Assembly: GCA_012839895.1 (NCBI GenBank)
Contig: DUML01000075.1
Coordinates: 1-64,000, forward strand
Reading direction: 5' to 3'
DNA length: 64,000 nt
DNA from: Peptococcaceae bacterium
GTDB lineage: Bacteria; Bacillota; Desulfitobacteriia; Desulfitobacteriales; Syntrophobotulaceae
Shown: positions 1 to 64,000 of the stretch, piece after piece
How the letters are laid out: every line of letters begins with the position of its first letter
Position numbering within the stretch: the stretch's first letter is position 1
The notes under the pieces: generated by a model
Told to the model about the DNA's origin: nothing
Database searches by the model: none
The model's input: the letters and a program-made list of their open reading frames with translations, nothing else
Position numbers and translations under genes: made by a program

Positions 1-109
1 CAGTAGCAAGAAGTTCATTAATGGCAGTTTCAAGTTCAACGCGAAAAACTTCATCAACAGATTCATTTTTTAGTAGTGCTGACAATAATTTTGTGTTAAG
101 ATTAGACAT
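1..109 (-). CDS. IS256-family transposase, N-terminal fragment (cut by window edge)
   Basis: The minus strand reads from an ATG at 107-109 off the left edge without a stop, giving about 36 residues that begin MSNLNTKLLSALL and continue with an acidic helix (NESVDEVFRVELETAINELL). This matches the N-terminus of IS256-family (mutator-type, DDE) transposases, which cut and paste the element. The catalytic core lies outside the window, so whether the gene is intact cannot be judged. Confidence 0.75.
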   Translation of the reverse strand, partial: MSNLNTKLLSALLKNESVDEVFRVELETAINELLAT

Positions 110-228
110 AAGGGAACCTTCTTTCTCATGTAGTATTTATTGTGGGCACTTTAAATTCTACAAGAAGTTGGTTCCCTTTTCTAGTATTAACTAGAGAACC
201 GGGTTTACACAAAATATTTTATACTACC
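1..228 (-). mobile_element. End of an IS256-family insertion sequence
   Basis: The left edge holds the 5' end of a transposase gene on the minus strand plus its upstream terminal region. The segment at about 197-228 contains GGGTTTACACAAAATATT followed by TATACTACC, resembling the terminal inverted repeats of IS256-type elements (TTTACACAAAA near the tip). A small palindrome (CTAGT...ACTAG, 181-194) lies between repeat and gene. The other end and any target-site duplication are outside the window, so the outer boundary near 228 is an estimate. Confidence 0.7.
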
Positions 229-354
229 GAAATTGATATTATTCCTAAATACATCATGTTGATACATTATTATAGATTAATCCTTATTAATTCTGCCTTG
301 TTGTTTGGACAATAAAATTAACCTTTTAGCATCTTAACCTTTTTGCATACATTG

Positions 355-409
355 GAAAACTAAAGCCCCGGACGAGGATATAACCCTCAGGCCCGGGGCT
401 TTAGTTTTC
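355..409. terminator. Strong bidirectional hairpin terminator
   Basis: A 17-bp near-perfect inverted repeat (GAAAACTAAAGCCCCGG at 355-371 against its complement at about 393-409) flanks a 21-base loop. The stem is G+C rich near the loop and A/T rich at the base, so it can terminate in either direction. It separates the insertion sequence from the gene at 651. The rest of 229-650 is A+T rich and shows no other feature. Confidence 0.75.
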
Positions 410-650
410 TGAATAAGTTTTAAAATAAGTATTTATATGTTTTTAAATATAGTTTGCTTAATTTATCGATAAATACTTTATTCAAAGTATCAGTTCAGAC
501 AACAAATATCGGCACTTGGAAAAATAATCAACGTAAAGATCTGATATTTTAGGTAACAATAATAATGCCAATCACTAAAATCAAAATATTTTTTCGACCT
601 AAAGAAGAAAAACTTGCTATAACTTACTTTAAATAGGAGGTTTGATTTAG

Positions 651-1265
651 ATGCCTGAACATAGCGAACAATTCCTTTCCACTAAAAGAACTATTCCCAA
701 AATTAAAGATTCCATCAGCTTAGGTCTCCTATCAGGCCTAGTAGGGACTTTAGCTATGGATTTACTAAACTTGGTTGCTTGGAAAAGAGATAAGTCGGAT
801 GTCTTATACGGGCACTTAGGCGCCTCAATCCTCATGAACGACCAGAGAATCAGAAGGAGAAATAATTTCCTTTTTGGGGAAGTGCTACACCTTATAACGG
901 GAGCTTTAGCAGGAATCCCTTTAGTGTATACCTATAAACTCAGCGGGAAAGACCAGCCGATCGTTAAAGGCGCCGCTTTTGGTTCTCTGGTTTGGTTTGC
1001 ATTTTATGTCCTAGGCATAAAAACCCATACCTTTAGAAGCAAACCAAAGACAACTGCAAGCCATAAAACAAGTTTATTGCAAAACATTTTCTATGGTATT
1101 GTCACCGCCAAAACTATGACTTACCTGGCGCATCCGGATGTTTTTTCCCAAACCGGTGCTCAAACCCGTCGCCAAGAAACCGACTTACCTTCAAAGAATG
1201 CCAAATCGGTCCAAACCTGGGAATCTCCTTCCCCTGAGATTGCTACGGAAAAAACTCTTCACTAA
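651..1265 (+). CDS. Hypothetical membrane protein (204 aa)
   Basis: I do not recognise the family. The start is supported by TAGGAGG about 10 bases upstream. Hydrophobic stretches lie near residues 22-45 (ISLGLLSGLVGTLAMDLLNL), 78-97 (LITGALAGIPLVYTY) and 108-125 (GSLVWFAFYVLG). The C-terminal 60 residues are polar and basic with many Thr, Lys and Gln and are probably cytoplasmic. The pattern suggests a small three- or four-helix inner-membrane protein. It is monocistronic and convergent with tatD, with only 29 bases between the stops. Confidence 0.6.
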   Translation: MPEHSEQFLSTKRTIPKIKDSISLGLLSGLVGTLAMDLLNLVAWKRDKSDVLYGHLGASILMNDQRIRRRNNFLFGEVLHLITGALAGIPLVYTYKLSGKDQPIVKGAAFGSLVWFAFYVLGIKTHTFRSKPKTTASHKTSLLQNIFYGIVTAKTMTYLAHPDVFSQTGAQTRRQETDLPSKNAKSVQTWESPSPEIATEKTLH

Positions 1266-1294
1266 TAAATCCCACTAACAAAGATACTTTGCCC

Positions 1295-2059
1295 TTATTT
1301 AACCCTGAATAGTGCCTGAGCGTTACGCGAGGACAGTTCAGCCACTTTCTCAAAAGTAAGACCTTTGAGTTCCGCTATTTTGCTGACAACCTCCCGGACA
1401 AAGGCCGGCTCATTACGCTTACCCCGATAAGGCTCAGGGGTCAGATAAGGGCAATCTGTTTCTACCAAAAATCTGTCTTCCGGGACCTGTAAAGCTACTT
1501 CGACAGAATGGCGGGCATTTTTATAAGTAAGCGGTCCTGAAAAAGAAAGATAAAAACCCATCTTCAAAAGTTCCTTAGCCATTTCCCAAGAACCAGAGTA
1601 AGAGTGAAATACTCCCCCCGCCTCAGGGGGGTGTTTTTTGATTAGGGATAAGATATCACCATGAGCATCCCGGTTGTGGATTACAATAGGCAAGCCCACT
1701 TCGTTAGCAAGCTCAATTTGTTGAATAAAGACCTGGCGCTGAATATCCCGCGGCGACAGATCCCGATAGTAATCCAAACCTATTTCGCCCCAGGCCACTA
1801 CTTTAGGATTTTGGGCAAGCCGCAGCAGGAAATCCCAAGTCTTGGCGCTAGTGTCCTTAGCATCGTGGGGATGAATCCCCACTGTGGCATAGATAAAGGG
1901 ATACTTAGTAGCCAAAGTTACCGCCTTTTGGCTGGTAGCTTCGGAAAATCCTACATTAATTATATTGGTAACTCCATTAGCTTTGGCTCTCTCAATTACT
2001 TTCTCCCTGTCGGACTGAAAATCTTCATTATCTAAATGTGCATGTGTATCCCAAATCAT
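1295..2059 (-). CDS. tatD: TatD-family metal-dependent deoxyribonuclease
   Basis: A 254-residue TIM-barrel amidohydrolase-like nuclease of the TatD/YcfH/YabD family, whose members hydrolyse DNA with metals. The metal ligands are visible: THAHLD at the N-terminus, GEIGLDYYRD near residue 92, IVIHNRDA near 127, FHSYSGS near 151 and VETDCPYLTPEPYRGKRNE near 200. Length is normal. Its ATG overlaps the metG stop by four bases (ATGA), so the two are translationally coupled, as in the Bacillus metS-yabD order. Confidence 0.93.
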   Translation of the reverse strand: MIWDTHAHLDNEDFQSDREKVIERAKANGVTNIINVGFSEATSQKAVTLATKYPFIYATVGIHPHDAKDTSAKTWDFLLRLAQNPKVVAWGEIGLDYYRDLSPRDIQRQVFIQQIELANEVGLPIVIHNRDAHGDILSLIKKHPPEAGGVFHSYSGSWEMAKELLKMGFYLSFSGPLTYKNARHSVEVALQVPEDRFLVETDCPYLTPEPYRGKRNEPAFVREVVSKIAELKGLTFEKVAELSSRNAQALFRVK

Positions 2060-4005
2060 TTTACTATTGCTCCCGTGGAAAATTCTTTTTGGACTGTCAG
2101 TACTTCCAAGGTACCCTCTTCTGACGCGGCTAAAATCATCCCCTGTGAGACTATACCCCGTAATTTGGCAGGCTTAAGATTAGCAACCAGGATGACTTTT
2201 TTGCCCACTAATTCCTCCGGTGCATAATACTGGGCAATACCTGAGACTATGGTCCGGACTTCTTCCCCAAGCTGAACCTCCAGTTTAAGCAGTTTATCAG
2301 CTTTTTCCACTTTTTCCGCTTTGAGAACTTTAACTACCCTCAGGTCTATTTTGGCAAAATCTTCAATACTGATTTCTTCTTTAATAGGAGCAATTTGTGG
2401 CGTAACGGCCTTTTCAGGGGCTTGAGGACCCTCTCCTTGGCTCGTACCGGTACTCCCTTGTTCTTCCTCCGTAAAAGCGGAAATATCCACTCTGGGGAAG
2501 ATGGGCTGCCCTTTTTCAATCACAGTCCCAGGGGGGATAATATTCCACTTGGCCGCTTGCTCCCAGTCCCCATAATAATCGCCGCCGCCCAGCAACGGCT
2601 TAATCTTCTCTGGGACGCCCGGCATAAAGGGGGCGCATAAAATACCTAAGATTCTGATACTGTCAACAAAAGTATAGAGCACGGTGTTGAGTCTTTCCCG
2701 CTGCGAGGGGTCTTTAGCCAAATTCCAAGGAGCAGTTTCGTCCACATATTTATTGCAGCGGCTCACAAACTGCCAGATAGCTTCTAAAGCTGCGGCCGGG
2801 TCACAAGCCAGCATTTTTTCCTCAGCCGTAGCCATAACTTGGCTGCTGAGTTCCTTTAATTCCTTTTCCAAATCCGTATCCGGACCGGGACTGGGGACTT
2901 TGCTGTCATTGTATTTGACCACCATGGCCAAGGTGCGGGAAATATAATTGCCTAAATCGTTAGCCAAATCACTGTTTAATCTTTCTACCAGGTCATCTTC
3001 GGAATAAGTTCCATCCATGCCTGCCTGCATTTCCCGCAAAAGGAAGTAACGGATGGGATCGGAGCCATAGCGGCGGATAAGTTCAAATGAATCCTGGACA
3101 TTGCCCCGGGACTTGGATATTTTACCCCCTTCCTTGCTTAAGAACCAGCCGTGGCCAAATACTTTTTCCGGAAGGGGTATGTCCAAAGCCATTAAAACTA
3201 TCGGCCAAATCACGGTATGGAAACGTACAATGTCTTTGCCAATTAAATGGACATTCGCCGGCCAATATTTTTTATAATTCTCTCCGTCCGGATAACCCAG
3301 AGCTGAAATGTAGTTAATAAGAGCATCCAGCCAGACATAAACTACATGTTTGGGGTCAAAAGGCACTTTGATTCCCCAGTTAAATGTTGTCCGGGAAACA
3401 CAAAGATCTTCCAACCCGCCTTCAATGAATTTGATCATTTCGTTGCGGCGGGAAGCAGGCTGGATAAACTCGGGGTGGTCCTGAATATATTTAAGAAGCC
3501 TGTCCTGGTATTTGGACATTCTGAAAAAATAGCTTTCTTCTTTTAAGAGCTCAACCTCTCTGCCGCAGTCCGGGTTGGGGCATTTCCCATCCACTAACTT
3601 GTTTTCAGTCCAGAAGGTTTCACAGGGAGTGCAGTACCAACCTTCATATTCCGATTTATAGATATCCCCTTGCTCATAAAGCTTGGTAAAAATTTGCTGG
3701 ACGACTTTGGCATGGCGTTCTTCCGTTGTCCGGATAAAATCGTCATTTGATATTTGCAAGAGCTTCCACAGTTCTTTAAACCTTTCCACTATCCCGTCCA
3801 CATAAGTATGAGGGTCAAGACCTGCGCTCTCTGCCGTTCTTACAATTTTTTGGGCGTTTTCGTCTGTCCCGGTTAGGAAAAAGACATCATCACCCTTCAT
3901 TCTTCTCAATCTGGCCATAGCATCGGCAGCAATAGTTGTATAGGCTGTTCCAATATGGGGGCTGGAATTAGGGTAATAGATTGGGGTAGTAATATAATAT
4001 TTCAC
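2056..4005 (-). CDS. metG: Methionyl-tRNA synthetase with C-terminal tRNA-binding domain
   Basis: Class I aminoacyl-tRNA synthetase that charges tRNA-Met with methionine. The HIGH-type motif is PHIGTAYT near residue 16 and the KMSKS-type motif is KISKSRG near 298. A zinc knuckle (CTPC...CPNPDC) lies near residues 125-150. Residues about 545-649 form a Trbp111-like OB fold (IDLRVVKVLKAEKV...) that promotes dimerisation and tRNA binding. At 649 residues this is the long bacterial form. A Pro/Gly/Gln-rich linker (about 510-535) joins the core to the OB fold. Confidence 0.97.
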   Translation of the reverse strand: MKYYITTPIYYPNSSPHIGTAYTTIAADAMARLRRMKGDDVFFLTGTDENAQKIVRTAESAGLDPHTYVDGIVERFKELWKLLQISNDDFIRTTEERHAKVVQQIFTKLYEQGDIYKSEYEGWYCTPCETFWTENKLVDGKCPNPDCGREVELLKEESYFFRMSKYQDRLLKYIQDHPEFIQPASRRNEMIKFIEGGLEDLCVSRTTFNWGIKVPFDPKHVVYVWLDALINYISALGYPDGENYKKYWPANVHLIGKDIVRFHTVIWPIVLMALDIPLPEKVFGHGWFLSKEGGKISKSRGNVQDSFELIRRYGSDPIRYFLLREMQAGMDGTYSEDDLVERLNSDLANDLGNYISRTLAMVVKYNDSKVPSPGPDTDLEKELKELSSQVMATAEEKMLACDPAAALEAIWQFVSRCNKYVDETAPWNLAKDPSQRERLNTVLYTFVDSIRILGILCAPFMPGVPEKIKPLLGGGDYYGDWEQAAKWNIIPPGTVIEKGQPIFPRVDISAFTEEEQGSTGTSQGEGPQAPEKAVTPQIAPIKEEISIEDFAKIDLRVVKVLKAEKVEKADKLLKLEVQLGEEVRTIVSGIAQYYAPEELVGKKVILVANLKPAKLRGIVSQGMILAASEEGTLEVLTVQKEFSTGAIVK

Positions 4006-4209
4006 CGGTTACAACTCCTTTTTTTCTTATCTTTTTGTTTATTCATTGCACAAAGCATTTTTCCCTGCATATTATAATATTGTCAGAATTTGATTATTGT
4101 CTCTGTTTAATATAGAAATTGATATGCCTCTTGTCAAGTTTTGGTTAGCGAAATTATTCTAGGATTATTTATTTGTGCAAAAAATAATTAGGACAAGCCC
4201 TTTTACCTA

Positions 4210-4238
4210 TTGACTTTTTTAGGTAGCATTGGTAACAT
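4210..4238 (+). promoter_or_regulatory. Predicted sigma-A promoter of abrB
   Basis: TTGACT (4210-4215) and TAACAT (4233-4238) are separated by 17 bases and lie about 45 bases before the abrB start. The region between metG and abrB (4006-4250) is otherwise A+T rich. A divergent metG promoter must lie there too, but I could not place it with confidence. Confidence 0.55.
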
Positions 4239-4283
4239 AAGGTTTGCTAAATGTCGAATTTTAATGAAGAAAGGGGTAGTAGT

Positions 4284-4553
4284 ATGAAGTCTACAGGAAT
4301 CGTGAGAAAAGTGGATGAACTCGGCCGTGTAGTGTTACCAATTGAACTGCGCAGAACTCTAGGAATTGACGAAAAAGACGCTCTCGAAATTTACGTTGAT
4401 GAAGAAAAAATTATACTTAAAAAGTATGAGCCTGCGTGTGTTTTCTGTGGCAACGCTTCCAACGTCAAAGTTTTCCGTGGCAAAAACGTCTGTATGGAGT
4501 GCGCAGCAGCAATGGGTGAAGCTGCAGCCAATGCAGAAAGCAAAGCCGGTTGA
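4284..4553 (+). CDS. abrB: AbrB-family transition-state regulator
   Basis: The protein begins MKSTGIVRKVDELGRVV, almost identical to Bacillus AbrB through residue 50 (swapped-hairpin DNA-binding domain with IELRRTLGI and DALEIYVD). AbrB represses post-exponential genes during growth. The in-frame ATG at 4251 has no good ribosome site, whereas GAAAGGGG precedes 4284, so 4284 is chosen (89 residues). The C-terminus differs from Bacillus: residues about 50-75 carry two Cys-X2-Cys pairs (CVFC...CMEC), likely a zinc ribbon in place of the usual dimerisation tail. Confidence 0.93.
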   Translation: MKSTGIVRKVDELGRVVLPIELRRTLGIDEKDALEIYVDEEKIILKKYEPACVFCGNASNVKVFRGKNVCMECAAAMGEAAANAESKAG

Positions 4554-4588
4554 TTTGATTATGTTTTAATTCCGACTAAGAACGAAAG

Positions 4589-4616
4589 GGAAGGTATACT
4601 CACCTTCCTTTTTTTT
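4589..4616 (+). terminator. Rho-independent terminator of abrB
   Basis: GGAAGGT (4589-4595) pairs with ACCTTCC (4602-4608) and is followed by eight T residues. It overlaps the 3' end of the convergent rsmI gene. Confidence 0.8.
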
Positions 4617-5448
4617 CTTCCATTACCAGGCAGGCTTCATAAATATCTCTCTTCCTAATTCCGTAAAGTTTGGCTACGGTTTTCATAGCTTCTTTTCTAT
4701 CGACACCAGCCTCTTCCAGTCTTCTTAATTCCTCCAGCCAAGCTGCCGGCTCGCCGGTTTTTTTCTCGGCATTGTAAGGGGCAAGGAGCAAACAACATTC
4801 CCCTTTAGGCGGAACGCCTTGAAACTCAGCTAAGAGCTCACTGATTAAACCCTTATGCACTTGCTGATGGATTTTAGTAAGCTCTCTGGCTACGGCCGCT
4901 TCCCGCTCTCCCAGTATTTCCAGGATGTCTTCCAGGGTACTGAGCAAACGATGGGGCGCTTCATAGATAATCAGGGTATAGGGGAGTTCGGCTACTTGCG
5001 CTAAAACCTCCCGCCTCTCCTTTTTGCCGGTAGGTAAAAAGCCCAGATAAAGAAAACTGTCCGCAGGCATGCCGGACAGGACAAGGGCTGTTATGGCTGC
5101 ATTAGGTCCGGGTAAGACATCAATTGGGATATTTTCCGCCAGACACTCGCGGATAAGAACCTGGCCAGGGTCAGATATTCCCGGCATTCCTGCATCGGAA
5201 ATTAAAGCGCCTTTTTCTCCGTTTTTAAGTCTTTGGACAATTTCTGCCGTCCTCTGCCTTTCATTATGCTGGTGATAACTAAGCAAAGGAGTCTTAATTC
5301 CATAATGGTTAAGAAGTTTTCTTGAATGCCTGGTGTCTTCAGCCGCAATAAAATCTACATTTTTTAAAGTGTCCAAAACACGCAGAGTTATGTCCGCCAG
5401 ATTGCCGATAGGAGTCGCGCAGATATATAGAAGGCCTTCTTCGGACAT
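4600..5448 (-). CDS. rsmI: 16S rRNA (cytidine-1402-2'-O)-methyltransferase
   Basis: A 282-residue member of the tetrapyrrole-methylase fold (RsmI/YraL; YabC region in Bacillus) that 2'-O-methylates C1402 in the ribosomal P site using SAM. Family motifs include ATPIGNLADITLRVL near residue 11, EDTRHSRKLLNHYGI near 37, LISDAGMPGISDPG near 82 and LPGPNA near 110. It is the last gene of a minus-strand run (speA-type, holB, ricT, yabA, rsmI), 15 bases after yabA, suggesting co-transcription. Confidence 0.95.
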   Translation of the reverse strand: MSEEGLLYICATPIGNLADITLRVLDTLKNVDFIAAEDTRHSRKLLNHYGIKTPLLSYHQHNERQRTAEIVQRLKNGEKGALISDAGMPGISDPGQVLIRECLAENIPIDVLPGPNAAITALVLSGMPADSFLYLGFLPTGKKERREVLAQVAELPYTLIIYEAPHRLLSTLEDILEILGEREAAVARELTKIHQQVHKGLISELLAEFQGVPPKGECCLLLAPYNAEKKTGEPAAWLEELRRLEEAGVDRKEAMKTVAKLYGIRKRDIYEACLVMEEKKGR

Positions 5449-5463
5449 GATATCCCCCCGAAC

Positions 5464-5772
5464 TCAGTCTTTTCTTAAAAAAGCATTACAAAAGAGGCAA
5501 CTGCCCTCTAGCGGCTCCCCGAAATAAATATGGCAGACATGGAACCCTTCCTGGTAAAGCTTTTCGAGGTTCTCATGGGCTTCTTTTTGTATCCTGGCCG
5601 CATTTTTTTGCACCCTTGCCGTATCAGCTTCCGAAACGGCACAGAGCTGTCTTTTCAGTTTGATGTTTTCCTCCTCCAAATATTCCACATATTGACGGAG
5701 GCTTCTAACTTCCTCTAAAAGCTTGGAAAGGTTCTCTTCCACTTCGGAAATCGCTTGGTAGAGTTGTCCCAT
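5464..5772 (-). CDS. yabA: DNA replication initiation control protein YabA
   Basis: 102 residues: an N-terminal coiled coil (about 1-60, heptads of Leu/Val with many Glu) and a C-terminal zinc-binding tail with HVCHIYFGEP and CLFC. In Bacillus YabA bridges DnaA and the DnaN clamp and restrains initiation. The domain plan, length and position between ricT and rsmI all fit. The stop-to-start distance from ricT is two bases. Confidence 0.92.
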   Translation of the reverse strand: MGQLYQAISEVEENLSKLLEEVRSLRQYVEYLEEENIKLKRQLCAVSEADTARVQKNAARIQKEAHENLEKLYQEGFHVCHIYFGEPLEGSCLFCNAFLRKD

Positions 5773-5774
5773 TT

Positions 5775-6527
5775 CTATTCCTCCGCTTCCTCAGCAACAA
5801 GCCTACTTAATTCAGCCTTACTTTCCTCATCCAGAGGTTCCTTGAAGATATTTTGGGCTTGGTTTTTAGAAAGACAGCCGCCTTCACCCTCATAGCAATT
5901 ATTTTCATATTTCAGGCAGCACATTAGCCGTCCGCAAATCCCGGATATTTTAGTTGGATTTAGAGAAAGATTCTGGTCTTTTGCCATGCGGATGGAGACA
6001 GGCTCAAACTCCCCCAAAAACGTGACGCAGCACAACTCACGACCGCAAGAACCAAGCCCGCCGAGCATTTTGGCTTCATCCCGCACCCCAATCTGGCGCA
6101 ATTCAATCCTGGTGCGGAACACTGCGGCTAAATCTTTGACCAGTTCACGAAAATCTACGCGCCCTTCCGCTGTAAAAGAGAAAATAATTTTATTACCGTC
6201 AAAAGTATATTCAACGTCAATTAATTTCATGGGCAGGTTATGAGCGGCAATTTTAGTCAAGCAAATTTGAAAAGCATCTTTTTCTTTTTTGGCATTAATT
6301 CTATCCTGTTCCTCATCTTCAGGTGTTGCCTTCCGCAGCACTTCTTTTAAAGGAGCGACAATTTCCTCATCGGGAACTTCCCTTAAAGGTAGGACAACTT
6401 TGCCAAACTCCATACCCCGCGCAGTTTCTACAATAACATTATCCCCAACTTTTAAGTCCTGATTGCCGGGAAGAAAATAATATATTTTACCGGCTTTTTT
6501 AAAACGAATTCCTACCACTTTAACCAA
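5775..6527 (-). CDS. ricT: PSP1-domain protein RicT (YaaT)
   Basis: PSP1-domain protein. In Bacillus RicT/YaaT forms the RicAFT complex with YlbF and YmcA and is needed for RNase Y maturation activity, competence and sporulation. Cysteine motifs CGRELCC and CGRLMCC mark the family and can hold an iron-sulfur cluster. A longer frame opens at 6563, but the good ribosome site AAGGAGGG sits just before a TTG at 6525-6527 (protein then begins (M)VKVVGIRF), so that start is chosen: 250 residues. It overlaps the holB stop by eight bases. Confidence 0.92.
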   Translation of the reverse strand: MVKVVGIRFKKAGKIYYFLPGNQDLKVGDNVIVETARGMEFGKVVLPLREVPDEEIVAPLKEVLRKATPEDEEQDRINAKKEKDAFQICLTKIAAHNLPMKLIDVEYTFDGNKIIFSFTAEGRVDFRELVKDLAAVFRTRIELRQIGVRDEAKMLGGLGSCGRELCCVTFLGEFEPVSIRMAKDQNLSLNPTKISGICGRLMCCLKYENNCYEGEGGCLSKNQAQNIFKEPLDEESKAELSRLVAEEAEE

Positions 6528-7377
6528 TATCCATCCCTCCTTGTCTGAGATGTTTAAGTGCAAGCACTTCCAGGGCCAGCCTATGGTTGACCTGTTTATT
6601 GATTGCTTCTGAAATATGCCTTATTTCCGTTAAAAACTGGGGAGATAATTTCCCCTTAAGAACAAGTTCTCTGCCGGTAACAGCTAAAGTCTGAAGAAAG
6701 ATTCGAAATTCCTCTTGCTCTAACGGCCAGAGACTAAAGACCTTGGTAAAATCCCCTGTTTCCAGGATGGTAAAGTATTTGTCCAGCCAGGCTCTGACCC
6801 TATCCGTGCCGAGCAGAGTAATTTTCCGGGCCAAATCAGGATCTCCCCCGCTTAAGAGAAAAGCTTCCTGTTCCGCGCCCAAGACTTCTTCTTGAGGCAA
6901 CGGGAAATATACTTCTTGCGCCCGGCTGCGCAAGGTAGGTATAATTCTTTCCGCATTTCCGGTACTAAAGACCAAAATAGTATTTGGCGGCGGCTCCTCC
7001 GCCATTTTAAGGAGAGCATTCGCAGCCGGAAGAGTTAATTTATCGGCCTCTTCAATGAGGCAAATTTTATATTTCCCTTCGTAATTTTTCTGAGATATTT
7101 TAGCTTGCAGGGTCAAAATCTGCTCTATGCCTATCGAGTTGGGAGAAGGCTTCAGGAAATATACATCGGGGTGGTTGCCGGAAACAATTTTTTTACAGGC
7201 AGGGCACTCCCGGCAGGGCCGGTTCTCTCCTTTACAGTTTAGCATGAGAGCCAATTCCAGAACAGCCTGCCGCCTTTCCTCAGTACCGCTCCCATGGAAA
7301 AGGTAAAGATGAGCAACTCTATCTTCCAAAGCAGCTTTCTGGACTAATTTATAGTTAATGCTCAACGTCCTTCTCAC
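6520..7377 (-). CDS. holB: DNA polymerase III delta-prime subunit
   Basis: Clamp-loader delta-prime of the AAA+ superfamily, 285 residues. A four-Cys zinc module (CKGENRPCRECPAC) lies near residues 49-62, followed by EEADKLTLPAANALLKMAEEPP and the SRC-type sensor TLRSRAQ near 155. The P-loop region (FHGSGTEERR) lacks the GKT lysine, as expected for delta-prime, which does not hydrolyse ATP. It lies two bases from the upstream decarboxylase gene, whereas Bacillus has tmk, yaaQ and yaaR in this gap. Confidence 0.94.
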   Translation of the reverse strand: MRRTLSINYKLVQKAALEDRVAHLYLFHGSGTEERRQAVLELALMLNCKGENRPCRECPACKKIVSGNHPDVYFLKPSPNSIGIEQILTLQAKISQKNYEGKYKICLIEEADKLTLPAANALLKMAEEPPPNTILVFSTGNAERIIPTLRSRAQEVYFPLPQEEVLGAEQEAFLLSGGDPDLARKITLLGTDRVRAWLDKYFTILETGDFTKVFSLWPLEQEEFRIFLQTLAVTGRELVLKGKLSPQFLTEIRHISEAINKQVNHRLALEVLALKHLRQGGMDIG

Positions 7378-7378
7378 C

Positions 7379-8809
7379 TCAAAAATCTATGACCTGAATC
7401 TTTTTCTCTCGATAATTTTGCCAACCTTGCCAATTGTAGTTCTCAGCCCGATCAAGATAATTCTGCACGAAGGGAGTGATTTCCTCTCCCAGAGCTACTA
7501 AGGGGATCCCCGGAGGATATACCGAGATAGTTTCTCCCGCTATTTGGCCTAAAGCTTCCTTAACCGGCACACTCCTTTTGGGAGCGAACCAGGCTTCCCG
7601 GGGAGAGAGGCGCAATGGAGGTATGGGCATTTGACATGGCTTTGCCGGACCGGCCTTTTTTGCTTTATTTTTTTCTCCCCCGCCAGTATAGTGCTTGACC
7701 AAATAAGCTAAAGCTCGGCGCAATAGCCTGACATCTTCCGGTCTGCTGCCGATCCCCAACATAAATAAGATATTACTCTTATCCCATAACTCGGGCTCAA
7801 TACGAAATTCCTTCCTTAAAATCTCCACGGCTTCCGCCGTGCCAAGAGACAAGGAATCCAGATTAACCAAGATTTTTGTCCAATCAATTTCCTTGATGCC
7901 GTACTTTCCGGCATCTTTGTCGGTTAAAATCCTTAAGCTCCCTTCTAACTCTTCTTGCAGTTTCTTTACTTCCCACTGCAAATCAGCCCATGGGGCTCGA
8001 GAAGACAAATGCTGGGTAGCATTTTCCAAAGAAGCCATTAACAAATAACTTGGACTGGATGATTGCAAAAGTTCTAAAGATTGTTTCAAGGCAATTCTAT
8101 TTATCCGCTCTCCCTGGACATGCAGCATTGCAGCTTGAGTCAGTGCGGCTAATGTCTTATGGGTGCTGTGGACTACCAGGTCTGCGCCAAGTTTAAGGGC
8201 ATTGTCCGGGAACAAATCCCCTAGAAAATGCGAACCATGGGCTTGGTCAACTAAACAGGGAACAGCCGGATTTGTTTCATCCCGCTCTTTTATAATGGCT
8301 GCCAGGTCAATAACCGTCCCATAATAACTGGGGATTGTTAAATGTATTGCTCCTACTTCGTCATCATTAACTCTAAATTGCCCAGTATCTAGGCCCAAGG
8401 GCAAATTGAAATCAGGATGAATAATCGGCGGAACATACTCAGGGCTAAGCCCCGCTAAAATCAAAGCCCCGATAACCGAGCGATGAGCCTGGCGTTGGAT
8501 ACGAATCTTCTTGCCCCTTAATACAGGGTTGGCAGCCAAAGCGAGGAACATTGCCTGATTGCCCACTGTGGCGCCATTGACCAAGAAATATGTTTCCTCT
8601 GCCCCATAGACCTGGGCGGCTCTTCTTTGGGCTAAAGCAATTACTCCCTGGGGATTATGTAGCATGTCTAAACCAGGAAGTTCAGTTAAGTCATAATCCG
8701 GGAAAAGCAGTGCTTCCAAAAGGTCCTTCCGCCCTTTATGGCCGGGTGTATGAAAGGAGTACATACCAGATTTACTATAGCTGAACAACCGCTTGTTTAA
8801 AGAATCCAC
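7379..8809 (-). CDS. PLP-dependent Orn/Lys/Arg decarboxylase-family protein (YaaO/SpeA type)
   Basis: 476-residue fold-type I PLP enzyme. It begins with the family signature FHTPGHKGR near residue 19; the PLP lysine is in HSTHKTL near 214, with LVDQAHGSHF near 185. Family members decarboxylate arginine or lysine for polyamine synthesis. The substrate cannot be decided from sequence alone. It is the short form without the N-terminal response-regulator-like wing domain. The synteny equals Bacillus yaaO. No clear terminator follows, so it probably leads the holB-ricT-yabA-rsmI operon. Confidence 0.88.
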   Translation of the reverse strand: MDSLNKRLFSYSKSGMYSFHTPGHKGRKDLLEALLFPDYDLTELPGLDMLHNPQGVIALAQRRAAQVYGAEETYFLVNGATVGNQAMFLALAANPVLRGKKIRIQRQAHRSVIGALILAGLSPEYVPPIIHPDFNLPLGLDTGQFRVNDDEVGAIHLTIPSYYGTVIDLAAIIKERDETNPAVPCLVDQAHGSHFLGDLFPDNALKLGADLVVHSTHKTLAALTQAAMLHVQGERINRIALKQSLELLQSSSPSYLLMASLENATQHLSSRAPWADLQWEVKKLQEELEGSLRILTDKDAGKYGIKEIDWTKILVNLDSLSLGTAEAVEILRKEFRIEPELWDKSNILFMLGIGSRPEDVRLLRRALAYLVKHYTGGGEKNKAKKAGPAKPCQMPIPPLRLSPREAWFAPKRSVPVKEALGQIAGETISVYPPGIPLVALGEEITPFVQNYLDRAENYNWQGWQNYREKKIQVIDF

Positions 8810-9028
8810 CGTACTCCTCCATTAATAAAAAAATATACTATTATCACATTTTATATTTAAGCGTGTTTATATTGTAGCATGTTTTTTTAATAACGTTTCT
8901 AAATAATTTTTGTAAGTAAGGGTTCTACTACCTACAATCATAGTATTTTTATATTGTAACATACTTTCAAACTTTTTTCACTTATTGGCGTACCTGGCCA
9001 GGCACGGCTCTAGTTAGCTTCAATGAGG

Positions 9029-9262
9029 CTAAAGTAAGCTATTGAAAATTGAAGACATGGCCTTCCGCCCAAAGCCGCTGCCAAAGAGGATAGCCTTTAT
9101 ATTTTGAATCAGCTCCTCGTAAGCAACCGGATCGATTTGACTGACAAGGAGCTTTTTTTCACAAAGTGAACAAATAAATTTCTTCCTAAGAAAAATCCCG
9201 TCATATAAACCCTTGGCAGGCGGCCGGTTACAAAAACAACACTTAGGGTATATATTGGTCAC
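9029..9262 (-). CDS. csfB: Sigma factor G inhibitor Gin (CsfB)
   Basis: 77 residues with a treble-clef zinc module CCFCNRPP...FICSLCEKKLL, typical of Gin/CsfB. In Bacillus, Gin binds and inhibits sigma-G (and sigma-E) to keep forespore programmes in order. The position beside the yaaO-type decarboxylase is conserved. The gene shows that the host forms endospores. Flanks 8810-9028 and 9263-9568 are A+T-rich spacers in which I see no further gene. Confidence 0.85.
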   Translation of the reverse strand: MTNIYPKCCFCNRPPAKGLYDGIFLRKKFICSLCEKKLLVSQIDPVAYEELIQNIKAILFGSGFGRKAMSSIFNSLL

Positions 9263-9568
9263 TGCAATTCACTCCTTTTCCTAAATCTTTTCCACCTTTC
9301 CCTAATTTCCTAAGGCCAATAACCAAACTGACAAATCTTTCATGGCCGACCCTAACTTTTCTAACTAATCCTAACCGTCCCTCATAAACGCTTAATTTTT
9401 CAGACTGAAGTTTCACTTTTTACTATATTCTTCCCGGAATAAACCGTTCTTAGTATTTTTTAACACTTTTCTCCAGGCTTTTTAAACATACCTGCCCACC
9501 TTAAGTCATAGGATGAAATGAGCAAGCCTTTATACTTTTAGAACTTAAACGGAAAGGATTAATCATTC

Positions 9569-11584
9569 ATGCCTCTACCTTGCAGGTCTTTTGGGCGGAA
9601 CAGGACTACCTTTTTTACCGGACTCCTTTTCTTAAAAATCCTTTACTTACGTAACTTAATTTTTCCTCAGTCTTTTGATTTGAAAATTATCTGCCTGGAG
9701 CTGGCCTCAGCAATGGTCATATTCGGCCTGTTGAACCTCACTAAGTTCCAAAAAAGCATCCTGTTCTGGGCTGTTAATGGTTTTTTCTCTTCCCTTTTTT
9801 TAGCCAATGCCATCTACTATAGCTATTTTGGACAATTTATAAACCTGGAGGCTCTAAGGCAAATAGTAATGGTAAAAGATCTGGGCCCCAGCATCGCCGA
9901 ACTCTTTTCCCCGGCTTATTTGCTATTTTTCCTTGATTTTTTTCTTGTCTATCTCCGAAACTTTGGGCGGAAATTCCTTAGCACACATCGTCACAAAAAC
10001 CTTTTTCTCAACTCCCGGAAGTTTCCCTTTCTTCTGTGGGCTTTAAGACTAAAAAAAAGAACTCTCATCCCCCGATTTATAATCTCCTTTCCGGCCAGGC
10101 GCCCAATCCTTAAAGCGAACCTGCCTACTCCCTTTAAAAGGAATCTTCTTATGAGGAATCCATCTTCCCAAGCCCCAAAAAATCAGCCGGTTGCTCTGCT
10201 AATTGCCTTCCTATTTATTCTTGTTAATATCCTTTTTTATCCGGAAAAGGAGAACCGTATGGCCATGAGCCGCGAAGTCGGCCTGCTTAACGCCCAAGGG
10301 TATGCTCTCCTGGCGCCTTTTAGGAAACAATCTGAAGATTATACCTTTCTGTTAGAAAGCAGTTTAACCCAGGCGACTATTAATGAACTCAAACAGCTCC
10401 AGCCGGTTCCTTGGCCGAAATACTTTGCTGCAGCGGCAGGCCTTAATGTTATCTTGGTCCAATTAGAATCGACGGAAAGCTTCTTGGTAGACCTGAAAAT
10501 AAACGGCCAAGAAATAACACCCAATCTTAATAAACTAATTCGCGAAAGCCTCTATTTCCCTTACTTTTACAGCCAAATAGGTCAAGGAAATACATCCGAT
10601 GCCGAATTTATTAGCAATACATCTCTCTACCCCCGGGCCAGGGGAGGAGTAGCCACTGACTTCATAGGCATTGAGTACCCCTCCCTGCCCAGGTTGCTAA
10701 AAAAAGAAAGTTATATTTCAGTGACTTTTCACCCTAATGTAATCACTTTCTGGAAAAGGGATAACCTCTACCCTTGCCTTGGTTTTGATAAATATTATGA
10801 CCGGGAGTTTTACCAAAATGAGGACCTTTTGGGGCCTTGGGGTTCTTCGGACGAAGTCCTCTTTAAAAAAGCCCTCCCCGAACTGCTTAAATTCCAAAAA
10901 AAGGGGCAAAAGTTTTACGCCAGTTTAATAACCCTAACCAACCATCATCCCTTTAATCTGCCCGTTGAGCGTCGGAAAATTAAACTTCCTGACGCCTTGG
11001 AAGGGACTTTGCTGGGCAACTATCTATACTCGGTAAATTACCAGGATTATGCTTTCGGTCTGTTTCTTGAAGACTTAAAGACCTCCAAGTTATTGGACAA
11101 ATCTCTCCTAGTAGTCTTTGGCGACCATTATGGCTTTACTAAGGGCATGGACACCAGATTTCAACAAGATTTCTCACTTTTTCTCGGGAGAGAGCATGAC
11201 GTCCTGGACCGCTTGCAGGTCCCCTTCCTTATTAAAGTCCCGGGACTAAAACCTCAAGTGATTGAAACTGTCGGCGGGCAGGTGGATATTTTGCCTACCT
11301 TGGCTAATCTTTTAGGCATCTCCCTTGATGACCAGCTTGTTTTTGGCCAAGATCTTTTAAACTACCGGCAAAACTTGCTTGGCTTCCGTTTCTATAACCC
11401 GGAAGGGACCTTGATCACCGGCGACACTTTTTACCTGCCCGGAAGCGACACAGGAATAAACATCAAAACCCGGGAAGAGGTAAAAGATAAAGAGTTTTTA
11501 CAGCAAGAGGAGAAGAGAATAAAAGCCCTCCTCCAACTGGCGGACAGCTACATGCAATACTTAGATGATAATAAAAAAATGTAG
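9569..11584 (+). CDS. LtaS-like membrane sulfatase / phosphoglycerol transferase
   Basis: 671 residues. The N-terminal about 230 residues carry roughly five transmembrane helices; the rest is an extracellular sulfatase/alkaline-phosphatase fold domain as in lipoteichoic acid synthase, which polymerises glycerol phosphate from phosphatidylglycerol. The catalytic Thr lies in GNTSDAEF near residue 341; metal ligands are in QLESTESF (about 298) and VVFGDHYG (about 517). TNHHPF (about 455) is also typical. It is monocistronic, with AAAGGA upstream. A long basic loop (about 130-205) before the last helix is unusual. Cardiolipin or other glycerophosphate polymer activity is possible. Confidence 0.88.
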   Translation: MPLPCRSFGRNRTTFFTGLLFLKILYLRNLIFPQSFDLKIICLELASAMVIFGLLNLTKFQKSILFWAVNGFFSSLFLANAIYYSYFGQFINLEALRQIVMVKDLGPSIAELFSPAYLLFFLDFFLVYLRNFGRKFLSTHRHKNLFLNSRKFPFLLWALRLKKRTLIPRFIISFPARRPILKANLPTPFKRNLLMRNPSSQAPKNQPVALLIAFLFILVNILFYPEKENRMAMSREVGLLNAQGYALLAPFRKQSEDYTFLLESSLTQATINELKQLQPVPWPKYFAAAAGLNVILVQLESTESFLVDLKINGQEITPNLNKLIRESLYFPYFYSQIGQGNTSDAEFISNTSLYPRARGGVATDFIGIEYPSLPRLLKKESYISVTFHPNVITFWKRDNLYPCLGFDKYYDREFYQNEDLLGPWGSSDEVLFKKALPELLKFQKKGQKFYASLITLTNHHPFNLPVERRKIKLPDALEGTLLGNYLYSVNYQDYAFGLFLEDLKTSKLLDKSLLVVFGDHYGFTKGMDTRFQQDFSLFLGREHDVLDRLQVPFLIKVPGLKPQVIETVGGQVDILPTLANLLGISLDDQLVFGQDLLNYRQNLLGFRFYNPEGTLITGDTFYLPGSDTGINIKTREEVKDKEFLQQEEKRIKALLQLADSYMQYLDDNKKM

Positions 11585-11731
11585 CTTTCAAACAAAAACA
11601 TTCATTATATTTAGGCTAATTAAGAAGGTTTATTCACCTAGATTTATCTAATAAGGACAAATAAATGCATCACTAAAAAGGATAATTTTTCAAAGGGACA
11701 CTATTTGTCGGAATATTGCAAAATCAAACAA

Positions 11732-11771
11732 TTGACGATAGAAAATCTAGCATGGTAGTATACTAGTATAC
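11732..11771 (+). promoter_or_regulatory. Predicted promoter with palindromic operator before the glycerate kinase operon
   Basis: TTGACG (11732-11737) and TAGTAT (11756-11761) are 18 bases apart. A perfect 14-bp palindrome GTATACTAGTATAC (11758-11771) covers the -10 element, so a bound dimer would block RNA polymerase. The most likely ligand is the GntR/FCD regulator encoded fourth-in-line in the same operon; that link is inference. Confidence 0.5.
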
Positions 11772-11842
11772 ACACCCTGCCATAACATTTAATAAACTAA
11801 AGTTCCAAATAATTACCAAGTAAGTAGGAGGTATTACAAGCT

Positions 11843-13210
11843 TTGGAGGGTGAAAGCCAACGTATTATTAAAAATTTTTCCGAACTAGTTGCCAATGGGC
11901 CAACTAAAATTAGGAGGGATGCCTTAGAAATTATCGAAAGTGGAATCCGTAGCGCTATTCCCTATGAGGAAACTAAGAAGCTCGTTAAACTGGACAATTA
12001 TAGTTTGCTAATAGGGGAACAGAAAATTAATCTCCAAGAAGTAAATAACATTTATGTAGTCGGTGTAGGTAAAGGTTCATATCCTATAGCTTTGGCTCTG
12101 GATGAAATTCTGCGGGACAAAATAAAAGAAGGCATAGTCGTTGTTAAAGAAGGAGAAAAAAGAAGACTGAAATATATCGAAGTATTCGAATCGTCCCACC
12201 CTTTGCCTGATGAGAGAAGCCTGGTCGCAGCACGGAAAATAAAGGCAATTCTTGATAAAGCCGATAAAAATGACATCGTCCTAGCTGCTATTACCGGGGG
12301 GTCCTCAGCTCTTGTTAATTTGCTTCCGCCTAGTATTGACATAGAAGAATTAAAACAATTGAACGACTTGCTTTTGAAAAGTGGTGCCAGTATCGGAAAA
12401 ATGAATGCTGTCCGTAAACATTTGTGTTTAATGAAAGGCGGAAGGTTGGTTACTTATGCCCATCCAGCTCCCGTTTATACCTTTACCCTAGATACGGCAC
12501 CTCCAGATTTGCCTTGGCCCGACCTGGTCCTACCAGACCCCTCAACCTTTAAGGATGCGATAGACGTTCTAAAAAGCTATGATCTATGGTCAGAAGTTAG
12601 TGAATCAATCCGAGATTATTTGCAAAAGGGCTTACATAACTCAGCAATGGAAACACCTAAGTCTCTGGATTCATACCAAAGTTATATTTTTAGCGTAGCC
12701 GACCCCAGGTCCACGTGCTTGGCAGCCGCTAGGAAAGCAGAAGAATTAGGTTATAATGCTCATATTTTATGTACGGCCATGGAAGGAGAAGCCAGTCAAC
12801 TTGGAATATTTCTTGCGGGCTTAGTTAACGAAATCTCAGCCAGAAACCAGCCTTTTTCGTATCCGTGTGCTTTGATTTCTGCCGGCGAAACTACAGTAAC
12901 AATCACAGGAAAATGTGGTTCCGGGGGACCAAATCAGGAGACAGCTTTGGGGTTTGTACAAAAACTCTATAGTAAGCGCAATGCTGTTTGTGTCAGTATT
13001 GATACCGATGGCACCGACGGACCGAGTCAAATAGCTGGCGGAATAACCGATACTCAAACTAAAGAAAGAGCTGCGGCTTTAAACCTAAATTTGGCTCAAT
13101 ACCTTAAAGAACATGATTCTTCTACAGCGCTCTTAAAACTTGGTGATGCCATTATTACCGGACACACTGGTACAAACGTTATGAATTTACGAGTGGTCTT
13201 AATTGAATAA
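11843..13210 (+). CDS. Glycerate 2-kinase (MOFRL/GckA family)
   Basis: 455 residues, class II glycerate kinase family (DUF4147 N-domain plus MOFRL C-domain), making 2-phosphoglycerate from D-glycerate and ATP. Visible motifs are VVGVGKGSYPIA near residue 72, SSHPLPDERS near 116, ITGGSSAL near 151, KHLCLMKGGRL near 192, and the C-terminal GGPNQE near 360 and SIDTDGTDGP near 383. The start is a TTG, 11-12 bases after TAGGAGG. It is followed after 18 bases by an enolase-like gene, suggesting glycerate to 2-phosphoglycerate to a dehydrated product. Older annotations call such proteins hydroxypyruvate reductase. Confidence 0.9.
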   Translation: MEGESQRIIKNFSELVANGPTKIRRDALEIIESGIRSAIPYEETKKLVKLDNYSLLIGEQKINLQEVNNIYVVGVGKGSYPIALALDEILRDKIKEGIVVVKEGEKRRLKYIEVFESSHPLPDERSLVAARKIKAILDKADKNDIVLAAITGGSSALVNLLPPSIDIEELKQLNDLLLKSGASIGKMNAVRKHLCLMKGGRLVTYAHPAPVYTFTLDTAPPDLPWPDLVLPDPSTFKDAIDVLKSYDLWSEVSESIRDYLQKGLHNSAMETPKSLDSYQSYIFSVADPRSTCLAAARKAEELGYNAHILCTAMEGEASQLGIFLAGLVNEISARNQPFSYPCALISAGETTVTITGKCGSGGPNQETALGFVQKLYSKRNAVCVSIDTDGTDGPSQIAGGITDTQTKERAAALNLNLAQYLKEHDSSTALLKLGDAIITGHTGTNVMNLRVVLIE

Positions 13211-13228
13211 GGAGAGTGCTTACTAATA

Positions 13229-14458
13229 ATGGATAAAATTGAAAAGATCACGGGTAGAGAAATTCTTAATGCCCGTGGAAAACCGACTGTAGAAGTCGAG
13301 GTCATTACCAGTTCGGGAATTATCACCACGGCTTCAGTACCAAGTGGTACCTCTAAAGGAAAGTATGAAGCCCATGAGCTCTATGACGGCGAAAAGCGCT
13401 ATCACGGGTACGGAGTCAAAAAGGCTGTTAATAATGTAAATACAGTAATTAGGGAAGCTATCCTTGGCTGGGACGTTATTGATCAGCGTGGAATCGACCG
13501 GACGATGATTGCTTTAGATGGGACAAAAAATAAGAGCCGTCTTGGTGGAAATGCCATCTTAGCCACTTCTGTGGCAGTGGCCAAAGCCGGTGCACAATCA
13601 GTAGGCTTACCTTTATACCGCTATCTTGGAGGAATAAAAGCTAAAAAGCTTCCTAATATTGTAGCTACGGTAATTTCAGGAGGCGAATTTTCTCCTTCCG
13701 GTTTGGAATTTGAAGATTATCTTCTGATTTTAGAAGGTTTTAACAGCTTTGCCGATTCTTTAGAGGCTCTGGTTGAGATGCGCTCTCTTCTACAAAAAAA
13801 GCTAATTGCAAAGTACGGTTATTTTCCTGAGGATGGGGGGGCACTCGCTCCGCCTTTAAGTTCTACGGAAGAAGCCTTTGAATATATGCTTGGAGTAGCC
13901 AGGGAAGTCGGCTGTGAAAAAAACGTTAGTTTAGGACTCGATGTTGCTGCCAACGAACTCTATGACCCGGAAAGCGGATGCTATAACCTGTCTAAAGGTA
14001 GAATGAGTCCTTCAGAACTGATTAGTTATTATAAAAAACTCTGTACAGATTATCCACTTACCTTCATAGAAGATCCATTTGAGCAAGATCAACTGGCCAG
14101 TTTTGCTGAATTGAAGAAAGAACTGCCAGAAATTCAGATTGTAGGAGACGACCTTTTTGTAACTAATGTAGAACGCATCAAATTAGGAATAGAAAATGAT
14201 TGCGCTAATACCCTTTTATTCAAGATAAACCAAATTGGAACAATAAGCGAGGCAATTGACGCAGCCATATTAGCTCAAAATAACAACCTTATTATTACAG
14301 CTTCTCTACGTTCAGGAGAGACAACCGATGATTTTATTGCCGATATGGCAGTAGGTATTGGGGCAAAACAAATTAAACTTGGTTCTCCTGTGCGGGGGGA
14401 AAGAAATACTAAATATAACAGGCTTCTTAAAATTGAAAGTGAATTGGCTGAGTTTTGA
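13229..14458 (+). CDS. Divergent enolase-family protein lacking catalytic-site histidines
   Basis: 409 residues, clearly of the enolase family. The metal ligands are kept (D238 in LGLDVAA, E281 in FIEDPF, D308 in GDDLF), as are the lysines K332 (KINQIG) and K383 (IKLGSP) and the loop SGTSKG. However, the His of the HA loop (INGGEHA in enolase) is Phe154 in SGGEFSPSG, and the His of SHRSGE is Leu360 in ASLRSGE. The two acidic catalytic positions appear shifted or changed to Asp (FEDY, PEDGG). It is therefore unlikely to be the cell's glycolytic enolase. Substrate is unknown; a 2-phosphoglycerate-like compound is inferred from the adjoining kinase. Confidence 0.85.
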   Translation: MDKIEKITGREILNARGKPTVEVEVITSSGIITTASVPSGTSKGKYEAHELYDGEKRYHGYGVKKAVNNVNTVIREAILGWDVIDQRGIDRTMIALDGTKNKSRLGGNAILATSVAVAKAGAQSVGLPLYRYLGGIKAKKLPNIVATVISGGEFSPSGLEFEDYLLILEGFNSFADSLEALVEMRSLLQKKLIAKYGYFPEDGGALAPPLSSTEEAFEYMLGVAREVGCEKNVSLGLDVAANELYDPESGCYNLSKGRMSPSELISYYKKLCTDYPLTFIEDPFEQDQLASFAELKKELPEIQIVGDDLFVTNVERIKLGIENDCANTLLFKINQIGTISEAIDAAILAQNNNLIITASLRSGETTDDFIADMAVGIGAKQIKLGSPVRGERNTKYNRLLKIESELAEF

Positions 14459-14507
14459 TTTTAATTATTAAATTTATTTAATTAGTCCCGATTGACTTAT
14501 TTAAAAA

Positions 14508-15194
14508 ATGAGGAATAGATGCAGCATGTTTGAGAAAAGAACTATGGCAGATTATATCTATAACGACATAAAGGAGGCGATAACATACCTGGAGTATGAG
14601 CCAGGTGAGAAACTATCTGAAATGCAGCTTGCGCAAAAATATGGCGTTAGCCGAAGCCCGGTGCGGGAAGCCTTGGCAAGATTAGAACGCGACGGCTTAG
14701 TGGTAATCAAACCACAAAGCGGTACTACGGTGAGTGAGATATCTTTCAAAAGAGCCGAAGATATGAATGAAATAAGACGCCTTTTAGAACCTCATGCCGC
14801 TAAAATTGCAGCCTCTGTAATTACGGATGAACAATTACAAGAGCTTGAACGTCGACTGGCCAAACTGGCCGAACTTGAGCCGGACTCGGAAGCGAAATGC
14901 AATTATGCAATGGAAGTAGATGTTTTCTTGCACGATACAATACTGGATTTCTGCGGCAATAAAGAAATTGCAAAGATTATTAGAAGTTTTAGACCTATTA
15001 TTCTTCGCATTAACATTGCCAATATGCTCTGGAGAAATAGATTGGTACCCGTAGAGAAAGAAATGAGGGAAATTTTTGCCAAGCTCAAAGAGCGTGATCC
15101 GCAGGGTGCTTATGAAGCTATGCGGAATCACCTGTATAATTTCCATATCCGTTCAACAAAACTAAGGAATATTAAGGGGGAAACAGTAAAATGA
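14508..15194 (+). CDS. GntR-family regulator with FCD ligand domain
   Basis: 228 residues. Winged helix at about 10-75 (LSEMQLAQKYGVSRSPVREALARLERDGLV) and an all-helical FCD domain at about 85-215 with metal/ligand histidines (DVFLHD, NHLYNFH). FCD regulators usually sense organic acids. ATG 14508 has no clear ribosome site; the second ATG at 14526 is preceded by GAGGAA and may be the true start. It sits inside the operon it probably controls, between the enolase-like gene and the transporter, and overlaps tctC by four bases. Confidence 0.9.
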   Translation: MRNRCSMFEKRTMADYIYNDIKEAITYLEYEPGEKLSEMQLAQKYGVSRSPVREALARLERDGLVVIKPQSGTTVSEISFKRAEDMNEIRRLLEPHAAKIAASVITDEQLQELERRLAKLAELEPDSEAKCNYAMEVDVFLHDTILDFCGNKEIAKIIRSFRPIILRINIANMLWRNRLVPVEKEMREIFAKLKERDPQGAYEAMRNHLYNFHIRSTKLRNIKGETVK

Positions 15195-16186
15195 ATATGA
15201 AGAAAATTTTAATCGCTCTCTTATGTTTTGTTGTGGTTTTTGGTACTTTGGTAGGCTGTTCTCAACCTGCGGCAAAAACAACTGCAAAATTAGATCCCAG
15301 CAAAGAAATAACTTTAATAGTGCCCTTTTCACCAGGCGGTGCAACTGACCTAATGGCTCGCAGACTACAGCCGATCTTCAAAAACGAACTCGGTTACAAT
15401 CTTGTAGTTAAAAATGTTGAAGGCGGCGGAAGCGCTGTAGGTATTACCGAAGTAATTACATCTAAACCTGATGGTTATACGGTTGGCCTTGCAACCAGTT
15501 CCTTCCTAGCTCTGGCTGCTCAGGGGAGAATTTCTGTCGGCCCCGCTGATACTACCACTATTTGTTCCCTGTCTGAAGACCCGCTTATCTTAGTGGTTAA
15601 AGCTAACGGAAAGTATGATAATTTAGATGATTTTATTAAAGCAGCTAAAGAAACACCGGGAAAAATTACTATTGCCCAGGCAGGAACGAATAACGCCAAC
15701 CATGCTTTTGCCGTACTTCTTGGCCAGGCAGCAGGAATAGAGTTAAAAAATATGCCGTTTGACGGTGCTTCCCGGGTAGTTACTGAGATTATCGGCGGTC
15801 ATATTGACTCTGGAGTAATGAAACCCGCAGATTGCCTTAGCCAACTTAAAGCGGGAGAAGTGAAAATTATCGGTACCTTTACCCGCGAAAGAGTAAGTGT
15901 AATTCCCGATGTCCCAACTTTTGCTGAGTTAGGATATGATGTGTTCCCCTATGGAGATATCAACATGGTATCTTATATCATGGCGCCTAAAGGTTTAGAT
16001 CCCGCAATCCGCGCAGAACTTGCAGACTTGTTCCAAAAGGCTATCTCTTCACCTGAGTTTCAAAAAGTTGCTGAAGAAAGCTCTTTTGTAGCTAATCCTA
16101 TTACTGGTGATGAACTCGATAAATATATAAACGGAATATTTGAAGGGCTAAAAGCAACCAGCGAAAAAGTTTTTACTGCCAACTAA
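15191..16186 (+). CDS. TctC-type substrate-binding lipoprotein
   Basis: 331 residues, Bug/TctC family of the tripartite tricarboxylate transporters. The signal peptide ends with a lipobox (LVGC near residue 23), so the protein is membrane-anchored outside the cell. Family motifs include ITLIVPFSPGGATDLMAR near residue 43 and the VPDVPTFAELGYD region near 240. The ligand is a carboxylate; the neighbouring glycerate kinase suggests glycerate or a related hydroxy acid, which is inference. ATG overlaps the GntR stop (ATGA). Confidence 0.93.
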   Translation: MNMKKILIALLCFVVVFGTLVGCSQPAAKTTAKLDPSKEITLIVPFSPGGATDLMARRLQPIFKNELGYNLVVKNVEGGGSAVGITEVITSKPDGYTVGLATSSFLALAAQGRISVGPADTTTICSLSEDPLILVVKANGKYDNLDDFIKAAKETPGKITIAQAGTNNANHAFAVLLGQAAGIELKNMPFDGASRVVTEIIGGHIDSGVMKPADCLSQLKAGEVKIIGTFTRERVSVIPDVPTFAELGYDVFPYGDINMVSYIMAPKGLDPAIRAELADLFQKAISSPEFQKVAEESSFVANPITGDELDKYINGIFEGLKATSEKVFTAN

Positions 16187-16234
16187 CCGTATAATTTAAA
16201 TGCAACTGTGCTATAAGCAGCTACCTGTATACTT

Positions 16235-16258
16235 AAAGGGGCAGTAATCTGCCCCTTT
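16235..16258 (+). terminator. Intra-operon hairpin between tctC and tctB
   Basis: AAAGGGGCAG (16235-16244) pairs perfectly with CTGCCCCTTT (16249-16258) around a 4-base loop. It lacks a long T-run, so it may act as a partial terminator or 3' stabiliser. Either would favour high levels of the binding protein over the membrane subunits. Confidence 0.65.
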
Positions 16259-16274
16259 TATCCTAGGAGGTAAT

Positions 16275-16784
16275 ATGGACAAGGATAAGAAATTCTTCGA
16301 AGTCGTAGTATCAGCCTTTTTATTGGCTCTTACTGTTTTTCTCTTATACATTTCCTATACAAGTCCCAGCACGTTTGTAGCTGATGGCTTGGCGTCCATG
16401 GATTTCCCCAAAAGTGTTTTCTACATTCAAGCAGTTCTTTGTCTAATCGTATTAGTTAATTCCGTTAAGAAATATCTTCTATGCATCAAAGAAGAAAGAA
16501 GCACTCAGGTTAGTGACAAAGTAGCTAAAACACCTTTAATTAATAGCAAAGTACTAATAAGCATTATTTTAATAATTATTTATGTGTTTCTCTGGGATTA
16601 TCTTGGTTTTATTCTAAGCAGTTTTATATTCTTTACGGTCGAATCAAGAATATTAGATAAGGAAAAAGCCCTTTGGAAATGTGTTATTATTGGACTTTTA
16701 GTTGCCCTATTAAGTTATGTAATTTTCGGTATTCTTTTTCAGGTATCGTTTCCGGAACCGCTCCTGGATTTATTCTTAGGTTGA
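16275..16784 (+). CDS. TctB-type small membrane subunit
   Basis: 169 residues with four hydrophobic helices (about 8-30, 48-65, 92-125 and 135-160). It corresponds to the small, poorly conserved TctB subunit of a tripartite tricarboxylate transporter. The ribosome site TAGGAGG is just upstream. Identification rests on topology and position between tctC and tctA. Confidence 0.88.
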   Translation: MDKDKKFFEVVVSAFLLALTVFLLYISYTSPSTFVADGLASMDFPKSVFYIQAVLCLIVLVNSVKKYLLCIKEERSTQVSDKVAKTPLINSKVLISIILIIIYVFLWDYLGFILSSFIFFTVESRILDKEKALWKCVIIGLLVALLSYVIFGILFQVSFPEPLLDLFLG

Positions 16785-16802
16785 GGAAGGTGTAATTGAA
16801 AA

Positions 16803-18305
16803 ATGAATGATCTAAGTTTTATCATAACTCATTTTTTTGCAACACTCTCTGATCCTTTAACTATGTTTATGGTTCTTGTGGGTACTTTTATGGGGCTGGT
16901 TTTCGGCGCGCTACCTGGCCTGACAGCTACTATGGCAGTTGCTTTGTTAATTCCGCTTACTTTCACTTTAGACCCGGTAACGGCAATCGGAATGATGTTA
17001 GGCGCTTACGTTGGCGGGATTGCCGGAGGAGCTGTATCAGCGACGCTGTTAAATATTCCCGGTACCCCTTCGGCAGTAGTAACAACGTTAGATGGTTATC
17101 CAATGGCCAAACAGGGAAGAGGGGCTGAAGCTCTAGGGTGGGCGGCATTTGCCTCCGGTTTCGGGAGCCTTATCAGCTGGCTCGTCTTAGTTCTTCTTGC
17201 ACCGGCTTTGGCCAAGGTCTGCGTTGGGTTTGCCTCCCCGGAATATGCCGCTTTGGCTTTCTTTGGCTTAACCATTATTGCAGCTGTATCAGGCAAATCA
17301 ATAGTCAAAGGTCTTATTGGCGGGATGCTTGGTATGACCTTTGCTTTCGTAGGCCTTGATCCCATTTGGGGAGACTTAAGATTTACCTTTGGGAATATGA
17401 ACTTAATGAGCGGAATCAGTATTATGCCTGCGCTCATCGGCTTATATTCCATTCCCCAAATCCTCCTCAGCTGTACGGAAAAGAACACTGTTAAAAATAT
17501 TAATCTTAAACTGCATAATTTTGTTCCTTCCCCCAAAAAAATTTGGAAGTCAAAGGTCAATATAATTCGCTCCAGTATTATCGGGACAATAATTGGAATT
17601 ATCCCGGCCACAGGCGGAAATATTGCCGCCTTTATGTCCTATGACCAGGCCAAACGTTTTTCTAAAGATCCTGATTCTTTCGGTAAGGGTAACCCTGATG
17701 GTGTAATTGCCTCAGAGGCTGCAAATAACGGCGTCTGTGGAGGGGCATTAGTACCGCTTATGACTTTAGGAATTCCTGGTGACAGCGTTACTGCAGTCTT
17801 ATTGGGTGGATTACTGATTCACGGTCTTACACCGGGCCCCGCCCTGTTCGTTGAGCATTACGATATTGTGATCGGTATTTTTACTACTCTTTTAGTGGCA
17901 ACTATTATGATGGTCTTACTACAGCTTGTCGGGATTAAACTATTTGTCAGAATTCTCTCAGTCCCTGTTAATTATTTGTCCGCAGGACTCGTCATCTTAT
18001 CCATAGTAGGTTCTTATGCCTTACGTTCCAATATCTTTGATGTAGGCCTGACCATTGCCCTCGGGATTTTGGGCTATTTTATGGCTAGAGCCGATTATCC
18101 AGTGGCACCGGTGGTTTTAGGCCTGGTCTTGGGTGGGATGTTTGAACGAGAAGTTCGCTTGGCACTTAGACTCAGCGATGGCAGTCTTTCTATCTTTTTT
18201 ACAAGACCCGTTGCCTGCGTAATAGTCTTAATTGCATTTGCTGTAATCACATCTAATATAATTAAGAATCTTCGAACTAGACATAAAATTAATAATAATT
18301 CCTGA
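16803..18305 (+). CDS. TctA-type large membrane subunit
   Basis: 500 residues with about 11-12 helices. TctA hallmarks are present: GLVFGALPGLTATMAVALLIP near residue 31 and a second repeat IIGIIPATGGNIAAFMSYD near 260, plus NIPGTPSAVVTTLDGYPMA near 83 and LGIPGDSVTAVLLGGLLIHGLTPGP near 325. It forms the translocation pathway for carboxylate uptake with TctB and TctC. Last gene of the operon. Confidence 0.95.
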   Translation: MNDLSFIITHFFATLSDPLTMFMVLVGTFMGLVFGALPGLTATMAVALLIPLTFTLDPVTAIGMMLGAYVGGIAGGAVSATLLNIPGTPSAVVTTLDGYPMAKQGRGAEALGWAAFASGFGSLISWLVLVLLAPALAKVCVGFASPEYAALAFFGLTIIAAVSGKSIVKGLIGGMLGMTFAFVGLDPIWGDLRFTFGNMNLMSGISIMPALIGLYSIPQILLSCTEKNTVKNINLKLHNFVPSPKKIWKSKVNIIRSSIIGTIIGIIPATGGNIAAFMSYDQAKRFSKDPDSFGKGNPDGVIASEAANNGVCGGALVPLMTLGIPGDSVTAVLLGGLLIHGLTPGPALFVEHYDIVIGIFTTLLVATIMMVLLQLVGIKLFVRILSVPVNYLSAGLVILSIVGSYALRSNIFDVGLTIALGILGYFMARADYPVAPVVLGLVLGGMFEREVRLALRLSDGSLSIFFTRPVACVIVLIAFAVITSNIIKNLRTRHKINNNS

Positions 18306-18391
18306 ACTTTATGATTAACCTTATTTTGTGATTAACCTTATTTTTAGAGTATATTTACTTAATAATATTATCCCAGATATAGACATAAAAC

Positions 18392-18439
18392 AAAGAACCC
18401 AATATCTTCAGACAATGTTAAGAAGATATTGGGTTCTTT
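18392..18439. terminator. Bidirectional terminator between tctA and the NCS1 permease gene
   Basis: An 18-bp perfect inverted repeat (AAAGAACCCAATATCTTC at 18392-18409 and its complement at 18422-18439) with a 12-base loop and A/T-rich ends. It separates two converging operons. Confidence 0.85.
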
Positions 18440-18479
18440 ATTTGAGTTAGTTTACTTATTACAAAAAATTTTTTAGGCT

Positions 18480-19877
18480 TTATTTCTCGAAAATAGTACC
18501 CGTTTTAAACTTGGAATCTTTAAAGGCATATTTTGTCAGGAGGTAATAAGATACCCCACCTACCACAAGGCCGATTATCCAGGCAAGATCAACCAGGATA
18601 AAAGCGGCAGCGGCTCCGATACACATGGCCGCAATAGCAGCCGGATTGTATCCGGAATAAGGGCCGTCCTTTTGATATAAATCGTTAATATTTACTTTTT
18701 GTCTCCTAAGGATATAGTATTCTACGAGAAGAATAGCTACAATCGGTCCCAGGAAAGCGGAGTAGATCAAGATAAACATGGCAAGGCCTTCGGCGGAAGA
18801 ATCCTGCACCAGTACCCAGGGGAAGGAGCAAAGCCCTAATAGACCGGTAATCACTACTGCAGGTTTATATTTAATTTTGGTCAGCAACTGAATAACATAA
18901 GTTGGGGCAACAATATTGGCAACCATGTTAACCGCTATGGCACCCATTACAATAAAGGCCGATACAAAGACAGTGATAAAGTCATTGTTGAAAACTATAG
19001 CCAAGGCTTTGACCGGGTTGGAATAACCGGTGGCTGAGGCCAGCATTGCTCCGATGCAAATAACAGCGCCGTAAGCAATTGTTATGGGAGCGAAATAAAG
19101 GAGTCCTCGTTTACCGTCACTAAACCCCGGTTTTAATTCCCGGGAATAATCGGCTGCACTAAGGAAGATAGCAGCGTAATTACCCATAAAGACCATGATG
19201 AAAGCAAAGAAAGGCAAACCCCATGTTCCCTCGGCATGAATCCACTGCTGGGCGATAACATCGCTATAGTTCATGATCAAAAGTCCGAACACATATACAA
19301 AGGCAACCATTAGTACCGTGGAAATCAAAGTTTCTACCCATTTGATGGCATGGAAGCCATACATGGAAAGGATTATTTGAACTGTTTGCAGGACTACGAA
19401 ACAGATGGGGATACTGTCAAAGGCGCCGCCTGTAAAGACCTTGGCAATTTCATTTAGAGCCGTAGCGCCAACCCAGCTTTGAAATCCGTACCAAACAATG
19501 GCCGGAATACCACGAAGCAAGGAGGATATTACGGAACCTTTTTCTCCGAAAGACATTCTCAACTGGATAACATAAGGGATACCTGTTTTATAACCCAGCC
19601 TGTCGTTTAAGGCAAACACCGTAGAAATAATGGCAATGGCAATAATTGCAGCCGCAAAAGTTTGATAAATGTTCAAGGTCGCCATCCCCGCGACAATGAG
19701 GCTGGCTCCAAGAGTCATATTACCCAAGTTAACCCCGTCACCAATCCACATAAACATATAAGAGATCGGCCCCATAGTCCGGTTTTCGGCTGTTTTAGGA
19801 ATTAATGCTACATCCATTTCCGCTTTTTGTGGAGTAGCCATATCTTTTGCAGCAACATTTTCTATATTTACTGACAT
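18480..19877 (-). CDS. NCS1-family permease, probably for allantoin
   Basis: 465 residues, about 12 helices. The NCS1 (nucleobase:cation symporter-1) signature is visible in MWIGDGVNLGNMTLGASL near residue 42, FGEKGSVISSLLRGIPAIVWYGFQSWVGA near 110-140 and SAADYSR near 240. The family imports uracil, cytosine, allantoin or hydantoins. Position directly downstream of two allantoinase genes points to allantoin (PucI-like). Ligand choice cannot be proved by sequence alone. Confidence 0.9.
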   Translation of the reverse strand: MSVNIENVAAKDMATPQKAEMDVALIPKTAENRTMGPISYMFMWIGDGVNLGNMTLGASLIVAGMATLNIYQTFAAAIIAIAIISTVFALNDRLGYKTGIPYVIQLRMSFGEKGSVISSLLRGIPAIVWYGFQSWVGATALNEIAKVFTGGAFDSIPICFVVLQTVQIILSMYGFHAIKWVETLISTVLMVAFVYVFGLLIMNYSDVIAQQWIHAEGTWGLPFFAFIMVFMGNYAAIFLSAADYSRELKPGFSDGKRGLLYFAPITIAYGAVICIGAMLASATGYSNPVKALAIVFNNDFITVFVSAFIVMGAIAVNMVANIVAPTYVIQLLTKIKYKPAVVITGLLGLCSFPWVLVQDSSAEGLAMFILIYSAFLGPIVAILLVEYYILRRQKVNINDLYQKDGPYSGYNPAAIAAMCIGAAAAFILVDLAWIIGLVVGGVSYYLLTKYAFKDSKFKTGTIFEK

Positions 19878-19925
19878 TATATACCCAGCTCCTTTTTTTA
19901 ATTACTCTATATCATCCGGTAAAAT

Positions 19926-21278
19926 TCAGGCCTTAGGCCTTAGGTGTTTGCCGATAGGTTTAGATATAATTTTACCGTCTTTAAAAACGGTAGTACCTCT
20001 AAGAATGGTCTGAGTCACTACCCCGCGGAAAGTACTCCCGACATAAGGACTGACTTTGTGTTTATAGAACAAGTCTTCAGCTTTCAGCACAAATTCTTTG
20101 TTAAGATCTACCAAAGCAAAGTCTCCGTCATAACCGACGGCAATTTTACCTTTGCCTTCAATACCAAAAATCTCGTTGACATTTTGGGCTGTTAACTTGG
20201 CAATATGGGTGAGAGGGACCTTACGTTCATGATAAGCGTGGGTAAGCAGGGCAGGCAGAGTAGACTGGCAGGCAGAAATTCCGCCCCATACTTTTAGAAA
20301 TTCCCCGTCTTTTAATCTAGGGTCGCAGGGTGAATGATCGGAAGAAATAAAAGCAATTTCCTCATTTAATAATTTGGCCCACATTTTAGTACGGTTTGCA
20401 GCATCTCGAATAGGGGGAGAACATTTAGCTACCGTTCCCAAACGGGCCACATCTTCATCGGTGAGAATTAAATAATGGCCTATTGTTTCACAGCAGACAT
20501 CAACCCCTCTGCTTCTGGCCTGGGTAATAAGCTCAATTCCTTTAGCCGTGCTGATATGGGCAATAATCAACTTGCAACCGGTTTCTTCAGCGAAGCCGAT
20601 CATTCGGGCTATATTGTCAATTTCAGCAATGGGTGGACGGGCCGCGAAATAATCCCAGACACCGGTTTGCCCCTTAGCCAGGGCAAGTTCGGTCAACTTT
20701 TGGGTTATTTCCGCATTTTCACAATGAACCATCAGCGGCAATCCCAGCTTAGCCAGTTTCTCCATCCCTTTTAAAGCAGTGTAATCATCCATCCTGGGAA
20801 ATTCATCTATCCCGCTGTGGCAGGAAAAGGCTTTAAAACCTACCACGCCGCATTCAGCTAACTCTTCCACTTTATCAAGATTTGTCGAGGTGAGTCCTCC
20901 CCAAAGGCCAAAATCAACCAGGGACTCTTTTTGGGCAATTGCGAGTTTTTCCTGGAAGTTTTTAGCGTCTAAAGTGCAAGGACTGGAATTCAGAGGCATA
21001 TCAAAAAATGCTACGCCTCCCCCTGCCGCTATAGCCTTACTCCCGGTGGCAAGAGTTTCCCATTCTGTTCTGCCGGGTTCGTTAAAGTGGACATGCCCGT
21101 CCGTCACTCCCGGGAAAACATATTTTCCATCTGCGTCAATTGTTTCTTTGGCAGAGCCGGAAATCTCTTCGGCAATGGCCACAATCTTTCCCTCGGATAC
21201 AGCAACGTCCGCTTTTTTCACCCCATCCGGGCAAACAAGTATTCCGTTACGAATGATTAGGTCATAGATCTTGCTCAT
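19926..21278 (-). CDS. allB: Allantoinase (first paralogue)
   Basis: 450 residues, cyclic amidohydrolase that opens the allantoin ring to allantoate. Binuclear metal site: HVHFNEPGR near residue 60, the Lys expected to be carbamylated in VVGFKAF near 148, VHCEN near 185, IAHIS near 241 and SSDHSPC near 313. The C-terminal HKVSPYVG matches allantoinases better than dihydropyrimidinases. It is 16 bases from the second paralogue at 21295 and shares its direction with the permease. Confidence 0.92.
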   Translation of the reverse strand: MSKIYDLIIRNGILVCPDGVKKADVAVSEGKIVAIAEEISGSAKETIDADGKYVFPGVTDGHVHFNEPGRTEWETLATGSKAIAAGGGVAFFDMPLNSSPCTLDAKNFQEKLAIAQKESLVDFGLWGGLTSTNLDKVEELAECGVVGFKAFSCHSGIDEFPRMDDYTALKGMEKLAKLGLPLMVHCENAEITQKLTELALAKGQTGVWDYFAARPPIAEIDNIARMIGFAEETGCKLIIAHISTAKGIELITQARSRGVDVCCETIGHYLILTDEDVARLGTVAKCSPPIRDAANRTKMWAKLLNEEIAFISSDHSPCDPRLKDGEFLKVWGGISACQSTLPALLTHAYHERKVPLTHIAKLTAQNVNEIFGIEGKGKIAVGYDGDFALVDLNKEFVLKAEDLFYKHKVSPYVGSTFRGVVTQTILRGTTVFKDGKIISKPIGKHLRPKA

Positions 21279-21294
21279 CTTTTGCTTCCCCCCT

Positions 21295-22653
21295 TTATTT
21301 AATCTTGGTAATCAGTTGGCCAAATCCTTTTTTGCCCACCAAACTACCATCTTGAGCCACAACTTGTCCCCTTACCAAGGTACAAACAGGTAAGCCCTGG
21401 CCTTTTAAACCCACAAAAGCAGATATTTTGTTTACATAGTAGAGGGACTCCGGCATGATTTCCCACTTTTTCTCAGGATCAAGAATCACTAAATCGGCAT
21501 CGAACCCAACCTCAATGGCGCCTTTTCTGCCATAGATACCAAAGACCTTAGCCGGGCCTTCACTTAAGGCTCTGGCCAAGAGAGTGGGAGAATAACCTCT
21601 CTTAACTACACCCTCGCTAAATACCACCTGCATGACATTCTGGATGCTGCTGATTCCACCCCAGGCTCCAAAAACTCCATGTTTTTCTTCGCTTTTTTCA
21701 CTTAATTCACAGGGGGAATGGTCCGAAGCGACGCAAGAAAGAGTTCCGTTATTGACATACTCCCACATTTCTTCTACGGCAGCAGCTTCCCTTAAAGGAG
21801 GCGCACATTTATATAAACTGCCATTTTTAATAACATCCTGGTCTGTAAAAATAAGATAATGGCTGCAGGTTTCGGCGGTAACATCCACACCCTGTAATTG
21901 TGCTTTTCTAATAATTTCAGCAACTCTAGGGTGACTTACATGACAGATGTGGATCTTCGCGCCTACCTCTGCAGCCAAATCCAGAATGTTTTGGGTTGCA
22001 ATTAATTCGGCAATGACAGGTCGTGAATTCAGAAAATCCTGCCAATCATTTTTTTCTTTCCTTTGGGCTCGTGCTTCTTCCCATTTAATTATGGAATAAT
22101 CCTCGCAGTGGAATCCGGCCCGGGCATCACATTCTTTGAGAATTTCCAGGGCTTCTTTGGCTTGTCCAATTGTTAAAGAAACATAATCCGGAGATACGGG
22201 TCCGATAAAAGATTTGAAAGCCACACAACCTTTACGGTCAAGTTCAGGTAAATCAGTTAAATTGTAGTCTACCAGACCGCCCCAAAAGCAATAGTCCACA
22301 TAGGCATTGGGGGAAACTGCCTGCAATTTTTTCTCGAATATCTCTCCGTTAGTCAGAGCCGGCTCATTTTGTAAAGGCATATCTACAACTGTTGTGATAC
22401 CGCCCACACCGGCAGCAGCTGTTCCATGGGCAAAGTCCTCCCGCCATAAATAGCCCGGATCGTTTAAGTGAGCGTGGCTGTCTATAGCCCCCGGCAAGAC
22501 ATACTTTCCACCGGCATCTATGAATTCCTGTGCTTCCACAGGGACACCGGCATCCAGGATAGCTGCGATTTTACCTTCTTGAACACAGACACTCGCTTCC
22601 ATAATCCTGTCAGCTTTTACAACCTTACCGTTTTTAATTACTAGTTGGAACAC
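21295..22653 (-). CDS. Allantoinase-like cyclic amidohydrolase (second paralogue)
   Basis: 452 residues, homologous along its whole length to the neighbour at 19926. Metal ligands are retained: HAHLNDPG near residue 59, Lys in VAFKSF near 147, FHCED near 183, ICHVSH near 241 and ASDHSPC near 312. The substrate region differs (IGPVSPDYVS instead of CHSGIDEFPR; ISAFVGLKGQG instead of VSPYVG). It may be an allantoinase isoform with other stereospecificity, or act on another cyclic ureide. First gene of the minus-strand allB2-allB1-NCS1 operon. Confidence 0.87.
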   Translation of the reverse strand: MFQLVIKNGKVVKADRIMEASVCVQEGKIAAILDAGVPVEAQEFIDAGGKYVLPGAIDSHAHLNDPGYLWREDFAHGTAAAGVGGITTVVDMPLQNEPALTNGEIFEKKLQAVSPNAYVDYCFWGGLVDYNLTDLPELDRKGCVAFKSFIGPVSPDYVSLTIGQAKEALEILKECDARAGFHCEDYSIIKWEEARAQRKEKNDWQDFLNSRPVIAELIATQNILDLAAEVGAKIHICHVSHPRVAEIIRKAQLQGVDVTAETCSHYLIFTDQDVIKNGSLYKCAPPLREAAAVEEMWEYVNNGTLSCVASDHSPCELSEKSEEKHGVFGAWGGISSIQNVMQVVFSEGVVKRGYSPTLLARALSEGPAKVFGIYGRKGAIEVGFDADLVILDPEKKWEIMPESLYYVNKISAFVGLKGQGLPVCTLVRGQVVAQDGSLVGKKGFGQLITKIK

Positions 22654-22750
22654 ACTCTCTCCTTCTTTCTTGATTGGAATTAAAGGGTGAGATCGTTATT
22701 ACTTTAATGGCAAAAATGAAAGGTGATCTCTCCGGGCCTTTATCTTTTTG

Positions 22751-23054
22751 CTTAGGTTAAGAATATACTGAAAATTCCTGTTTTTCATTATCCCTTTTGG
22801 CTAATCCTTTACCTTAATTTTTATCCACCTGTGGTGGGATATATTGGAATTTTATATTGTAAAACATGCTCTTGGCATGAAAGGTAACTATCACCACTGG
22901 ATAATAATACCCTTAAATTATTATCTGAGCATACTAAAGACAAATATAAAAAAAGGGTGAACAATAATAGTATGATATTTTAGAAAATTTATTTTTCACG
23001 TTTGAAAAAGCTTTCAGAAACTTATTCAAACCTAAGAACTTGTTAAAACCTAAG
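22751..23054. promoter_or_regulatory. Divergent regulatory region with three CTTAGGTT repeats (candidate PucR sites)
   Basis: The 413-base gap between the allantoinase and allE genes has CTTAGGTT at 22751-22758 (plus strand; CTTAGGTTAA in full) and at 23029-23036 and 23047-23054 (minus strand). The last two are 18 bases apart and the final one touches the allE ribosome site. The 10-mer differs at one position from the Bacillus PucR consensus core CNTTGGTTAA. A CCACC-TGT-GGTGG dyad near 22826-22838 and CATGC-5-GCATG at 22867-22881 are also present. No gene lies in this gap. Confidence 0.45.
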
Positions 23055-23066
23055 GAGGTATTAGTT

Positions 23067-23828
23067 ATGGGTTATCCCAAGGATTTGTTGGCTTCAAGAG
23101 CCCTTATTAGACATGGAAGGTATGCCTTGATTCCTCCAGAAGGGAGAGTCAATAACGTCCTCCCTAATTTAAAGGATTGTAAAACCAGTATTATTGCTTC
23201 ACCTGAGTTAGGTTGCAAATTTGCTTTTTACACAATTGAAATCCAACCCGGCGGCGGAACAACGGCACCTTTTCAAGAAGAGGGAATTGAAACCTTTGTT
23301 TACAGCATGCAGGGAAAAGGACAAATAGCAGTAAATGGACAAGTTTTTCCCGTGGAAGAGAAGGGCTATGTCTTTGCCCCGGCATCTCAAGGTGTTGAAT
23401 TAAAAAACAATACCCAGGCCTCTTGGAAGATTCTCCTTTACAAACAAAGATATCGTAAACTTCCAGGCTATGAAGCAAAACTCGTGGTTGGCAATCTCAA
23501 TGAGATTCCAGATTTGCCTTATGACGGTATGGAAAATGTCCGTATCCAAGATTTATTGCCTACGGATTTAGGTTTTGATGTTAACTTTCATACCTTAAGC
23601 TTTAAGCCCGGGGGATGCCATCCTTTCGTGGAAACCCATCTCCAGGAGCACGGCTTGTATTTCTTAAATGGTGAAGGAGTTTATCTTATTGATGACCAAT
23701 GGGTTCCTGTAAAGGAAGGAGATTTTATCTGGTTCGGCCCCTATGTTCCCCAGGCTTTCTACGGTACCGGCAGGAGCGCAGCAACCTATATCTATACTAA
23801 AGATTGTAACCGAGACGTTCAATTATAA
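23067..23828 (+). CDS. allE: (S)-ureidoglycine aminohydrolase
   Basis: Bicupin, 253 residues from the ATG at 23067, chosen because TAAGGAGG precedes it; the in-frame TTG at 23040 has no such site. AllE is Mn-dependent and converts (S)-ureidoglycine to (S)-ureidoglycolate and ammonia, preserving stereochemistry. The C-terminal cupin holds the metal motif ETHLQEHGLY near residue 190-200 (Glu, His, His), with a later Gln in PQAFYG. The N-terminal cupin (about 55-130) lacks this set, as in the family. Divergent from the allantoinases. Confidence 0.93.
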   Translation: MGYPKDLLASRALIRHGRYALIPPEGRVNNVLPNLKDCKTSIIASPELGCKFAFYTIEIQPGGGTTAPFQEEGIETFVYSMQGKGQIAVNGQVFPVEEKGYVFAPASQGVELKNNTQASWKILLYKQRYRKLPGYEAKLVVGNLNEIPDLPYDGMENVRIQDLLPTDLGFDVNFHTLSFKPGGCHPFVETHLQEHGLYFLNGEGVYLIDDQWVPVKEGDFIWFGPYVPQAFYGTGRSAATYIYTKDCNRDVQL

Positions 23829-23899
23829 TTTTGGTTTTTTAAGAGTTTTGATACGAAAAAGACAATGGCCTGCGAAAACTTTTTAAGAAGGGTAATACT

Positions 23900-25126
23900 A
23901 TGATTAATCAAGAAAGACTATGGAACAAATTAATGCAACTGGCTCGTATTGGTAAACAGGCCGAAGGCGGAATCACCAGACTGCCTTTTACCAAAGAAGA
24001 TCTACAAGCCAAAAACCTGGTCAAAGAATGGATGGAAGAGGCGGGGCTTCAAGTCAGAGAAGATGCCGTAGGCAATCTGGTGGGCCGCAAAGAAGGAACG
24101 GAACCGTCCTTCCCTGCCATAATTATTGGCTCCCATCTTGATACAGTATTTAACGGGGGTATGTTTGACGGAACTCTGGGAGTATTGGCAGGGATTGAAA
24201 TCCTCCAAACAATGAAGGAAAACCAGATCCAAACCAAACATCCTATAGAGGTTTATGCCTTTCGAGATGAAGAAGGGTGCCGGTTTAATTTTAGCTTGTT
24301 GGGAAGTAGAGGTGTTGCAGGAAACCTTAAACCTTCCGATTTAGATTTTAAAGATAAAAACGGGATTACCATTCGAGAAGCAATGAAGAATTGTCACCTC
24401 AATCCTGAGGATTTTTCTCAAGCAGCCCGGCGCCCGGAAGAAGTAAAAGCTTACTTGGAGCTTCATATTGAACAGGGCAAAGTCTTAGAATATTCTAATC
24501 TTTCTCTTGGAGTTGTAACCGGGATTGCGAGTTCCCTGAGATTGTTGCTGACAGTGACAGGCAAAGCCGACCATGCCGGCGCGACACCCATGAACTTACG
24601 AGCCGATGCCTTAGCCGGTGCAGCACAAATCATTAGCATGGTGGAACAGGAAGCCAAAGAAAGCCAAAGTGCTGTGGCAACAGTAGGAAGAATCCAGGCT
24701 TATCCCGGCGGTATTAATATAATACCCGGGAAAGTTGAGTTTACCATAGATCTGCGGGACCTCTCCCCGGAAGTAAGCGCCAGGCTGGAAAAAAACATAT
24801 TAGAAAAAGCCAGGGAGATTTGTAAACAAAGGGGTCTCAGCTTGGAAGTGGAGCTGATGCAGCGGGTTCCGCCGGCACCCTGTTCGGAAGAAATCATTGC
24901 TACTATTTTGGAGTCCTGTGACAAACTGGGCGTTAAAACTATGAAGCTGCCCAGTGGAGCAGGACACGATGCCATGCAAATGATTAATATTTGTCCCATT
25001 GGCATGATTTTTGTACGTTCCAAAAACGGTATCAGCCATCATCCCGCCGAATGGAGCAGCCCGGAAGACTGTGCTTTAGGCGCTCAAGTTTTAATGGAAA
25101 CCTTGCTCAAGCTGGACCAAAAGTAA
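23900..25126 (+). CDS. allC: Allantoate amidohydrolase
   Basis: 408-residue M20-family zinc amidohydrolase. Metal motifs: SHLDTVFNGG near residue 80, FDGTLG near 91, DEEGCRF near 125, HIEQG near 190 and HHPAEW near 380. A dimerisation domain lies around 212-330 (DHAGATPMNLR). AllC turns allantoate into ureidoglycine, ammonia and CO2. Related N-carbamoyl-amino-acid hydrolases share these motifs; the pathway context decides. 71 bases downstream of allE, same operon. Confidence 0.92.
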   Translation: MINQERLWNKLMQLARIGKQAEGGITRLPFTKEDLQAKNLVKEWMEEAGLQVREDAVGNLVGRKEGTEPSFPAIIIGSHLDTVFNGGMFDGTLGVLAGIEILQTMKENQIQTKHPIEVYAFRDEEGCRFNFSLLGSRGVAGNLKPSDLDFKDKNGITIREAMKNCHLNPEDFSQAARRPEEVKAYLELHIEQGKVLEYSNLSLGVVTGIASSLRLLLTVTGKADHAGATPMNLRADALAGAAQIISMVEQEAKESQSAVATVGRIQAYPGGINIIPGKVEFTIDLRDLSPEVSARLEKNILEKAREICKQRGLSLEVELMQRVPPAPCSEEIIATILESCDKLGVKTMKLPSGAGHDAMQMINICPIGMIFVRSKNGISHHPAEWSSPEDCALGAQVLMETLLKLDQK

Positions 25127-25142
25127 ACTATGCGAGATATGT

Positions 25143-25175
25143 AAAAGGCATACGGCCCAAGACCGTATGCCTTTT
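25143..25175. terminator. Bidirectional terminator between allC and allA
   Basis: AAAAGGCATACGG (25143-25155) pairs perfectly with CCGTATGCCTTTT (25163-25175) around a 7-base loop. A and T runs on each side let it serve both converging genes. Confidence 0.88.
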
Positions 25176-25206
25176 ATCAAATGTTATGAGGATATTCAGG
25201 GTTTCA

Positions 25207-25731
25207 TCAGAGAAGCAGCTCAAAGGTTGTACCCAGGTCACGGATTTGTACGTCCCCTGCATAAAGCGGCGCAATTGATTCATCGGTTGTCTTGTTACGA
25301 GTGGCCAAGATATAACCGAATTTTTCTTCCAAAGGGAAGATCGTTCCGTGCCATACTCCCCGGTGGAGGGTAATAGCATGGTAACTCTCCAACAGAAATG
25401 CACATACAGAATCGGGAGAAGGCAATGCTTCCGGATCATCAGGATTTGTCGCCGGGGCAACCGTAATGATTGCCGGACCGCCAAACAGAGGGAAAAAACC
25501 TTGGGTTACTTTAAGGTGCCTCTCCATGGTAGAAAATTTATATTCTCTTCTTTCCAATACGGCATATACAAACTCTGCTTCTCCGTCATCCACGAAAAAA
25601 GGAATGCGGTCGGTAAACTGAGGTGGATCCGGTTTGATCAACGGTTGGCCGGGATTTAACATTAGGACGTGTCCGAAAGGAGCAAAAGCCTCTTTGGTAA
25701 GAGTTCGAACTTTTATTATTTTACTTTTCAT
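25207..25731 (-). CDS. allA: Ureidoglycolate lyase
   Basis: 174 residues, cupin-like AllA family (ureidoglycolate to glyoxylate plus urea). Family features: FAPFGHVL near residue 16, the FSTMERHLKVTQGFFPL stretch near 67 and HRGVWHGTIFPL near 122. Length matches the family. Together with allB, allC and allE it completes the ureide route. It is transcribed towards allC and divergently from pucR, from the shared 255-base gap at 25732-25986. Confidence 0.93.
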   Translation of the reverse strand: MKSKIIKVRTLTKEAFAPFGHVLMLNPGQPLIKPDPPQFTDRIPFFVDDGEAEFVYAVLERREYKFSTMERHLKVTQGFFPLFGGPAIITVAPATNPDDPEALPSPDSVCAFLLESYHAITLHRGVWHGTIFPLEEKFGYILATRNKTTDESIAPLYAGDVQIRDLGTTFELLL

Positions 25732-25821
25732 GAGTATTCCCCCATTTCTATTATTATAAAGAAGGCCTGTTCATCAGATAATTGAATAAAAATACTTGAA
25801 CAGAACCCAGAGTCTTTAGAT

Positions 25822-25833
25822 ACTAAATTTAGT
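25822..25833. promoter_or_regulatory. Palindrome in the allA-pucR intergenic region
   Basis: ACTAAATTTAGT is a perfect 12-bp palindrome about midway between divergent allA and pucR. It could be an operator, but it is A+T rich and short and may occur by chance. I found no CTTAGGTT copy in this gap. Confidence 0.3.
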
Positions 25834-25986
25834 TTGCTTTCGTGGCCTATTATACTACAAATTTGAAATTCAGACTTTATCAATTAGGGATATAAAATGT
25901 TGTATCTATTTGGAGTGTATGGATATAATTGTAGCCAGATAAATTATCAAGGAAAATTGGCCGGTGAAAAACAGGGAGGTAGAGGA

Positions 25987-27621
25987 ATGGAGATAACAGT
26001 ACGAGAAGTTATGCAAATGGAACCCCTTCAAGGTGCCCGTGTGGTTGCCGGAGAAACAAAATTGAATAATATTGTCCGGGGAATCACTATAATTGAAAGG
26101 CCGGATATTGTGGAGTGGCTGGAAGGCGGCGAGATCCTGCTTACCAGCTTATATAACATTCATAATGAAGTGTCTTATCAGGAATATATTAAAAAAATGG
26201 TCCAAAAAGGGGTAAGTGCTTTAATTATAAAAACCGGTAGAGTTGTGCAGGAAATTCCCCAGGAGATTATTCAGGCCGGGAATGAAATAGGCTTACCAAT
26301 AATAGAGCTGGGAGAAAAAGTGAAGTATATTGATATTATGTATCCGGTAATGGCCAAACTTTTCAACGATCAAGTCATAAAACTCCAATACTATAAACAA
26401 GTGCAGGACAGGCTGACAGGTCTGGTCATAGCAGGTGAAGGTTTGGATGGAATTGTGAGAGTCTTAGAGGAACTACTTAAAAACCCGGTAGTGATCTATG
26501 ATAAGAAATTCCAGGCTCTTGCGGCCACAGACCTTAAGATTGTTCGCTTTGCCGAAGTCCAAGACAGTTCTGAAAGGGAGATTTTAAATAATAAGTTCTA
26601 CTACTATAGACAGAAAGTGCTTTTACCTGAATTGAACAATCAAAAAGCAACTCAAATTGTAATCCCTATCCAACAGCTACACCAGATAAGCGCCTATTTA
26701 GTCGTTATCGAAATCAATCGAAAAATGAGAGATTTGGAATTTATTATTTTAGAAAACGCTTCCACCGTAGTATCCCTGGAATTAGTTAAGAGGTTTGCCA
26801 TCGGGGAGGTAGAACGTAAATTTAAATACGACTTATTAGATACTTTGGTAACCGGCGACTTTCATTTGGAGACTGTTTTGGAGAGAGCTTCTTTGATGGG
26901 CTGGGACCTTAGAGGAGCCTTCTGTGTTGTTATGATGGAATTTGATAATATTAATGAATATTTGCAAGACAGAGATAATAGGAATACATTCCTGACGGAA
27001 ATTGGTAATACAGTGGCCAATGTTATTAATGAATATACATACCATTTTATGCGAATTAAAAGCGATTCCTTGTTTGTCTTATGGCCTGTCGGTTCAAAAA
27101 GCCAGGCGAATGTTACCGGCGACATTAATAAAGCCGTACAAAAAATTACAGTTATCTTAAAGAAGAAATATAAAAATATGAGGCTTTTTACAGGAGTTGG
27201 CGGTATCGTTCCTCAAATCCATGAAATTGCTAAGAGCTTTACCGAGGCTAAAAATGCCATTCATTACGGCAAGACCACCAATGAGAGTTTGGTCAACTTC
27301 GCAGATTTAGGTGTTATGAGGTTATTATGTAAATTCGGCGAAAATAATGATCTGCGGGAATACATTCCTCATTTTATTAACAAATTGCAGATTTATGATC
27401 AAGAAAATAATACAAACCTTCTGCATACTTTGGAAGTTTTCCTTGGGACAAACAGCAACGCTGCCCAGACTGCCAAGGAATTGTTTGTCCATTACAAAAC
27501 AGTTTTATATCGTTTGGACAAAATTAAAGAAATTACCGGAATAGACTTAAATAATAATAAAGACCGCTTAGAGGCTGAATTGGGCATAAAAATTCTTAAC
27601 TTATTACGCAAATCTCACTAA
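25987..27621 (+). CDS. pucR: PucR-family transcriptional regulator of purine/ureide catabolism
   Basis: 544 residues from the ATG at 25987 (GGGAGG upstream; an in-frame ATG at 25897 would add 30 residues without family similarity). Domain order: PucR N-domain at about 1-125 (TVREVMQMEPLQGARVVAGE), a GGDEF-like CdaR middle domain at about 290-410, and a C-terminal helix-turn-helix at about 475-535 (NSNAAQTAKELFVHYKTVLYRLDKI). PucR activates the Bacillus allantoin genes with allantoin-pathway intermediates as effectors. Most likely regulator of the island around it. Confidence 0.9.
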   Translation: MEITVREVMQMEPLQGARVVAGETKLNNIVRGITIIERPDIVEWLEGGEILLTSLYNIHNEVSYQEYIKKMVQKGVSALIIKTGRVVQEIPQEIIQAGNEIGLPIIELGEKVKYIDIMYPVMAKLFNDQVIKLQYYKQVQDRLTGLVIAGEGLDGIVRVLEELLKNPVVIYDKKFQALAATDLKIVRFAEVQDSSEREILNNKFYYYRQKVLLPELNNQKATQIVIPIQQLHQISAYLVVIEINRKMRDLEFIILENASTVVSLELVKRFAIGEVERKFKYDLLDTLVTGDFHLETVLERASLMGWDLRGAFCVVMMEFDNINEYLQDRDNRNTFLTEIGNTVANVINEYTYHFMRIKSDSLFVLWPVGSKSQANVTGDINKAVQKITVILKKKYKNMRLFTGVGGIVPQIHEIAKSFTEAKNAIHYGKTTNESLVNFADLGVMRLLCKFGENNDLREYIPHFINKLQIYDQENNTNLLHTLEVFLGTNSNAAQTAKELFVHYKTVLYRLDKIKEITGIDLNNNKDRLEAELGIKILNLLRKSH

Positions 27622-27823
27622 ATAATCATATACCTGTATTTAAGTCATAAAAAATGATTAAGCAGTTACAGAAAGCTTAAAACACATTTTCAAGGAACAA
27701 TGTGTATTTTAGCCAATCAAAAATTAAGTAGTGTCTTATTACCTTTTTATAAATGAGCGTACACATGTGTAAAAATTATATATCGCATGTAAATAGTACC
27801 AGATTAATGCTTGCAGAACGTTA

Positions 27824-27860
27824 TTTGTCACGAAATGCTGTTTTTTTGTCCTGAAATGCT
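27824..27860. repeat. Two 16-base direct repeats, possible transposon-end remnant
   Basis: TTTGTCACGAAATGCT (27824-27839) and TTTGTCCTGAAATGCT (27845-27860) match at 14 of 16 bases with a 21-base period. Tandem short repeats of this kind occur at ends of some insertion sequences (for example IS21-like). They begin exactly where the putative intron sequence next to them stops. Confidence 0.35.
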
Positions 27861-27861
27861 C

Positions 27862-27943
27862 TTATCATCGCTTCTGCCTATGTACTTACCGGGTTGCTCG
27901 TTCCGGACTTTCACCGTATAGATAACGCCCTTGCCGGGCGTAC
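27862..27943 (-). mobile_element. Probable 5' fragment of a group II (IIC-like) intron
   Basis: On the minus strand, starting near 27943, the sequence reads GTACGCCCGGCAAGGGCG, then GGTGAAAGTCCGGAACG and GGTAAGTACATAGGCAGAAG. The GCCCGGC...GGGCG helix and the GGTGAAAGTCC motif are typical of domain I of bacterial group II introns. It lies 10 bases after the terminator hairpin of the PFOR gene; group IIC introns are known to insert after terminators. Only about 80 bases remain and no reverse transcriptase or domain V is present. The rest of 27622-28044 shows no gene. Confidence 0.5.
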
Positions 27944-27953
27944 AGTAATAAGA

Positions 27954-27982
27954 AAAAGCGGGGCTTTGAAAACCCCGCTTTT
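27954..27982 (-). terminator. Terminator of the PFOR gene
   Basis: AAAAGCGGGG (27954-27963) and CCCCGCTTTT (27973-27982) form a perfect 10-bp stem with a 9-base loop; on the minus strand it is followed by a T-run. It lies about 63 bases past the PFOR stop codon. Confidence 0.85.
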
Positions 27983-28044
27983 CTATTTGACTTGCTGCTA
28001 TTGGACAGCTTTTACCGCTTATGAAACAACCCTTTATTCTAACC

Positions 28045-31000
28045 TTAGTCCCAGCTTTGTTCAGCCAAACGTTTGTAGGATTTGTAACGTTCTTTGGCAA
28101 ATTTCTCAGCGCCGGCAAACAGTTCTTCGGCTGTTTCTGGGAAGGTCCGCAAGAGGGAAGTATAACGGACTTCGGACATAATGAAGTCTCTGAAGGAAGC
28201 TGTCGGCTCTTTGGAATCGAGGGTGAAGGGTTTTTCACCTTTCTCCAAGAGATCCGGATTGTAACGGTATAAGTGCCAGTAACCGGCTTCAACAGCTTTC
28301 TTGGCCTGAATGATACTGGTAGACATACCGGAACGGATACCGTGGTTAATACAAGGAGCATAGGCAATGATGAGGGAAGGTCCGTTATAAGCTTCAGCTT
28401 CTTGGAAAGCTTTCATGGTTTGAGTCAGGCTGGCGCCTAAGGAAACCTGAGCAACGTAAACATAGCCATAGCTCATAGCCATCATACCAAGGTCTTTCTT
28501 ACGGATCTTCTTACCGGCAGCCTGGAATTTAGCAACTGCAGCCCTCGGGGTAGCTTTAGAGGACTGACCGCCGGTATTGGAATAAACCTCAGTATCTAAT
28601 ACCAGGACGTTAATATCGTCACCGGAAGCCAAGACATGGTCCAAACCGCCGTAACCGATATCGTAAGCCCAGCCGTCGCCACCAATAATCCACTGGGATT
28701 TCTTGACCAAATGCTCTCTTTTCTCCCAAATCTTGTTGAGAAGCTCATTAGAAGTGGGATCAACTTTTTCAAAGGCAGCCAATACTTTCTTGGAAGAAAC
28801 TCTTGAGGCTTCACCTTGATCCATGGTGTCAATCCACTCTTGGAAAGCTTCTTTCAATTCAGCCGGAATATCCAAGTTCATGGCTTCTTTCATTTCTTGA
28901 GCCAAAGCCTTGCGTTGTTGCTGGACACCTAAGAACATACCGTAACCATACTCAGCGTTGTCTTCGAACAGGGAGTTAGCCCAGGTCGGTCCCTTGCCTT
29001 CCTTATTGACTGTATAAGGAACTGACGGTGCGCTGCCGCCCCAAATAGAAGTACAACCTGTAGCATTGGCAATCATCATTCTGTCCCCGAACAGTTGGGT
29101 AAGGAGCTTGACATAAGCAGTTTCGCCGCAGCCCGGGCAAGCTCCGCTGAACTCGACCAAAGGTTGCAGGAACTGGCTGTTCTTAACTGTAAATTTATTG
29201 GAAACTTTGTCATCTTTACTGGAGAGAGTCAAAGCATAATCCCAAAGAGGAGCTTCAACCGGAGTAACTTCAGCAGCATCTTTCATCACTAAAGCTTTCT
29301 GCTTGGATGGGCAAATCTCTACACAGTTGCCGCAGCCGGTGCAGTCCAGTGGGCTAAGCTGCAAGCGATATTCAAGTCCGGCAAAATCTTTACCGACAGC
29401 TTTGACAGTTTCAAAACCTGCCGGAGCATTCTTGACTTCTTCTTCTGTGCAGAGGAACGGTCTCAAGCAGGCGTGCGGGCAGATATAGGAGCATTGGTTA
29501 CACTGAGTGCAGTTCTCCTTAATCCAGACCGGTACAGTAACAGCAATACCGCGTTTTTCGAAAGCAGTGGTTCCTGCCGGGAAAGTACCGTCTTCACGGC
29601 CGACGAAAGCGCTGACCGGGAGGCTGTCTCCTTCTTGAGCGGCCATAGGACGAAGAATGTTCTTAATGAATTCAGGATCCTTGTCAGTACCCATAAAGAT
29701 ACCGCCTTTGGGATCTGCCTGAGCCCAAGAAGCAGGAACTTCAACTTTAACTAAAGCATTACAACCGGCATCAATAGCTTTGAAGTTCATGTCAATAATT
29801 TCTTGGCCTTTTTTGCCGTAAGTTTTAACGACGGAGTCTTTCAGGTATTGCAAAGCTTCTTCCAGAGGAATAACTTTAGCCAGCTTAAAGAAGGCCGATT
29901 GCATTATCATATTAATTCTGCTGCCAAGGCCAATTTCGCGGGCAATCTTAACAGCGTCAATGATGTAGAAATTGGCTTTCTTATCGGCAATAGCTCTCTT
30001 TAAGGCATCGGGCAGCTTTTCATCCAGCTCTTCGGGTGACCACTGGCAGTTCAGCACGAAAGTGCCGCCCGGTTTTAAGCTTTTCAGGAGGTTGTATTTA
30101 TCTACATAAGCTTGGTTATGGCAAGCTACATAATCGGCAGTGTTAACCAGGTAAGGCGCTTTAATAGGAGCTTTACCGAATCTCAGGTGGGATACGGTTG
30201 TACCGCCGGACTTCTTGCTGTCATAAGCAAAATAAGCTTGAGCGTAAAGGTTGGTATGGTCACCGATAATCTTAATAGCTTGCTTGTTGGCGCCAACGGT
30301 TCCGTCCGCACCGAGTCCCCAGAACTGACAACTGATAGTGCCTTCGGGAGTGGTATCGATGAATTCTTTTTCTTCCAAAGAAGTAAAGGTAACATCATCG
30401 ACAATACCAATGGTGAAGCCGTTTTTCGGTTTATCTAATTTCAGGTTTTCGTAAACAGCCAGGATTTGGGAAGGAGTGGTATCCTTGGAACCCAAGCCAT
30501 AGCGGCCGCCGACAATAACAGGTTTAACTTCTTGATCATAGAAGCAATCAACAACATCAAGATAGAGAGGTTCACCCAAGGAACCGGGTTCTTTTGTCCG
30601 CTCTAATACAGCAATCTTCTTCACAGTCTTCGGTAGAGCTTTCAGCAAATGCTCTTTAGAGAACGGACGGAAGAGACGGACCCTTACCAAACCGACTTTT
30701 TCGCCTTTGGCAGCCAGGTAGTCAATGGTCTCGCTAATAGTATCACCGACAGAACCCATAGCGATAATAACACGCTCGGCATCAGGCGCTCCATAATATT
30801 GGAAGAGCTGGTATTCACGGCCGGTGAGCTCTTTATATCTCTTCATGTAATCTTCGACAATGCCCGGTACGGCTTGGTAGAAGCGGTTAGCTGCCTCTCT
30901 GCCCTGGAAGTAAATATCCGGGTTCTGAGCAGAACCTCTTAAAACAGGACGCTCCGGATTCAAAGCATTTTTGCGGAATCTCTTCAAAGCTTCCCAATCC

Positions 31001-31581
31001 AAGAGCGTAGCAACTTCTTCGTATTCAGGTACACTAATTTTGGAAATTTCGTGAGATGTTCTAAAGCCATCAAAGAAATGCAGGAAAGGAACTCTGGCTT
31101 TAATTGCGCTCAAGTGAGCAATAAAGCCCAGGTCCAAAGCTTCCTGAACGCTACCGGAGCTGAGCATGGCAAAACCGGTGGAGCGAACGGACATAACGTC
31201 TTGATGATCACCGAAAATGGAGAGGGCGTGAGCAGCAATTGCCCGGGCACTTACGTGGAAAACGCCTGGCAAAAGTTCGCCTGCGATTTTATACATATTC
31301 GGAATCATAAGCAAGAGACCTTGGGAAGCAGTGTAAGTAGTAGTCAGGGCTCCTGCTTGCAATGAACCGTGAACAGCGCCGGCTGCTCCCGCTTCGGATT
31401 GCATTTCAACAACTTTCATAGGTTGTCCAAAAATGTTTTTCTTGCCATGAGCGGCCCATTCATCCACTAACTCCGCCATATCGGAAGATGGAGTAATCGG
31501 GAAAATGGTCGCAACTTCGGAAAAGGCATACGACGCATGAGCCGCAGCTTCATTTCCTGACATGGTTTTCATTTTTGCCAT
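28045..31581 (-). CDS. nifJ: Pyruvate:ferredoxin (flavodoxin) oxidoreductase, single-chain
   Basis: 1178-residue fused PFOR that oxidises pyruvate with CoA to acetyl-CoA and CO2, reducing ferredoxin. Domain order: pyrimidine-binding domain I (ITPSSDMAELVDEWAA near residue 30), domain II/III (about 255-640), a two-cluster ferredoxin module at about 690-770 (CTQCNQC...CP and CTGCGNC...CP), and the TPP domain at about 810-1170 (CPGCGETAYVK, GDGWAYDIGYGG, TEVYSNTGGQSSKATP). All cluster cysteines are present. It marks an anaerobic metabolism. It is monocistronic with its own terminator. Confidence 0.97.
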   Translation of the reverse strand: MAKMKTMSGNEAAAHASYAFSEVATIFPITPSSDMAELVDEWAAHGKKNIFGQPMKVVEMQSEAGAAGAVHGSLQAGALTTTYTASQGLLLMIPNMYKIAGELLPGVFHVSARAIAAHALSIFGDHQDVMSVRSTGFAMLSSGSVQEALDLGFIAHLSAIKARVPFLHFFDGFRTSHEISKISVPEYEEVATLLDWEALKRFRKNALNPERPVLRGSAQNPDIYFQGREAANRFYQAVPGIVEDYMKRYKELTGREYQLFQYYGAPDAERVIIAMGSVGDTISETIDYLAAKGEKVGLVRVRLFRPFSKEHLLKALPKTVKKIAVLERTKEPGSLGEPLYLDVVDCFYDQEVKPVIVGGRYGLGSKDTTPSQILAVYENLKLDKPKNGFTIGIVDDVTFTSLEEKEFIDTTPEGTISCQFWGLGADGTVGANKQAIKIIGDHTNLYAQAYFAYDSKKSGGTTVSHLRFGKAPIKAPYLVNTADYVACHNQAYVDKYNLLKSLKPGGTFVLNCQWSPEELDEKLPDALKRAIADKKANFYIIDAVKIAREIGLGSRINMIMQSAFFKLAKVIPLEEALQYLKDSVVKTYGKKGQEIIDMNFKAIDAGCNALVKVEVPASWAQADPKGGIFMGTDKDPEFIKNILRPMAAQEGDSLPVSAFVGREDGTFPAGTTAFEKRGIAVTVPVWIKENCTQCNQCSYICPHACLRPFLCTEEEVKNAPAGFETVKAVGKDFAGLEYRLQLSPLDCTGCGNCVEICPSKQKALVMKDAAEVTPVEAPLWDYALTLSSKDDKVSNKFTVKNSQFLQPLVEFSGACPGCGETAYVKLLTQLFGDRMMIANATGCTSIWGGSAPSVPYTVNKEGKGPTWANSLFEDNAEYGYGMFLGVQQQRKALAQEMKEAMNLDIPAELKEAFQEWIDTMDQGEASRVSSKKVLAAFEKVDPTSNELLNKIWEKREHLVKKSQWIIGGDGWAYDIGYGGLDHVLASGDDINVLVLDTEVYSNTGGQSSKATPRAAVAKFQAAGKKIRKKDLGMMAMSYGYVYVAQVSLGASLTQTMKAFQEAEAYNGPSLIIAYAPCINHGIRSGMSTSIIQAKKAVEAGYWHLYRYNPDLLEKGEKPFTLDSKEPTASFRDFIMSEVRYTSLLRTFPETAEELFAGAEKFAKERYKSYKRLAEQSWD

Positions 31582-32129
31582 TGGTTGGTTCCTCCCATTT
31601 AAATTATTAAAATAATAATCACTCTACAGATAAGTTCTGAAACTGCACTATCAGTATTAAATTCAGTATGAAGTATATTTCTTCCGTTTCCTTATCGTTT
31701 TTCGACAAATACCGATTTCTTTCTCTTTTCTCCTTGCCTAAATTCAAATCTGAAGTTAAGCCGCTTTCCACCTCCTCTTAAATGGTTAAAGTATTTGGAG
31801 AAAAGAGAAGTTTGATGTTAGAAACTATAAGTATAAGGATAGGAAAAATAAACAAATGAAGTAGTATCTATGTTAAATATTTCATTATAACTAATAACGA
31901 AATTTATAATGACTCAAAAATTTCAAATGAAAAAATACACAAAAATATAATTATTTATACAAATTAAAACAAATTTCTCTTAAATTTTAAGAAAATTCAA
32001 TCAATTGCCAAACATAAACCTAGGGAACTATACTAAACGTAAAGTTCCCTAATCATTAATCAGTATACTCTGTGTTTATTCTGTTAGTCAAGTATTTCTA
32101 AATAGTCAAGTATTTCTAGCGAGTTGTTA
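31582..32129. other. Long A+T-rich intergenic region
   Basis: About 550 bases upstream of the PFOR gene without a convincing coding sequence. It holds a hairpin at 32021-32051 and a tandem repeat TAGTCAAGTATTTCTA (32085-32100 and 32103-32118, 18-base period). The PFOR promoter must lie here, but I cannot place it reliably. Confidence 0.5.
32021..32051. terminator. Hairpin downstream of bofA
   Basis: TAGGGAACT (32021-32029) pairs with AGTTCCCTA (32043-32051). It lies about 80 bases past the bofA stop, but the following sequence is only weakly T-rich, so termination strength is uncertain. Confidence 0.45.
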
Positions 32130-32384
32130 TTAGATCCCCATAATCTGGAGGACAATTAAGACAAGTACCCCGGGAAAGCCCAGAATTGCTACTAACGAAA
32201 CGGTAAAAACATTAATGGGAATTTCCACGCTAAAAACGCTTAAGAGCAGATTTGCCAACCATAGACCAACGACTCCGCCTAAAACATGAATGGTAAATTT
32301 AATAAATCTATTCGGTTTCTTTAAAGATGAATAGAGTATCAATACCAATAAGACTAAAAACAGGCCTAAAAAAATCAGCGTCAT
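32130..32384 (-). CDS. bofA: BofA-family sporulation protein (pro-sigma-K processing inhibitor)
   Basis: 84 residues from the ATG at 32384, which follows GGAGGAATTTACC; a longer frame opens at 32450 without a ribosome site. Two hydrophobic stretches (about 3-18 and 35-84) contain the BofA signature VFTVSLVAILGFPGVLVLI. In Bacillus BofA inhibits the SpoIVFB protease in the outer forespore membrane. Its place after recR is conserved; yaaL (DUF2508), often found between them, is absent here. Confidence 0.9.
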   Translation of the reverse strand: MTLIFLGLFLVLLVLILYSSLKKPNRFIKFTIHVLGGVVGLWLANLLLSVFSVEIPINVFTVSLVAILGFPGVLVLIVLQIMGI

Positions 32385-32583
32385 GGTAAATTCCTCCATT
32401 TTCCTTTCTACTGCATTTTTATGCACCAGCCAGGAAAGTAAGAACCACATAATAGATCATTTCAGTAAATTCAATTGCTCTTCCCTCTTTGCAAAAAATT
32501 TGTCGCAAAACCAATATCCTACTGAATATATACGACAATTTTTTGGGCAATTTTCGAAAAATAAATAAAATGGAGAGCATAAA

Positions 32584-32611
32584 AAAAGCAACTACCAATT
32601 GATAGTCGCTT
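32584..32611 (-). terminator. Terminator of recR
   Basis: On the minus strand AGCGACTATC and GGTAGTTGCT form an imperfect stem with a G-U pair, followed by seven T residues. It separates recR from bofA, which must therefore have its own promoter. Confidence 0.65.
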
Positions 32612-32652
32612 AATTAAGATTACCCTTAGTTGTTAACGGCGGCAAAAAAGCC

Positions 32653-33249
32653 TTAAAGCTCCCTCCGGCCTTCCAAAGCCCTGGCAATTGTCACCTCGTC
32701 GGCATATTCCAAGTCTCCGCCCACAGGCAAACCATGAGCCAGGCGAGTCACTTTGACCCCCATAGGTTTTAGAAGCTTGGCAAGGTAAAGAGCCGTGGCT
32801 TCCCCTTCCACGGAAGGATTGACAGCCAAAACCACTTCTTTAACCCCTTCCAGACGGTTAAAAAGGCTGGAAAGGTTTAATTGATCAGGGCCGATTCCTT
32901 CCATTGGGGACAGCACTCCCTGAAGGACATGGTATAACCCCCGGTACTCCCCGGTTTTTTCCAAAACCACCACATCCCGGGGCTGCTCAACAACACATAG
33001 GAGAGACTTGTCCCGCCGCTCTCCGGTGCAAATCTTACAGGGGTCTGTGTCCGTATAATTGCCGCAAACCGTACATTGCTTAATATCACGAAGGGCAGTA
33101 GCAATAGCGTCGGATAGTTGTTGGGCTTCTTCCGAATGCCGCAAAAGATAAAAGGCCAGCCTGCTTGCCGTTTTCGGCCCAATCCCCGGCAAACGGGAAA
33201 AAGCAATTATTAAGTCCGATAAAGGCTGAGGATAGTACATAAAATCCAT
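32653..33249 (-). CDS. recR: Recombination mediator RecR
   Basis: 198 residues with an N-terminal helix-hairpin-helix ([14 protein letters not shown] near residue 20), a four-Cys zinc finger ([16 protein letters not shown] near 58-73) and a Toprim domain (VVEQPRDV near 85, [17 protein letters not shown] near 143). It loads RecA with RecF/RecO in gap repair. Follows ybaB after about 157 bases. Confidence 0.96.
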
Positions 33250-33406
33250 AAGGCTTTCCCTATGTAACCTTCCTATTCTAAAAATAATGTTCCTTGCTGG
33301 AGAAAAATCTTTTAGAGAATTTGAATTTGCATATAAAAATAAATGTTTTTCCTTGGGCTTAAAATTAATTGCTTTTTCTTAAGCCTAATAAGTTTATGAG
33401 CAACTT

Positions 33407-33742
33407 TTAGAAAAGTCCGGGTATATTAAAGCCGCCTGCGACTTTGCTCATTTCCTGTTCAATCATAGCTTGGGCATTGCGCAGGCCTTGGTTGACAGCA
33501 GCTTTAACCAAATCTTCCAGCATCTCCGGATCTTCTGGATCAATGGCTTCCGGCTTAATTTTCAAACCTACAAGTTCCAATTTGCCGCTAACTGTTACTT
33601 CTACCATGCCGCCGCCCGCAGAAGCTTCCACAGTTTTGTTTTCTAATTCTTCTTTGGCTTTAAGCATATTTTCTTGCATTTTTTGCGCCTGTTTCATTAG
33701 TTGATTCATATTGCCCATGCCGCCTGGTGGTCTGAAATCCAT
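33407..33742 (-). CDS. YbaB/EbfC-family nucleoid-associated protein
   Basis: 111 residues: a Met/Gln-rich N-terminal helix ([23 protein letters not shown]), then [20 protein letters not shown] and a C-terminal helix, the standard YbaB fold. YbaB dimers bind DNA and are almost always encoded between dnaX and recR, as here. The gap to dnaX at about 33800-33845 contains A+T-rich repeats (AAACTATATATT-like units, 13-base period). Confidence 0.93.
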
Positions 33743-33845
33743 AATTTAACACGCCCCTTTGTTTTTTCCTTAATTTGTCTTTTCTTAACTTTTATTCGCT
33801 TTATTTATATTAAAACTATATATTTAAACTATATATTGAAACTAT

Positions 33846-35534
33846 TTACGTTTCTTCCTTAACCTCGACAAGTTCAGCGCCAAACAATTCTACCGCTTGC
33901 TGAACGCAACTGTCTTCGCACTCCCGGAGTTTGGTATTCAGGAGGTCCCCGTTCTCAGCCGAGGCTTTTTCCGGTTCAACATCACCGGAATTAAAGTTTG
34001 CCGCCAGTTCCTTAAATTCCTTATTCAATAAGGGAGTGAGCTTAAGTTTTTTCCCTAAACAGCGCTCAATTACTTTCTCCACAATATCTTTGTTTTCAGG
34101 CTGGGTGAACTTATCTCGGTGAAAGGAATACTGATCTTTAAAAACCAAATATAATAATTCCCCTGCCACTTGAGCGGGAGTGCCTTCCAACAAAAAGGCA
34201 TGGGTCGATTTTTTTCCCTTTTTAACTCCTTCCAAAATCTCAGGCCATTTAGCTTTTAGAAGAGAAGTCAAATCGGAATCGGAACTTTTTAAGGCTTCTT
34301 CCCGTTTAACTCCCGGTTTGGCGGGAGGCCCATCCGGCTTAACGTCGGAAGGTTTCGGTTTGCGCTCCGCTAACAAGTGAGCCTTGCCTTCCCTCGCTTT
34401 TGGGCTAAAGGTTTGCCCCGGCAGGCTAATACCTGCTTGGTCTAAGAGTGGCCCTTTATCCTGTTCGTAAATAGCCTGTATTAAGATCATTTCTGCCGCC
34501 AGGCGGGCATTGGCAGCAAACCTTAACTCATTTTCCCCTTTGAGCAAAATGTTAATCCAAGACAAAAGCTTTTTTAGCCCCGCCCGCTCACTTTGGGCAA
34601 TCAGCCTTGAAGATATTTCCGGAGAAAGCAACGGTTTCTGCCCACCGGCCGTATAAAGGAGGCCTTGTCTTAAATAATCCTGCAAATCCTTAATAATTTG
34701 CCGAGGATCCCGTCCTAAAGCGACTCCTTCCTCCAACTTGGCTAATGCCAAGCCATAATCTTCTTCTAACAATGCGTCAGTAAGATCGGCGCTGTAGCTC
34801 TCCCCAACCATCCCGATAATTTGGTAGACATGCTCCGCACGAATAGGATCTTCCTGCAACAGGCATTGGTCCAAAACACTAAGAGCGTCCCTTAAACCCC
34901 CTTCAGCTTTAAGAGCAATCACTTGCAAGGCCTTTTCTTCCACTTCCCGGCCTAAAGCCAAACATACTTCTTTAAGCCTCAAAGCTATGTCCGGAGCTGA
35001 AATGCGATGAAATTCAAAACGCTGCACCCGGGACAGAATAGTTAAAGGAACTTTGTGGGCTTCCGTGGTGGCTAGGATAAAGACCACATTAGCCGGCGGC
35101 TCCTCCAAAGTTTTAAGCAAAGCGTTAAAAGCCTCCGGTGTCAGCATATGTACTTCATCAATAATATATACTTTATATTTGCCGCCGGAAGGAGCAAGTT
35201 TGACCCTATCCCGCAAATTACGGATTTCATCGATCCCCCGGTTAGAGGCAGCATCAATTTCCAGGACATCAAGAGCTAACCCCTGGTCAATTTCCCGGCA
35301 TGAAGCACATTTATTGCAAGGCTCGGCATCTTCTCGCGCCTCGCAATTAAGTGCTTTAGCCAGAATTTTAGCCGTGGTGGTTTTCCCTGTCCCCCTCGGG
35401 CCGCTGAAAAGATAAGCATGGGCCACCTTATTTTGCCTTAGGGCATTGACCAAAATGGTGCGAACATGATCTTGTCCCACCATTTCCCGAAAAGTCTTTG
35501 GCCGCCATTCCCGATATAAAGCGAGATATGCCAT
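33846..35534 (-). CDS. dnaX: DNA polymerase III subunit gamma/tau
   Basis: Clamp-loader ATPase, 562 residues from ATG 35534 (MAYLALYREWRPK; AAGGAG upstream), preferred over an in-frame ATG at 35615 that would add 27 unrelated residues. Walker A GPRGTGKTTTAK near residue 45, a four-Cys zinc module (CEAREDAEPCNKCASC) near 64, EVHMLTPEAFNALLKTLEEPP near 120 and the SRC-type sensor near 170. The C-terminal about 150 residues form a tau-like tail. I saw no clear slippery heptamer for a programmed frameshift. Confidence 0.96.
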   Translation of the reverse strand: MAYLALYREWRPKTFREMVGQDHVRTILVNALRQNKVAHAYLFSGPRGTGKTTTAKILAKALNCEAREDAEPCNKCASCREIDQGLALDVLEIDAASNRGIDEIRNLRDRVKLAPSGGKYKVYIIDEVHMLTPEAFNALLKTLEEPPANVVFILATTEAHKVPLTILSRVQRFEFHRISAPDIALRLKEVCLALGREVEEKALQVIALKAEGGLRDALSVLDQCLLQEDPIRAEHVYQIIGMVGESYSADLTDALLEEDYGLALAKLEEGVALGRDPRQIIKDLQDYLRQGLLYTAGGQKPLLSPEISSRLIAQSERAGLKKLLSWINILLKGENELRFAANARLAAEMILIQAIYEQDKGPLLDQAGISLPGQTFSPKAREGKAHLLAERKPKPSDVKPDGPPAKPGVKREEALKSSDSDLTSLLKAKWPEILEGVKKGKKSTHAFLLEGTPAQVAGELLYLVFKDQYSFHRDKFTQPENKDIVEKVIERCLGKKLKLTPLLNKEFKELAANFNSGDVEPEKASAENGDLLNTKLRECEDSCVQQAVELFGAELVEVKEET

Positions 35535-35607
35535 TTTTTTCTCCTTAAACCGAGTAATATAAAAATACCAAAAAAGATGGTCTAGAACCACCTTATATAA
35601 ATAAAGA

Positions 35608-35874
35608 CCGTGCACCTTGGCTCGAATCGCAACCCCCGGACGTTACCCTCGGCCCAATGCTCATTTCCGGCTCCCTTGCGGCACACAAAACAAACTTCTT
35701 AGTGCTGCTTCCGTCAGGACCTGACACGGTTCAAAGCGCTTTGTTGCGCAAGACCAAAAACTCATCACACCAAACCTCGGACTGCTCCGATTGCCCGACC
35801 CTTACCAAAGGAATTAAACCTCGCTCTAGCGGACTGCGAGTTACAAGGAACCGCTACCTCCCCGTCTAGCACGG
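35608..35874 (-). ncRNA. ffs: Signal recognition particle RNA, large Firmicute type
   Basis: The minus strand contains GTGTCAGGTCCTGACGG followed by AAGCAGCA, the conserved helix 8 core that binds Ffh. The 5' end reads CCGTGCTAGACGGGGAGG and the 3' end GTGCACGG, which can pair as the closing helix of the Alu domain. Length of about 267 bases matches the long scRNA of spore-formers. It lies directly upstream of dnaX, the usual position. Ends are estimated from pairing. Confidence 0.93.
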
Positions 35875-36046
35875 TCAAACCTATTATACCATTAATAAAT
35901 AATTTCTCCAAAATAAACTTTCCTTAGATTTTTACAGAATATGCTATTCGGAGAGTTTATCTGGAGACATTTTTCGAAAGCTTGCGATTGAATAATAGTG
36001 GCATAGTTTCCAAAAATTTTTAATAAAGTGATTTCAAAAATTATGG

Positions 36047-36137
36047 CGGAGAGAGTGGGATTCGAACCCACGACACAGTTCGTCACCGTGTACCCGATTT
36101 CCAGTCGAGCGCCTTCGACCAACTCAGCCATCTCTCC
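36047..36137 (-). tRNA. tRNA-Ser(GGA)
   Basis: A 91-base class II tRNA on the minus strand. Acceptor GGAGAGA pairs with TCTCTCC, followed by discriminator G. The anticodon loop is CTGGAAA (anticodon GGA), with a long variable arm (GGTACACGGTGACGAACTGTGTC) and T-arm GTGGGTTCGAATCCCAC. CCA is not fully encoded (GCC then AT). Confidence 0.95.
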
Positions 36138-36350
36138 GCGTTCGTTCACAGAAAAATAATATTATTTAATTAAAGTCGCAAAAGATATTATAATGGCTAT
36201 TCTTAGCTTCGTCAACTCCAAAACTGCAGGAATCTTTTTATTAGTTTTCTGCAAAAAGCTAAGTATTGAATATTTTGGCACTGATTTGCTGGTATTATCG
36301 CTTTATTTTAGTTGATACTATCTTTAGAGACTCTAAGGAGGTAAAAAAAT

Positions 36351-36470
36351 ATGGCTAAACGCAACAAGGAAAAACAGCCGAAAAAAGAAACCTTGGACCG
36401 TCATTATGATTTCGAAGGCCACGAAAAATACAAAAAAGAAGGACAAGGAATCCCCGGAAGAGAGAGTTAA
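36351..36470 (+). CDS. Small highly charged protein (39 aa)
   Basis: A short frame with an excellent ribosome site (TAAGGAGG, 8-9 bases before ATG) and a composition unlike chance: MAKRNKEKQPKKETL, then DRHYDFEGHEKYKKEG and GIPGRES. It is lysine/glutamate rich, hydrophilic and without cysteines. A terminator follows about 100 bases later. Function unknown; small basic proteins of this kind in spore-formers are sometimes spore-associated, but nothing here proves it. Confidence 0.6.
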   Translation: MAKRNKEKQPKKETLDRHYDFEGHEKYKKEGQGIPGRES

Positions 36471-36572
36471 TAACCCTGGTAAGAAAGAAAGCTACCAGCC
36501 CAAGTAAATTGACAAAAGTAAATACCCAAGTAAATAATAAAAATAAATTACAAGAAACGAAAGCATTCCGGA

Positions 36573-36604
36573 CTGCCGCTTAAGAGCTTAAAAGCGGCAG
36601 TTTT
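36573..36604 (+). terminator. Terminator at the end of the clcA gene and the small ORF
   Basis: CTGCCGCTT (36573-36581) pairs with AAGCGGCAG (36592-36600), followed by TTTTTC. It serves the plus-strand small gene; its right half lies in the end of the convergent ClC gene. Confidence 0.75.
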
Positions 36605-38294
36605 TCGTGTCTTCCTGGCATAAATCCTTAAGCTTAAGGCGCACTTCGTCTTCTTTGGCCTGAGGGCAAAAAAGATATAAAAAGTCACCGGCCAACATCC
36701 TGGTATTCCCTTGCGGAATGATTTCTTCTTCGCCCCTGCGGATACTAACTACCAGGCAACTCTCCGGCCACTTGATATTTTTGACCTTTTGGCCCTCCAA
36801 CCGGGAACCCTGGCAAACAACTTCTTCAATGATAGTTTTTGCGAATTTATTGGCCTGTTCCTCTCCCCCAGGCTGAGCCTGATTATTTCTCTCCAGGGAT
36901 AGGTTGGTACCTTCAGCTCCGAAATCTAAACCGGCCTTCTCTTTTGCTGCTTTAGCGGGAGCAATAATAGTTAATTGCAAAAGATCATCATAAATGGAGC
37001 TAATCCGCAAGAGATCACTCACCAGATAAGCAACCATACAAGTAATAATTACCGGTAGCAAATGCTGGAAAGAGCCTGTCATTTCAACTATTAATATACT
37101 GCCTGTTATAGGGGCTTTGACCACGGCTGTAAATAAGGCAGCCATTGCAAAGACCACAAAATTAGGTATCAAATCCGGGCTTACTTGATTAAGGCCGGCT
37201 AAAACCTGCCCGAAAATACCGCCTACCAATGCGCCGATAACCAGCATAGGCAAGAATATTCCCCCTGGTGCTCCCGAAGCGGCGCAGAGCATTGTAAAGA
37301 GAAATTTGACAACTAATAGCAACAGCAAAAAGGACAAAAGGTAACTTTCTCCGGCCAGTGAAAGAATAAAGCTTTCTCCCCCTCCCAGTACTTGGGGGAG
37401 GAAAAACCCCAAAATACCGGCAATAAAAAGTGGTGCAAGAGGAAACCAGGAAGAAGGCAAAAAAGGAAAAGCTGTCCGGAGACGGCCGTACAACTTATAA
37501 GTCTGCACTAAAACTTTATTAAACAAGGCTCCAACCAAACCACAACATAACCCTAAGCCAAGTAAAGCCCAAAAATGACTCTGGGGCAAAATAGGAATCC
37601 CAGAAAAATCCAAAACTGGTTTAGGGCCAAAAAATTGGCGCATCACAAAGTCCGCCGATAAAGCCGCCCCCATGGTTGACAATAAAGCCGCCGGTGAAAA
37701 GCTTTTATGGACTTCTTCCAGAGCAAAAACCACTCCTGCCAACGGTGCATTAAAGGCGGCAGCCAAGCCGGCCCCCGCCCCACAGGTTACCAGATATTTT
37801 TCCTCAACTCTGAGCCTGCCCAATAAACGGCTCACTCCCTGCCCAACCGAGGCGCCTATCTGAACAGACGGGCCTTGTCTGCCTAAGGAAAGACCCGCTC
37901 CAATAGCAATAATCGTACCGAAAAATTTGCCGATGAGGTTACGGGCCCATTTAAGTTTAACCTGGCCGAGTAAAAAGCCTTTAACCTGGACAATCCCGCT
38001 TCCCGCTGTCTGAGGCGCTTTACTGATAATCAAGCTGATAAGCCCCGCAACAAGAACCAGCGCTGCAAAACGGATTATTAGTCCCAGAAAGCCTGTCCCC
38101 GCTAAAAGCTGATAACTGTAAACCCGCAAATTCTCGGCGCGTTCCAGTAGGAAACGGAAAGCCGAGATCACTAACCCTACACAAATTCCGGTAAAAACGC
38201 CTTCAAAGAAGATCTTTAAGCGAAAATTTTTGCCGCTAAGGAGCAAAAAAATATCTCTCATTTGCTCTGAAGGCCGCGAACCACGCCAAAACAT
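36588..38294 (-). CDS. ClC-family chloride channel/antiporter with C-terminal TrkA-C domain
   Basis: 568 residues. The N-terminal about 430 form the ClC membrane domain with GSGIVQVKG near residue 97 and GRQGPSVQIG near 138, plus FNAPLAGVVFALEE near 180, GAPGGIFLPML near 345 and APITGSILIVEM near 395. The C-terminal about 70 residues resemble an RCK/TrkA-C ligand domain, joined by a polar linker. The gating glutamate of GREGP is glutamine here (Q140, codon CAA at 37875-37877), while the inner-gate Glu (FALEE) is kept. Known E-to-Q mutants in other ClC proteins lose proton coupling, so channel-like behaviour is possible. Confidence 0.92.
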   Translation of the reverse strand: MFWRGSRPSEQMRDIFLLLSGKNFRLKIFFEGVFTGICVGLVISAFRFLLERAENLRVYSYQLLAGTGFLGLIIRFAALVLVAGLISLIISKAPQTAGSGIVQVKGFLLGQVKLKWARNLIGKFFGTIIAIGAGLSLGRQGPSVQIGASVGQGVSRLLGRLRVEEKYLVTCGAGAGLAAAFNAPLAGVVFALEEVHKSFSPAALLSTMGAALSADFVMRQFFGPKPVLDFSGIPILPQSHFWALLGLGLCCGLVGALFNKVLVQTYKLYGRLRTAFPFLPSSWFPLAPLFIAGILGFFLPQVLGGGESFILSLAGESYLLSFLLLLLVVKFLFTMLCAASGAPGGIFLPMLVIGALVGGIFGQVLAGLNQVSPDLIPNFVVFAMAALFTAVVKAPITGSILIVEMTGSFQHLLPVIITCMVAYLVSDLLRISSIYDDLLQLTIIAPAKAAKEKAGLDFGAEGTNLSLERNNQAQPGGEEQANKFAKTIIEEVVCQGSRLEGQKVKNIKWPESCLVVSIRRGEEEIIPQGNTRMLAGDFLYLFCPQAKEDEVRLKLKDLCQEDTKNCRF

Positions 38295-38379
38295 CTAAAA
38301 CCTCCGTCGAGCAACTGTCAAGCAACTGTTAAAGCTCTAAATCTAAAATAAAGCTCTATATTTAAAGTCTAACCGAGAT

Positions 38380-38940
38380 TTATCCCTTCAGAAAATCTTC
38401 TTTAAGCCTTCTTAACACCTTACCGGCTGCTTCAGCCATTGCCCTGTACCCTTCCACATTGGGATGGACTTCATCTAAAAAAAACTCCTGCCGGGCCATC
38501 ATTCCGGTAGCATCTACCAAAGCGGCATAAAAATCGATGATTGTAATTTTCTTTTCTTCAGCATACTCCCTTAACCAGTCCCGGTATGCCTGCAGAATAA
38601 ACTCTTCCGGATAAGCCATAGTGGGAGTGGGTATTCCTAAAACAGGGATAATGTCATTTCGCCAACAATATTCGACAATAATTTCAATGTTTTCACTATA
38701 GTCTTCCAAATCAACTTGGCAAAAAGCATCATTAGCTCCACCGAGAATTATACAGTGGCTGGGAGCTAAAGGCAAAACCTGACGACGCATCCTGCGGCGC
38801 ATGTCCCTGGTCAGATCTCCACAAATACCCAAGTTATACATTTCAATCTGGAGCTCATTGGCCACAATTGCTACCCAAGAGTCTTGGGGATAGCAAAGAT
38901 AACCTTCCGTAATTGAATCCCCTAAGGCCACAACACGCAA
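38380..38940 (-). CDS. SGNH/GDSL-family hydrolase
   Basis: 186 residues with all four SGNH blocks: ALGDSITEG (nucleophile Ser near residue 9), NLGICGD near 36, LGGANDAF near 67, and DEVHPN near 157 (catalytic Asp/His). No signal peptide, so a cytoplasmic esterase or lipase-like enzyme of TesA/YpmR type; substrate unknown. It is the last gene in a minus-strand series. The spacer 38941-39191 is pyrimidine-rich with no visible gene. Confidence 0.9.
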   Translation of the reverse strand: MRVVALGDSITEGYLCYPQDSWVAIVANELQIEMYNLGICGDLTRDMRRRMRRQVLPLAPSHCIILGGANDAFCQVDLEDYSENIEIIVEYCWRNDIIPVLGIPTPTMAYPEEFILQAYRDWLREYAEEKKITIIDFYAALVDATGMMARQEFFLDEVHPNVEGYRAMAEAAGKVLRRLKEDFLKG

Positions 38941-39191
38941 ACTAGACCCCCCTTAAACAAACATATAAATCTATGAAACAAACCTACTAACCCATTCCTA
39001 ACAAACCACAAAAATTTATTAGTCCTGGTACTTAAATTAGTTATTCTGGGAGAGTTGATATTTCCCTGCTTTTTCTATCTCTGCTGCCGCTTTTTTTTCT
39101 ATATTTCTTGTCTATTACCGCTGTTTTTTATTTTTAATCTCTATTTGCCATTGAATTTTCAATATTTTGCAGTTGTATTTTCTAGAACCGC

Positions 39192-40433
39192 TTAACCTAA
39201 AGGGAGGGGCTTTCTTTTTCCGACTATCATAGTTGTAATTTTCCACCCCGCAAAAACTAAGAGCAACAACCCGCTGGCTGCGTAAGACCAAGGTAGGCCA
39301 AGCAAAGGGATCAAGACCCCAAAGAAAAATGAACCTAAGCCAATACCGATATCAATAGTACTGTCCTCCAGAGCCAAAGCCGTCGTCCTGCGGCTTATAG
39401 GAACCACATCCACCACCCAGGAAATCAGGACTGCTATACTACCGGCATACCCAAATCCGCTCAAAAAACTACCGAAATAAAGCAGCCAAGATTGCAGCGG
39501 CAGGAAATAAAGAAGGGCCAGCCCTGTCCCCATAATCATAATCCACGGGAAAACAACTTCCGCCCGGCCTTTGCGGTCGGATAAGGTTCCGGAAATCAGG
39601 CTGGAAATAATGCTGCCTATCCCAAAAACTGTAAAGAAAAGACCGGAATTAATATGGGGAGCGGCCTGCTCTACATAAATTGCCGAGAAAGTCTGCACCA
39701 GACCGTAACAGATAGAAACTAAGAAAATGCTTTGAAAAATAGGAATCAGCTTTTTGTCCTTTAAAAGGGAGAGCATCCCCAGTCCGGGTTTAATCACAGG
39801 ATCGACAGCCGCGGGGGCGGAAGCCGCCGGAGCTGCAGCTACAGGAGCATCAGGCACAAGGGCGGCATGGTTCTCTGTTTTGGGAGGCTCTTTTACAAAA
39901 TGTAAAAAAGCCATGGCCAAAAAGCCAATTGCGATACCTAAAAGATGGTACCATGTATACCCGAAACTATTAAGTACCTTTAAGGCCAGGGTAGGCCCAA
40001 CCAAAAGAGTTGACATGGTTACCAAGCGGTAAAAACCGATATAAGCCCCCACCTTGCCTCTTGGTGCCAGAGCGGAAACAACAGCAGAAGCACTGGAAAA
40101 ATAGGCGGCTAAGCCAATAGCTTGATACATTCTTACCAAGAGGACATACCAAAGAGACTGGCTAAAGAGAAACAAGAGCGGGGCAGTCATAAAGGCCAGC
40201 CCCCCGATAAACAAGGTAATCCTATTCCCTTTGGCGTCAGCTAAAGGGCCAAAATAAAACCTGAGAACAACTGCCGTTAAATAAAACAGGGTACTCTGTA
40301 AACCGGAAACAAATTCTGAGCCGCCGATGGCCAAGATATAAACAGGAGTGATCACCTGGGCAATATTAAAGTTGAGAAAAATAAAAAAAGTACCGGCTAA
40401 TAGTAGATAAAAACTGCGTTGATTGCTAACCAT
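39192..40433 (-). CDS. MFS transporter
   Basis: 413 residues, about 12 helices in two halves. The MFS loop 2-3 motif is GPLADAKGNRITLFIGG near residue 61 and its C-terminal counterpart SGTLSDRKGRAEVVFPW near 283. The central cytoplasmic loop (about 190-215) is unusually rich in Ala and Pro. Substrate unknown; a drug or metabolite exporter is the default guess. It lies downstream of the TetR gene and could share its regulation. Confidence 0.88.
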   Translation of the reverse strand: MVSNQRSFYLLLAGTFFIFLNFNIAQVITPVYILAIGGSEFVSGLQSTLFYLTAVVLRFYFGPLADAKGNRITLFIGGLAFMTAPLLFLFSQSLWYVLLVRMYQAIGLAAYFSSASAVVSALAPRGKVGAYIGFYRLVTMSTLLVGPTLALKVLNSFGYTWYHLLGIAIGFLAMAFLHFVKEPPKTENHAALVPDAPVAAAPAASAPAAVDPVIKPGLGMLSLLKDKKLIPIFQSIFLVSICYGLVQTFSAIYVEQAAPHINSGLFFTVFGIGSIISSLISGTLSDRKGRAEVVFPWIMIMGTGLALLYFLPLQSWLLYFGSFLSGFGYAGSIAVLISWVVDVVPISRRTTALALEDSTIDIGIGLGSFFFGVLIPLLGLPWSYAASGLLLLVFAGWKITTMIVGKRKPLPLG

Positions 40434-40517
40434 AATTTATCCGAATCCTTTCTTTCCACCTATCGGTAGTCCGTACCGTTGTACCTCAAATAAGGATAAT
40501 ACCCACTTTGCTCCCAG

Positions 40518-41096
40518 TCAATCCCCTTCAGCAGGCAAAAGCTCAAAAGCTCCGAAGAAAAACATCTCCATAAAGTTTAAACCGACTTCTTCCAGAGGCA
40601 TACCGCTCTCCAGAATAAAACGGGGATTTATCACTTCAGTCATAGCTGTAAAAAATGCCGCTTTAAAAATCCGCGGATCGACTCGCCAGCGGAGTTTAAC
40701 CTGGCTATTGCTCAAAGTGTAATCCAATAATGACTCCAACTTGCTTTGCCGTAGTTTATTTATTTTTTGCCAGAGCAGAGGATAATAGTTGGCTAAATCT
40801 GCAATCACCTGCCTGTTAATAAGGTAAGTAATATTTTTTATGATTGTTAAAAAAGCCTTTCTGGGGTCTCTTTCAGAACCCAGGACTTCCATATAGCGAG
40901 CAAGGACTCGATCCATTACTTCTTCTACCGTAGCCTCAAACAGTTCTTCTTTCGAGCCAAAATAGCGGTAGATTGTCCTTTTGCTTACTCCTGCTTCTTT
41001 AGCCAGCTCCTCTAAAGATAGATTGTAAAAACCCCGTCCTTTTTTCAGCGCCAACTCTTCGCAAGCCAGTATTAATTTATCCCGGGTTTTGGACAC
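40518..41096 (-). CDS. TetR-family transcriptional regulator
   Basis: 192 residues. N-terminal HTH at about 22-55 (LSLEELAKEAGVSKRTIYRYFGSKEELFEATVEEV); the helical C-terminal ligand domain is variable. It follows the ABC permease gene by 12 bases and is the last gene of the HlyD-ATPase-ATPase-permease-TetR run, so it probably controls that efflux system. The order resembles E. coli ybhGFSR with cecR. Confidence 0.92.
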   Translation of the reverse strand: MSKTRDKLILACEELALKKGRGFYNLSLEELAKEAGVSKRTIYRYFGSKEELFEATVEEVMDRVLARYMEVLGSERDPRKAFLTIIKNITYLINRQVIADLANYYPLLWQKINKLRQSKLESLLDYTLSNSQVKLRWRVDPRIFKAAFFTAMTEVINPRFILESGMPLEEVGLNFMEMFFFGAFELLPAEGD

Positions 41097-41108
41097 TCTT
41101 CTTACCCC

Positions 41109-42224
41109 CTAGGCAATTTTCTTTTTAAACTTCAAAACACTAACAGTTACAAACAAGATCGAAAATACTATTAAACATATAACTTGCCCCACTAGATAGG
41201 AAAAGCCTATCCCTTTGAGGACAATCCCTCTAATAATGTCCAGATAATAAGTTAAGGGAATAACATCGCTAATGTAATAAATTATTTTAGGCATGGCATC
41301 GCGGGGAAAGAGAAATCCGGAAAGCATAATACTGGGAAGCATGACGAAAAAAGACATTTGAAAGGCTTGCATCTGAGTTTTAGCCAAATTGGAAATCATA
41401 ATACCCAAACCTAAGGAAGCGGTTATAAAGAAAAGAGTGAGCAGATAGAGTTCTAAAATACTTCCCCTGATCGGCACTCCGAACACCAGAACACCGACCA
41501 ATAGGGCCACAGTAATTTGAATATACCCCAAAAAAATATAGGGCACAATTTTACCGATCATTAGTTCGTACGGCTTAATCGGAGTGACAATAAGTTGTTC
41601 TAAGGTCCCTCTCTCTCTTTCCCGGACTATTGCCATAGAAGTCATTATAACCATGGTTAAAGTTACTATGATCCCCAAGATTCCCGGCACCATGTAATAA
41701 GCAGTAATCCCGTCAGGATTATACCAGGCTCGCACCCGCACATCATAAGGGAGGCTGTTTAAGTCCGCGTTGATTTTTTTGGCTATAACCTCCTGGGATT
41801 TAAGCAAACCTATGGAATTAGCCACTGCCATAGCCTGATTGGCGACCATATTATCACTGGCGTCAACCAAAACTTGTAGAGCTACAGATCCACCCCTTTT
41901 TACTTCCCTGGAAAAATCCGGTGGGAAAATCACTCCAACTTTGGCTTTTCCGCTGTCAATCATGGCATTAACCTCATCAAAGCTGTTAACCGTATAGTGA
42001 ATATCGAAATACCCTGAAGCAACAAAGGCCTCCAACATTGCTCTGCTTTCTTCACTGGTAGACTGGTCAAAGACTACGGTAGGAATATGCCTGACTTCAG
42101 TCTGGATAGCAAAACCAAAAAGCAAAAGCTGAACCAAAGGCAGCATAAAAATCAGTCCAATGGTCATCCTGTCCCGGCGCATCTGCAAAAATTCTTTATA
42201 AAGAATTGCTTTAATCCTTCCCAT
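41109..42224 (-). CDS. ABC-2 type permease (YbhS/YbhR-like)
   Basis: 371 residues. One helix at the N-terminus (about 20-40), a large extracytoplasmic domain (about 45-175), then five helices including MVPGILGIIVTLTMVIMTS near 177 and GTLEQLIVTPIKPYELMIGK near 207, the standard ABC2_membrane_3 plan. Exports a drug or lipid-like compound with the two ATPases upstream. Only one permease is encoded, whereas the ybh system has two, so a homodimer is likely. Confidence 0.9.
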   Translation of the reverse strand: MGRIKAILYKEFLQMRRDRMTIGLIFMLPLVQLLLFGFAIQTEVRHIPTVVFDQSTSEESRAMLEAFVASGYFDIHYTVNSFDEVNAMIDSGKAKVGVIFPPDFSREVKRGGSVALQVLVDASDNMVANQAMAVANSIGLLKSQEVIAKKINADLNSLPYDVRVRAWYNPDGITAYYMVPGILGIIVTLTMVIMTSMAIVRERERGTLEQLIVTPIKPYELMIGKIVPYIFLGYIQITVALLVGVLVFGVPIRGSILELYLLTLFFITASLGLGIMISNLAKTQMQAFQMSFFVMLPSIMLSGFLFPRDAMPKIIYYISDVIPLTYYLDIIRGIVLKGIGFSYLVGQVICLIVFSILFVTVSVLKFKKKIA

Positions 42225-42236
42225 TAGCCTTCCCCC

Positions 42237-43199
42237 TTACCCTCTAAATATATCTTGTGGCAACTCGGCTTCGGCAGCCCTTTGCCTTTGAGCTAAAGCC
42301 AAAAAAACGTCTTCCAACGAAGGGGTTATTCTTTTAACCTCACAAGCGAAAGTTTCTTGCAAATGCTTGATGCCCCTCTCATCCCTAAGGAGGGCGTGAA
42401 GCAAAGAACCATGAATTGTGCATTCCTTGACATAAGGCAAGGCTTCCACTTCTTTGGTTCTGCGAATCCCGTCCGGAAGGGCAAGTTCAACCATTATACC
42501 TTCGATCACCTTCTTTTTCAGATTATCGGGACTGTCTACCGCCATTAACCGTCCACGGGACATAAAAGCGATACGGTGGCAGCGTTCGGCCTCATCCATA
42601 AAATGGGTAGTCACTAAGACAGTAGTCCCTTCACTGACTAAGCTGCGAATAATTTGAAAGAACATTCTCCTGCTGGTCGGGCTGACTCCACTGGTAGGTT
42701 CATCGAGAAAAAGAAGGGGTGGTTTGGCAATTAACGCACACCCCAAAGCCAAGCGCTGCCTAAAACCGCCGCTTAAATTGGCTACCAGTTCATTTTCCCG
42801 TCCTTTAAGTCCGGCCATGGCTATCATTTCTTCTATTCTGGCAGGTGATTCTCTCTTGGAGATTGAGTAGAGGCCAGCATAAAAACGGAGGTTTTCTTTG
42901 GCTGTAAGATCATCATAAAGACTGAACTTCTGGGACATATAGCCAATCTGCGCTTTTATTTTTTCAGTTTCCCGCTGGAGATCATAACCTAACACTGTAG
43001 CCCGGCCGGAAGTCGGCTCCAAAATACCGCACAGCATCCGGATGGCAGTTGATTTTCCCGCTCCGTTAGGCCCGAGAAAACCAAATATTTCACCCTTTTT
43101 TATTTGCAGAGATAATTGGTCAACAGCAGTAAAAGTGCCGAATTTTTTGGTGAGTTTGTCCGTCGCAATAACATATTCCTCTGCTATTCCTTCGACCAT
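42237..43199 (-). CDS. ABC transporter ATP-binding protein (second)
   Basis: 320 residues. Walker A GPNGAGKSTAIRM near residue 43, signature LSGGFRQRLALG near 143, Walker B LLFLDEPTSGVSP near 163 and the switch His in TTHFMDEAERC near 196. Homologous to the next ATPase; in YbhF-type systems the two are fused in one chain, here they are separate genes whose ends overlap by 16 bases. Confidence 0.94.
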   Translation of the reverse strand: MVEGIAEEYVIATDKLTKKFGTFTAVDQLSLQIKKGEIFGFLGPNGAGKSTAIRMLCGILEPTSGRATVLGYDLQRETEKIKAQIGYMSQKFSLYDDLTAKENLRFYAGLYSISKRESPARIEEMIAMAGLKGRENELVANLSGGFRQRLALGCALIAKPPLLFLDEPTSGVSPTSRRMFFQIIRSLVSEGTTVLVTTHFMDEAERCHRIAFMSRGRLMAVDSPDNLKKKVIEGIMVELALPDGIRRTKEVEALPYVKECTIHGSLLHALLRDERGIKHLQETFACEVKRITPSLEDVFLALAQRQRAAEAELPQDIFRG

Positions 43200-44077
43200 G
43201 CTTTTTCACCACCTGCCATCAAGACAAAAATATCTTCCATCCTGGGCCTGACCTGCTCAATGCTAAATACAGACAATCCTCTGCTCTTAAGCTTACTCTT
43301 AATTAGGTTCTCGGCATCTTCCTTTTTTTCTATAATCAACCGGTATTTATCGCCAAATAGGGCACTATCCATAACTCCTTCCCCTTGGACAAACAACCCC
43401 GGTTCACGAACTTCCGTTCTTACCTCCCAGACCTGATGAGCAAACCCCTCAACAAGCTCCTTAGGAGTAGCAAGGGCAGTCAGCCGGCCTTCACTTAAAA
43501 AAGCTACATGAGAACATAACTCAGCTTCGTCCATGTAAGGAGTAGAAACTAAGATAGTTACTCCTTCGGCATTTAGTTGGTAAAGAATTTTCCAAAATTC
43601 TTTGCGGGATTCAGGGTCAACCCCATAAGTAGGTTCGTCCAAGAGCAAAAGCTTCGGCTGAGTAACCAAAGCACAGGTTAGGGATAATTTTTGTTTCATC
43701 CCCCCTGAAAGCTGTTCGGCAAAACGGTCTTGAAAAGGCAGAAGATTAGTTAAGGCTAAAATCTCCTCGGACCGTTTTATAATAATCTCTTTTGACAAAC
43801 CATACAAAGCACCAAAAAATTGCAGGTTTTCCCGAACAGTAAGGTCCCCATACAGACTGAAACGTTGGGGCATATAACCGAGGCTGCCCCCTGCATTAAT
43901 CCCTATTTTCCCTTCATCCGGTGTTAAAAGTCCGCAGATTAGGCGTATCAAGGTTGTTTTACCTGCCCCATCCGGCCCTACAATGCCAAATATTTCCCCT
44001 GCCTGAACATTAAAGCTTACATTGGCCAGAGCTTGCACCTTGCCAAATCGTTTCTTTACGCCTTTTACTGTAATCAT
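43184..44077 (-). CDS. ABC transporter ATP-binding protein (first)
   Basis: 297 residues. Walker A GPDGAGKTTLIRL near residue 34, signature LSGGMKQKLSLT near 124, Walker B LLLLDEPTYGVDP near 144. The switch position is in STPYMDEAELC, where Pro-Tyr replaces the usual His, so this site may hydrolyse ATP poorly. This would make an asymmetric ATPase pair. It overlaps the HlyD gene by four bases. Confidence 0.93.
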   Translation of the reverse strand: MITVKGVKKRFGKVQALANVSFNVQAGEIFGIVGPDGAGKTTLIRLICGLLTPDEGKIGINAGGSLGYMPQRFSLYGDLTVRENLQFFGALYGLSKEIIIKRSEEILALTNLLPFQDRFAEQLSGGMKQKLSLTCALVTQPKLLLLDEPTYGVDPESRKEFWKILYQLNAEGVTILVSTPYMDEAELCSHVAFLSEGRLTALATPKELVEGFAHQVWEVRTEVREPGLFVQGEGVMDSALFGDKYRLIIEKKEDAENLIKSKLKSRGLSVFSIEQVRPRMEDIFVLMAGGEKAWSKE

Positions 44078-45129
44078 GATGAGCCAGCTTCCTGTTCCGG
44101 CTGAGTATTTTGCTGTTCTCCTTCTTGAGAGGGAGCAGTAAGACTTGCTTTAGGAATGATAACATCCGCCGGCATGCCGGGTTTTAAGAATCCTTCCTCA
44201 TTAGCCGCTTCAATCCTTACTTTATACACAATGTTTGTTCTTTCTTTTTTTGTCTGAATGGTTTTGGGAGTAAATTCACCGCGACTTGCTATTTCTGCCA
44301 CTACCCCCTCGAAGACTTTGTCCAGACCGCTGACTGTAAATTGCACCTTGGCACCGAGCTTAACATAAGGCAAGTCATCAGTTGGCACATAAACATTGAT
44401 CCAAACTCTTCGCAAATCGGCAACAGTAGCCAGGGAAGCGCCTGCCTGGACATACTCTCCGACCTCATAATTGGTGCTTAGGACAGTTCCTGTCAGGGGA
44501 GAAACTATTTTCAAATCAGCCAAGACTGTTTCCGTGGCTTTAAGGACCGCTTCCATCATCTTGACTTGATTTTCCGCGGCTTTAATCTGTTCCTCCCGGC
44601 CCCCGGCCTGTAAAAGGGTGAATTTGGCCTGGGCAGCTTGCAATTGGTTTAAGGCTACAATGTGTTTCTGTTCATATCCTTCCAGCTCAGCTTTGGAGAT
44701 ACTGCCTTCCGCAAAGAGTATTTGCGCCCTCTCCAGATCCCTGGCGCTTTGCTCCAAAGCCACCTGCTGGATATTAACAAGAGCAAGGGCTTCTTGAATT
44801 TCTTGAGAGCGGGCTCCGGACAACAAGTCATTAAGTTGATTTTGGGCTATAGCTACATTCAAAGCATCTCTTTCCCTTTGGGCCAGCAAGTCATTGCGGG
44901 AGATTTCGGCGATCACATCATCTTTATTTACTTCCTCTCCGGCTCGAACCTTAAGGCTCTCAATTGTTCCCGCTACTTTAGCTGTTAGTTCCACAGTTCT
45001 TGCTTCCACTGTCCCCGAGGCTTCAACTACAGGGCTTTCCCTGGCGATATAAAATTTCCAGCCTACATAACCCAAAATTAAAATACTTAAAACAACAACA
45101 CCTATCATTGCCCTTTTTTTCTTATCCAT
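44074..45129 (-). CDS. HlyD-family membrane fusion / periplasmic-adaptor protein
   Basis: 351 residues: one N-terminal transmembrane helix (about 7-27), a biotinyl-lipoyl-like half (VEARTVELTAKVAGTIESL near residue 42), a coiled-coil hairpin (about 80-195, Gln/Ala/Leu rich), the second lipoyl half (SPLTGTVLSTNYEVGEYV near 213) and a beta-barrel. It is the first gene of the efflux operon. In a Gram-positive type cell it would act in the wall space rather than a periplasm. Its upstream gap has a weak hairpin (about 45286-45332). Confidence 0.92.
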   Translation of the reverse strand: MDKKKRAMIGVVVLSILILGYVGWKFYIARESPVVEASGTVEARTVELTAKVAGTIESLKVRAGEEVNKDDVIAEISRNDLLAQRERDALNVAIAQNQLNDLLSGARSQEIQEALALVNIQQVALEQSARDLERAQILFAEGSISKAELEGYEQKHIVALNQLQAAQAKFTLLQAGGREEQIKAAENQVKMMEAVLKATETVLADLKIVSPLTGTVLSTNYEVGEYVQAGASLATVADLRRVWINVYVPTDDLPYVKLGAKVQFTVSGLDKVFEGVVAEIASRGEFTPKTIQTKKERTNIVYKVRIEAANEEGFLKPGMPADVIIPKASLTAPSQEGEQQNTQPEQEAGSS

Positions 45130-45358
45130 CCCTCATTTCCTCCCATGCTTTTGTCACTTTGTCACTATTTTATGTCTATAGTGCCATTTTAGCACTCATC
45201 TTTCAAGCTGAAAATAACAAGAATAATTTTTTGCCCCGACCTTTCCCTATCCATCCCAAAAAGATAATTTTCCTACAATAATAAAGGGCTCCTCCGGCCG
45301 TTAATAATTGACCCTTTTGGAGCCTTGTTTTTCTTAATGGATAACATTTGGAATATGG

Positions 45359-46090
45359 TTAGATCTGTTGGAGAAGGTCTGGAAGTTCCGCAAAACCGGT
45401 GAACCTTCTTTCCAGGTGAGGGTAAGCATTATTTTTGTCAAACAAAAGAGTTGTAAACCCCAGCTTTTGAGGCGTTAAGTAATCATTTTCGTAATCATCG
45501 CCGATAAATATCACTTCCTGGGCATTTACCCCCGCCTTGGCTAAAGCCATTTGGTAAATAGCCGGATGAGGTTTTTTCCAACCTACATCAGCCGAAGCCA
45601 CGATGAAATCAAAATAATTGGCGATACCCTGTTCCTCCAAGATTTCCTGAATACCGCCTTTAACCAAAAAATTGGAGACAACACCCAATGTAAATCCTTG
45701 CCGGGTTAAAAAACTTAGAGCAGCGTATACTTCGCCGGAAGCAAAACACTTAGCCTTATATTTCGGCCAAAAAGTTGAGTATAAACTGTGGACGATCTCA
45801 GCCGTTCTAAAATCCCGACTGTTGTTTTGCTTTCCCCGCTTGGCCTCAGTTCTCTCCACAACCAGGCTGAGCCTTTCTTTCAATTCGTATTCTTTATAAA
45901 AGGGGGGAGAATCCTGCAGCTCTTTGCGGACGGCAATATAATGATCCAGGTATTCCTGAAAACTCTCCCAGTATGTTTCTACACCCGAGCCCGCATAAGC
46001 CCAAAGGGCATATTCTCTGACCCCGGGTATCTCCTCCATGTCAATCAACGTTTCCATACAATCAAAGAATATTATTTGCTGCGTTGCCAT
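45359..46090 (-). CDS. HAD-superfamily hydrolase
   Basis: 243 residues. Motif I is FFDCMETL with nucleophile D10; the second Asp of the usual DxD is Met12. Motif II is VSNFL near residue 139, motif III Lys is in WKKPHPAIY near 173 and motif IV is IFIGDDYENDYL near 193. The helical cap lies at about 15-105. The missing second Asp, which is the general acid in phosphatases, suggests dehalogenase-like or otherwise altered chemistry. Substrate unknown. Confidence 0.88.
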   Translation of the reverse strand: MATQQIIFFDCMETLIDMEEIPGVREYALWAYAGSGVETYWESFQEYLDHYIAVRKELQDSPPFYKEYELKERLSLVVERTEAKRGKQNNSRDFRTAEIVHSLYSTFWPKYKAKCFASGEVYAALSFLTRQGFTLGVVSNFLVKGGIQEILEEQGIANYFDFIVASADVGWKKPHPAIYQMALAKAGVNAQEVIFIGDDYENDYLTPQKLGFTTLLFDKNNAYPHLERRFTGFAELPDLLQQI

Positions 46091-46164
46091 GATCAGCCTC
46101 TTTTCAAAACAATACTCTTTATCTTCCCGCTATCTTCCTGCTTCCTTTATGGCAGGATCTTTTA

Positions 46165-48687
46165 TTAAATGCACTCTTGGGCCAGCACTCGCAGAACTTC
46201 TTCGGGGGGCAAAGGTTCGCAGATTAGATTGCCTTGCACTGCATCACATTTAAAATTGAGCAAGTATTCTTTTTGTACTTCGCTTTCCACGCCTTCGGCA
46301 ATCACCCTTAACCCCAGCTGGTGAGCAAGGACAATAATTGCCCCGGTAATATTCCGCCGGTCTAAAGGTCCCTGAATATCTTTAATGAAAGATTTATCAA
46401 CTTTAAGGTTAGAAATCGGTAGTTCTTTAATATAATTCAAGGATGAATAGCCGCGCCCAAAATCATCAAGGGAAATTTTTATTCCCTGGGCCCTAAGCTT
46501 GTCAAAAATTATATTAACATTAGAATCAATAAAGTCAATCAACGCTGTCTCAGTGACTTCTAATACCAGGCAGTACGGGTCAAACCCCGTATTCGCCAAA
46601 ATGTTTTCTATTCTCTCCGCAAAATCTTCCTGTTGGAGCTGAATGGTAGAGATATTAACAGACACAGTCACATCTCGGTAGCCCAGTTCATGCACTCTCT
46701 TGGCAAAGGCGCAGGCTTCCCGCAGAACCCAATCCCCGATCTCGATTATCAACCCTGTTTCCTCAGCAATGCTAATGAATATATCTGGGGGGATTAACCC
46801 CTCTTCCGGACTGTACCAACGGAGTAAAGCTTCAAACCCAAGAATACGGCCACTATGAAGTTCCATTTGGGGTTGATAGTGTAAAACAAATTCCTGCTGG
46901 GCAATAGCTCGCCGCAAACTGTCCTGAATCCTGGCTTTCTGCGCTGCTACAATATGCATTTCCTGATTGAAGACTACATATTTTCTTTTGCCCATTTTTT
47001 TCGCATTAAACATTGCTGTATCGGCATTTTTAAACAATTCTTCAAACTTATCCCCATCGTCGGGATAAAAGGCTATTCCGGCGCTGGCTGTAGCGTGGCA
47101 GATTATATTATCCAACCGCAAAGGTTTTTCAAATATTTTCATAATTTTTTCGGCATAAGTGATAACTTCCTGCTTATTCCTAATATCTCTAAGTAAAACA
47201 ATAAATTCGTCCCCGCCGAATCTGGCCACTACGTTAGTGTTACCCACAGTTTGAGCCAGCTGCCTGCTGATGACCTGCAAGAGCCGGTCTCCTCCTGCGT
47301 GACCATATGAAACATTAACATCCTTAAAATTATCAACATCCAGGAAAATTAAAGCTATTAACCTCTTGCCGCCATTAGCCCCGGCTATTTCCTTATTCAC
47401 TATTTCCTGGAGCATGACCCGGTTAGGCAGACCTGTTAAATAATCATGATAAGCCAAATGTTTTATTCTTTCCGCCTGTTCTTTAAGATCAGTAATATTT
47501 TGGTGCGACCCAACCATTCTAACCGGTTTGCCGTTTTCGTCAAATATTGCCTTGCCATAAGCCCGAATCCATTTGTATTGGCCGTCTTTATCTTGAAAAC
47601 GGTATTCACAGTGGTAGTTCTCCGTTTTACGGTTTAAATGATCATTCAGCTTTGCTTCCACCAGCGGAAGGTCTTCCCGGTGAATCCTTTTTAACCAATC
47701 TTCAAATTTTAAAACCTCTTCTCCTTCATACTCGAAAGTTTCCAGTAACTTTCTGGAGTAAACCCGCTCATTCTTGATTAAATCCCACTCCCAGATGGTA
47801 TCCCTGGCTGCCTCCAAAGCCAGCCTATACCTTTCTTCACTTTGCCTTAACGCTTTTTGGTTTTGGGCCAGCTCTTCATACTGCACTCTTAATTCTTCTT
47901 CGGAAGCAGTCAGTTCTTCATGAATAGCTGTCAGTTCTTCATAAAGGGCTGTCAACTCTTCTTTTTGGCGTAATAATTCTTTTTCTTTTTCGTGCCTTTG
48001 TTTGATGTTAATAAGTAAGACGATCACCAGTCCGAGAAGGCAGAAAAACACTGCAACAACTCTAATTATTAGAGAGCGGTATTCCTCCAAGAAAGAGAAA
48101 GGCTTATTAATTAGAACACTGTTAGCAGGCAAAACATTTTTGGGAATAGCAAATTGTTCCAACTTTTTATAATCAAAAGCCGTGACAATGGTCGGATCCT
48201 CAACAATAGGCAATTGTCCGGCTTCTTTACCGTTAAAGATTTCCAAGCTTAAAGCCGCAGCATGTTCTCCCTGGAGACGGGCGCTAAGCAAATTGCCGCC
48301 CACTATACCGTTGCCCAGTAAAAATTCATAAACGGAATAAACAGGAACAGCACTGTGCTCACAGATCTCAAGGACAAATACTTCCGGCGCTAAAGCTTGT
48401 CCGCTTATATCCATGCTATAAGAGCCAACCAAAACAATGCTGTCCTTTTCCAAAGAAGCTACCAGCCCTAATATCTCAGCATTGCTCAATTCCTTTAAGC
48501 AATGAACAAACAGCCTTTCCTCCCTTTCCCGATTAATTCTCGCCACTGCCTGAATAACATTTTGCCCGCTGGCTTCCCCGCTTTCTGTTTGGTCATGAAA
48601 AACATAAATATTTCGTACTTCAGGGTTAATTTGCAGAGCGAGCCGAATCGTGCCTTCCGAATCTAGCATTTCATATACGCCCGTCAC
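46165..48687 (-). pseudogene. Cyclic-di-GMP GGDEF/EAL receptor, downstream part of a gene split by a stop codon
   Basis: 840 codons open from a GTG at 48687. Residues 1-200 are the second half of an ABC_sub_bind sensor domain; then a transmembrane helix (about 208-230), a coiled coil, a PAS/PAC domain (about 285-400), GGDEF (ARFGGDEFIVLL near 500) and EAL (FEALLRW near 625, DDFGRGYSSL near 745). Both catalytic motifs are intact; the RxxD inhibitory site is absent. The preceding in-frame TAA (48691-48693) cuts the sensor domain, so this part alone would lack its signal peptide. Enzyme activity from an internal start is possible. Confidence 0.75.
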
Positions 48688-48690
48688 CCG

Positions 48691-49152
48691 TTACTCACCC
48701 CGAAGCAAATTATCTGCTATATCCTTAACAACACCGGTAAAAACTACGGGTGCATCGGAGAATAATTCCTGCCGATGTTTTAAAGCGAATTCCAAGGCAA
48801 TATCATCAGTGGTAATCAGTAAATCTATAGCCAGACCGGCATATTTATACCGGTAATATTCATATAGCCTGTCCAAATTAGCGGGAGTCGGATGGCGCTT
48901 CCAATCCATATATTCCACATAAATTTGCCGCTCAAGTGAGGTCTGCAGCTTATTAATTAAAGCTGTAGTCTGATCATCGGTCCACTTAAGACCTTGATGA
49001 TAGGAATTCAAAATCAGAATGTTGGTAGGATCGGCAACCGCAGTTAAAAGATAGGGTAACATCAGGATCAAGAAAAACCAGATTAGTAGTACCAAAACAG
49101 TAACTTTTAATTTTTGGCCTGCTAACTTGATCATGGTTATTTCCCCTCCCAA
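48691..49152 (-). pseudogene. N-terminal part of the same receptor, ending at an in-frame TAA
   Basis: 153 codons. Signal anchor at about residues 17-38, then the start of an ABC_sub_bind (periplasmic-binding-like) domain: ILILNSYHQGLKWTDDQ near 44 and LITTDDIALEF near 110, up to FTGVVKDIADNLLRGE. The stop is followed in the same frame by RVTGVYEMLDSEGT, exactly the continuation expected for the family. A single base change (for example CAA to TAA) explains the break; read-through or a sequencing error cannot be excluded. Confidence 0.75.
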
Positions 49153-49421
49153 ATTCCTTCGTAGATGAACAGCAAAACAACGGCCCTACACTTTTTTCCA
49201 TTAATTTCTCAGTTAATAACCTTATTCTCTCTTTAAAAACATTTTCCTCTTAATTTTCAGAATTATTAAACACTAATTTTATACCGGCTAAACAAATGCA
49301 AAGGTAGCGGCGAACCCAGCTTCCAACAAGTCCTTTGTGTAATAAAATATTATCATGAGAAAGTATCTTACCAGAAGTTTAATATTCTTTCTTGGAGAAC
49401 AGTTTGGAACCAAAACAAAAA

Positions 49422-49442
49422 AATTCCTCGCGACGAGGAATT
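49422..49442. terminator. Small hairpin downstream of the first transglycosylase gene
   Basis: AATTCCTCG (49422-49430) pairs perfectly with CGAGGAATT (49434-49442), loop of three bases, flanked by A and T runs. It could terminate the minus-strand gene at 49507. The rest of 49153-49506 shows nothing else. Confidence 0.65.
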
Positions 49443-49506
49443 AAAGTTTTATATTTTGCGGACACAAAGCTTAATATTTTTGAAAAAACATATTAACTTA
49501 ATCAAC

Positions 49507-50415
49507 TTAAACGTAATACTCTTCACCAATCATTTGGCGGAAGGACTCAGCCAAATTGGCAATTTTTAGAGCATATGGAGATTTAAAGTGGCCGTATTTG
49601 TTATAGAAGGTCATCCGGCCGCCAATTCCCCAGTTATAAGCAGTATAAGACTCATATTTATCTTGATACGTGTCATGTAAATATCGCAAGTAGCCCCCGG
49701 CTAAAAACGCAGCATATTTTTTGTCATTATTTAATAACTCGTGGGTAGGATAAGGAATATCGAATTTATAGTATTCGGTGATGGCCATATGCGATGTTAT
49801 GGCTGTGGGCATTTTCATTTGGGTTGTACTGTAAGACAATGACCCGCCATCCATACGGGTTTGCGGCTTAAAGCCTGACTCCTGGGCAATTACTGCCAAA
49901 AGTTCACAAGGCTCCAAGTTAAACTTTTTCTCCACTTCCACAATGTAGGCCAAGTACTCAGGCTCAGCATTATACATTTGAGCCAATTTGTTTAAGTTTT
50001 CATTTACTGCAGCTTTTTCGGCCAGTTCTATTGGAGTTGTCTGGGGTATTGCTGTGGCCCGTACCCCTTTTTCACCCGGCAGAGATTCTTCAAGGCTGCC
50101 AATCTTTTCTGACTGTCCGCTCTCCCCCAGAAGCGCAGGTTCTGCAGGCAGTTTTAGCCTATCTAAACTAATTTGTTCCTCCTTTTCGAAAGTTACATTT
50201 GTGTTAACCATATCCTGAGAAGTTACAAAAGTGCCATCATCATTAATTCCTTGGTAAGTGGAAGAAACTTCCCTTTCCCTACCGGTCAATTCCGACAGGA
50301 TAACGGTATTTGTCTGTTCTAAAAATAACATGCCTAATATTACTAATTGGGTAGCAATCAGCAATGCAAGCAAAGTAACAGCCAAGTCCCGACTACTTTC
50401 CCTGAGCGGGAACAT
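49507..50415 (-). CDS. Membrane-anchored SLT-like transglycosylase (paralogue 1)
   Basis: 302 residues. N-terminal membrane anchor at about 10-30, a low-complexity linker (about 35-130) and a C-terminal lysozyme-like domain with catalytic Glu in LLAVIAQESGF near residue 176, TTQMKMPTA near 197, AAFLAGGYLRYLHD near 236 and TAYNWGIGGR near 260. Such domains cleave peptidoglycan. It is closely related to the next gene; a role in wall remodelling or spore germination is inference. Confidence 0.82.
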   Translation of the reverse strand: MFPLRESSRDLAVTLLALLIATQLVILGMLFLEQTNTVILSELTGREREVSSTYQGINDDGTFVTSQDMVNTNVTFEKEEQISLDRLKLPAEPALLGESGQSEKIGSLEESLPGEKGVRATAIPQTTPIELAEKAAVNENLNKLAQMYNAEPEYLAYIVEVEKKFNLEPCELLAVIAQESGFKPQTRMDGGSLSYSTTQMKMPTAITSHMAITEYYKFDIPYPTHELLNNDKKYAAFLAGGYLRYLHDTYQDKYESYTAYNWGIGGRMTFYNKYGHFKSPYALKIANLAESFRQMIGEEYYV

Positions 50416-50589
50416 AATAATTTCCTCCTTAATCTAAGGCTGTTCCTTTCTTCACAAGAAATAAAATCACCTAATACTTGCAGGAACAGCAAACTTTAGA
50501 AACTTTTTTCACTAGTTCTAAGGCTATTTTTGCCATTTTGTGCAATTTTATACATTCAGCATTATTGTGCAACTTTAGGGCCAATTACC

Positions 50590-50623
50590 CAAAAAAAAAA
50601 TTCGCATCAGTATAGATGCGAAT
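50590..50623 (-). terminator. Terminator of the second transglycosylase gene
   Basis: ATTCGCATC and GATGCGAAT (50600-50608 and 50615-50623) form a perfect 9-bp stem; read on the minus strand it is followed by ten T residues. The rest of 50416-50765 is A+T rich and empty. Confidence 0.88.
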
Positions 50624-50765
50624 CTACATAGATGCTAATTAGTTTTAAACACAGAGAAAAGCACTGTAAAAACATTTAAAGATATTAAAGAATTAAAAAT
50701 TGTTTTGAAAACTATATTTAGAATTGTGGTTAATAATAGTTTTTGAAAACTGTACTTATTGCACT

Positions 50766-51515
50766 TCAGTTATTGACTATTTTAGTTTTTCCTTCAGCAA
50801 AAGCTGCATTTAGCTCAACAATTTGCAAAGCATAAGGTGATTTGTAATGGCCGTTTTGCGCAAAAAAATCCAACCTGCCTCCTATCCCTCGGTGATAAGC
50901 AGTATAGGATTCATACTTATCCTGATAGGTATCATGCAAATATTTTAAATATCCGCCGGCCAGCAAAGCTGCGTAATATTTGTCTTCAAGCAAAAGTTCA
51001 TGGGTTGGAGCGGGAATATCTTTTCCATAGTATTCGGTAATAGCCATATAAGCAGTTTTTGCTGTATTCAATTTCATTTGAGTTGTATTATAGGAATACG
51101 ATCCCCCATCCATTTTAGTTTGAGATATAAACTTTGACTCTTGGGCAATAAGAGCCAACAATTCATAGGGCTTAAGTTGAAACATTTTTTCCACACCAAC
51201 AATATAATACAAATATTCTTCTTCAACATTATAAGCCTGGGCAATCTTTTCAATAATCTCAGGCTTATAATCCCCTGACTTGAGGTCCTCAACCTTATTA
51301 TCTAACTTTATGTTGTTGCTCTTGTTATCTGACTTCATGTCATTAATTATTTGATAATTGACTTGCCCCAAATTAACTGTTGTTAGTTTTTCCTTTTCCC
51401 TGTAGTCGACAAAGGCAGCTGTCCCTGTAGTTATTCCTTGACTAACAATAATTACCGTAGTTACTGTAAGCAAGGCAATAGCTAAGAAACGGCTCAGCCT
51501 TCCTTCTGTAATCAC
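50766..51515 (-). CDS. Membrane-anchored SLT-like transglycosylase (paralogue 2)
   Basis: 249 residues with the same plan as its neighbour at 49507: N-terminal anchor (about 10-32), shorter linker, catalytic Glu in LLALIAQESKF near residue 123, TTQMKLNTA near 143, YLKYLHDTYQDKYESYTAY near 184 (shared with paralogue 1) and GIGGRLDF. Each copy has its own terminator, so they are separate units from a tandem duplication. The 392-base gap 51516-51907 has no visible gene. Confidence 0.82.
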   Translation of the reverse strand: MITEGRLSRFLAIALLTVTTVIIVSQGITTGTAAFVDYREKEKLTTVNLGQVNYQIINDMKSDNKSNNIKLDNKVEDLKSGDYKPEIIEKIAQAYNVEEEYLYYIVGVEKMFQLKPYELLALIAQESKFISQTKMDGGSYSYNTTQMKLNTAKTAYMAITEYYGKDIPAPTHELLLEDKYYAALLAGGYLKYLHDTYQDKYESYTAYHRGIGGRLDFFAQNGHYKSPYALQIVELNAAFAEGKTKIVNN

Positions 51516-51907
51516 TTTCTTTCCTCCTTAAAAGGTATTTATTTTTCTAATTGCTTCTGTCAGCCAAAAACATGAATCGTCTAACAAACGTAGCCAGATG
51601 CTACCGGCATAGGATTAATTTTTACCTATCTCATGAAAGATATGTGCAAACTAGAATTATATTTATTCTATCATTTGTTGTCTGTGAAATTTAGCATTAT
51701 TTGACAATGATTGTACCACACAGGCAAACATTTTAACACAACTTACCAAGGAGTGCAAACATAATTACATTTAATACCATCCAGAAGTTCTTTTTTGTTT
51801 AATACAGGCATAATTATTTTAGTTATTTGGAATAATATAGGAGGAAATTATCATTTCTTTATTTGTTTTTTAATTCACTGTGATAAAATTCAAGGAGGTT
51901 GGTTTTT

Positions 51908-52042
51908 ATGCCCAGTAAATTTAGCCTATTTGCTCAAAGTACCAGAAGCTTGGAAGAAAAAGCTAAAAATGCTAATCTTAGTGCTGAAAAAGATGCTGTT
52001 CCGGACAAAGAGAAAAATCCTGACGATCTCGACATTAAATAG
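51908..52042 (+). CDS. Small charged protein (44 aa)
   Basis: ATG preceded by CAAGGAGG at ideal distance, and a strong terminator 32 bases after the stop. The product starts MPSKFSLFAQSTRSLEEK, continues with an Ala/Lys/Glu-rich stretch and ends NPDDLDIK. It is hydrophilic, probably helical, with no cysteine. The good signals at both ends make it likely a real gene; function unknown. Confidence 0.6.
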   Translation: MPSKFSLFAQSTRSLEEKAKNANLSAEKDAVPDKEKNPDDLDIK

Positions 52043-52073
52043 AGCCTAATCCCTAAATAACTTAATCCGCTCA

Positions 52074-52106
52074 AAAAGAAACCGCCTGACATAGGCGGTT
52101 TCTTTT
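52074..52106. terminator. Bidirectional terminator
   Basis: AAAAGAAACCGCCT (52074-52087) pairs perfectly with AGGCGGTTTCTTTT (52093-52106); loop of five bases. It ends the small gene at 51908 and could also end the minus-strand gene at 52214. Confidence 0.9.
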
Positions 52107-52213
52107 CAAGCACAATTGGCGCCCAATTATTATGAGCCGGCAAAAGGGGTTTTACTTCAATCGACTAGTCCCAATAACTTAAGTAGATCGACCCAAAATT
52201 TAACAAGCTGACG

Positions 52214-52345
52214 TTATTTAGTTTTGTCTTTGACAAAATCGCTCGCTTTGTCCGCAGCTCTTTCGACAGTTTCCTTGGCGTCATCTACAAATTCAACAAC
52301 GCCTTTTTTTATATTTTTCAAGGCTTTTTCTGTCTTTTTCGCCAC
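52214..52345 (-). CDS. Small amphipathic Lys/Glu/Asp-rich protein (43 aa)
   Basis: Start GTG at 52345 with AGGAGGTG 9-13 bases upstream (an overlapping TTG is an alternative). The product, (M)AKKTEKALKNIKKGV then EFVDDAKETVERAADKASDFV, has an 11-residue-like amphipathic helix pattern seen in small LEA/apolipoprotein-type or YtxH-like stress proteins. No family assignment is possible. It lies alone between two terminator-bounded genes. Confidence 0.6.
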   Translation of the reverse strand: MAKKTEKALKNIKKGVVEFVDDAKETVERAADKASDFVKDKTK

Positions 52346-52507
52346 AATTAAACACCTCCTAAATTCATTGGCTTTATTATTATGACTGAATTTCCACTTT
52401 TTTATTATTAGGAAAAGGGTTTCAAAAGAATATGTCGAAGATAATTATCTGCCAATAAAACCAATATTTAGTAAATTGCATTAAAATATCCCTAGCAGGT
52501 GGTCAAA

Positions 52508-53782
52508 ATGGAACTCGATTTTTCCAATAGTTATCGAAAGTCCGGCATTCCTTTCATTAATGATTTCCCTTGGGGAACACATATTTGCTGCTTTTATCAA
52601 ACCAAGAGCGATTTAATTGACATCTTCATTCCTTTTTTTCGCGCCGGTTTAGAGAACCAGGAATATTGTGTGTGGGTGGTTGGTGAGCCAATAAGTAAAG
52701 CAGAAGCCACTCAAGCCCTGAAAAATGCTATTCCTAATTTTCATGCTTTTGCTCAACAAATTGAGTTTATCTCCCCTAATGAGTGGTATTTAAAATATGG
52801 GATATTTGATTCGGGTAAGGTACTAGAAACCTGGTTAGAAAAGCTGGCCCAAATCCGTTCTCAAGGCTATGAGGGTTTAAGAGTCAGTGGCTCGGCAAAA
52901 TGGCTGAACAAAAGATATTGGAAAGCCTTCATGGATTATGAAGATAAGCTGAATAGAATCATTGGAATTAATAATATTGTCTGCTTATGCGCCTACGAGC
53001 TCGCTGACTGTGGAATTCATGAAGTTCTTGACCTGGTTAATAATCATCAGTTTTCTTTTATTAAGTGTAAATATGACTGGAAATACTCCAATAATAGCTT
53101 GGCCAAATTCGATCGCCTGCATTTGATAGGTAAAATGGCTGCCAGTGTAGCCCATGAAATTCGCAATCCGATGACCTCCGTAAGGGGCTTTATTCAGCTT
53201 CTCCAAAGCAAAAAAGACTTTCTAGCTTATCAGGATTATTTTGACTTGATGCTGGAGGAACTGGATCGTGCTAATAGAATAATATCCGAATACTTATCCC
53301 TAGCCAGGGATAGAAAAAATAATCTAGAAGCAATTAATCTCAATGATGTCCTCTATTCGCTTCTCCCTTTACTTCAAGCTGATGCTTACAAAGAGGATAA
53401 AGATATCATTATCCGAACCGGGGAAATTCCGGACCTCAATTTAGACCCTAGAGAAATACGCCAAGTGATTCTGAACCTGGCTCAAAATGGATTAGAGGCT
53501 ATGAAGGAAAGGGGGGTTCTGGAATTCCTGATCTATATGGAAGAAAATCAGGTTATCCTTGAAGTAAAGGATTCAGGCACCGGCATTCCGGAGGAAATAA
53601 TTAATAAGCTTGGCACCCCTTTTGTCACCACTAAAGAAAACGGCACAGGCCTAGGCTTATCGATTTGTTTTAATATCCTAGAAAGTTATAAAGCCCGGGT
53701 AAAAGTCAAGTCTTCAACCAATGGAACAACTTTTAAAATTTATTTTCCATGCTATCAACCCAATATTACTTCGGCTTGTTAA
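52508..53782 (+). CDS. Soluble sensor histidine kinase with MEDS domain
   Basis: 424 residues from ATG 52508, which follows AGCAGGTGG; GTG at 52499 is an alternative. Residues about 15-185 form a MEDS (DcmR-type sensory) domain with WGTHICCFY near 21 and EGLRVSGSAKWL near 120. Then HisKA with phosphoacceptor His in SVAHEIRNPMTS near 218, and HATPase with NLAQNGLEAM near 325, DSGTGIPEE near 355 and GTGLGLSI near 385. No transmembrane helix and no adjacent response regulator: an orphan, soluble kinase, possibly in the sporulation phosphorelay style. That role is inference. Confidence 0.88.
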   Translation: MELDFSNSYRKSGIPFINDFPWGTHICCFYQTKSDLIDIFIPFFRAGLENQEYCVWVVGEPISKAEATQALKNAIPNFHAFAQQIEFISPNEWYLKYGIFDSGKVLETWLEKLAQIRSQGYEGLRVSGSAKWLNKRYWKAFMDYEDKLNRIIGINNIVCLCAYELADCGIHEVLDLVNNHQFSFIKCKYDWKYSNNSLAKFDRLHLIGKMAASVAHEIRNPMTSVRGFIQLLQSKKDFLAYQDYFDLMLEELDRANRIISEYLSLARDRKNNLEAINLNDVLYSLLPLLQADAYKEDKDIIIRTGEIPDLNLDPREIRQVILNLAQNGLEAMKERGVLEFLIYMEENQVILEVKDSGTGIPEEIINKLGTPFVTTKENGTGLGLSICFNILESYKARVKVKSSTNGTTFKIYFPCYQPNITSAC

Positions 53783-53843
53783 TCCCATGCTGGGACACCT
53801 CTAATTCGAAAGTTATAATTTAAGCAATTAAAATAACAAAATG

Positions 53844-53873
53844 TCCCCCACGCCTAAGATAGCGAATGGGGGA
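53844..53873. terminator. Hairpin between converging kinase and FmdE genes
   Basis: TCCCCCA (53844-53850) and TGGGGGA (53867-53873) pair around a 16-base loop; T-runs are weak, so it is a probable rather than strong terminator. Confidence 0.55.
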
Positions 53874-53906
53874 TTATCTTTAGCCATTTGCGCATGTACT
53901 TATCTT

Positions 53907-54437
53907 TTACCATCCTCTACAATAATCCTTAAAGCAATCCAAACATACTTTCTTGCCGTCTTGTAACCTTATTTTATTTTCCGGGGCGCTTTCGCCGCAG
54001 GATTCGCAAGTAACAGACTGGAAAATCCTCGCTTCCTCAGGCAAAGAAAAAGCAGGTTTTCTAAAATTAAAAATTTCTTCCGCGGGAGCATTCAGGATAT
54101 ATTCCTGCCGTTCTTCCCTGCTCATTTCCTTTGTCTGGAGTTTGACAACAATCCGCAGGCTTTCGCCGGTTTTCCTATTGAAAAAGCTGTAAGCCATTTT
54201 CCCGGTTCCCCTGTAAATCAAATTACCCTTGCCAATGCTGCATCCGGTAAGCAATTGGATAGCATCAACACCGCAGGCATCATTTTCAGTGACACAAACA
54301 AATTCTTCATTTGCTGAAAATGTAAGGCCCATTTTTTCTTGAGCAACCTTAGCCGCCCTAAATCCAATCGCCAAACCCGGGCAAGAATGTCCATGAAACT
54401 CCACCGCTCTTTCCCAATCAGTTTTGTTTTTTTCCAT
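53907..54437 (-). CDS. FmdE-family protein with C-terminal zinc ribbon
   Basis: 176 residues. The FmdE domain (about 8-130) shows FHGHSCPGLAIGFRAA near residue 14, VTENDACGVDAIQ near 48 and GKGNLIYRGTGKMAY near 70. The C-terminus has a zinc ribbon (CESCGES...CLDC near 143-170). The family is named after an accessory protein of tungsten/molybdenum formylmethanofuran dehydrogenase and is common near molybdoenzymes of anaerobes. No dehydrogenase gene is nearby, so its partner is unknown. Confidence 0.88.
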   Translation of the reverse strand: MEKNKTDWERAVEFHGHSCPGLAIGFRAAKVAQEKMGLTFSANEEFVCVTENDACGVDAIQLLTGCSIGKGNLIYRGTGKMAYSFFNRKTGESLRIVVKLQTKEMSREERQEYILNAPAEEIFNFRKPAFSLPEEARIFQSVTCESCGESAPENKIRLQDGKKVCLDCFKDYCRGW

Positions 54438-54614
54438 TATTTAACCACCTTTACTAGTTTACTAATTGAAAACAATCCCTGGCCAGCATTCGAATGCTTT
54501 CCCTTTTCTTTTACTGGCCGTTTTATCAAACTAACCCCTTTAATCAAGTTAACAAGTTTTCCCTACTTTTACAATCCTTATAAAATCTTATTACATAACA
54601 ACATATAATTTTTT

Positions 54615-54640
54615 AACCGCCCTTCGGGGCGGTTTTTAAT
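54615..54640 (+). terminator. Terminator-like hairpin with TTCG tetraloop
   Basis: AACCGCCC (54615-54622) pairs perfectly with GGGCGGTT (54627-54634) around a TTCG loop, followed by TTT. No clear plus-strand gene ends here, so it may come from a lost gene or insulate the attachment region. Confidence 0.65.
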
Positions 54641-54718
54641 GACGGGCTTTGAAATCTTAAACCTAATATTGAACATATAGCCGACCCCTTTAAGCGTTCG
54701 GAATTCCTTTCTCCGCCC

Positions 54719-54734
54719 GTTCGAATCCCACTCT
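54719..54734 (+). repeat. Short inverted copy of a tRNA-Ser 3' segment
   Basis: GTTCGAATCCCACTCT on the plus strand equals the T-loop and acceptor part of the tRNA-Ser genes in this window, in opposite orientation to the fragment at 54807. The preceding TCTCCGCC also looks like an acceptor end. It may be debris of earlier integrations. Confidence 0.4.
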
Positions 54735-54806
54735 TCCTTAGTGCATAAAGTATGTATATAAAATTAAAATAATAAACTTCATCTTTACAATGAAGTTTTA
54801 TGTTCA

Positions 54807-54864
54807 TGGCGGAGAGAGTGGGATTCGAACCCACGGTACCCTTGCGAGTACTCCGCATTTCGAG
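54807..54864 (-). other. tRNA-Ser(CGA) 3' fragment: attachment site of the integrated element
   Basis: On the minus strand, 58 bases equal the 3' part of a tRNA-Ser: anticodon loop CTCGAAA, 3' anticodon stem, long variable arm GTACTCGCAAGGGTACC, T-arm GTGGGTTCGAATCCCAC, acceptor TCTCTCC, then GCCA. Upstream of the anticodon loop the similarity stops (after 54864), and there is no D-arm or 5' acceptor strand. This is what a tyrosine recombinase leaves at the displaced end. The rebuilt complete tRNA should lie at the far end, beyond the window. Confidence 0.8.
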
Positions 54865-55018
54865 TTATTTGAAGGCAAGTTCTTATGAGTTTACGAGAGT
54901 AACTTTAGGAGAAGATAAAATCCCGCAGACCCGCATAAATAAAGGCTTTTCAGGCACAAACGCTGATATTTCCGCGCATGAACACACCGCCCTGATTTAG
55001 CGGTTTTCAGGGCAAAGT

Positions 55019-55039
55019 GTAGAAAAACCGTAGAAAAAC
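55019..55039 (+). repeat. Direct repeat near the element end (candidate integrase arm site)
   Basis: GTAGAAAAAC occurs at 55019-55028 and 55030-55039, 11 bases apart, about 155 bases inside the tRNA boundary. Tandem short repeats at this distance are typical of tyrosine-integrase arm sites, but the integrase is not seen and the link is inference. No gene lies in 54865-55197. Confidence 0.4.
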
Positions 55040-55197
55040 AACCGGCGAAATAACCTTAAGATACTTTAGTTTCCCGGCAATTTGAAAAATCAAAACCAAG
55101 CGTATCCTACCATTGACATTGATTTTTAACAGAACATCCTGCAGCAGACAGAGCATAATTCTCTGTCCTAAGGATCAATGTGATGGGAGGAACGATG

Positions 55198-55758
55198 ATG
55201 GCAACCGACTACTCTTACCTTCTGGCTGAATATCCGGAGAAGATAAGTCAAGACCAGCTTTACAGAATTTGCCGCATAAGCAAACGAAAAGCCACATGGC
55301 TTTTGGAGAACGGATATATCCCCTGCGAGGATACCGGCAAAAAGACCCGCAGGTTTAAAATCCAAATAACCGACGTTATTGCATACCTTACTCGCTTGGA
55401 AGAATCTCCTGAAACTCTGCTGACACCACCGGGGATATTTTCAAGCGGAATAAAATATAAACCGAAGCGCCAAACGGCGAAGGCAATCAACTCCGAGAAG
55501 TTTATGGCAATGCTTAAGAACAAGTGGCACACCTTTCCGGATGCCCTCACGGTAAATGATGTCACAAAGCTAACGGGATACTGCCAAACCACAGTATCTG
55601 AATGGATCAAGGCAGAAAAGATAACGGGGGTATGGTATTATACCAAGTATTTAGTGCCAAAGGACAGCTTGATAAACTATATGGCAACAGAAGCTTGCCG
55701 CATCCATCAGAAGTCCAAAAAGCATATAGAGCTGCTGGAGCAGTATCGAAATCCCTAA
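55198..55758 (+). CDS. Helix-turn-helix protein, excisionase-like
   Basis: 186 residues from ATG 55198 (GGGAGG upstream; ATG 55195 and 55180 are in frame). Two DNA-binding modules of MerR/excisionase type: YRICRISKRKATWLLENGYIPCEDTG...RFKIQITDVIAYL near residues 20-65 and LTVNDVTKLTGYCQTTVSEWIKAEKITG near 115-145. First gene inside the element next to the attachment site, where excisionases or their regulators often lie. Followed by a strong terminator. Confidence 0.65.
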   Translation: MATDYSYLLAEYPEKISQDQLYRICRISKRKATWLLENGYIPCEDTGKKTRRFKIQITDVIAYLTRLEESPETLLTPPGIFSSGIKYKPKRQTAKAINSEKFMAMLKNKWHTFPDALTVNDVTKLTGYCQTTVSEWIKAEKITGVWYYTKYLVPKDSLINYMATEACRIHQKSKKHIELLEQYRNP

Positions 55759-55784
55759 ATGCTCGGCGCATCCATTTACATGAA

Positions 55785-55819
55785 AACAGGGTGACTACTT
55801 TGCATAGTGTCACCCTGTT
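55785..55819. terminator. Bidirectional terminator between the HTH gene and the toxin gene
   Basis: AACAGGGTGAC (55785-55795) pairs perfectly with GTCACCCTGTT (55809-55819), 13-base loop, A and T rich at the outer ends. Serves two converging genes. Confidence 0.88.
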
Positions 55820-55829
55820 CTTGTATCGA

Positions 55830-56141
55830 TTATAAAAATCTGATCCAGTCGCGTCTGCCGTACAGAATTCTTTCAACGTCAACCACCTTGTTCTTCTCGT
55901 CTATGGAAAAAAACACAACGTAATTTTTTACAATTAGTTTCCTGTATCCCATTTGAGATAGACGATCGTCTGAAAGCGGACAGCGCTGCGGCATATCGGA
56001 CAGACTTAGCATTGCCTCTTCAAAAAGCTCCATCATACGAGTTGCCGATATGGGAGCTGACAGCTGAGAAGCAATATACCGAACAATGTCCCTAAGATCG
56101 TTTTCGGCTGGTTCAGATACATCTACCCTATATTTCGCCAT
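55830..56141 (-). CDS. ParE/RelE-superfamily toxin
   Basis: 103 residues: YRVDVSEPAENDLRDIVRYIA near the start, MPQRCPLSDD near 50, then YRKLIVKNYVVFFSIDEKNKVVDVERILYGRRD near 66-98. This is the YafQ/RelE/ParE core with its basic residues. It would inhibit translation by mRNA cleavage or act on gyrase; sequence alone does not settle which. Start overlaps the antitoxin gene by 14 bases, the usual arrangement. Confidence 0.9.
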   Translation of the reverse strand: MAKYRVDVSEPAENDLRDIVRYIASQLSAPISATRMMELFEEAMLSLSDMPQRCPLSDDRLSQMGYRKLIVKNYVVFFSIDEKNKVVDVERILYGRRDWIRFL

Positions 56142-56400
56142 CGGCGATGCCTCGCTTAATATCCTTCATGACATCTTGAAGCGGACGCTTTTTACCCGCT
56201 TTAACGGCCGATCGTCCTTCGTCAAGCAGGTGATACAGTTCAAGCTTGCCGCTGAGTGCCTCATAGGTTTCAATGCTCATAACCGCCAAATCTCCCTGCC
56301 CGTTTTTTGTGATAAAAACAGGTTCACGGCTTTCATGACAGAAGGTGGATATCTCATTATAGTTATTCCGCAGGTCAGTGCTGGACTTTATATTTGGCAT
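56128..56400 (-). CDS. Antitoxin of Phd/YefM-RelB type
   Basis: 90 residues from ATG 56400 (GGAGG upstream; an in-frame ATG at 56421 is poorer). N-terminal DNA-binding part IKSSTDLRNNYNEISTFCHE followed by EPVFITKNGQGDLAVMSIETYEAL, the Phd/YefM fold, and a basic C-terminal toxin-binding helix. It neutralises the toxin and should autorepress the pair. Encoded first, toxin second. Confidence 0.9.
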   Translation of the reverse strand: MPNIKSSTDLRNNYNEISTFCHESREPVFITKNGQGDLAVMSIETYEALSGKLELYHLLDEGRSAVKAGKKRPLQDVMKDIKRGIADGEI

Positions 56401-56768
56401 AGCGTTTACCTCCTTACACAATTCTAAAGATATTATACACGAATTTCTTTAGAATATCAATTGAATTTCGCTGACTGCAACTGGCATCGAAAATAAGACA
56501 CCGGATGCCGGTTAAAATCTTAATGAGATCGTTTCCTATGAAGGGACGAATATGACTCATATGTAACTCTCGTTTAATCATAAACAAAACACCTCTTTAT
56601 CTCTTTCCATAACAATACAACATCAAAGATATATCTTATAAAAATTGAACACATTGAACTTGTTGTTTCAAACAAAATCCCATTAAATTCAGTATCAATG
56701 TATAGAAGCAGAATAATCAGAGAATAATAAATGCCTAAGCACTGTCATAAAATAAGTTTTAAATTTGA
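56401..56768. other. A+T-rich divergent intergenic region
   Basis: Between the toxin-antitoxin operon and the XRE-ImmA-PIN operon. I see no gene. It includes an A+T-rich stretch near 56600-56760, and the antitoxin promoter should lie close to 56420-56470. Confidence 0.4.
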
Positions 56769-56797
56769 TTGACAATATGACAAATGCGGCATATACT
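56769..56797 (+). promoter_or_regulatory. Promoter of the XRE-ImmA-PIN operon
   Basis: TTGACA (56769-56774) and TATACT (56792-56797) with exactly 17 bases between, then 25 bases to the start codon with AGGGAGG. A near-consensus sigma-A promoter, consistent with a repressor gene kept on in the integrated state. Confidence 0.75.
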
Positions 56798-56822
56798 ATA
56801 AATATAGAAGGGAGGCATTATC

Positions 56823-57176
56823 ATGAATAACTCTCTGGAGATCATCGGAGCAAGGATAAAATCTCTGCGCGAAAATAGCGGCCTTACACAAAGCAATGTG
56901 GCTAATTATCTTCATGTCGATCAAAGCCTTGTGTCTATGGTCGAGAAAGGCAAACGGGCACTGACGGCGGATATGCTGGATAAGCTTGCAGCCTTGTTTG
57001 GTACGCGGGTATCTGCACTCATGGAGCCGGAAATGAAGGTTAAACCGCTGTCCTTTGCGCTTCGTGCAAGCGAAATCGGAGAAGATGACTTGGACGCAAT
57101 TAGCGCCATAAACAGGATTGCTTTAAATAGCCACTTTATGACTCAATTGCTTGAGGGTGAGCATGCCAATGGATAG
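56823..57176 (+). CDS. XRE-family HTH repressor
   Basis: 117 residues. HTH at about 8-65 (IGARIKSLRENSGLTQSNVANYLHV, then QSLVSMVEKGKRALTADMLDKLAALFG). The C-terminal part (about 75-117) is helical and may be the cleavage or dimer region. Adjacent ImmA makes this an ImmR-like repressor by analogy with ICEBs1, where the protease removes the repressor upon DNA damage. Overlaps immA by 14 bases. Confidence 0.88.
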   Translation: MNNSLEIIGARIKSLRENSGLTQSNVANYLHVDQSLVSMVEKGKRALTADMLDKLAALFGTRVSALMEPEMKVKPLSFALRASEIGEDDLDAISAINRIALNSHFMTQLLEGEHANG

Positions 57177-57921
57177 AATAGAGTTATGGAAAAAAGCTCT
57201 CAGTTTACGGAAAGAGCTTGGAGAAGATGCGACTTCTCCGATCGATATATTGGCATTGGTTCATACAATCGATAAATTATCCATCGTATACTATCCGATG
57301 GGGAATCACATTAGCGGTATTTGTATTAAGGGAACCGGCAGCAATGTCATCGCCATTAATTCAGCCATGACCCTTGGAAGGCAGCGCTTTTCCATGGCTC
57401 ATGAACTATATCACCTGTATTTTGATGATGACGAACTCACTGCGGTGTGTGCAAAAACAATCGGCGAGGGAAATGAAAAGGAAAAGCAAGCAGATCAGTT
57501 TGCATCGTATTTGCTTATGCCCCCGGATGCCCTTTCGGATAAAATTGACCAGCTGAAAAAGTCGAGCTCCGCCAAGCTTTCCATTCATGATGTTGTGCGT
57601 TTGGAGCAATACTTTCGTGTTAGCCGCCAAGCTATCCTTTACCGGCTGCTCAGCGAAAATGAATTAACCCGTGAAGAAGCTGATTCAATGCGCCAAAACG
57701 TAATTTTATCTGCTCTTAATCTTGGCTACGATGATACACTCTATAGACCGACACCCGAAGATAAGCGATACAGGACATACGGCTACTATATTCAGCAGGC
57801 GGAAAAAGCTTTGGAACAAGGGCTAATATCCAGCGGCAAATATGATGAATTGCTGCTATCTGCTTTCCGTTCCGACCTCGTCTATGGGGAGGAAATCGAA
57901 GGGGGCGAATTGCTTGACTGA
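57163..57921 (+). CDS. ImmA/IrrE-family metallopeptidase
   Basis: 252 residues from ATG 57163 (GAGGGTGAG upstream). Zinc motif MAHELYHLYF (HExxH) near residue 75, third ligand region EKQADQFASYLLMP near 105, then a winged-helix-like C-terminus (LSIHDVVRLEQYFRVSRQAILYRL). The family cleaves XRE repressors in ICEs or DdrO-type repressors after stress. Substrate is probably the gene product just upstream. Ends overlapping the PIN gene by eight bases. Confidence 0.92.
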   Translation: MPMDRIELWKKALSLRKELGEDATSPIDILALVHTIDKLSIVYYPMGNHISGICIKGTGSNVIAINSAMTLGRQRFSMAHELYHLYFDDDELTAVCAKTIGEGNEKEKQADQFASYLLMPPDALSDKIDQLKKSSSAKLSIHDVVRLEQYFRVSRQAILYRLLSENELTREEADSMRQNVILSALNLGYDDTLYRPTPEDKRYRTYGYYIQQAEKALEQGLISSGKYDELLLSAFRSDLVYGEEIEGGELLD

Positions 57922-58450
57922 TTCGCTCTTTTTTGATAGCGACTGTATCTCGGCTTTTTTGTGGGTTGGGAATGAAAATTTATTGGTTAAGTTATATCCC
58001 GGTAGGATCGTTATTCCTAAAACTGTTTATGACGAACTGTCCTATCCCGGGATTGCGCACCTAAAGGCAAGAGTAGATGCACTCCTTTCGGTGGGACAAG
58101 CACAGGTAATGTCCATTGATGTGGCTACGGAAGCCTATGATATATATTATCAGCTTACCGAAAAACCAAAAGCCGGGCATATGGTTATCGGCAAAGGAGA
58201 AGCCGCATCCATCGCATTAGCAAAACAGTATGACGGCATTGTAGCAAGTAATAATCTGAAGGATATTTCTTTATATATCGCTCAAATGGATTTTAAGCAT
58301 CTATCAACTGGCGATATATTACTTGCGGCACTGGAAAGAGGATACATCACCGAAGCACAGGGAAATACTATTTGGACTAAAATGCTATCTAAACGAAGAA
58401 AACTGGGGGCGGCAAACTTTACTGCTTACATACAGGCAAAGCAAAAATAA
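57914..58450 (+). CDS. PIN-domain protein (DUF3368-like)
   Basis: 178 residues from a TTG at 57914 (GGGGGCG upstream; an in-frame ATG at 57842 lies inside immA). PIN features: LFFDSDCISAFLW at the N-terminus, VIPKTVYDEL near 40, GKGEAASIALAKQYDGIVASNNLKDI near 95-120. Acidic residues are mostly kept; the usual Asp pair in the last motif is Asn-Asn. PIN proteins are ribonucleases, often toxins. Overlap with immA places it in one operon with the XRE repressor. Confidence 0.85.
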   Translation: MTDSLFFDSDCISAFLWVGNENLLVKLYPGRIVIPKTVYDELSYPGIAHLKARVDALLSVGQAQVMSIDVATEAYDIYYQLTEKPKAGHMVIGKGEAASIALAKQYDGIVASNNLKDISLYIAQMDFKHLSTGDILLAALERGYITEAQGNTIWTKMLSKRRKLGAANFTAYIQAKQK

Positions 58451-58534
58451 AAACGCCTATCGCTCATTTCATAATTTATAACGCAAAATTAGAACTAAAG
58501 ACTCCAATATTGCAAATTGGAGCCTTATTTATTG

Positions 58535-58576
58535 GCCGGGGAATCGAAGTGCAGAAATGCACTTCGATTCCCCGGC
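58535..58576 (+). terminator. 19-bp perfect hairpin with GAAA tetraloop
   Basis: GCCGGGGAATCGAAGTGCA (58535-58553) pairs perfectly with its complement (58558-58576) around GAAA, followed by TTTTCTTTTTT. It lies about 85 bases after the PIN stop and 28 bases before the next start, so it can end the operon or attenuate the following genes. Its stem is much longer than other terminators in the window. Confidence 0.85.
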
Positions 58577-58603
58577 TTTTCTTTTTTGGAAGGGAGGAAA
58601 AAT

Positions 58604-58834
58604 ATGTTGGTACGCTATAAGAAAAACAAGAAACCTGCCTGTTATGATTCTGATGTCCTTGTAACAACAGGTCCGATACCGGCAGCTGAACGGCCTAAGG
58701 GACCATTTAAAAGCTGCGGAAACTGCCCCTACCCCTCTCATGGTTTTATCTGCTACAGTTCCGAGGGAGATTGCCTTAGAACCGATATGCAGAAAATAAA
58801 CAAAAAACCCAATGCAAAACAAAAGCTCATATGA
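58604..58834 (+). CDS. Small cysteine-containing protein (76 aa)
   Basis: ATG 58604 follows AGGGAGG. The product starts MLVRYKKNKKPACYDS and has a four-Cys cluster (CGNC...C...C near residues 45-64), likely a zinc site, and a basic tail. The frame is open further upstream to 58517, but that part lies in the hairpin. Its stop codon overlaps the next gene's ribosome site region. Function unknown; typical short ICE cargo. Confidence 0.65.
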   Translation: MLVRYKKNKKPACYDSDVLVTTGPIPAAERPKGPFKSCGNCPYPSHGFICYSSEGDCLRTDMQKINKKPNAKQKLI

Positions 58835-58847
58835 AGGAGGAACAAAT

Positions 58848-59573
58848 ATGAGATATGACAGTGAATTTCTGAGATTGCTCAAGGAGAAGTATCCGCCCGG
58901 TACACGAATCCGTCTCACAAAAATGAACGATCCCTATGCCCCCGTACCACCCGGTACAGAAGGTACGGTGGATTTTATTGACGATGCGTGCGGAATTCAC
59001 ATGCAATGGGACAACGGGCGCTCCCTTGCCCTCATTCCTGGGGAGGACTCGTTCTCAAAAATATCTCCTCCGCTCCAGACTCTCAAGCTATATATGCCGC
59101 TTACTGTAAAGGAATACGAGCGCAACGAATGGGGAGATTGGGAGGATTATCCCTCGGAGCTGGATCAAGATACTATCCTCTCCTATCACGATTCTATCCT
59201 TGCAGCCATTGTGAAAGAGCGAAGGCCGGAAGAAACGGAACGAGGACTCATGAAATACTATCCTAAAAATGACAGCGTCAATCAGAAGGTTCATTCCTTC
59301 TTTTTCACAGTGGAACAGATTGGCGCCAAGCTGATGGGTGTGGCCGAATGCCGCATACAAGGGAGCTTGAGTGAGGCAGAGCTTGAGCAGCTTAAGGATT
59401 ATGTTTCCGGTCAGGCATCGGACGGCTTTGGTGAAGGCTTTGAGCAGCATCCCTTAAAAACAGGCAATGGCGAAATCTATGTCAGCCTATGGAGCAGTGA
59501 TAAAGACTGGAGCATCATGACGCCGGATGAGTTGGCGCAAAGCCAGCAGATGGGAGGAATGCAGCTTGGATAA
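58848..59573 (+). CDS. DUF4314 domain protein
   Basis: 241 residues from ATG 58848 (GAAGGAGG upstream). N-terminal DUF4314 (about 15-70): GTRIRLTKMNDPYAPVPPG near 18, then VDFIDDACGIHMQWDNG and LIPGEDSF, an SH3-like beta module. The C-terminal two-thirds (about 80-235) form an acidic domain of unknown function. DUF4314 is a marker of clostridial conjugative elements; no activity is established. Confidence 0.8.
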   Translation: MRYDSEFLRLLKEKYPPGTRIRLTKMNDPYAPVPPGTEGTVDFIDDACGIHMQWDNGRSLALIPGEDSFSKISPPLQTLKLYMPLTVKEYERNEWGDWEDYPSELDQDTILSYHDSILAAIVKERRPEETERGLMKYYPKNDSVNQKVHSFFFTVEQIGAKLMGVAECRIQGSLSEAELEQLKDYVSGQASDGFGEGFEQHPLKTGNGEIYVSLWSSDKDWSIMTPDELAQSQQMGGMQLG

Positions 59574-59682
59574 TATCTTGACCGTTCTGACCGGAGATGA
59601 ATAGCAGAATTTCTTTTGGTATTTGGTATAGCTTTCCTATGAAAAGTGTGGCATTGTGTTGTAATTGAAGGAGGTGGACAGA

Positions 59683-59970
59683 ATGGAGTTATGGAAAGAG
59701 TCCTTACAAACTGCATTGGACGAACGTCTTGACGCAGCGTTTGCGGAATTGGCAGAATCCAACCCTGCTGTCAGGGAGGCTGTCAAACAGCAGCGGGATG
59801 CATCGGTGCTGGTAAAGGATCATCCGAAATACGATAACGAATTGAAACAGATAGTGGACTCATATTTTGAAGCTATGCAGCTTTTGCTCGGTGAATACAG
59901 CCGACATCTGTACATCCAAGGCGCTAAAGACTGTGTGGCGGTTTTGAGAGAGCTTGGCGTAATCAAGTAG
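59683..59970 (+). CDS. Hypothetical helical protein (95 aa)
   Basis: ATG 59683 with AAGGAGGTGG before it. All-helical by composition: ELWKESLQTALDERLD near the start and LKQIVDSYFEAMQLLLGEY near 55. No transmembrane segment or cysteine cluster (one Cys only). I do not recognise a family; proteins of this size and style recur in clostridial ICEs. Ends directly at a terminator hairpin. Confidence 0.7.
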   Translation: MELWKESLQTALDERLDAAFAELAESNPAVREAVKQQRDASVLVKDHPKYDNELKQIVDSYFEAMQLLLGEYSRHLYIQGAKDCVAVLRELGVIK

Positions 59971-59997
59971 CGCAGGCAATGATGCCTGTGCTTTTTT
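59970..59997 (+). terminator. Terminator after the 95-aa gene
   Basis: GCGCAGGCA (59970-59978) pairs with TGCCTGTGC (59983-59991) with one G-U pair, loop ATGA, then six T residues. Confidence 0.8.
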
Positions 59998-60009
59998 AGA
60001 TTCAAAATC

Positions 60010-60050
60010 AAAACAGGGCCGTTTCCCCAAACAGGAGGCGGCCCTGTTTT
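60010..60050. terminator. Second hairpin upstream of the HTH-methyltransferase operon
   Basis: AAAACAGGGCCG (60010-60021) pairs perfectly with CGGCCCTGTTTT (60039-60050), 17-base loop, then TT. With the hairpin at 59970 it makes a tandem terminator block. Confidence 0.82.
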
Positions 60051-60103
60051 TTATCATTTGTCCTGCCTTTCTTTCCGGGGAAGCGTCCGGAAAGGAGGCG
60101 AAC

Positions 60104-60436
60104 ATGCTTAAAAAACAGCTTGCGGAATATCTGCACCGCTATCATCACGGTGCGGAAAATGCCGTCACCAGCAAAGAACTGGAACACACTTTTTGTGTTT
60201 CCGGTAAGGAACTGCGCGACATTGTCAACAGCCTGCGTCGCGAAGGCATCCCTATCGCCAGCGATCAAAGCGGATATTTTTACGCAAGAACCGAAGCGGA
60301 AATCCGGCTGACCATCCGTCATATGAGAAGCCGTATTAGCGGGATCAGCGCCGCCATCGGAGGGCTCAGGCATTCCCTCACGGCATTTGACGGTACGCAG
60401 ATATGCCTGCCGCTGGAGGGAGGTGATGACTCCTGA
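60104..60436 (+). CDS. Small HTH protein upstream of the methyltransferase
   Basis: 110 residues. An HTH_11-like winged helix at about 5-70 (AVTSKELEHTFCVSGKELRDIVNSLRREGIPIASD, then GYFYARTEAEI), C-terminal helix after that. ATG 60104 is preceded by GGAGGCG. Its TGA stop is followed within eight bases by the methyltransferase start and the GGAGG needed for it lies in the end of this gene, so translation is coupled. Likely an autoregulator. Confidence 0.75.
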   Translation: MLKKQLAEYLHRYHHGAENAVTSKELEHTFCVSGKELRDIVNSLRREGIPIASDQSGYFYARTEAEIRLTIRHMRSRISGISAAIGGLRHSLTAFDGTQICLPLEGGDDS

Positions 60437-60444
60437 ACAGCTTT

Positions 60445-61275
60445 ATGTCATGGATCGGCGGCAAAAAATCCCTGCGTGAGCTGATCGTCACACTGTTTCC
60501 CCTCTACTACGAAAGATACATTGAAGTATTCGGCGGAGGCGGCTGGATACTGTTTCACAAGCCGCCCGGTAACGACTTTGAGGTATATAACGATTTCAAC
60601 GGACTGCTGGTTAACTTGTACCGCTGTGTACGGGAAAAGCCGGATGAACTGATAGAAGCACTGCGTTATGTCCTCAACGCCCGCGCAGACTTTGACCTTG
60701 TTAAAAATACCCTCGCCCGTGACAGTCCTGCTTCCGATGTACAGAAGGCAGCCTGGTTTTACCAGCTTATCCGCTACAGCTACGCATCGGGACTTACCAG
60801 CTATGGCAGTCAGCCCCATGATATGTGGTCCAATTTTCCACTGATTGAACAGGCTCACAGACGGCTTGCCAAAGTGGTGATCGAAAACAAGGATTTCGAG
60901 AAGTTGATTGGGCAATACGACCGCCCCGTCAGCTTTTTCTACTGTGACCCGCCGTACTTTGAAACCGAGGGCTACTACAAAAACGTGGGTGAGGACGGCT
61001 TTACAGAAAAAGATCACATCCGCCTGCGGGATGCTCTGCTGCGAATTGAGGGCAAATTCCTGCTGTCCTACAATGACTGCGATTTTATCCGCAATTTGTA
61101 TGATGCGCCCGGTATCCAAATTGATTCCTATACCCGCATCAATAACATCAAGCAGCGGTATGACAATGGGGCGCAGTTCCCCGAAATCCTCATTGCCAAT
61201 TACGATATGGGGGAACGGACGAGGGAGGCCCCGGCGCAACTCAATTTATTTGACAACGGCGGGATTGAGCTCTGA
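60445..61275 (+). CDS. D12-class N6-adenine DNA methyltransferase
   Basis: 276 residues. SAM site: WIGGKKSLRELI at the N-terminus and YIEVFGGGGWILF near residue 26; catalytic motif FYCDPPYFETEG near 170. This is the Dam/D12 alpha class that methylates adenine. Family members often begin MNSF before the WIGGK motif; here the codons CTG-AAC-AGC-TTT directly precede ATG 60445, so a CTG start at 60433 is possible. No endonuclease gene adjoins it; an anti-restriction or regulatory role is inferred. Confidence 0.92.
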   Translation: MSWIGGKKSLRELIVTLFPLYYERYIEVFGGGGWILFHKPPGNDFEVYNDFNGLLVNLYRCVREKPDELIEALRYVLNARADFDLVKNTLARDSPASDVQKAAWFYQLIRYSYASGLTSYGSQPHDMWSNFPLIEQAHRRLAKVVIENKDFEKLIGQYDRPVSFFYCDPPYFETEGYYKNVGEDGFTEKDHIRLRDALLRIEGKFLLSYNDCDFIRNLYDAPGIQIDSYTRINNIKQRYDNGAQFPEILIANYDMGERTREAPAQLNLFDNGGIEL

Positions 61276-61336
61276 CCGAAAAACCAAAAGGAACACCGTC
61301 CCTATCGGGGCAAATATTTAAAGGAGGACAGACCCC

Positions 61337-61909
61337 ATGAAAAACAATCAGAAGAAAAATGAGCAGACCCTGCAAATCCCCATAGATGTTCAGCAGCGTT
61401 GCAGCTTTGCCGATGCGGAAACCCTTGCGGTGACAGCCGCCGAAGGCGTATGCGTCATCCACAAGGGTGAAATGACGGCGCTGGAGCTTATTCGCGTTAT
61501 TGCCGCACTCAGCGAGCTGGCAAGCGATATGACGGTTCACCTTGCCGGAGCTTGCGGTCTCTGCAACAACTGCGAGGATGAAAATCCGGAAGCAAGTGAA
61601 AAAGGCGGCTGCAATCACAACCCCGCTGAATGGGTAGCAGACTGCTCCCTTTGCCGTGATCTGCTGGACGAAAACCAGGACATCCGCATTCCAGACTATC
61701 TGCTGGAGGAAGCGGGTATCCCCAAGGGTACCCGGTTAGAAGGCTATACCGATGAGGACAGCGGCGAATTTACAGTCGTAAAGGCAGATATCCAGCAAGA
61801 TATTCGCGATGTACCGGCCTGCATTCTTTCGGTGCTGGCGCAAAACGGTATCTGCCTTGCAGCATTGGATGAATTGATCATGCAGGAAAGCATCATCTAT
61901 GGCAAATAA
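61337..61909 (+). CDS. Hypothetical ICE protein with Cys-rich centre and AbrB-like tail (190 aa)
   Basis: AAGGAGG precedes the ATG. The middle (about 75-115) has eight or more cysteines and histidines (CGLCNNC, GGCNHN, CSLCRD), probably zinc-binding. It is followed by IRIPDYLLEEAGIPKGTRLEGYTDE near 120-145, which resembles a swapped-hairpin AbrB/SpoVT half. I do not know a characterised homologue. Position between methyltransferase and YodL protein is typical cargo. Confidence 0.7.
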   Translation: MKNNQKKNEQTLQIPIDVQQRCSFADAETLAVTAAEGVCVIHKGEMTALELIRVIAALSELASDMTVHLAGACGLCNNCEDENPEASEKGGCNHNPAEWVADCSLCRDLLDENQDIRIPDYLLEEAGIPKGTRLEGYTDEDSGEFTVVKADIQQDIRDVPACILSVLAQNGICLAALDELIMQESIIYGK

Positions 61910-61950
61910 CCTGCCCTCATTCTTTAAGACATTATCTGGGAGGTGGGAAG

Positions 61951-62502
61951 ATGTTAGGGATTACCCTGAAAAACGGCCTCATTTCCTACTATGGAAACCC
62001 GGCCGGTTATACTGATAAAGAAAAAGCCATTGTGGACAGCATTTTTCAAAATGATGAGCTGACCATCTGGCTCCAAAGCCGCTCCTTAACGCCGAAGTGG
62101 ACAGATGGCGTGATGGAGCGGCTTCTTGCTGGCGAACGTGCGGATGGCATGGAAGGCGTACTGCTGAAAAATGTTCGCATCTGGCAGTTAAAGCCGGACG
62201 TGGACGTGCACATGAAATTTATACCCTATGAAGAAATGGTGCGGCGATTTGGAGAGCCATCTCTCGAAAATTACAACATCGTCTATGACGGTCAGCTCGA
62301 CACCAACGACCTCGAAGCCATCTACACAAGGTGCAATGCAAATCACCCGGCAGGCTTTTCGGGACACTCTCTTTCCATGTCTGATGTGGTGGAGCTGTAT
62401 GACGCCCAAGGCAGCGAATATCACTACTGCGACCGTTTTGGATTCCAGAAAATCAGCTTCGGGGGCTCAGAGCAGACCCAAGCTATGGAAATGAGTATGT
62501 AG
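61951..62502 (+). CDS. YodL-domain protein
   Basis: 183 residues. The C-terminal half (about 105-170) matches the YodL pattern: YNIVYDGQLDTNDLEAIY near 108, HPAGFSGHSLSMSDVVELYD near 130 and YHYCDRFGFQKI near 155. The N-terminal half (about 1-95) is an unassigned helical domain. YodL modules are frequent in conjugative-element proteins of Firmicutes, often attached to larger polyproteins; function not established. GGGAGGTGG precedes the start. Confidence 0.8.
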   Translation: MLGITLKNGLISYYGNPAGYTDKEKAIVDSIFQNDELTIWLQSRSLTPKWTDGVMERLLAGERADGMEGVLLKNVRIWQLKPDVDVHMKFIPYEEMVRRFGEPSLENYNIVYDGQLDTNDLEAIYTRCNANHPAGFSGHSLSMSDVVELYDAQGSEYHYCDRFGFQKISFGGSEQTQAMEMSM

Positions 62503-62524
62503 GCAGCCTGGGGCTGCCTTTTCT
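62501..62524 (+). terminator. Terminator after the YodL gene
   Basis: AGGCAGCC (62501-62508) pairs with GGCTGCCT (62512-62519), then TTTTC. The short stem overlaps the stop codon by two bases. Confidence 0.8.
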
Positions 62525-62558
62525 CGACCAAAGAAACAATAGAACGGAGGAAAACTAC

Positions 62559-62822
62559 ATGGTTCAGGTTATCAAAAAAATGAAAAGTACAGCTTCACAC
62601 AAGATTACAGCGGCAAAGGATGCCGCAGCCAATCTCGCTTTCCGTGGCAGGAACCTTCTCTCAGGTAATGCCGGAGAAGGTTATATTGACACAGCCATCA
62701 AAATCTTGCTGGCGGTTGTCATTGGCGCCCTGCTCCTTGCGGGGCTCTATGCCCTGTTCGGGGAAACGGTGCTCCCGACCCTGACCCAGCGCATTAAGGA
62801 AATGTTCAACTACGCCGGTTAG
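62559..62822 (+). CDS. Small membrane protein of conjugative elements (DUF6133-like)
   Basis: 87 residues: a basic amphipathic N-terminus (about 1-35, KKMKSTASHKITAAKDAAA) and one transmembrane helix at about 48-68 (ILLAVVIGALLLAGLYALF), then a short tail. The arrangement resembles pilin-like or holin-like small subunits placed near conjugation genes. AACGGAGG precedes the ATG. The family name is from memory and not certain. Confidence 0.7.
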   Translation: MVQVIKKMKSTASHKITAAKDAAANLAFRGRNLLSGNAGEGYIDTAIKILLAVVIGALLLAGLYALFGETVLPTLTQRIKEMFNYAG

Positions 62823-62855
62823 AAATACCGGAAATTTTGAGAAGGAGGAATAAAC

Positions 62856-63215
62856 ATGCCTAAGAATACAACATCGCCCGTTCCAAAGTACGATGTGAAA
62901 ATTCATTCCATCCGTCCGGCTGGAAGCTGCAAGGCCACCGCCTCGGTCAATATTTACGGTGTTTTCGCCGTTCGGGGCATCAAGATTATGGAGGGCTCCA
63001 AGGGGCTGTTCATTTCCATGCCCAGCTACAAGGCCGGAAACGGCGAGTACAAGGATATCTGCTTTCCTTGTACCAAGGAGTCCAAAGCGGAATTTGACAA
63101 GGCGGTTATCGGGGCTTACCAGCAGACGCTCACTCAAGGACAGGCCGCCGCACAGAAACAGGAATCTTCCGAACTCCAGCAGGAGCAAAGTCAGCCTGTC
63201 ATGGGCGGGATGTAG
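62856..63215 (+). CDS. SpoVG-domain protein of the element
   Basis: 119 residues; SpoVG fold at about 10-88: VKIHSIRPAGSCKATASVNI near 12, VFAVRGIKIMEGSKGLFISMP near 38 and YKDICFPCTKES near 66. Chromosomal SpoVG is an RNA/DNA-binding regulator; this ICE copy has a Gln-rich tail (about 95-119). AAGGAGG precedes the start. It may regulate element or host genes; not tested by sequence. Confidence 0.88.
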   Translation: MPKNTTSPVPKYDVKIHSIRPAGSCKATASVNIYGVFAVRGIKIMEGSKGLFISMPSYKAGNGEYKDICFPCTKESKAEFDKAVIGAYQQTLTQGQAAAQKQESSELQQEQSQPVMGGM

Positions 63216-63225
63216 GAGGTAGCCA

Positions 63226-64000
63226 ATGAACGAGAAAATGAAAAAGCCTCTCGGCATTCTTCTTGTGGTTTGCTTGGTGGTTTCCCTGCTTGCGGGCAGC
63301 GCCTATGCGGTAAACCGATATTTTGAGGATGCCAAAGGCCATTGGGCGGAGGAAGCTATTCAAATTCTTACAGATAAAGGCGTCATCAGCGGTTATCCCG
63401 ATGGCTTGGTACACCCTGATGCCATCATCACCAGAGGCGAGTTTGCAGCCTTGATCGCAAGAACCATGGAATTGCCGGAACCGAATGAAAGCCAAATTAC
63501 CATTCATTTTACCGATATTGCCGGCCACTGGTCAGAGAAGCATGTGGAAGCACTCATTATTGCGGGAATCATCCAAAAGGATGATTTCGGCACAAAGTTT
63601 CTGCCAGACGAGCCCATCACCCGCATAGAGATGATCCGTATGCTGGTGAGAGCCATCGGCAAAGGCGACCATGACGCATCCTGCTCCTGCGCAACCGGCT
63701 TTTCAGATGACAGCGAACTTGGTGACGCAGACAAAGCCTGCATCTGCGCCGGTAAAAAATATGGTATTGTAGACGGCTATCCGGACGGAACGGTTAAACC
63801 GAACGGCAATGCCACCCGCGGAGAAGCCTTTGAAATGCTGGTGGACGCTGATAAGGCAAAGGAGCAGATCAATAAAGAGGAAACAGCGAAGCCGCCAGCA
63901 AACACCAAACCGAAGGATAAGTACTCAAACTCCGACAGTAGCGGCGGATCTTCCTATGTTCCTGCCCCGCAGTTCAGCTTTACGCTGCCCAAAACCGCTT
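63226..64000 (+). CDS. Secreted SLH-domain protein (cut by window edge)
   Basis: 258 residues visible, open at the right edge. Signal peptide at about 1-28 (ILLVVCLVVSLLAGSAYA). Three S-layer homology repeats follow: FEDAKGHWAEEAI with GYPDGLVHPDAIITRGEFAAL, FTDIAGHWSEKHV with FLPDEPITRIEMIRML, and FSDDSELGDADKAC with GYPDGTVKPNGNATRGEAFEML. Residues after about 210 are Pro/Lys/Ser rich, then a new domain begins. SLH repeats anchor proteins to wall polysaccharide, so this is a surface protein carried by the element. TAGGAGG precedes the ATG. Confidence 0.9.
   Translation, partial: MNEKMKKPLGILLVVCLVVSLLAGSAYAVNRYFEDAKGHWAEEAIQILTDKGVISGYPDGLVHPDAIITRGEFAALIARTMELPEPNESQITIHFTDIAGHWSEKHVEALIIAGIIQKDDFGTKFLPDEPITRIEMIRMLVRAIGKGDHDASCSCATGFSDDSELGDADKACICAGKKYGIVDGYPDGTVKPNGNATRGEAFEMLVDADKAKEQINKEETAKPPANTKPKDKYSNSDSSGGSSYVPAPQFSFTLPKTA

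Follow-up and report, generated by a model that had tools for sequence, protein, structure and literature searches.

A putative integrative and conjugative element that splits tRNA-Ser(CGA) and carries a replacement copy, the probable landing site of the next element

Several ways in which mobile elements use tRNA genes have been described. According to the sections of the Islander paper (PMC4383910) and of a review on archaeal recombinases (PMC8371274) considered here, integration of canonical tDNA islands restores the tRNA, and the attachment site holds a tDNA fragment. A different mode, tRNA-dependent lysogeny, was reported in 2024 for actinobacteriophages. In the portions of that study cited here, the carriers are temperate phages, and the need for the phage tRNA was shown experimentally (PMC10865867). 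The same portions mention the use of a plasmid tRNA as attB by a second plasmid as speculation only, and the authors state that the spread of tRNA-dependent lysogeny beyond Actinobacteria needs study (PMC10865867). In the group of Rhizobium phage vTRX32-1, which has a tRNA-Leu, a host tRNA is interrupted by the prophage at a motif of 12 bp, and the prophage brings a replacement. This replacement does not contain the motif, which, according to the authors in the excerpt used, prevents super-integration (PMC8631192). An excerpt of a Sinorhizobium paper mentions a case similar to that of the Rhizobium phage group.

The segment at positions 54807-54865 of the stretch analysed here is very probably the right attachment junction of an integrative and conjugative element (ICE) which splits tRNA-Ser(CGA) and supplies its own replacement copy, the next landing site. 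The nearest known system is tRNA-dependent lysogeny (PMC10865867). Both systems have a tyrosine integrase, a core at the anticodon (about 8-11 bp in the phages) and a host tRNA that is not rebuilt. In contrast to the phages, the carriers described here have conjugation genes, their tRNA lies beside the integrase gene and the attachment site, and they form nests in natural genomes. The element would therefore work like tRNA-dependent lysogeny but would not be "lysogeny", because the scanned element proteins include conjugation proteins and no virion part. With the canonical tDNA islands, as outlined in the sections cited (PMC4383910, PMC8371274), the element shares the tyrosine integrase, the anticodon-loop subsite and a tRNA fragment at the island end, but its target tRNA is not restored. 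In contrast to the excerpt on the vTRX32-1 group (PMC8631192), most of the element tRNAs described here retain the core and have demonstrably been targets again; in one of them (G036), the core is partly lost. As for ICEs with a MobL relaxase, a coupling protein and a VirB4/TraG-type ATPase, the common features are the relaxase, the type IV secretion system (T4SS) coupling protein, the TraG-type ATPase, an NlpC/P60-M23 hydrolase and the integrase. The present putative ICE differs from them in its replacement tRNA and Tad/Flp-type pilus genes. The full-text literature searched, which leaves out most subscription papers, contained no recognised description of conjugative elements with this arrangement or of natural nests. 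The use of a replacement tRNA by conjugative elements of Clostridia and relatives, with a carried tRNA that keeps the core and serves as next landing site, is apparently new.

The window, i.e., the whole stretch of 64,000 nucleotides analysed, corresponds to positions 1-64000 of contig C77 in a 2.84-Mb draft genome (G000) of 132 contigs with 2.9% contamination. The initial annotation described 54807-54864 as the 3' half of tRNA-Ser(CGA), starting in the anticodon loop. The sequence confirms this, with a real extent to 54865, i.e., 59 nt and not 58. On the minus strand, the segment reads ACTCGAAATGCGGAGTACTCGCAAGGGTACCGTGGGTTCGAATCCCACTCTCTCCGCCA and comprises the anticodon loop, the 3' anticodon stem, the long variable arm, the T arm, the 3' acceptor strand and CCA. 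It corresponds to positions 33-91 of the joined 91-nt gene described below. ARAGORN called no tRNA at 54807-54865, and the DNA to the right of it (minus strand ...CTTGCCTTCAAATA) holds no tRNA 5' half, in line with the earlier claim that no 5' half lies beside the fragment. The 9-bp att core ACTCGAAAT (54857-54865, minus strand) is common to both element ends and to the element's own tRNA.

Left of 54807, the DNA is chromosomal, with a terminator-like hairpin, an FmdE-like open reading frame (ORF; the label is a reading from the sequence, without a domain scan) and two transglycosylase-like ORFs. The hairpin, a stem-loop read by eye just past the host tRNA 3' end (54775-54806, minus strand; AAACTTCAT...ATGAAGTTT), is probably the terminator of the host gene, left on the chromosomal side. 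A similar hairpin is found 3' of the intact gene in G024 and 3' of the 3' half in G021. The chromosomal side also contains a T-arm-like piece at 54716-54731 and its surroundings (GTGGGATTCGAACGGG, minus strand), which has a single exact copy in the G000 genome. In G021, G031, G036, G040 and G042, pieces resembling it follow directly after the Ser(CGA) 3' half.

Right of the junction, the right end of the element (54866-55180) is matched by similar right ends in other genomes. Copies with 95-97% identity were found in G001, G002, G016 and G017, and copies with 79-80% identity in G002, G005, G008, G009 and G016. All ten strong right-end matches, its own included, adjoin a tRNA-Ser 3' half. The earlier proposal of an element boundary with the element to the right was borne out, as was the prediction for the far end, which is located on contig C9 of the same genome and has an intact tRNA-Ser(CGA) next to the integrase gene.

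The order of genes at this left end is Ser(TGA), Arg(CCT), tadA, a tRNA-Ser 5' half, 151 bp, a complete tRNA-Ser(CGA) and the integrase. The host 5' half (C9:19935-19975) stops at the core. The complete, element-borne tRNA-Ser(CGA) (C9:20127-20217) lies 151 bp inside the left end, tail-to-tail with the gene of a tyrosine integrase of 415 aa (C9:20381-21628; PF00589, E 1.5e-22). The 9-bp core alone is common to the 5' half on C9 and the 3' half in the window. Joined at this core, the halves give a 91-nt gene with a perfect anticodon stem. ARAGORN recognises the joined sequence as tRNA-Ser(CGA) and finds no tRNA at either of the present-day junctions.

Empty sites were searched in 61 genomes. 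The joined gene is identical at 90 of 91 positions to the intact tRNA-Ser(CGA) of G024, a genome of the same family (E 1.6e-40), and 97% identical to that of G028. Judged by its sequence, the fragment at 54807-54865 is not a chance match, because joining it with the 5' half on C9 yields a gene matching both intact genes. In G024, the order Arg(CCT)-tadA-Ser(CGA)-hairpin-transglycosylase is uninterrupted; in G000, the same order is divided between C9 and C77. An intact, identical empty site in relatives had been named as evidence against the element. Such a site is seen in G024 and G028, yet it supports insertion. The ends of C9 and C77 do not overlap, and the linkage of the two element ends therefore rests on the halves, the subtype of integrase and right end, and synteny.

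The complete tRNA on C9 differs from the split gene in the acceptor, D arm, anticodon stem and variable arm. Rfam models detected 35 tRNA genes in G000, of which 33 were typed by anticodon; Ser(CGA) occurs once, as the gene of the element. A search of G000 with a pattern for the Ser(CGA) 3' half returned nothing beyond this gene and the window fragment. No complete Ser(CGA) gene other than the element's copy was found in the G000 assembly. The host tRNA-Ser(CGA) is left broken in two, with the element bringing a replacement and not a reconstitution.

In the proposed mechanism, the tyrosine integrase would recombine the host tRNA-Ser(CGA) at the 9-bp core, within its anticodon loop. Since the attachment site of the element shares the core alone with the gene, integration would leave two non-functional halves of the host gene. 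The loss would be made up for by the element's own complete tRNA-Ser(CGA), presumably transcribed, charged and needed in the cell. Because this core is also present in the anticodon loop of the replacement, the latter would become the next landing site; the next element would split it and bring a further copy. Excision would be expected to restore the host gene. Directly visible in the genomes are both junctions, the joined gene, the empty site in relatives, a conserved integrase-tRNA module and element tRNAs whose two halves enclose a second element. We consider it likely that the landing site renews itself in this way. Each element would destroy tRNA-Ser(CGA) and supply a copy that is both the working gene of the cell and the next target, so that the site never fills up. 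The chromosomal tRNA gene would be handed to a succession of mobile elements, and the abandoned 5' halves would be a partial record of the invasions.

Within the window, the element DNA covers 54866-64000 and runs on to the contig end at C77:76633; no tRNA was found between the right junction and this end. The first element gene (55180-55758, plus strand) codes for an HTH_17 protein (PF12728), and a D12-class DNA adenine methyltransferase (PF02086) is encoded at 60445-61275 (plus strand). A CpaF-like T2SSE ATPase (C77:69512-71038) is located among Tad/Flp-pilus-type genes. On C9, Pfam matches indicate a MobL relaxase (C9:41026-43143), a T4SS coupling protein (T4SS-DNA_transf, C9:37458-39281) and a TraG P-loop/AAA_10 protein, i.e., a TraG-type ATPase (C9:49938-51479). 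According to Pfam, the element further encodes an NlpC/P60-M23 hydrolase, a type I restriction-modification set and Tad/Flp-type pilus genes. Together, the parts on C9 and C77 amount to ~53 kb, and more element DNA may lie between them, as the contig ends do not overlap. Among 20 element proteins compared with Pfam, conjugation proteins were present and none was named as a virion part. The gene set of an ICE, namely integrase, relaxase, coupling protein and T4SS ATPase, is present, spread over the two contigs. The element thus looks conjugative, and transfer is predicted from these genes. Head-to-tail arrays formed via a rebuilt attachment site were considered and rejected: the junction right end-core-left end was absent from 21 genome assemblies with at most one mismatch, and had no exact match in viral contigs.

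The integrase scan of genome contigs gave 26 loci. A complete tRNA-Ser(CGA) is found in 18 of them, on the opposite strand and 35-176 nt past the integrase gene, and in all 18 its isotype and anticodon are the same as those of the split gene. Three loci (L041, L056 and L061) have the 3' half alone of such a tRNA, abutting the end of another element; one (L048) stops at the contig end, and two (L047 and L049) have an integrase with no tRNA beside it. Two remote relatives of the integrase without an adjacent tRNA (L063, 25% identity; L064, 32%) were left out of further analysis. Beyond the left end, a 5' half-tRNA was recognised by eye in 17 of the 18 loci with a complete tRNA, with degenerate or truncated forms in L046, L051 and L052; the contig of the eighteenth, L040, ends too early to show it. 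The hosts of the integrase loci include Clostridium sporosphaeroides, C. viride, Caproiciproducens, Oscillibacter, Sinanaerobacter and Lacrimispora. Within the taxonomic class of G000, 3 of 82 genomes have an integrase matching at E 1e-90 or better, and more distant integrases are found in the same layout in G021, G030, G031, G036, G040 and G042. The integrases at this one gene are 62-99% identical, related ones 42-48%, and they come with several replacement tRNAs.

Databases of phages and plasmids were also compared. A phage as carrier was considered and rejected: a pattern scan of IMG/VR revealed no relative of the integrase, and the 1798 matching records of a phage collection all have less than 60% identity. 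Three of the best five of these 1798 records have a Ser(CGA) 36-130 nt past the integrase gene; short, unannotated gut "phage" records therefore also carry the module. Among plasmids, 412 records match the integrase, all below 60%. Two further loci concern other elements. In L089 (G003:C13), a 5' half identical to a carried tRNA of this integrase family precedes a left end of another type and an integrase with 35-39% identity; a carried tRNA has therefore served as target for an integrase of another lineage. In L072 (G006), three 5' halves at 921-1079 have a spacing of only about 80 bp, which implies the existence of other elements whose left ends measure about 37-40 bp.

The nesting of elements and the right ends with their 3' halves were searched in 20 genomes, a set that leaves out the genome of L040. 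Both halves lie on one contig in G009, the cultured relative C. viride DSM 6836 (66.2 kb apart), and in G021 (82.1 kb apart); G021 and G031 are single-contig genomes. The pairing of halves was tested on ten pairs for which both halves were available. Nine of them have 12 of 12 standard pairs (G-T allowed) in the acceptor and anticodon stems. The tenth, the outermost pair of G001, has 8 of 12, and these halves are probably not a true pair. Among 100 unmatched combinations, 12 also reached 12 Watson-Crick pairs, because several hosts share stems. The halves of G010, which have the unusual acceptor GCAGCGG/CCGCTGC, also fit when compared by eye.

In Caproiciproducens galactitolivorans (G002), a 63-kb element with its integrase, complete tRNA and left end is inserted between the 5' and 3' halves of the tRNA of another element. 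Each of these flanking halves is 100% identical to the element tRNA of G000, and an older integrase follows the 3' half; the oldest layer is found without its integrase. In C. sporosphaeroides (G001), three 5' halves at a spacing of 191-192 bp precede the complete tRNA, and a right end 65.7 kb on abuts a 3' half and a shortened integrase. Flavonifractor An10 (G010) contains an 18-kb element with a 42-44% identical integrase inside an older element with a 67% identical integrase. The 5' and 3' halves in G031 fit as well; no integrase gene of at least 150 aa lies directly after the inner 3' half, and G031 is therefore not counted as proof of nesting. A c-di-GMP-I riboswitch (Rfam RF01051) is located within the inner element of G031 (L240, 5092-5179). 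The span between the halves in G040 is 377 kb. The split element tRNAs point to nesting, in which a carried tRNA is hit again by the next element.

Alternatively, the stacked 5' halves may be the product of homologous recombination that duplicated a ~192-bp unit in tandem, and not of serial integrations. This alternative is unlikely. The even spacing in G001, where two units are nearly identical, would fit it. Recombination between cores or repeats also seems to remove units, as G002 and G010 each fall one 5' half short of the number expected from simple nesting. Nevertheless, the units of G001 are not all copies, with three different halves and two left-end types, and real integrations are needed to account for the split element tRNAs of G002, G010 and G001, with their right ends and second integrases. 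With serial integration as the preferred reading, the missing 5' halves in G002 and G010 may have been lost by such recombination, and the stacks would therefore undercount past integrations.

The carried tRNAs look functional. The stem-pair test used a selection of 16 complete element tRNAs (12 distinct), one per genome. In the acceptor, anticodon and T stems, 203 of 204 pairs are kept, with many compensated changes; with reshuffled partners, 158 pairs were kept on average and at most 172 in 1000 trials. With the Rfam tRNA model, which has a cut-off of 29 bits, the element tRNAs scanned score 51-58 bits. A strict promoter scan gave no match just upstream of the element tRNA. A TTGACT-N18-TATTAA pair seen there by eye is conserved among close relatives; it fails the strict scan and is not claimed as a promoter. 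The promoter and terminator scan gave a single terminator-like match, no more than shuffled sequences yield. Under wobble rules, Ser(TGA) may read UCG codons. As a Ser(TGA) gene is present in the G000 genome, the replacement Ser(CGA) is perhaps not essential. In L223 (G036), the left end is like that of relatives and the complete tRNA (1271-1360) is a wholly different tRNA-Ser(CGA). Its anticodon arm reads TCTCGAAAA, and part of the core is therefore lost. This tRNA may be a swapped-in copy immune to further integration.

Another explanation is that the element tRNA is kept for a different reason, such as resistance to host anticodon nucleases or codon supply, with an incidental place beside the integrase. 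Phage tRNAs are thought to counter tRNA-cutting defences, as stated in the portions of the lysogeny report cited (PMC10865867), the G036 element tRNA is very divergent, and L047 and L049 have no element tRNA. This explanation is nevertheless improbable, given that isotype and anticodon equal those of the split gene in each of the 18 loci, that the tRNA has a fixed position beside the integrase and attachment site, and that no other complete Ser(CGA) gene was found in G000.

The canonical mode, in which the split tRNA is reconstituted at the integrase end, was assumed in the initial annotation and is very improbable for G000. The ends of the element, one with a 3' half and the other with the integrase and an intact tRNA-Ser(CGA), would agree with this mode, which does seem to occur at the same gene in G026, a genome of the same family. 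There, an intact Ser(CGA) (C1:12329-12420) lies about 81 kb from a 3' copy that differs at one of the 51 nt following the core (manual count). Between the two is a member of the G000 integrase family, whose gene has one internal stop codon. This arrangement looks like canonical rebuilding. In G000, however, the sequence of the intact tRNA is not that of the split gene but belongs to the element, and 151 bp beyond it lies the orphaned 5' half of the host gene. The predicted second copy of the 58-base segment is absent from the genome, where the only further DNA matches lie in other serine tRNA genes and are 30 and 41 nt long. The orphan 5' half and the missing copy refute canonical reconstitution in G000, and replacement is the preferred reading. 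As a side observation, one and the same tRNA-Ser(CGA) gene of G026 seems to serve as target both for elements that rebuild it and for elements that replace it (L268, i.e., G026:C1:9500-19000, and L269).

An assembly or binning artefact, with contigs from different organisms or chimeric junctions, is hardly credible: the genome is a draft with 2.9% contamination in which the two contigs do not overlap, but the same arrangement lies within one contig in G009 and G021, related cases are found in G002, G010 and G031, and the G000 halves join to a gene nearly identical to that of G024.

Replacement has several consequences. Natural genomes show the tandem use of a carried tRNA, which was previously speculation. 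It explains how one att site accepts many elements while a working gene copy is kept. Island finders relying on a rebuilt tRNA would misplace or overlook such elements, and a search based on pairing a tRNA with its own fragments could overlook them. In tRNA annotation, a gene belonging to a mobile element would be assigned to the host.

The elements also carry a structured RNA. The pemK RNA motif (Rfam RF02913) is found a few kb from the integrase gene in L065 (about 3700-3794) and at matching places in L066, L086, L240 and L245. It is also present in the element of G000, near C9:22.6 kb.
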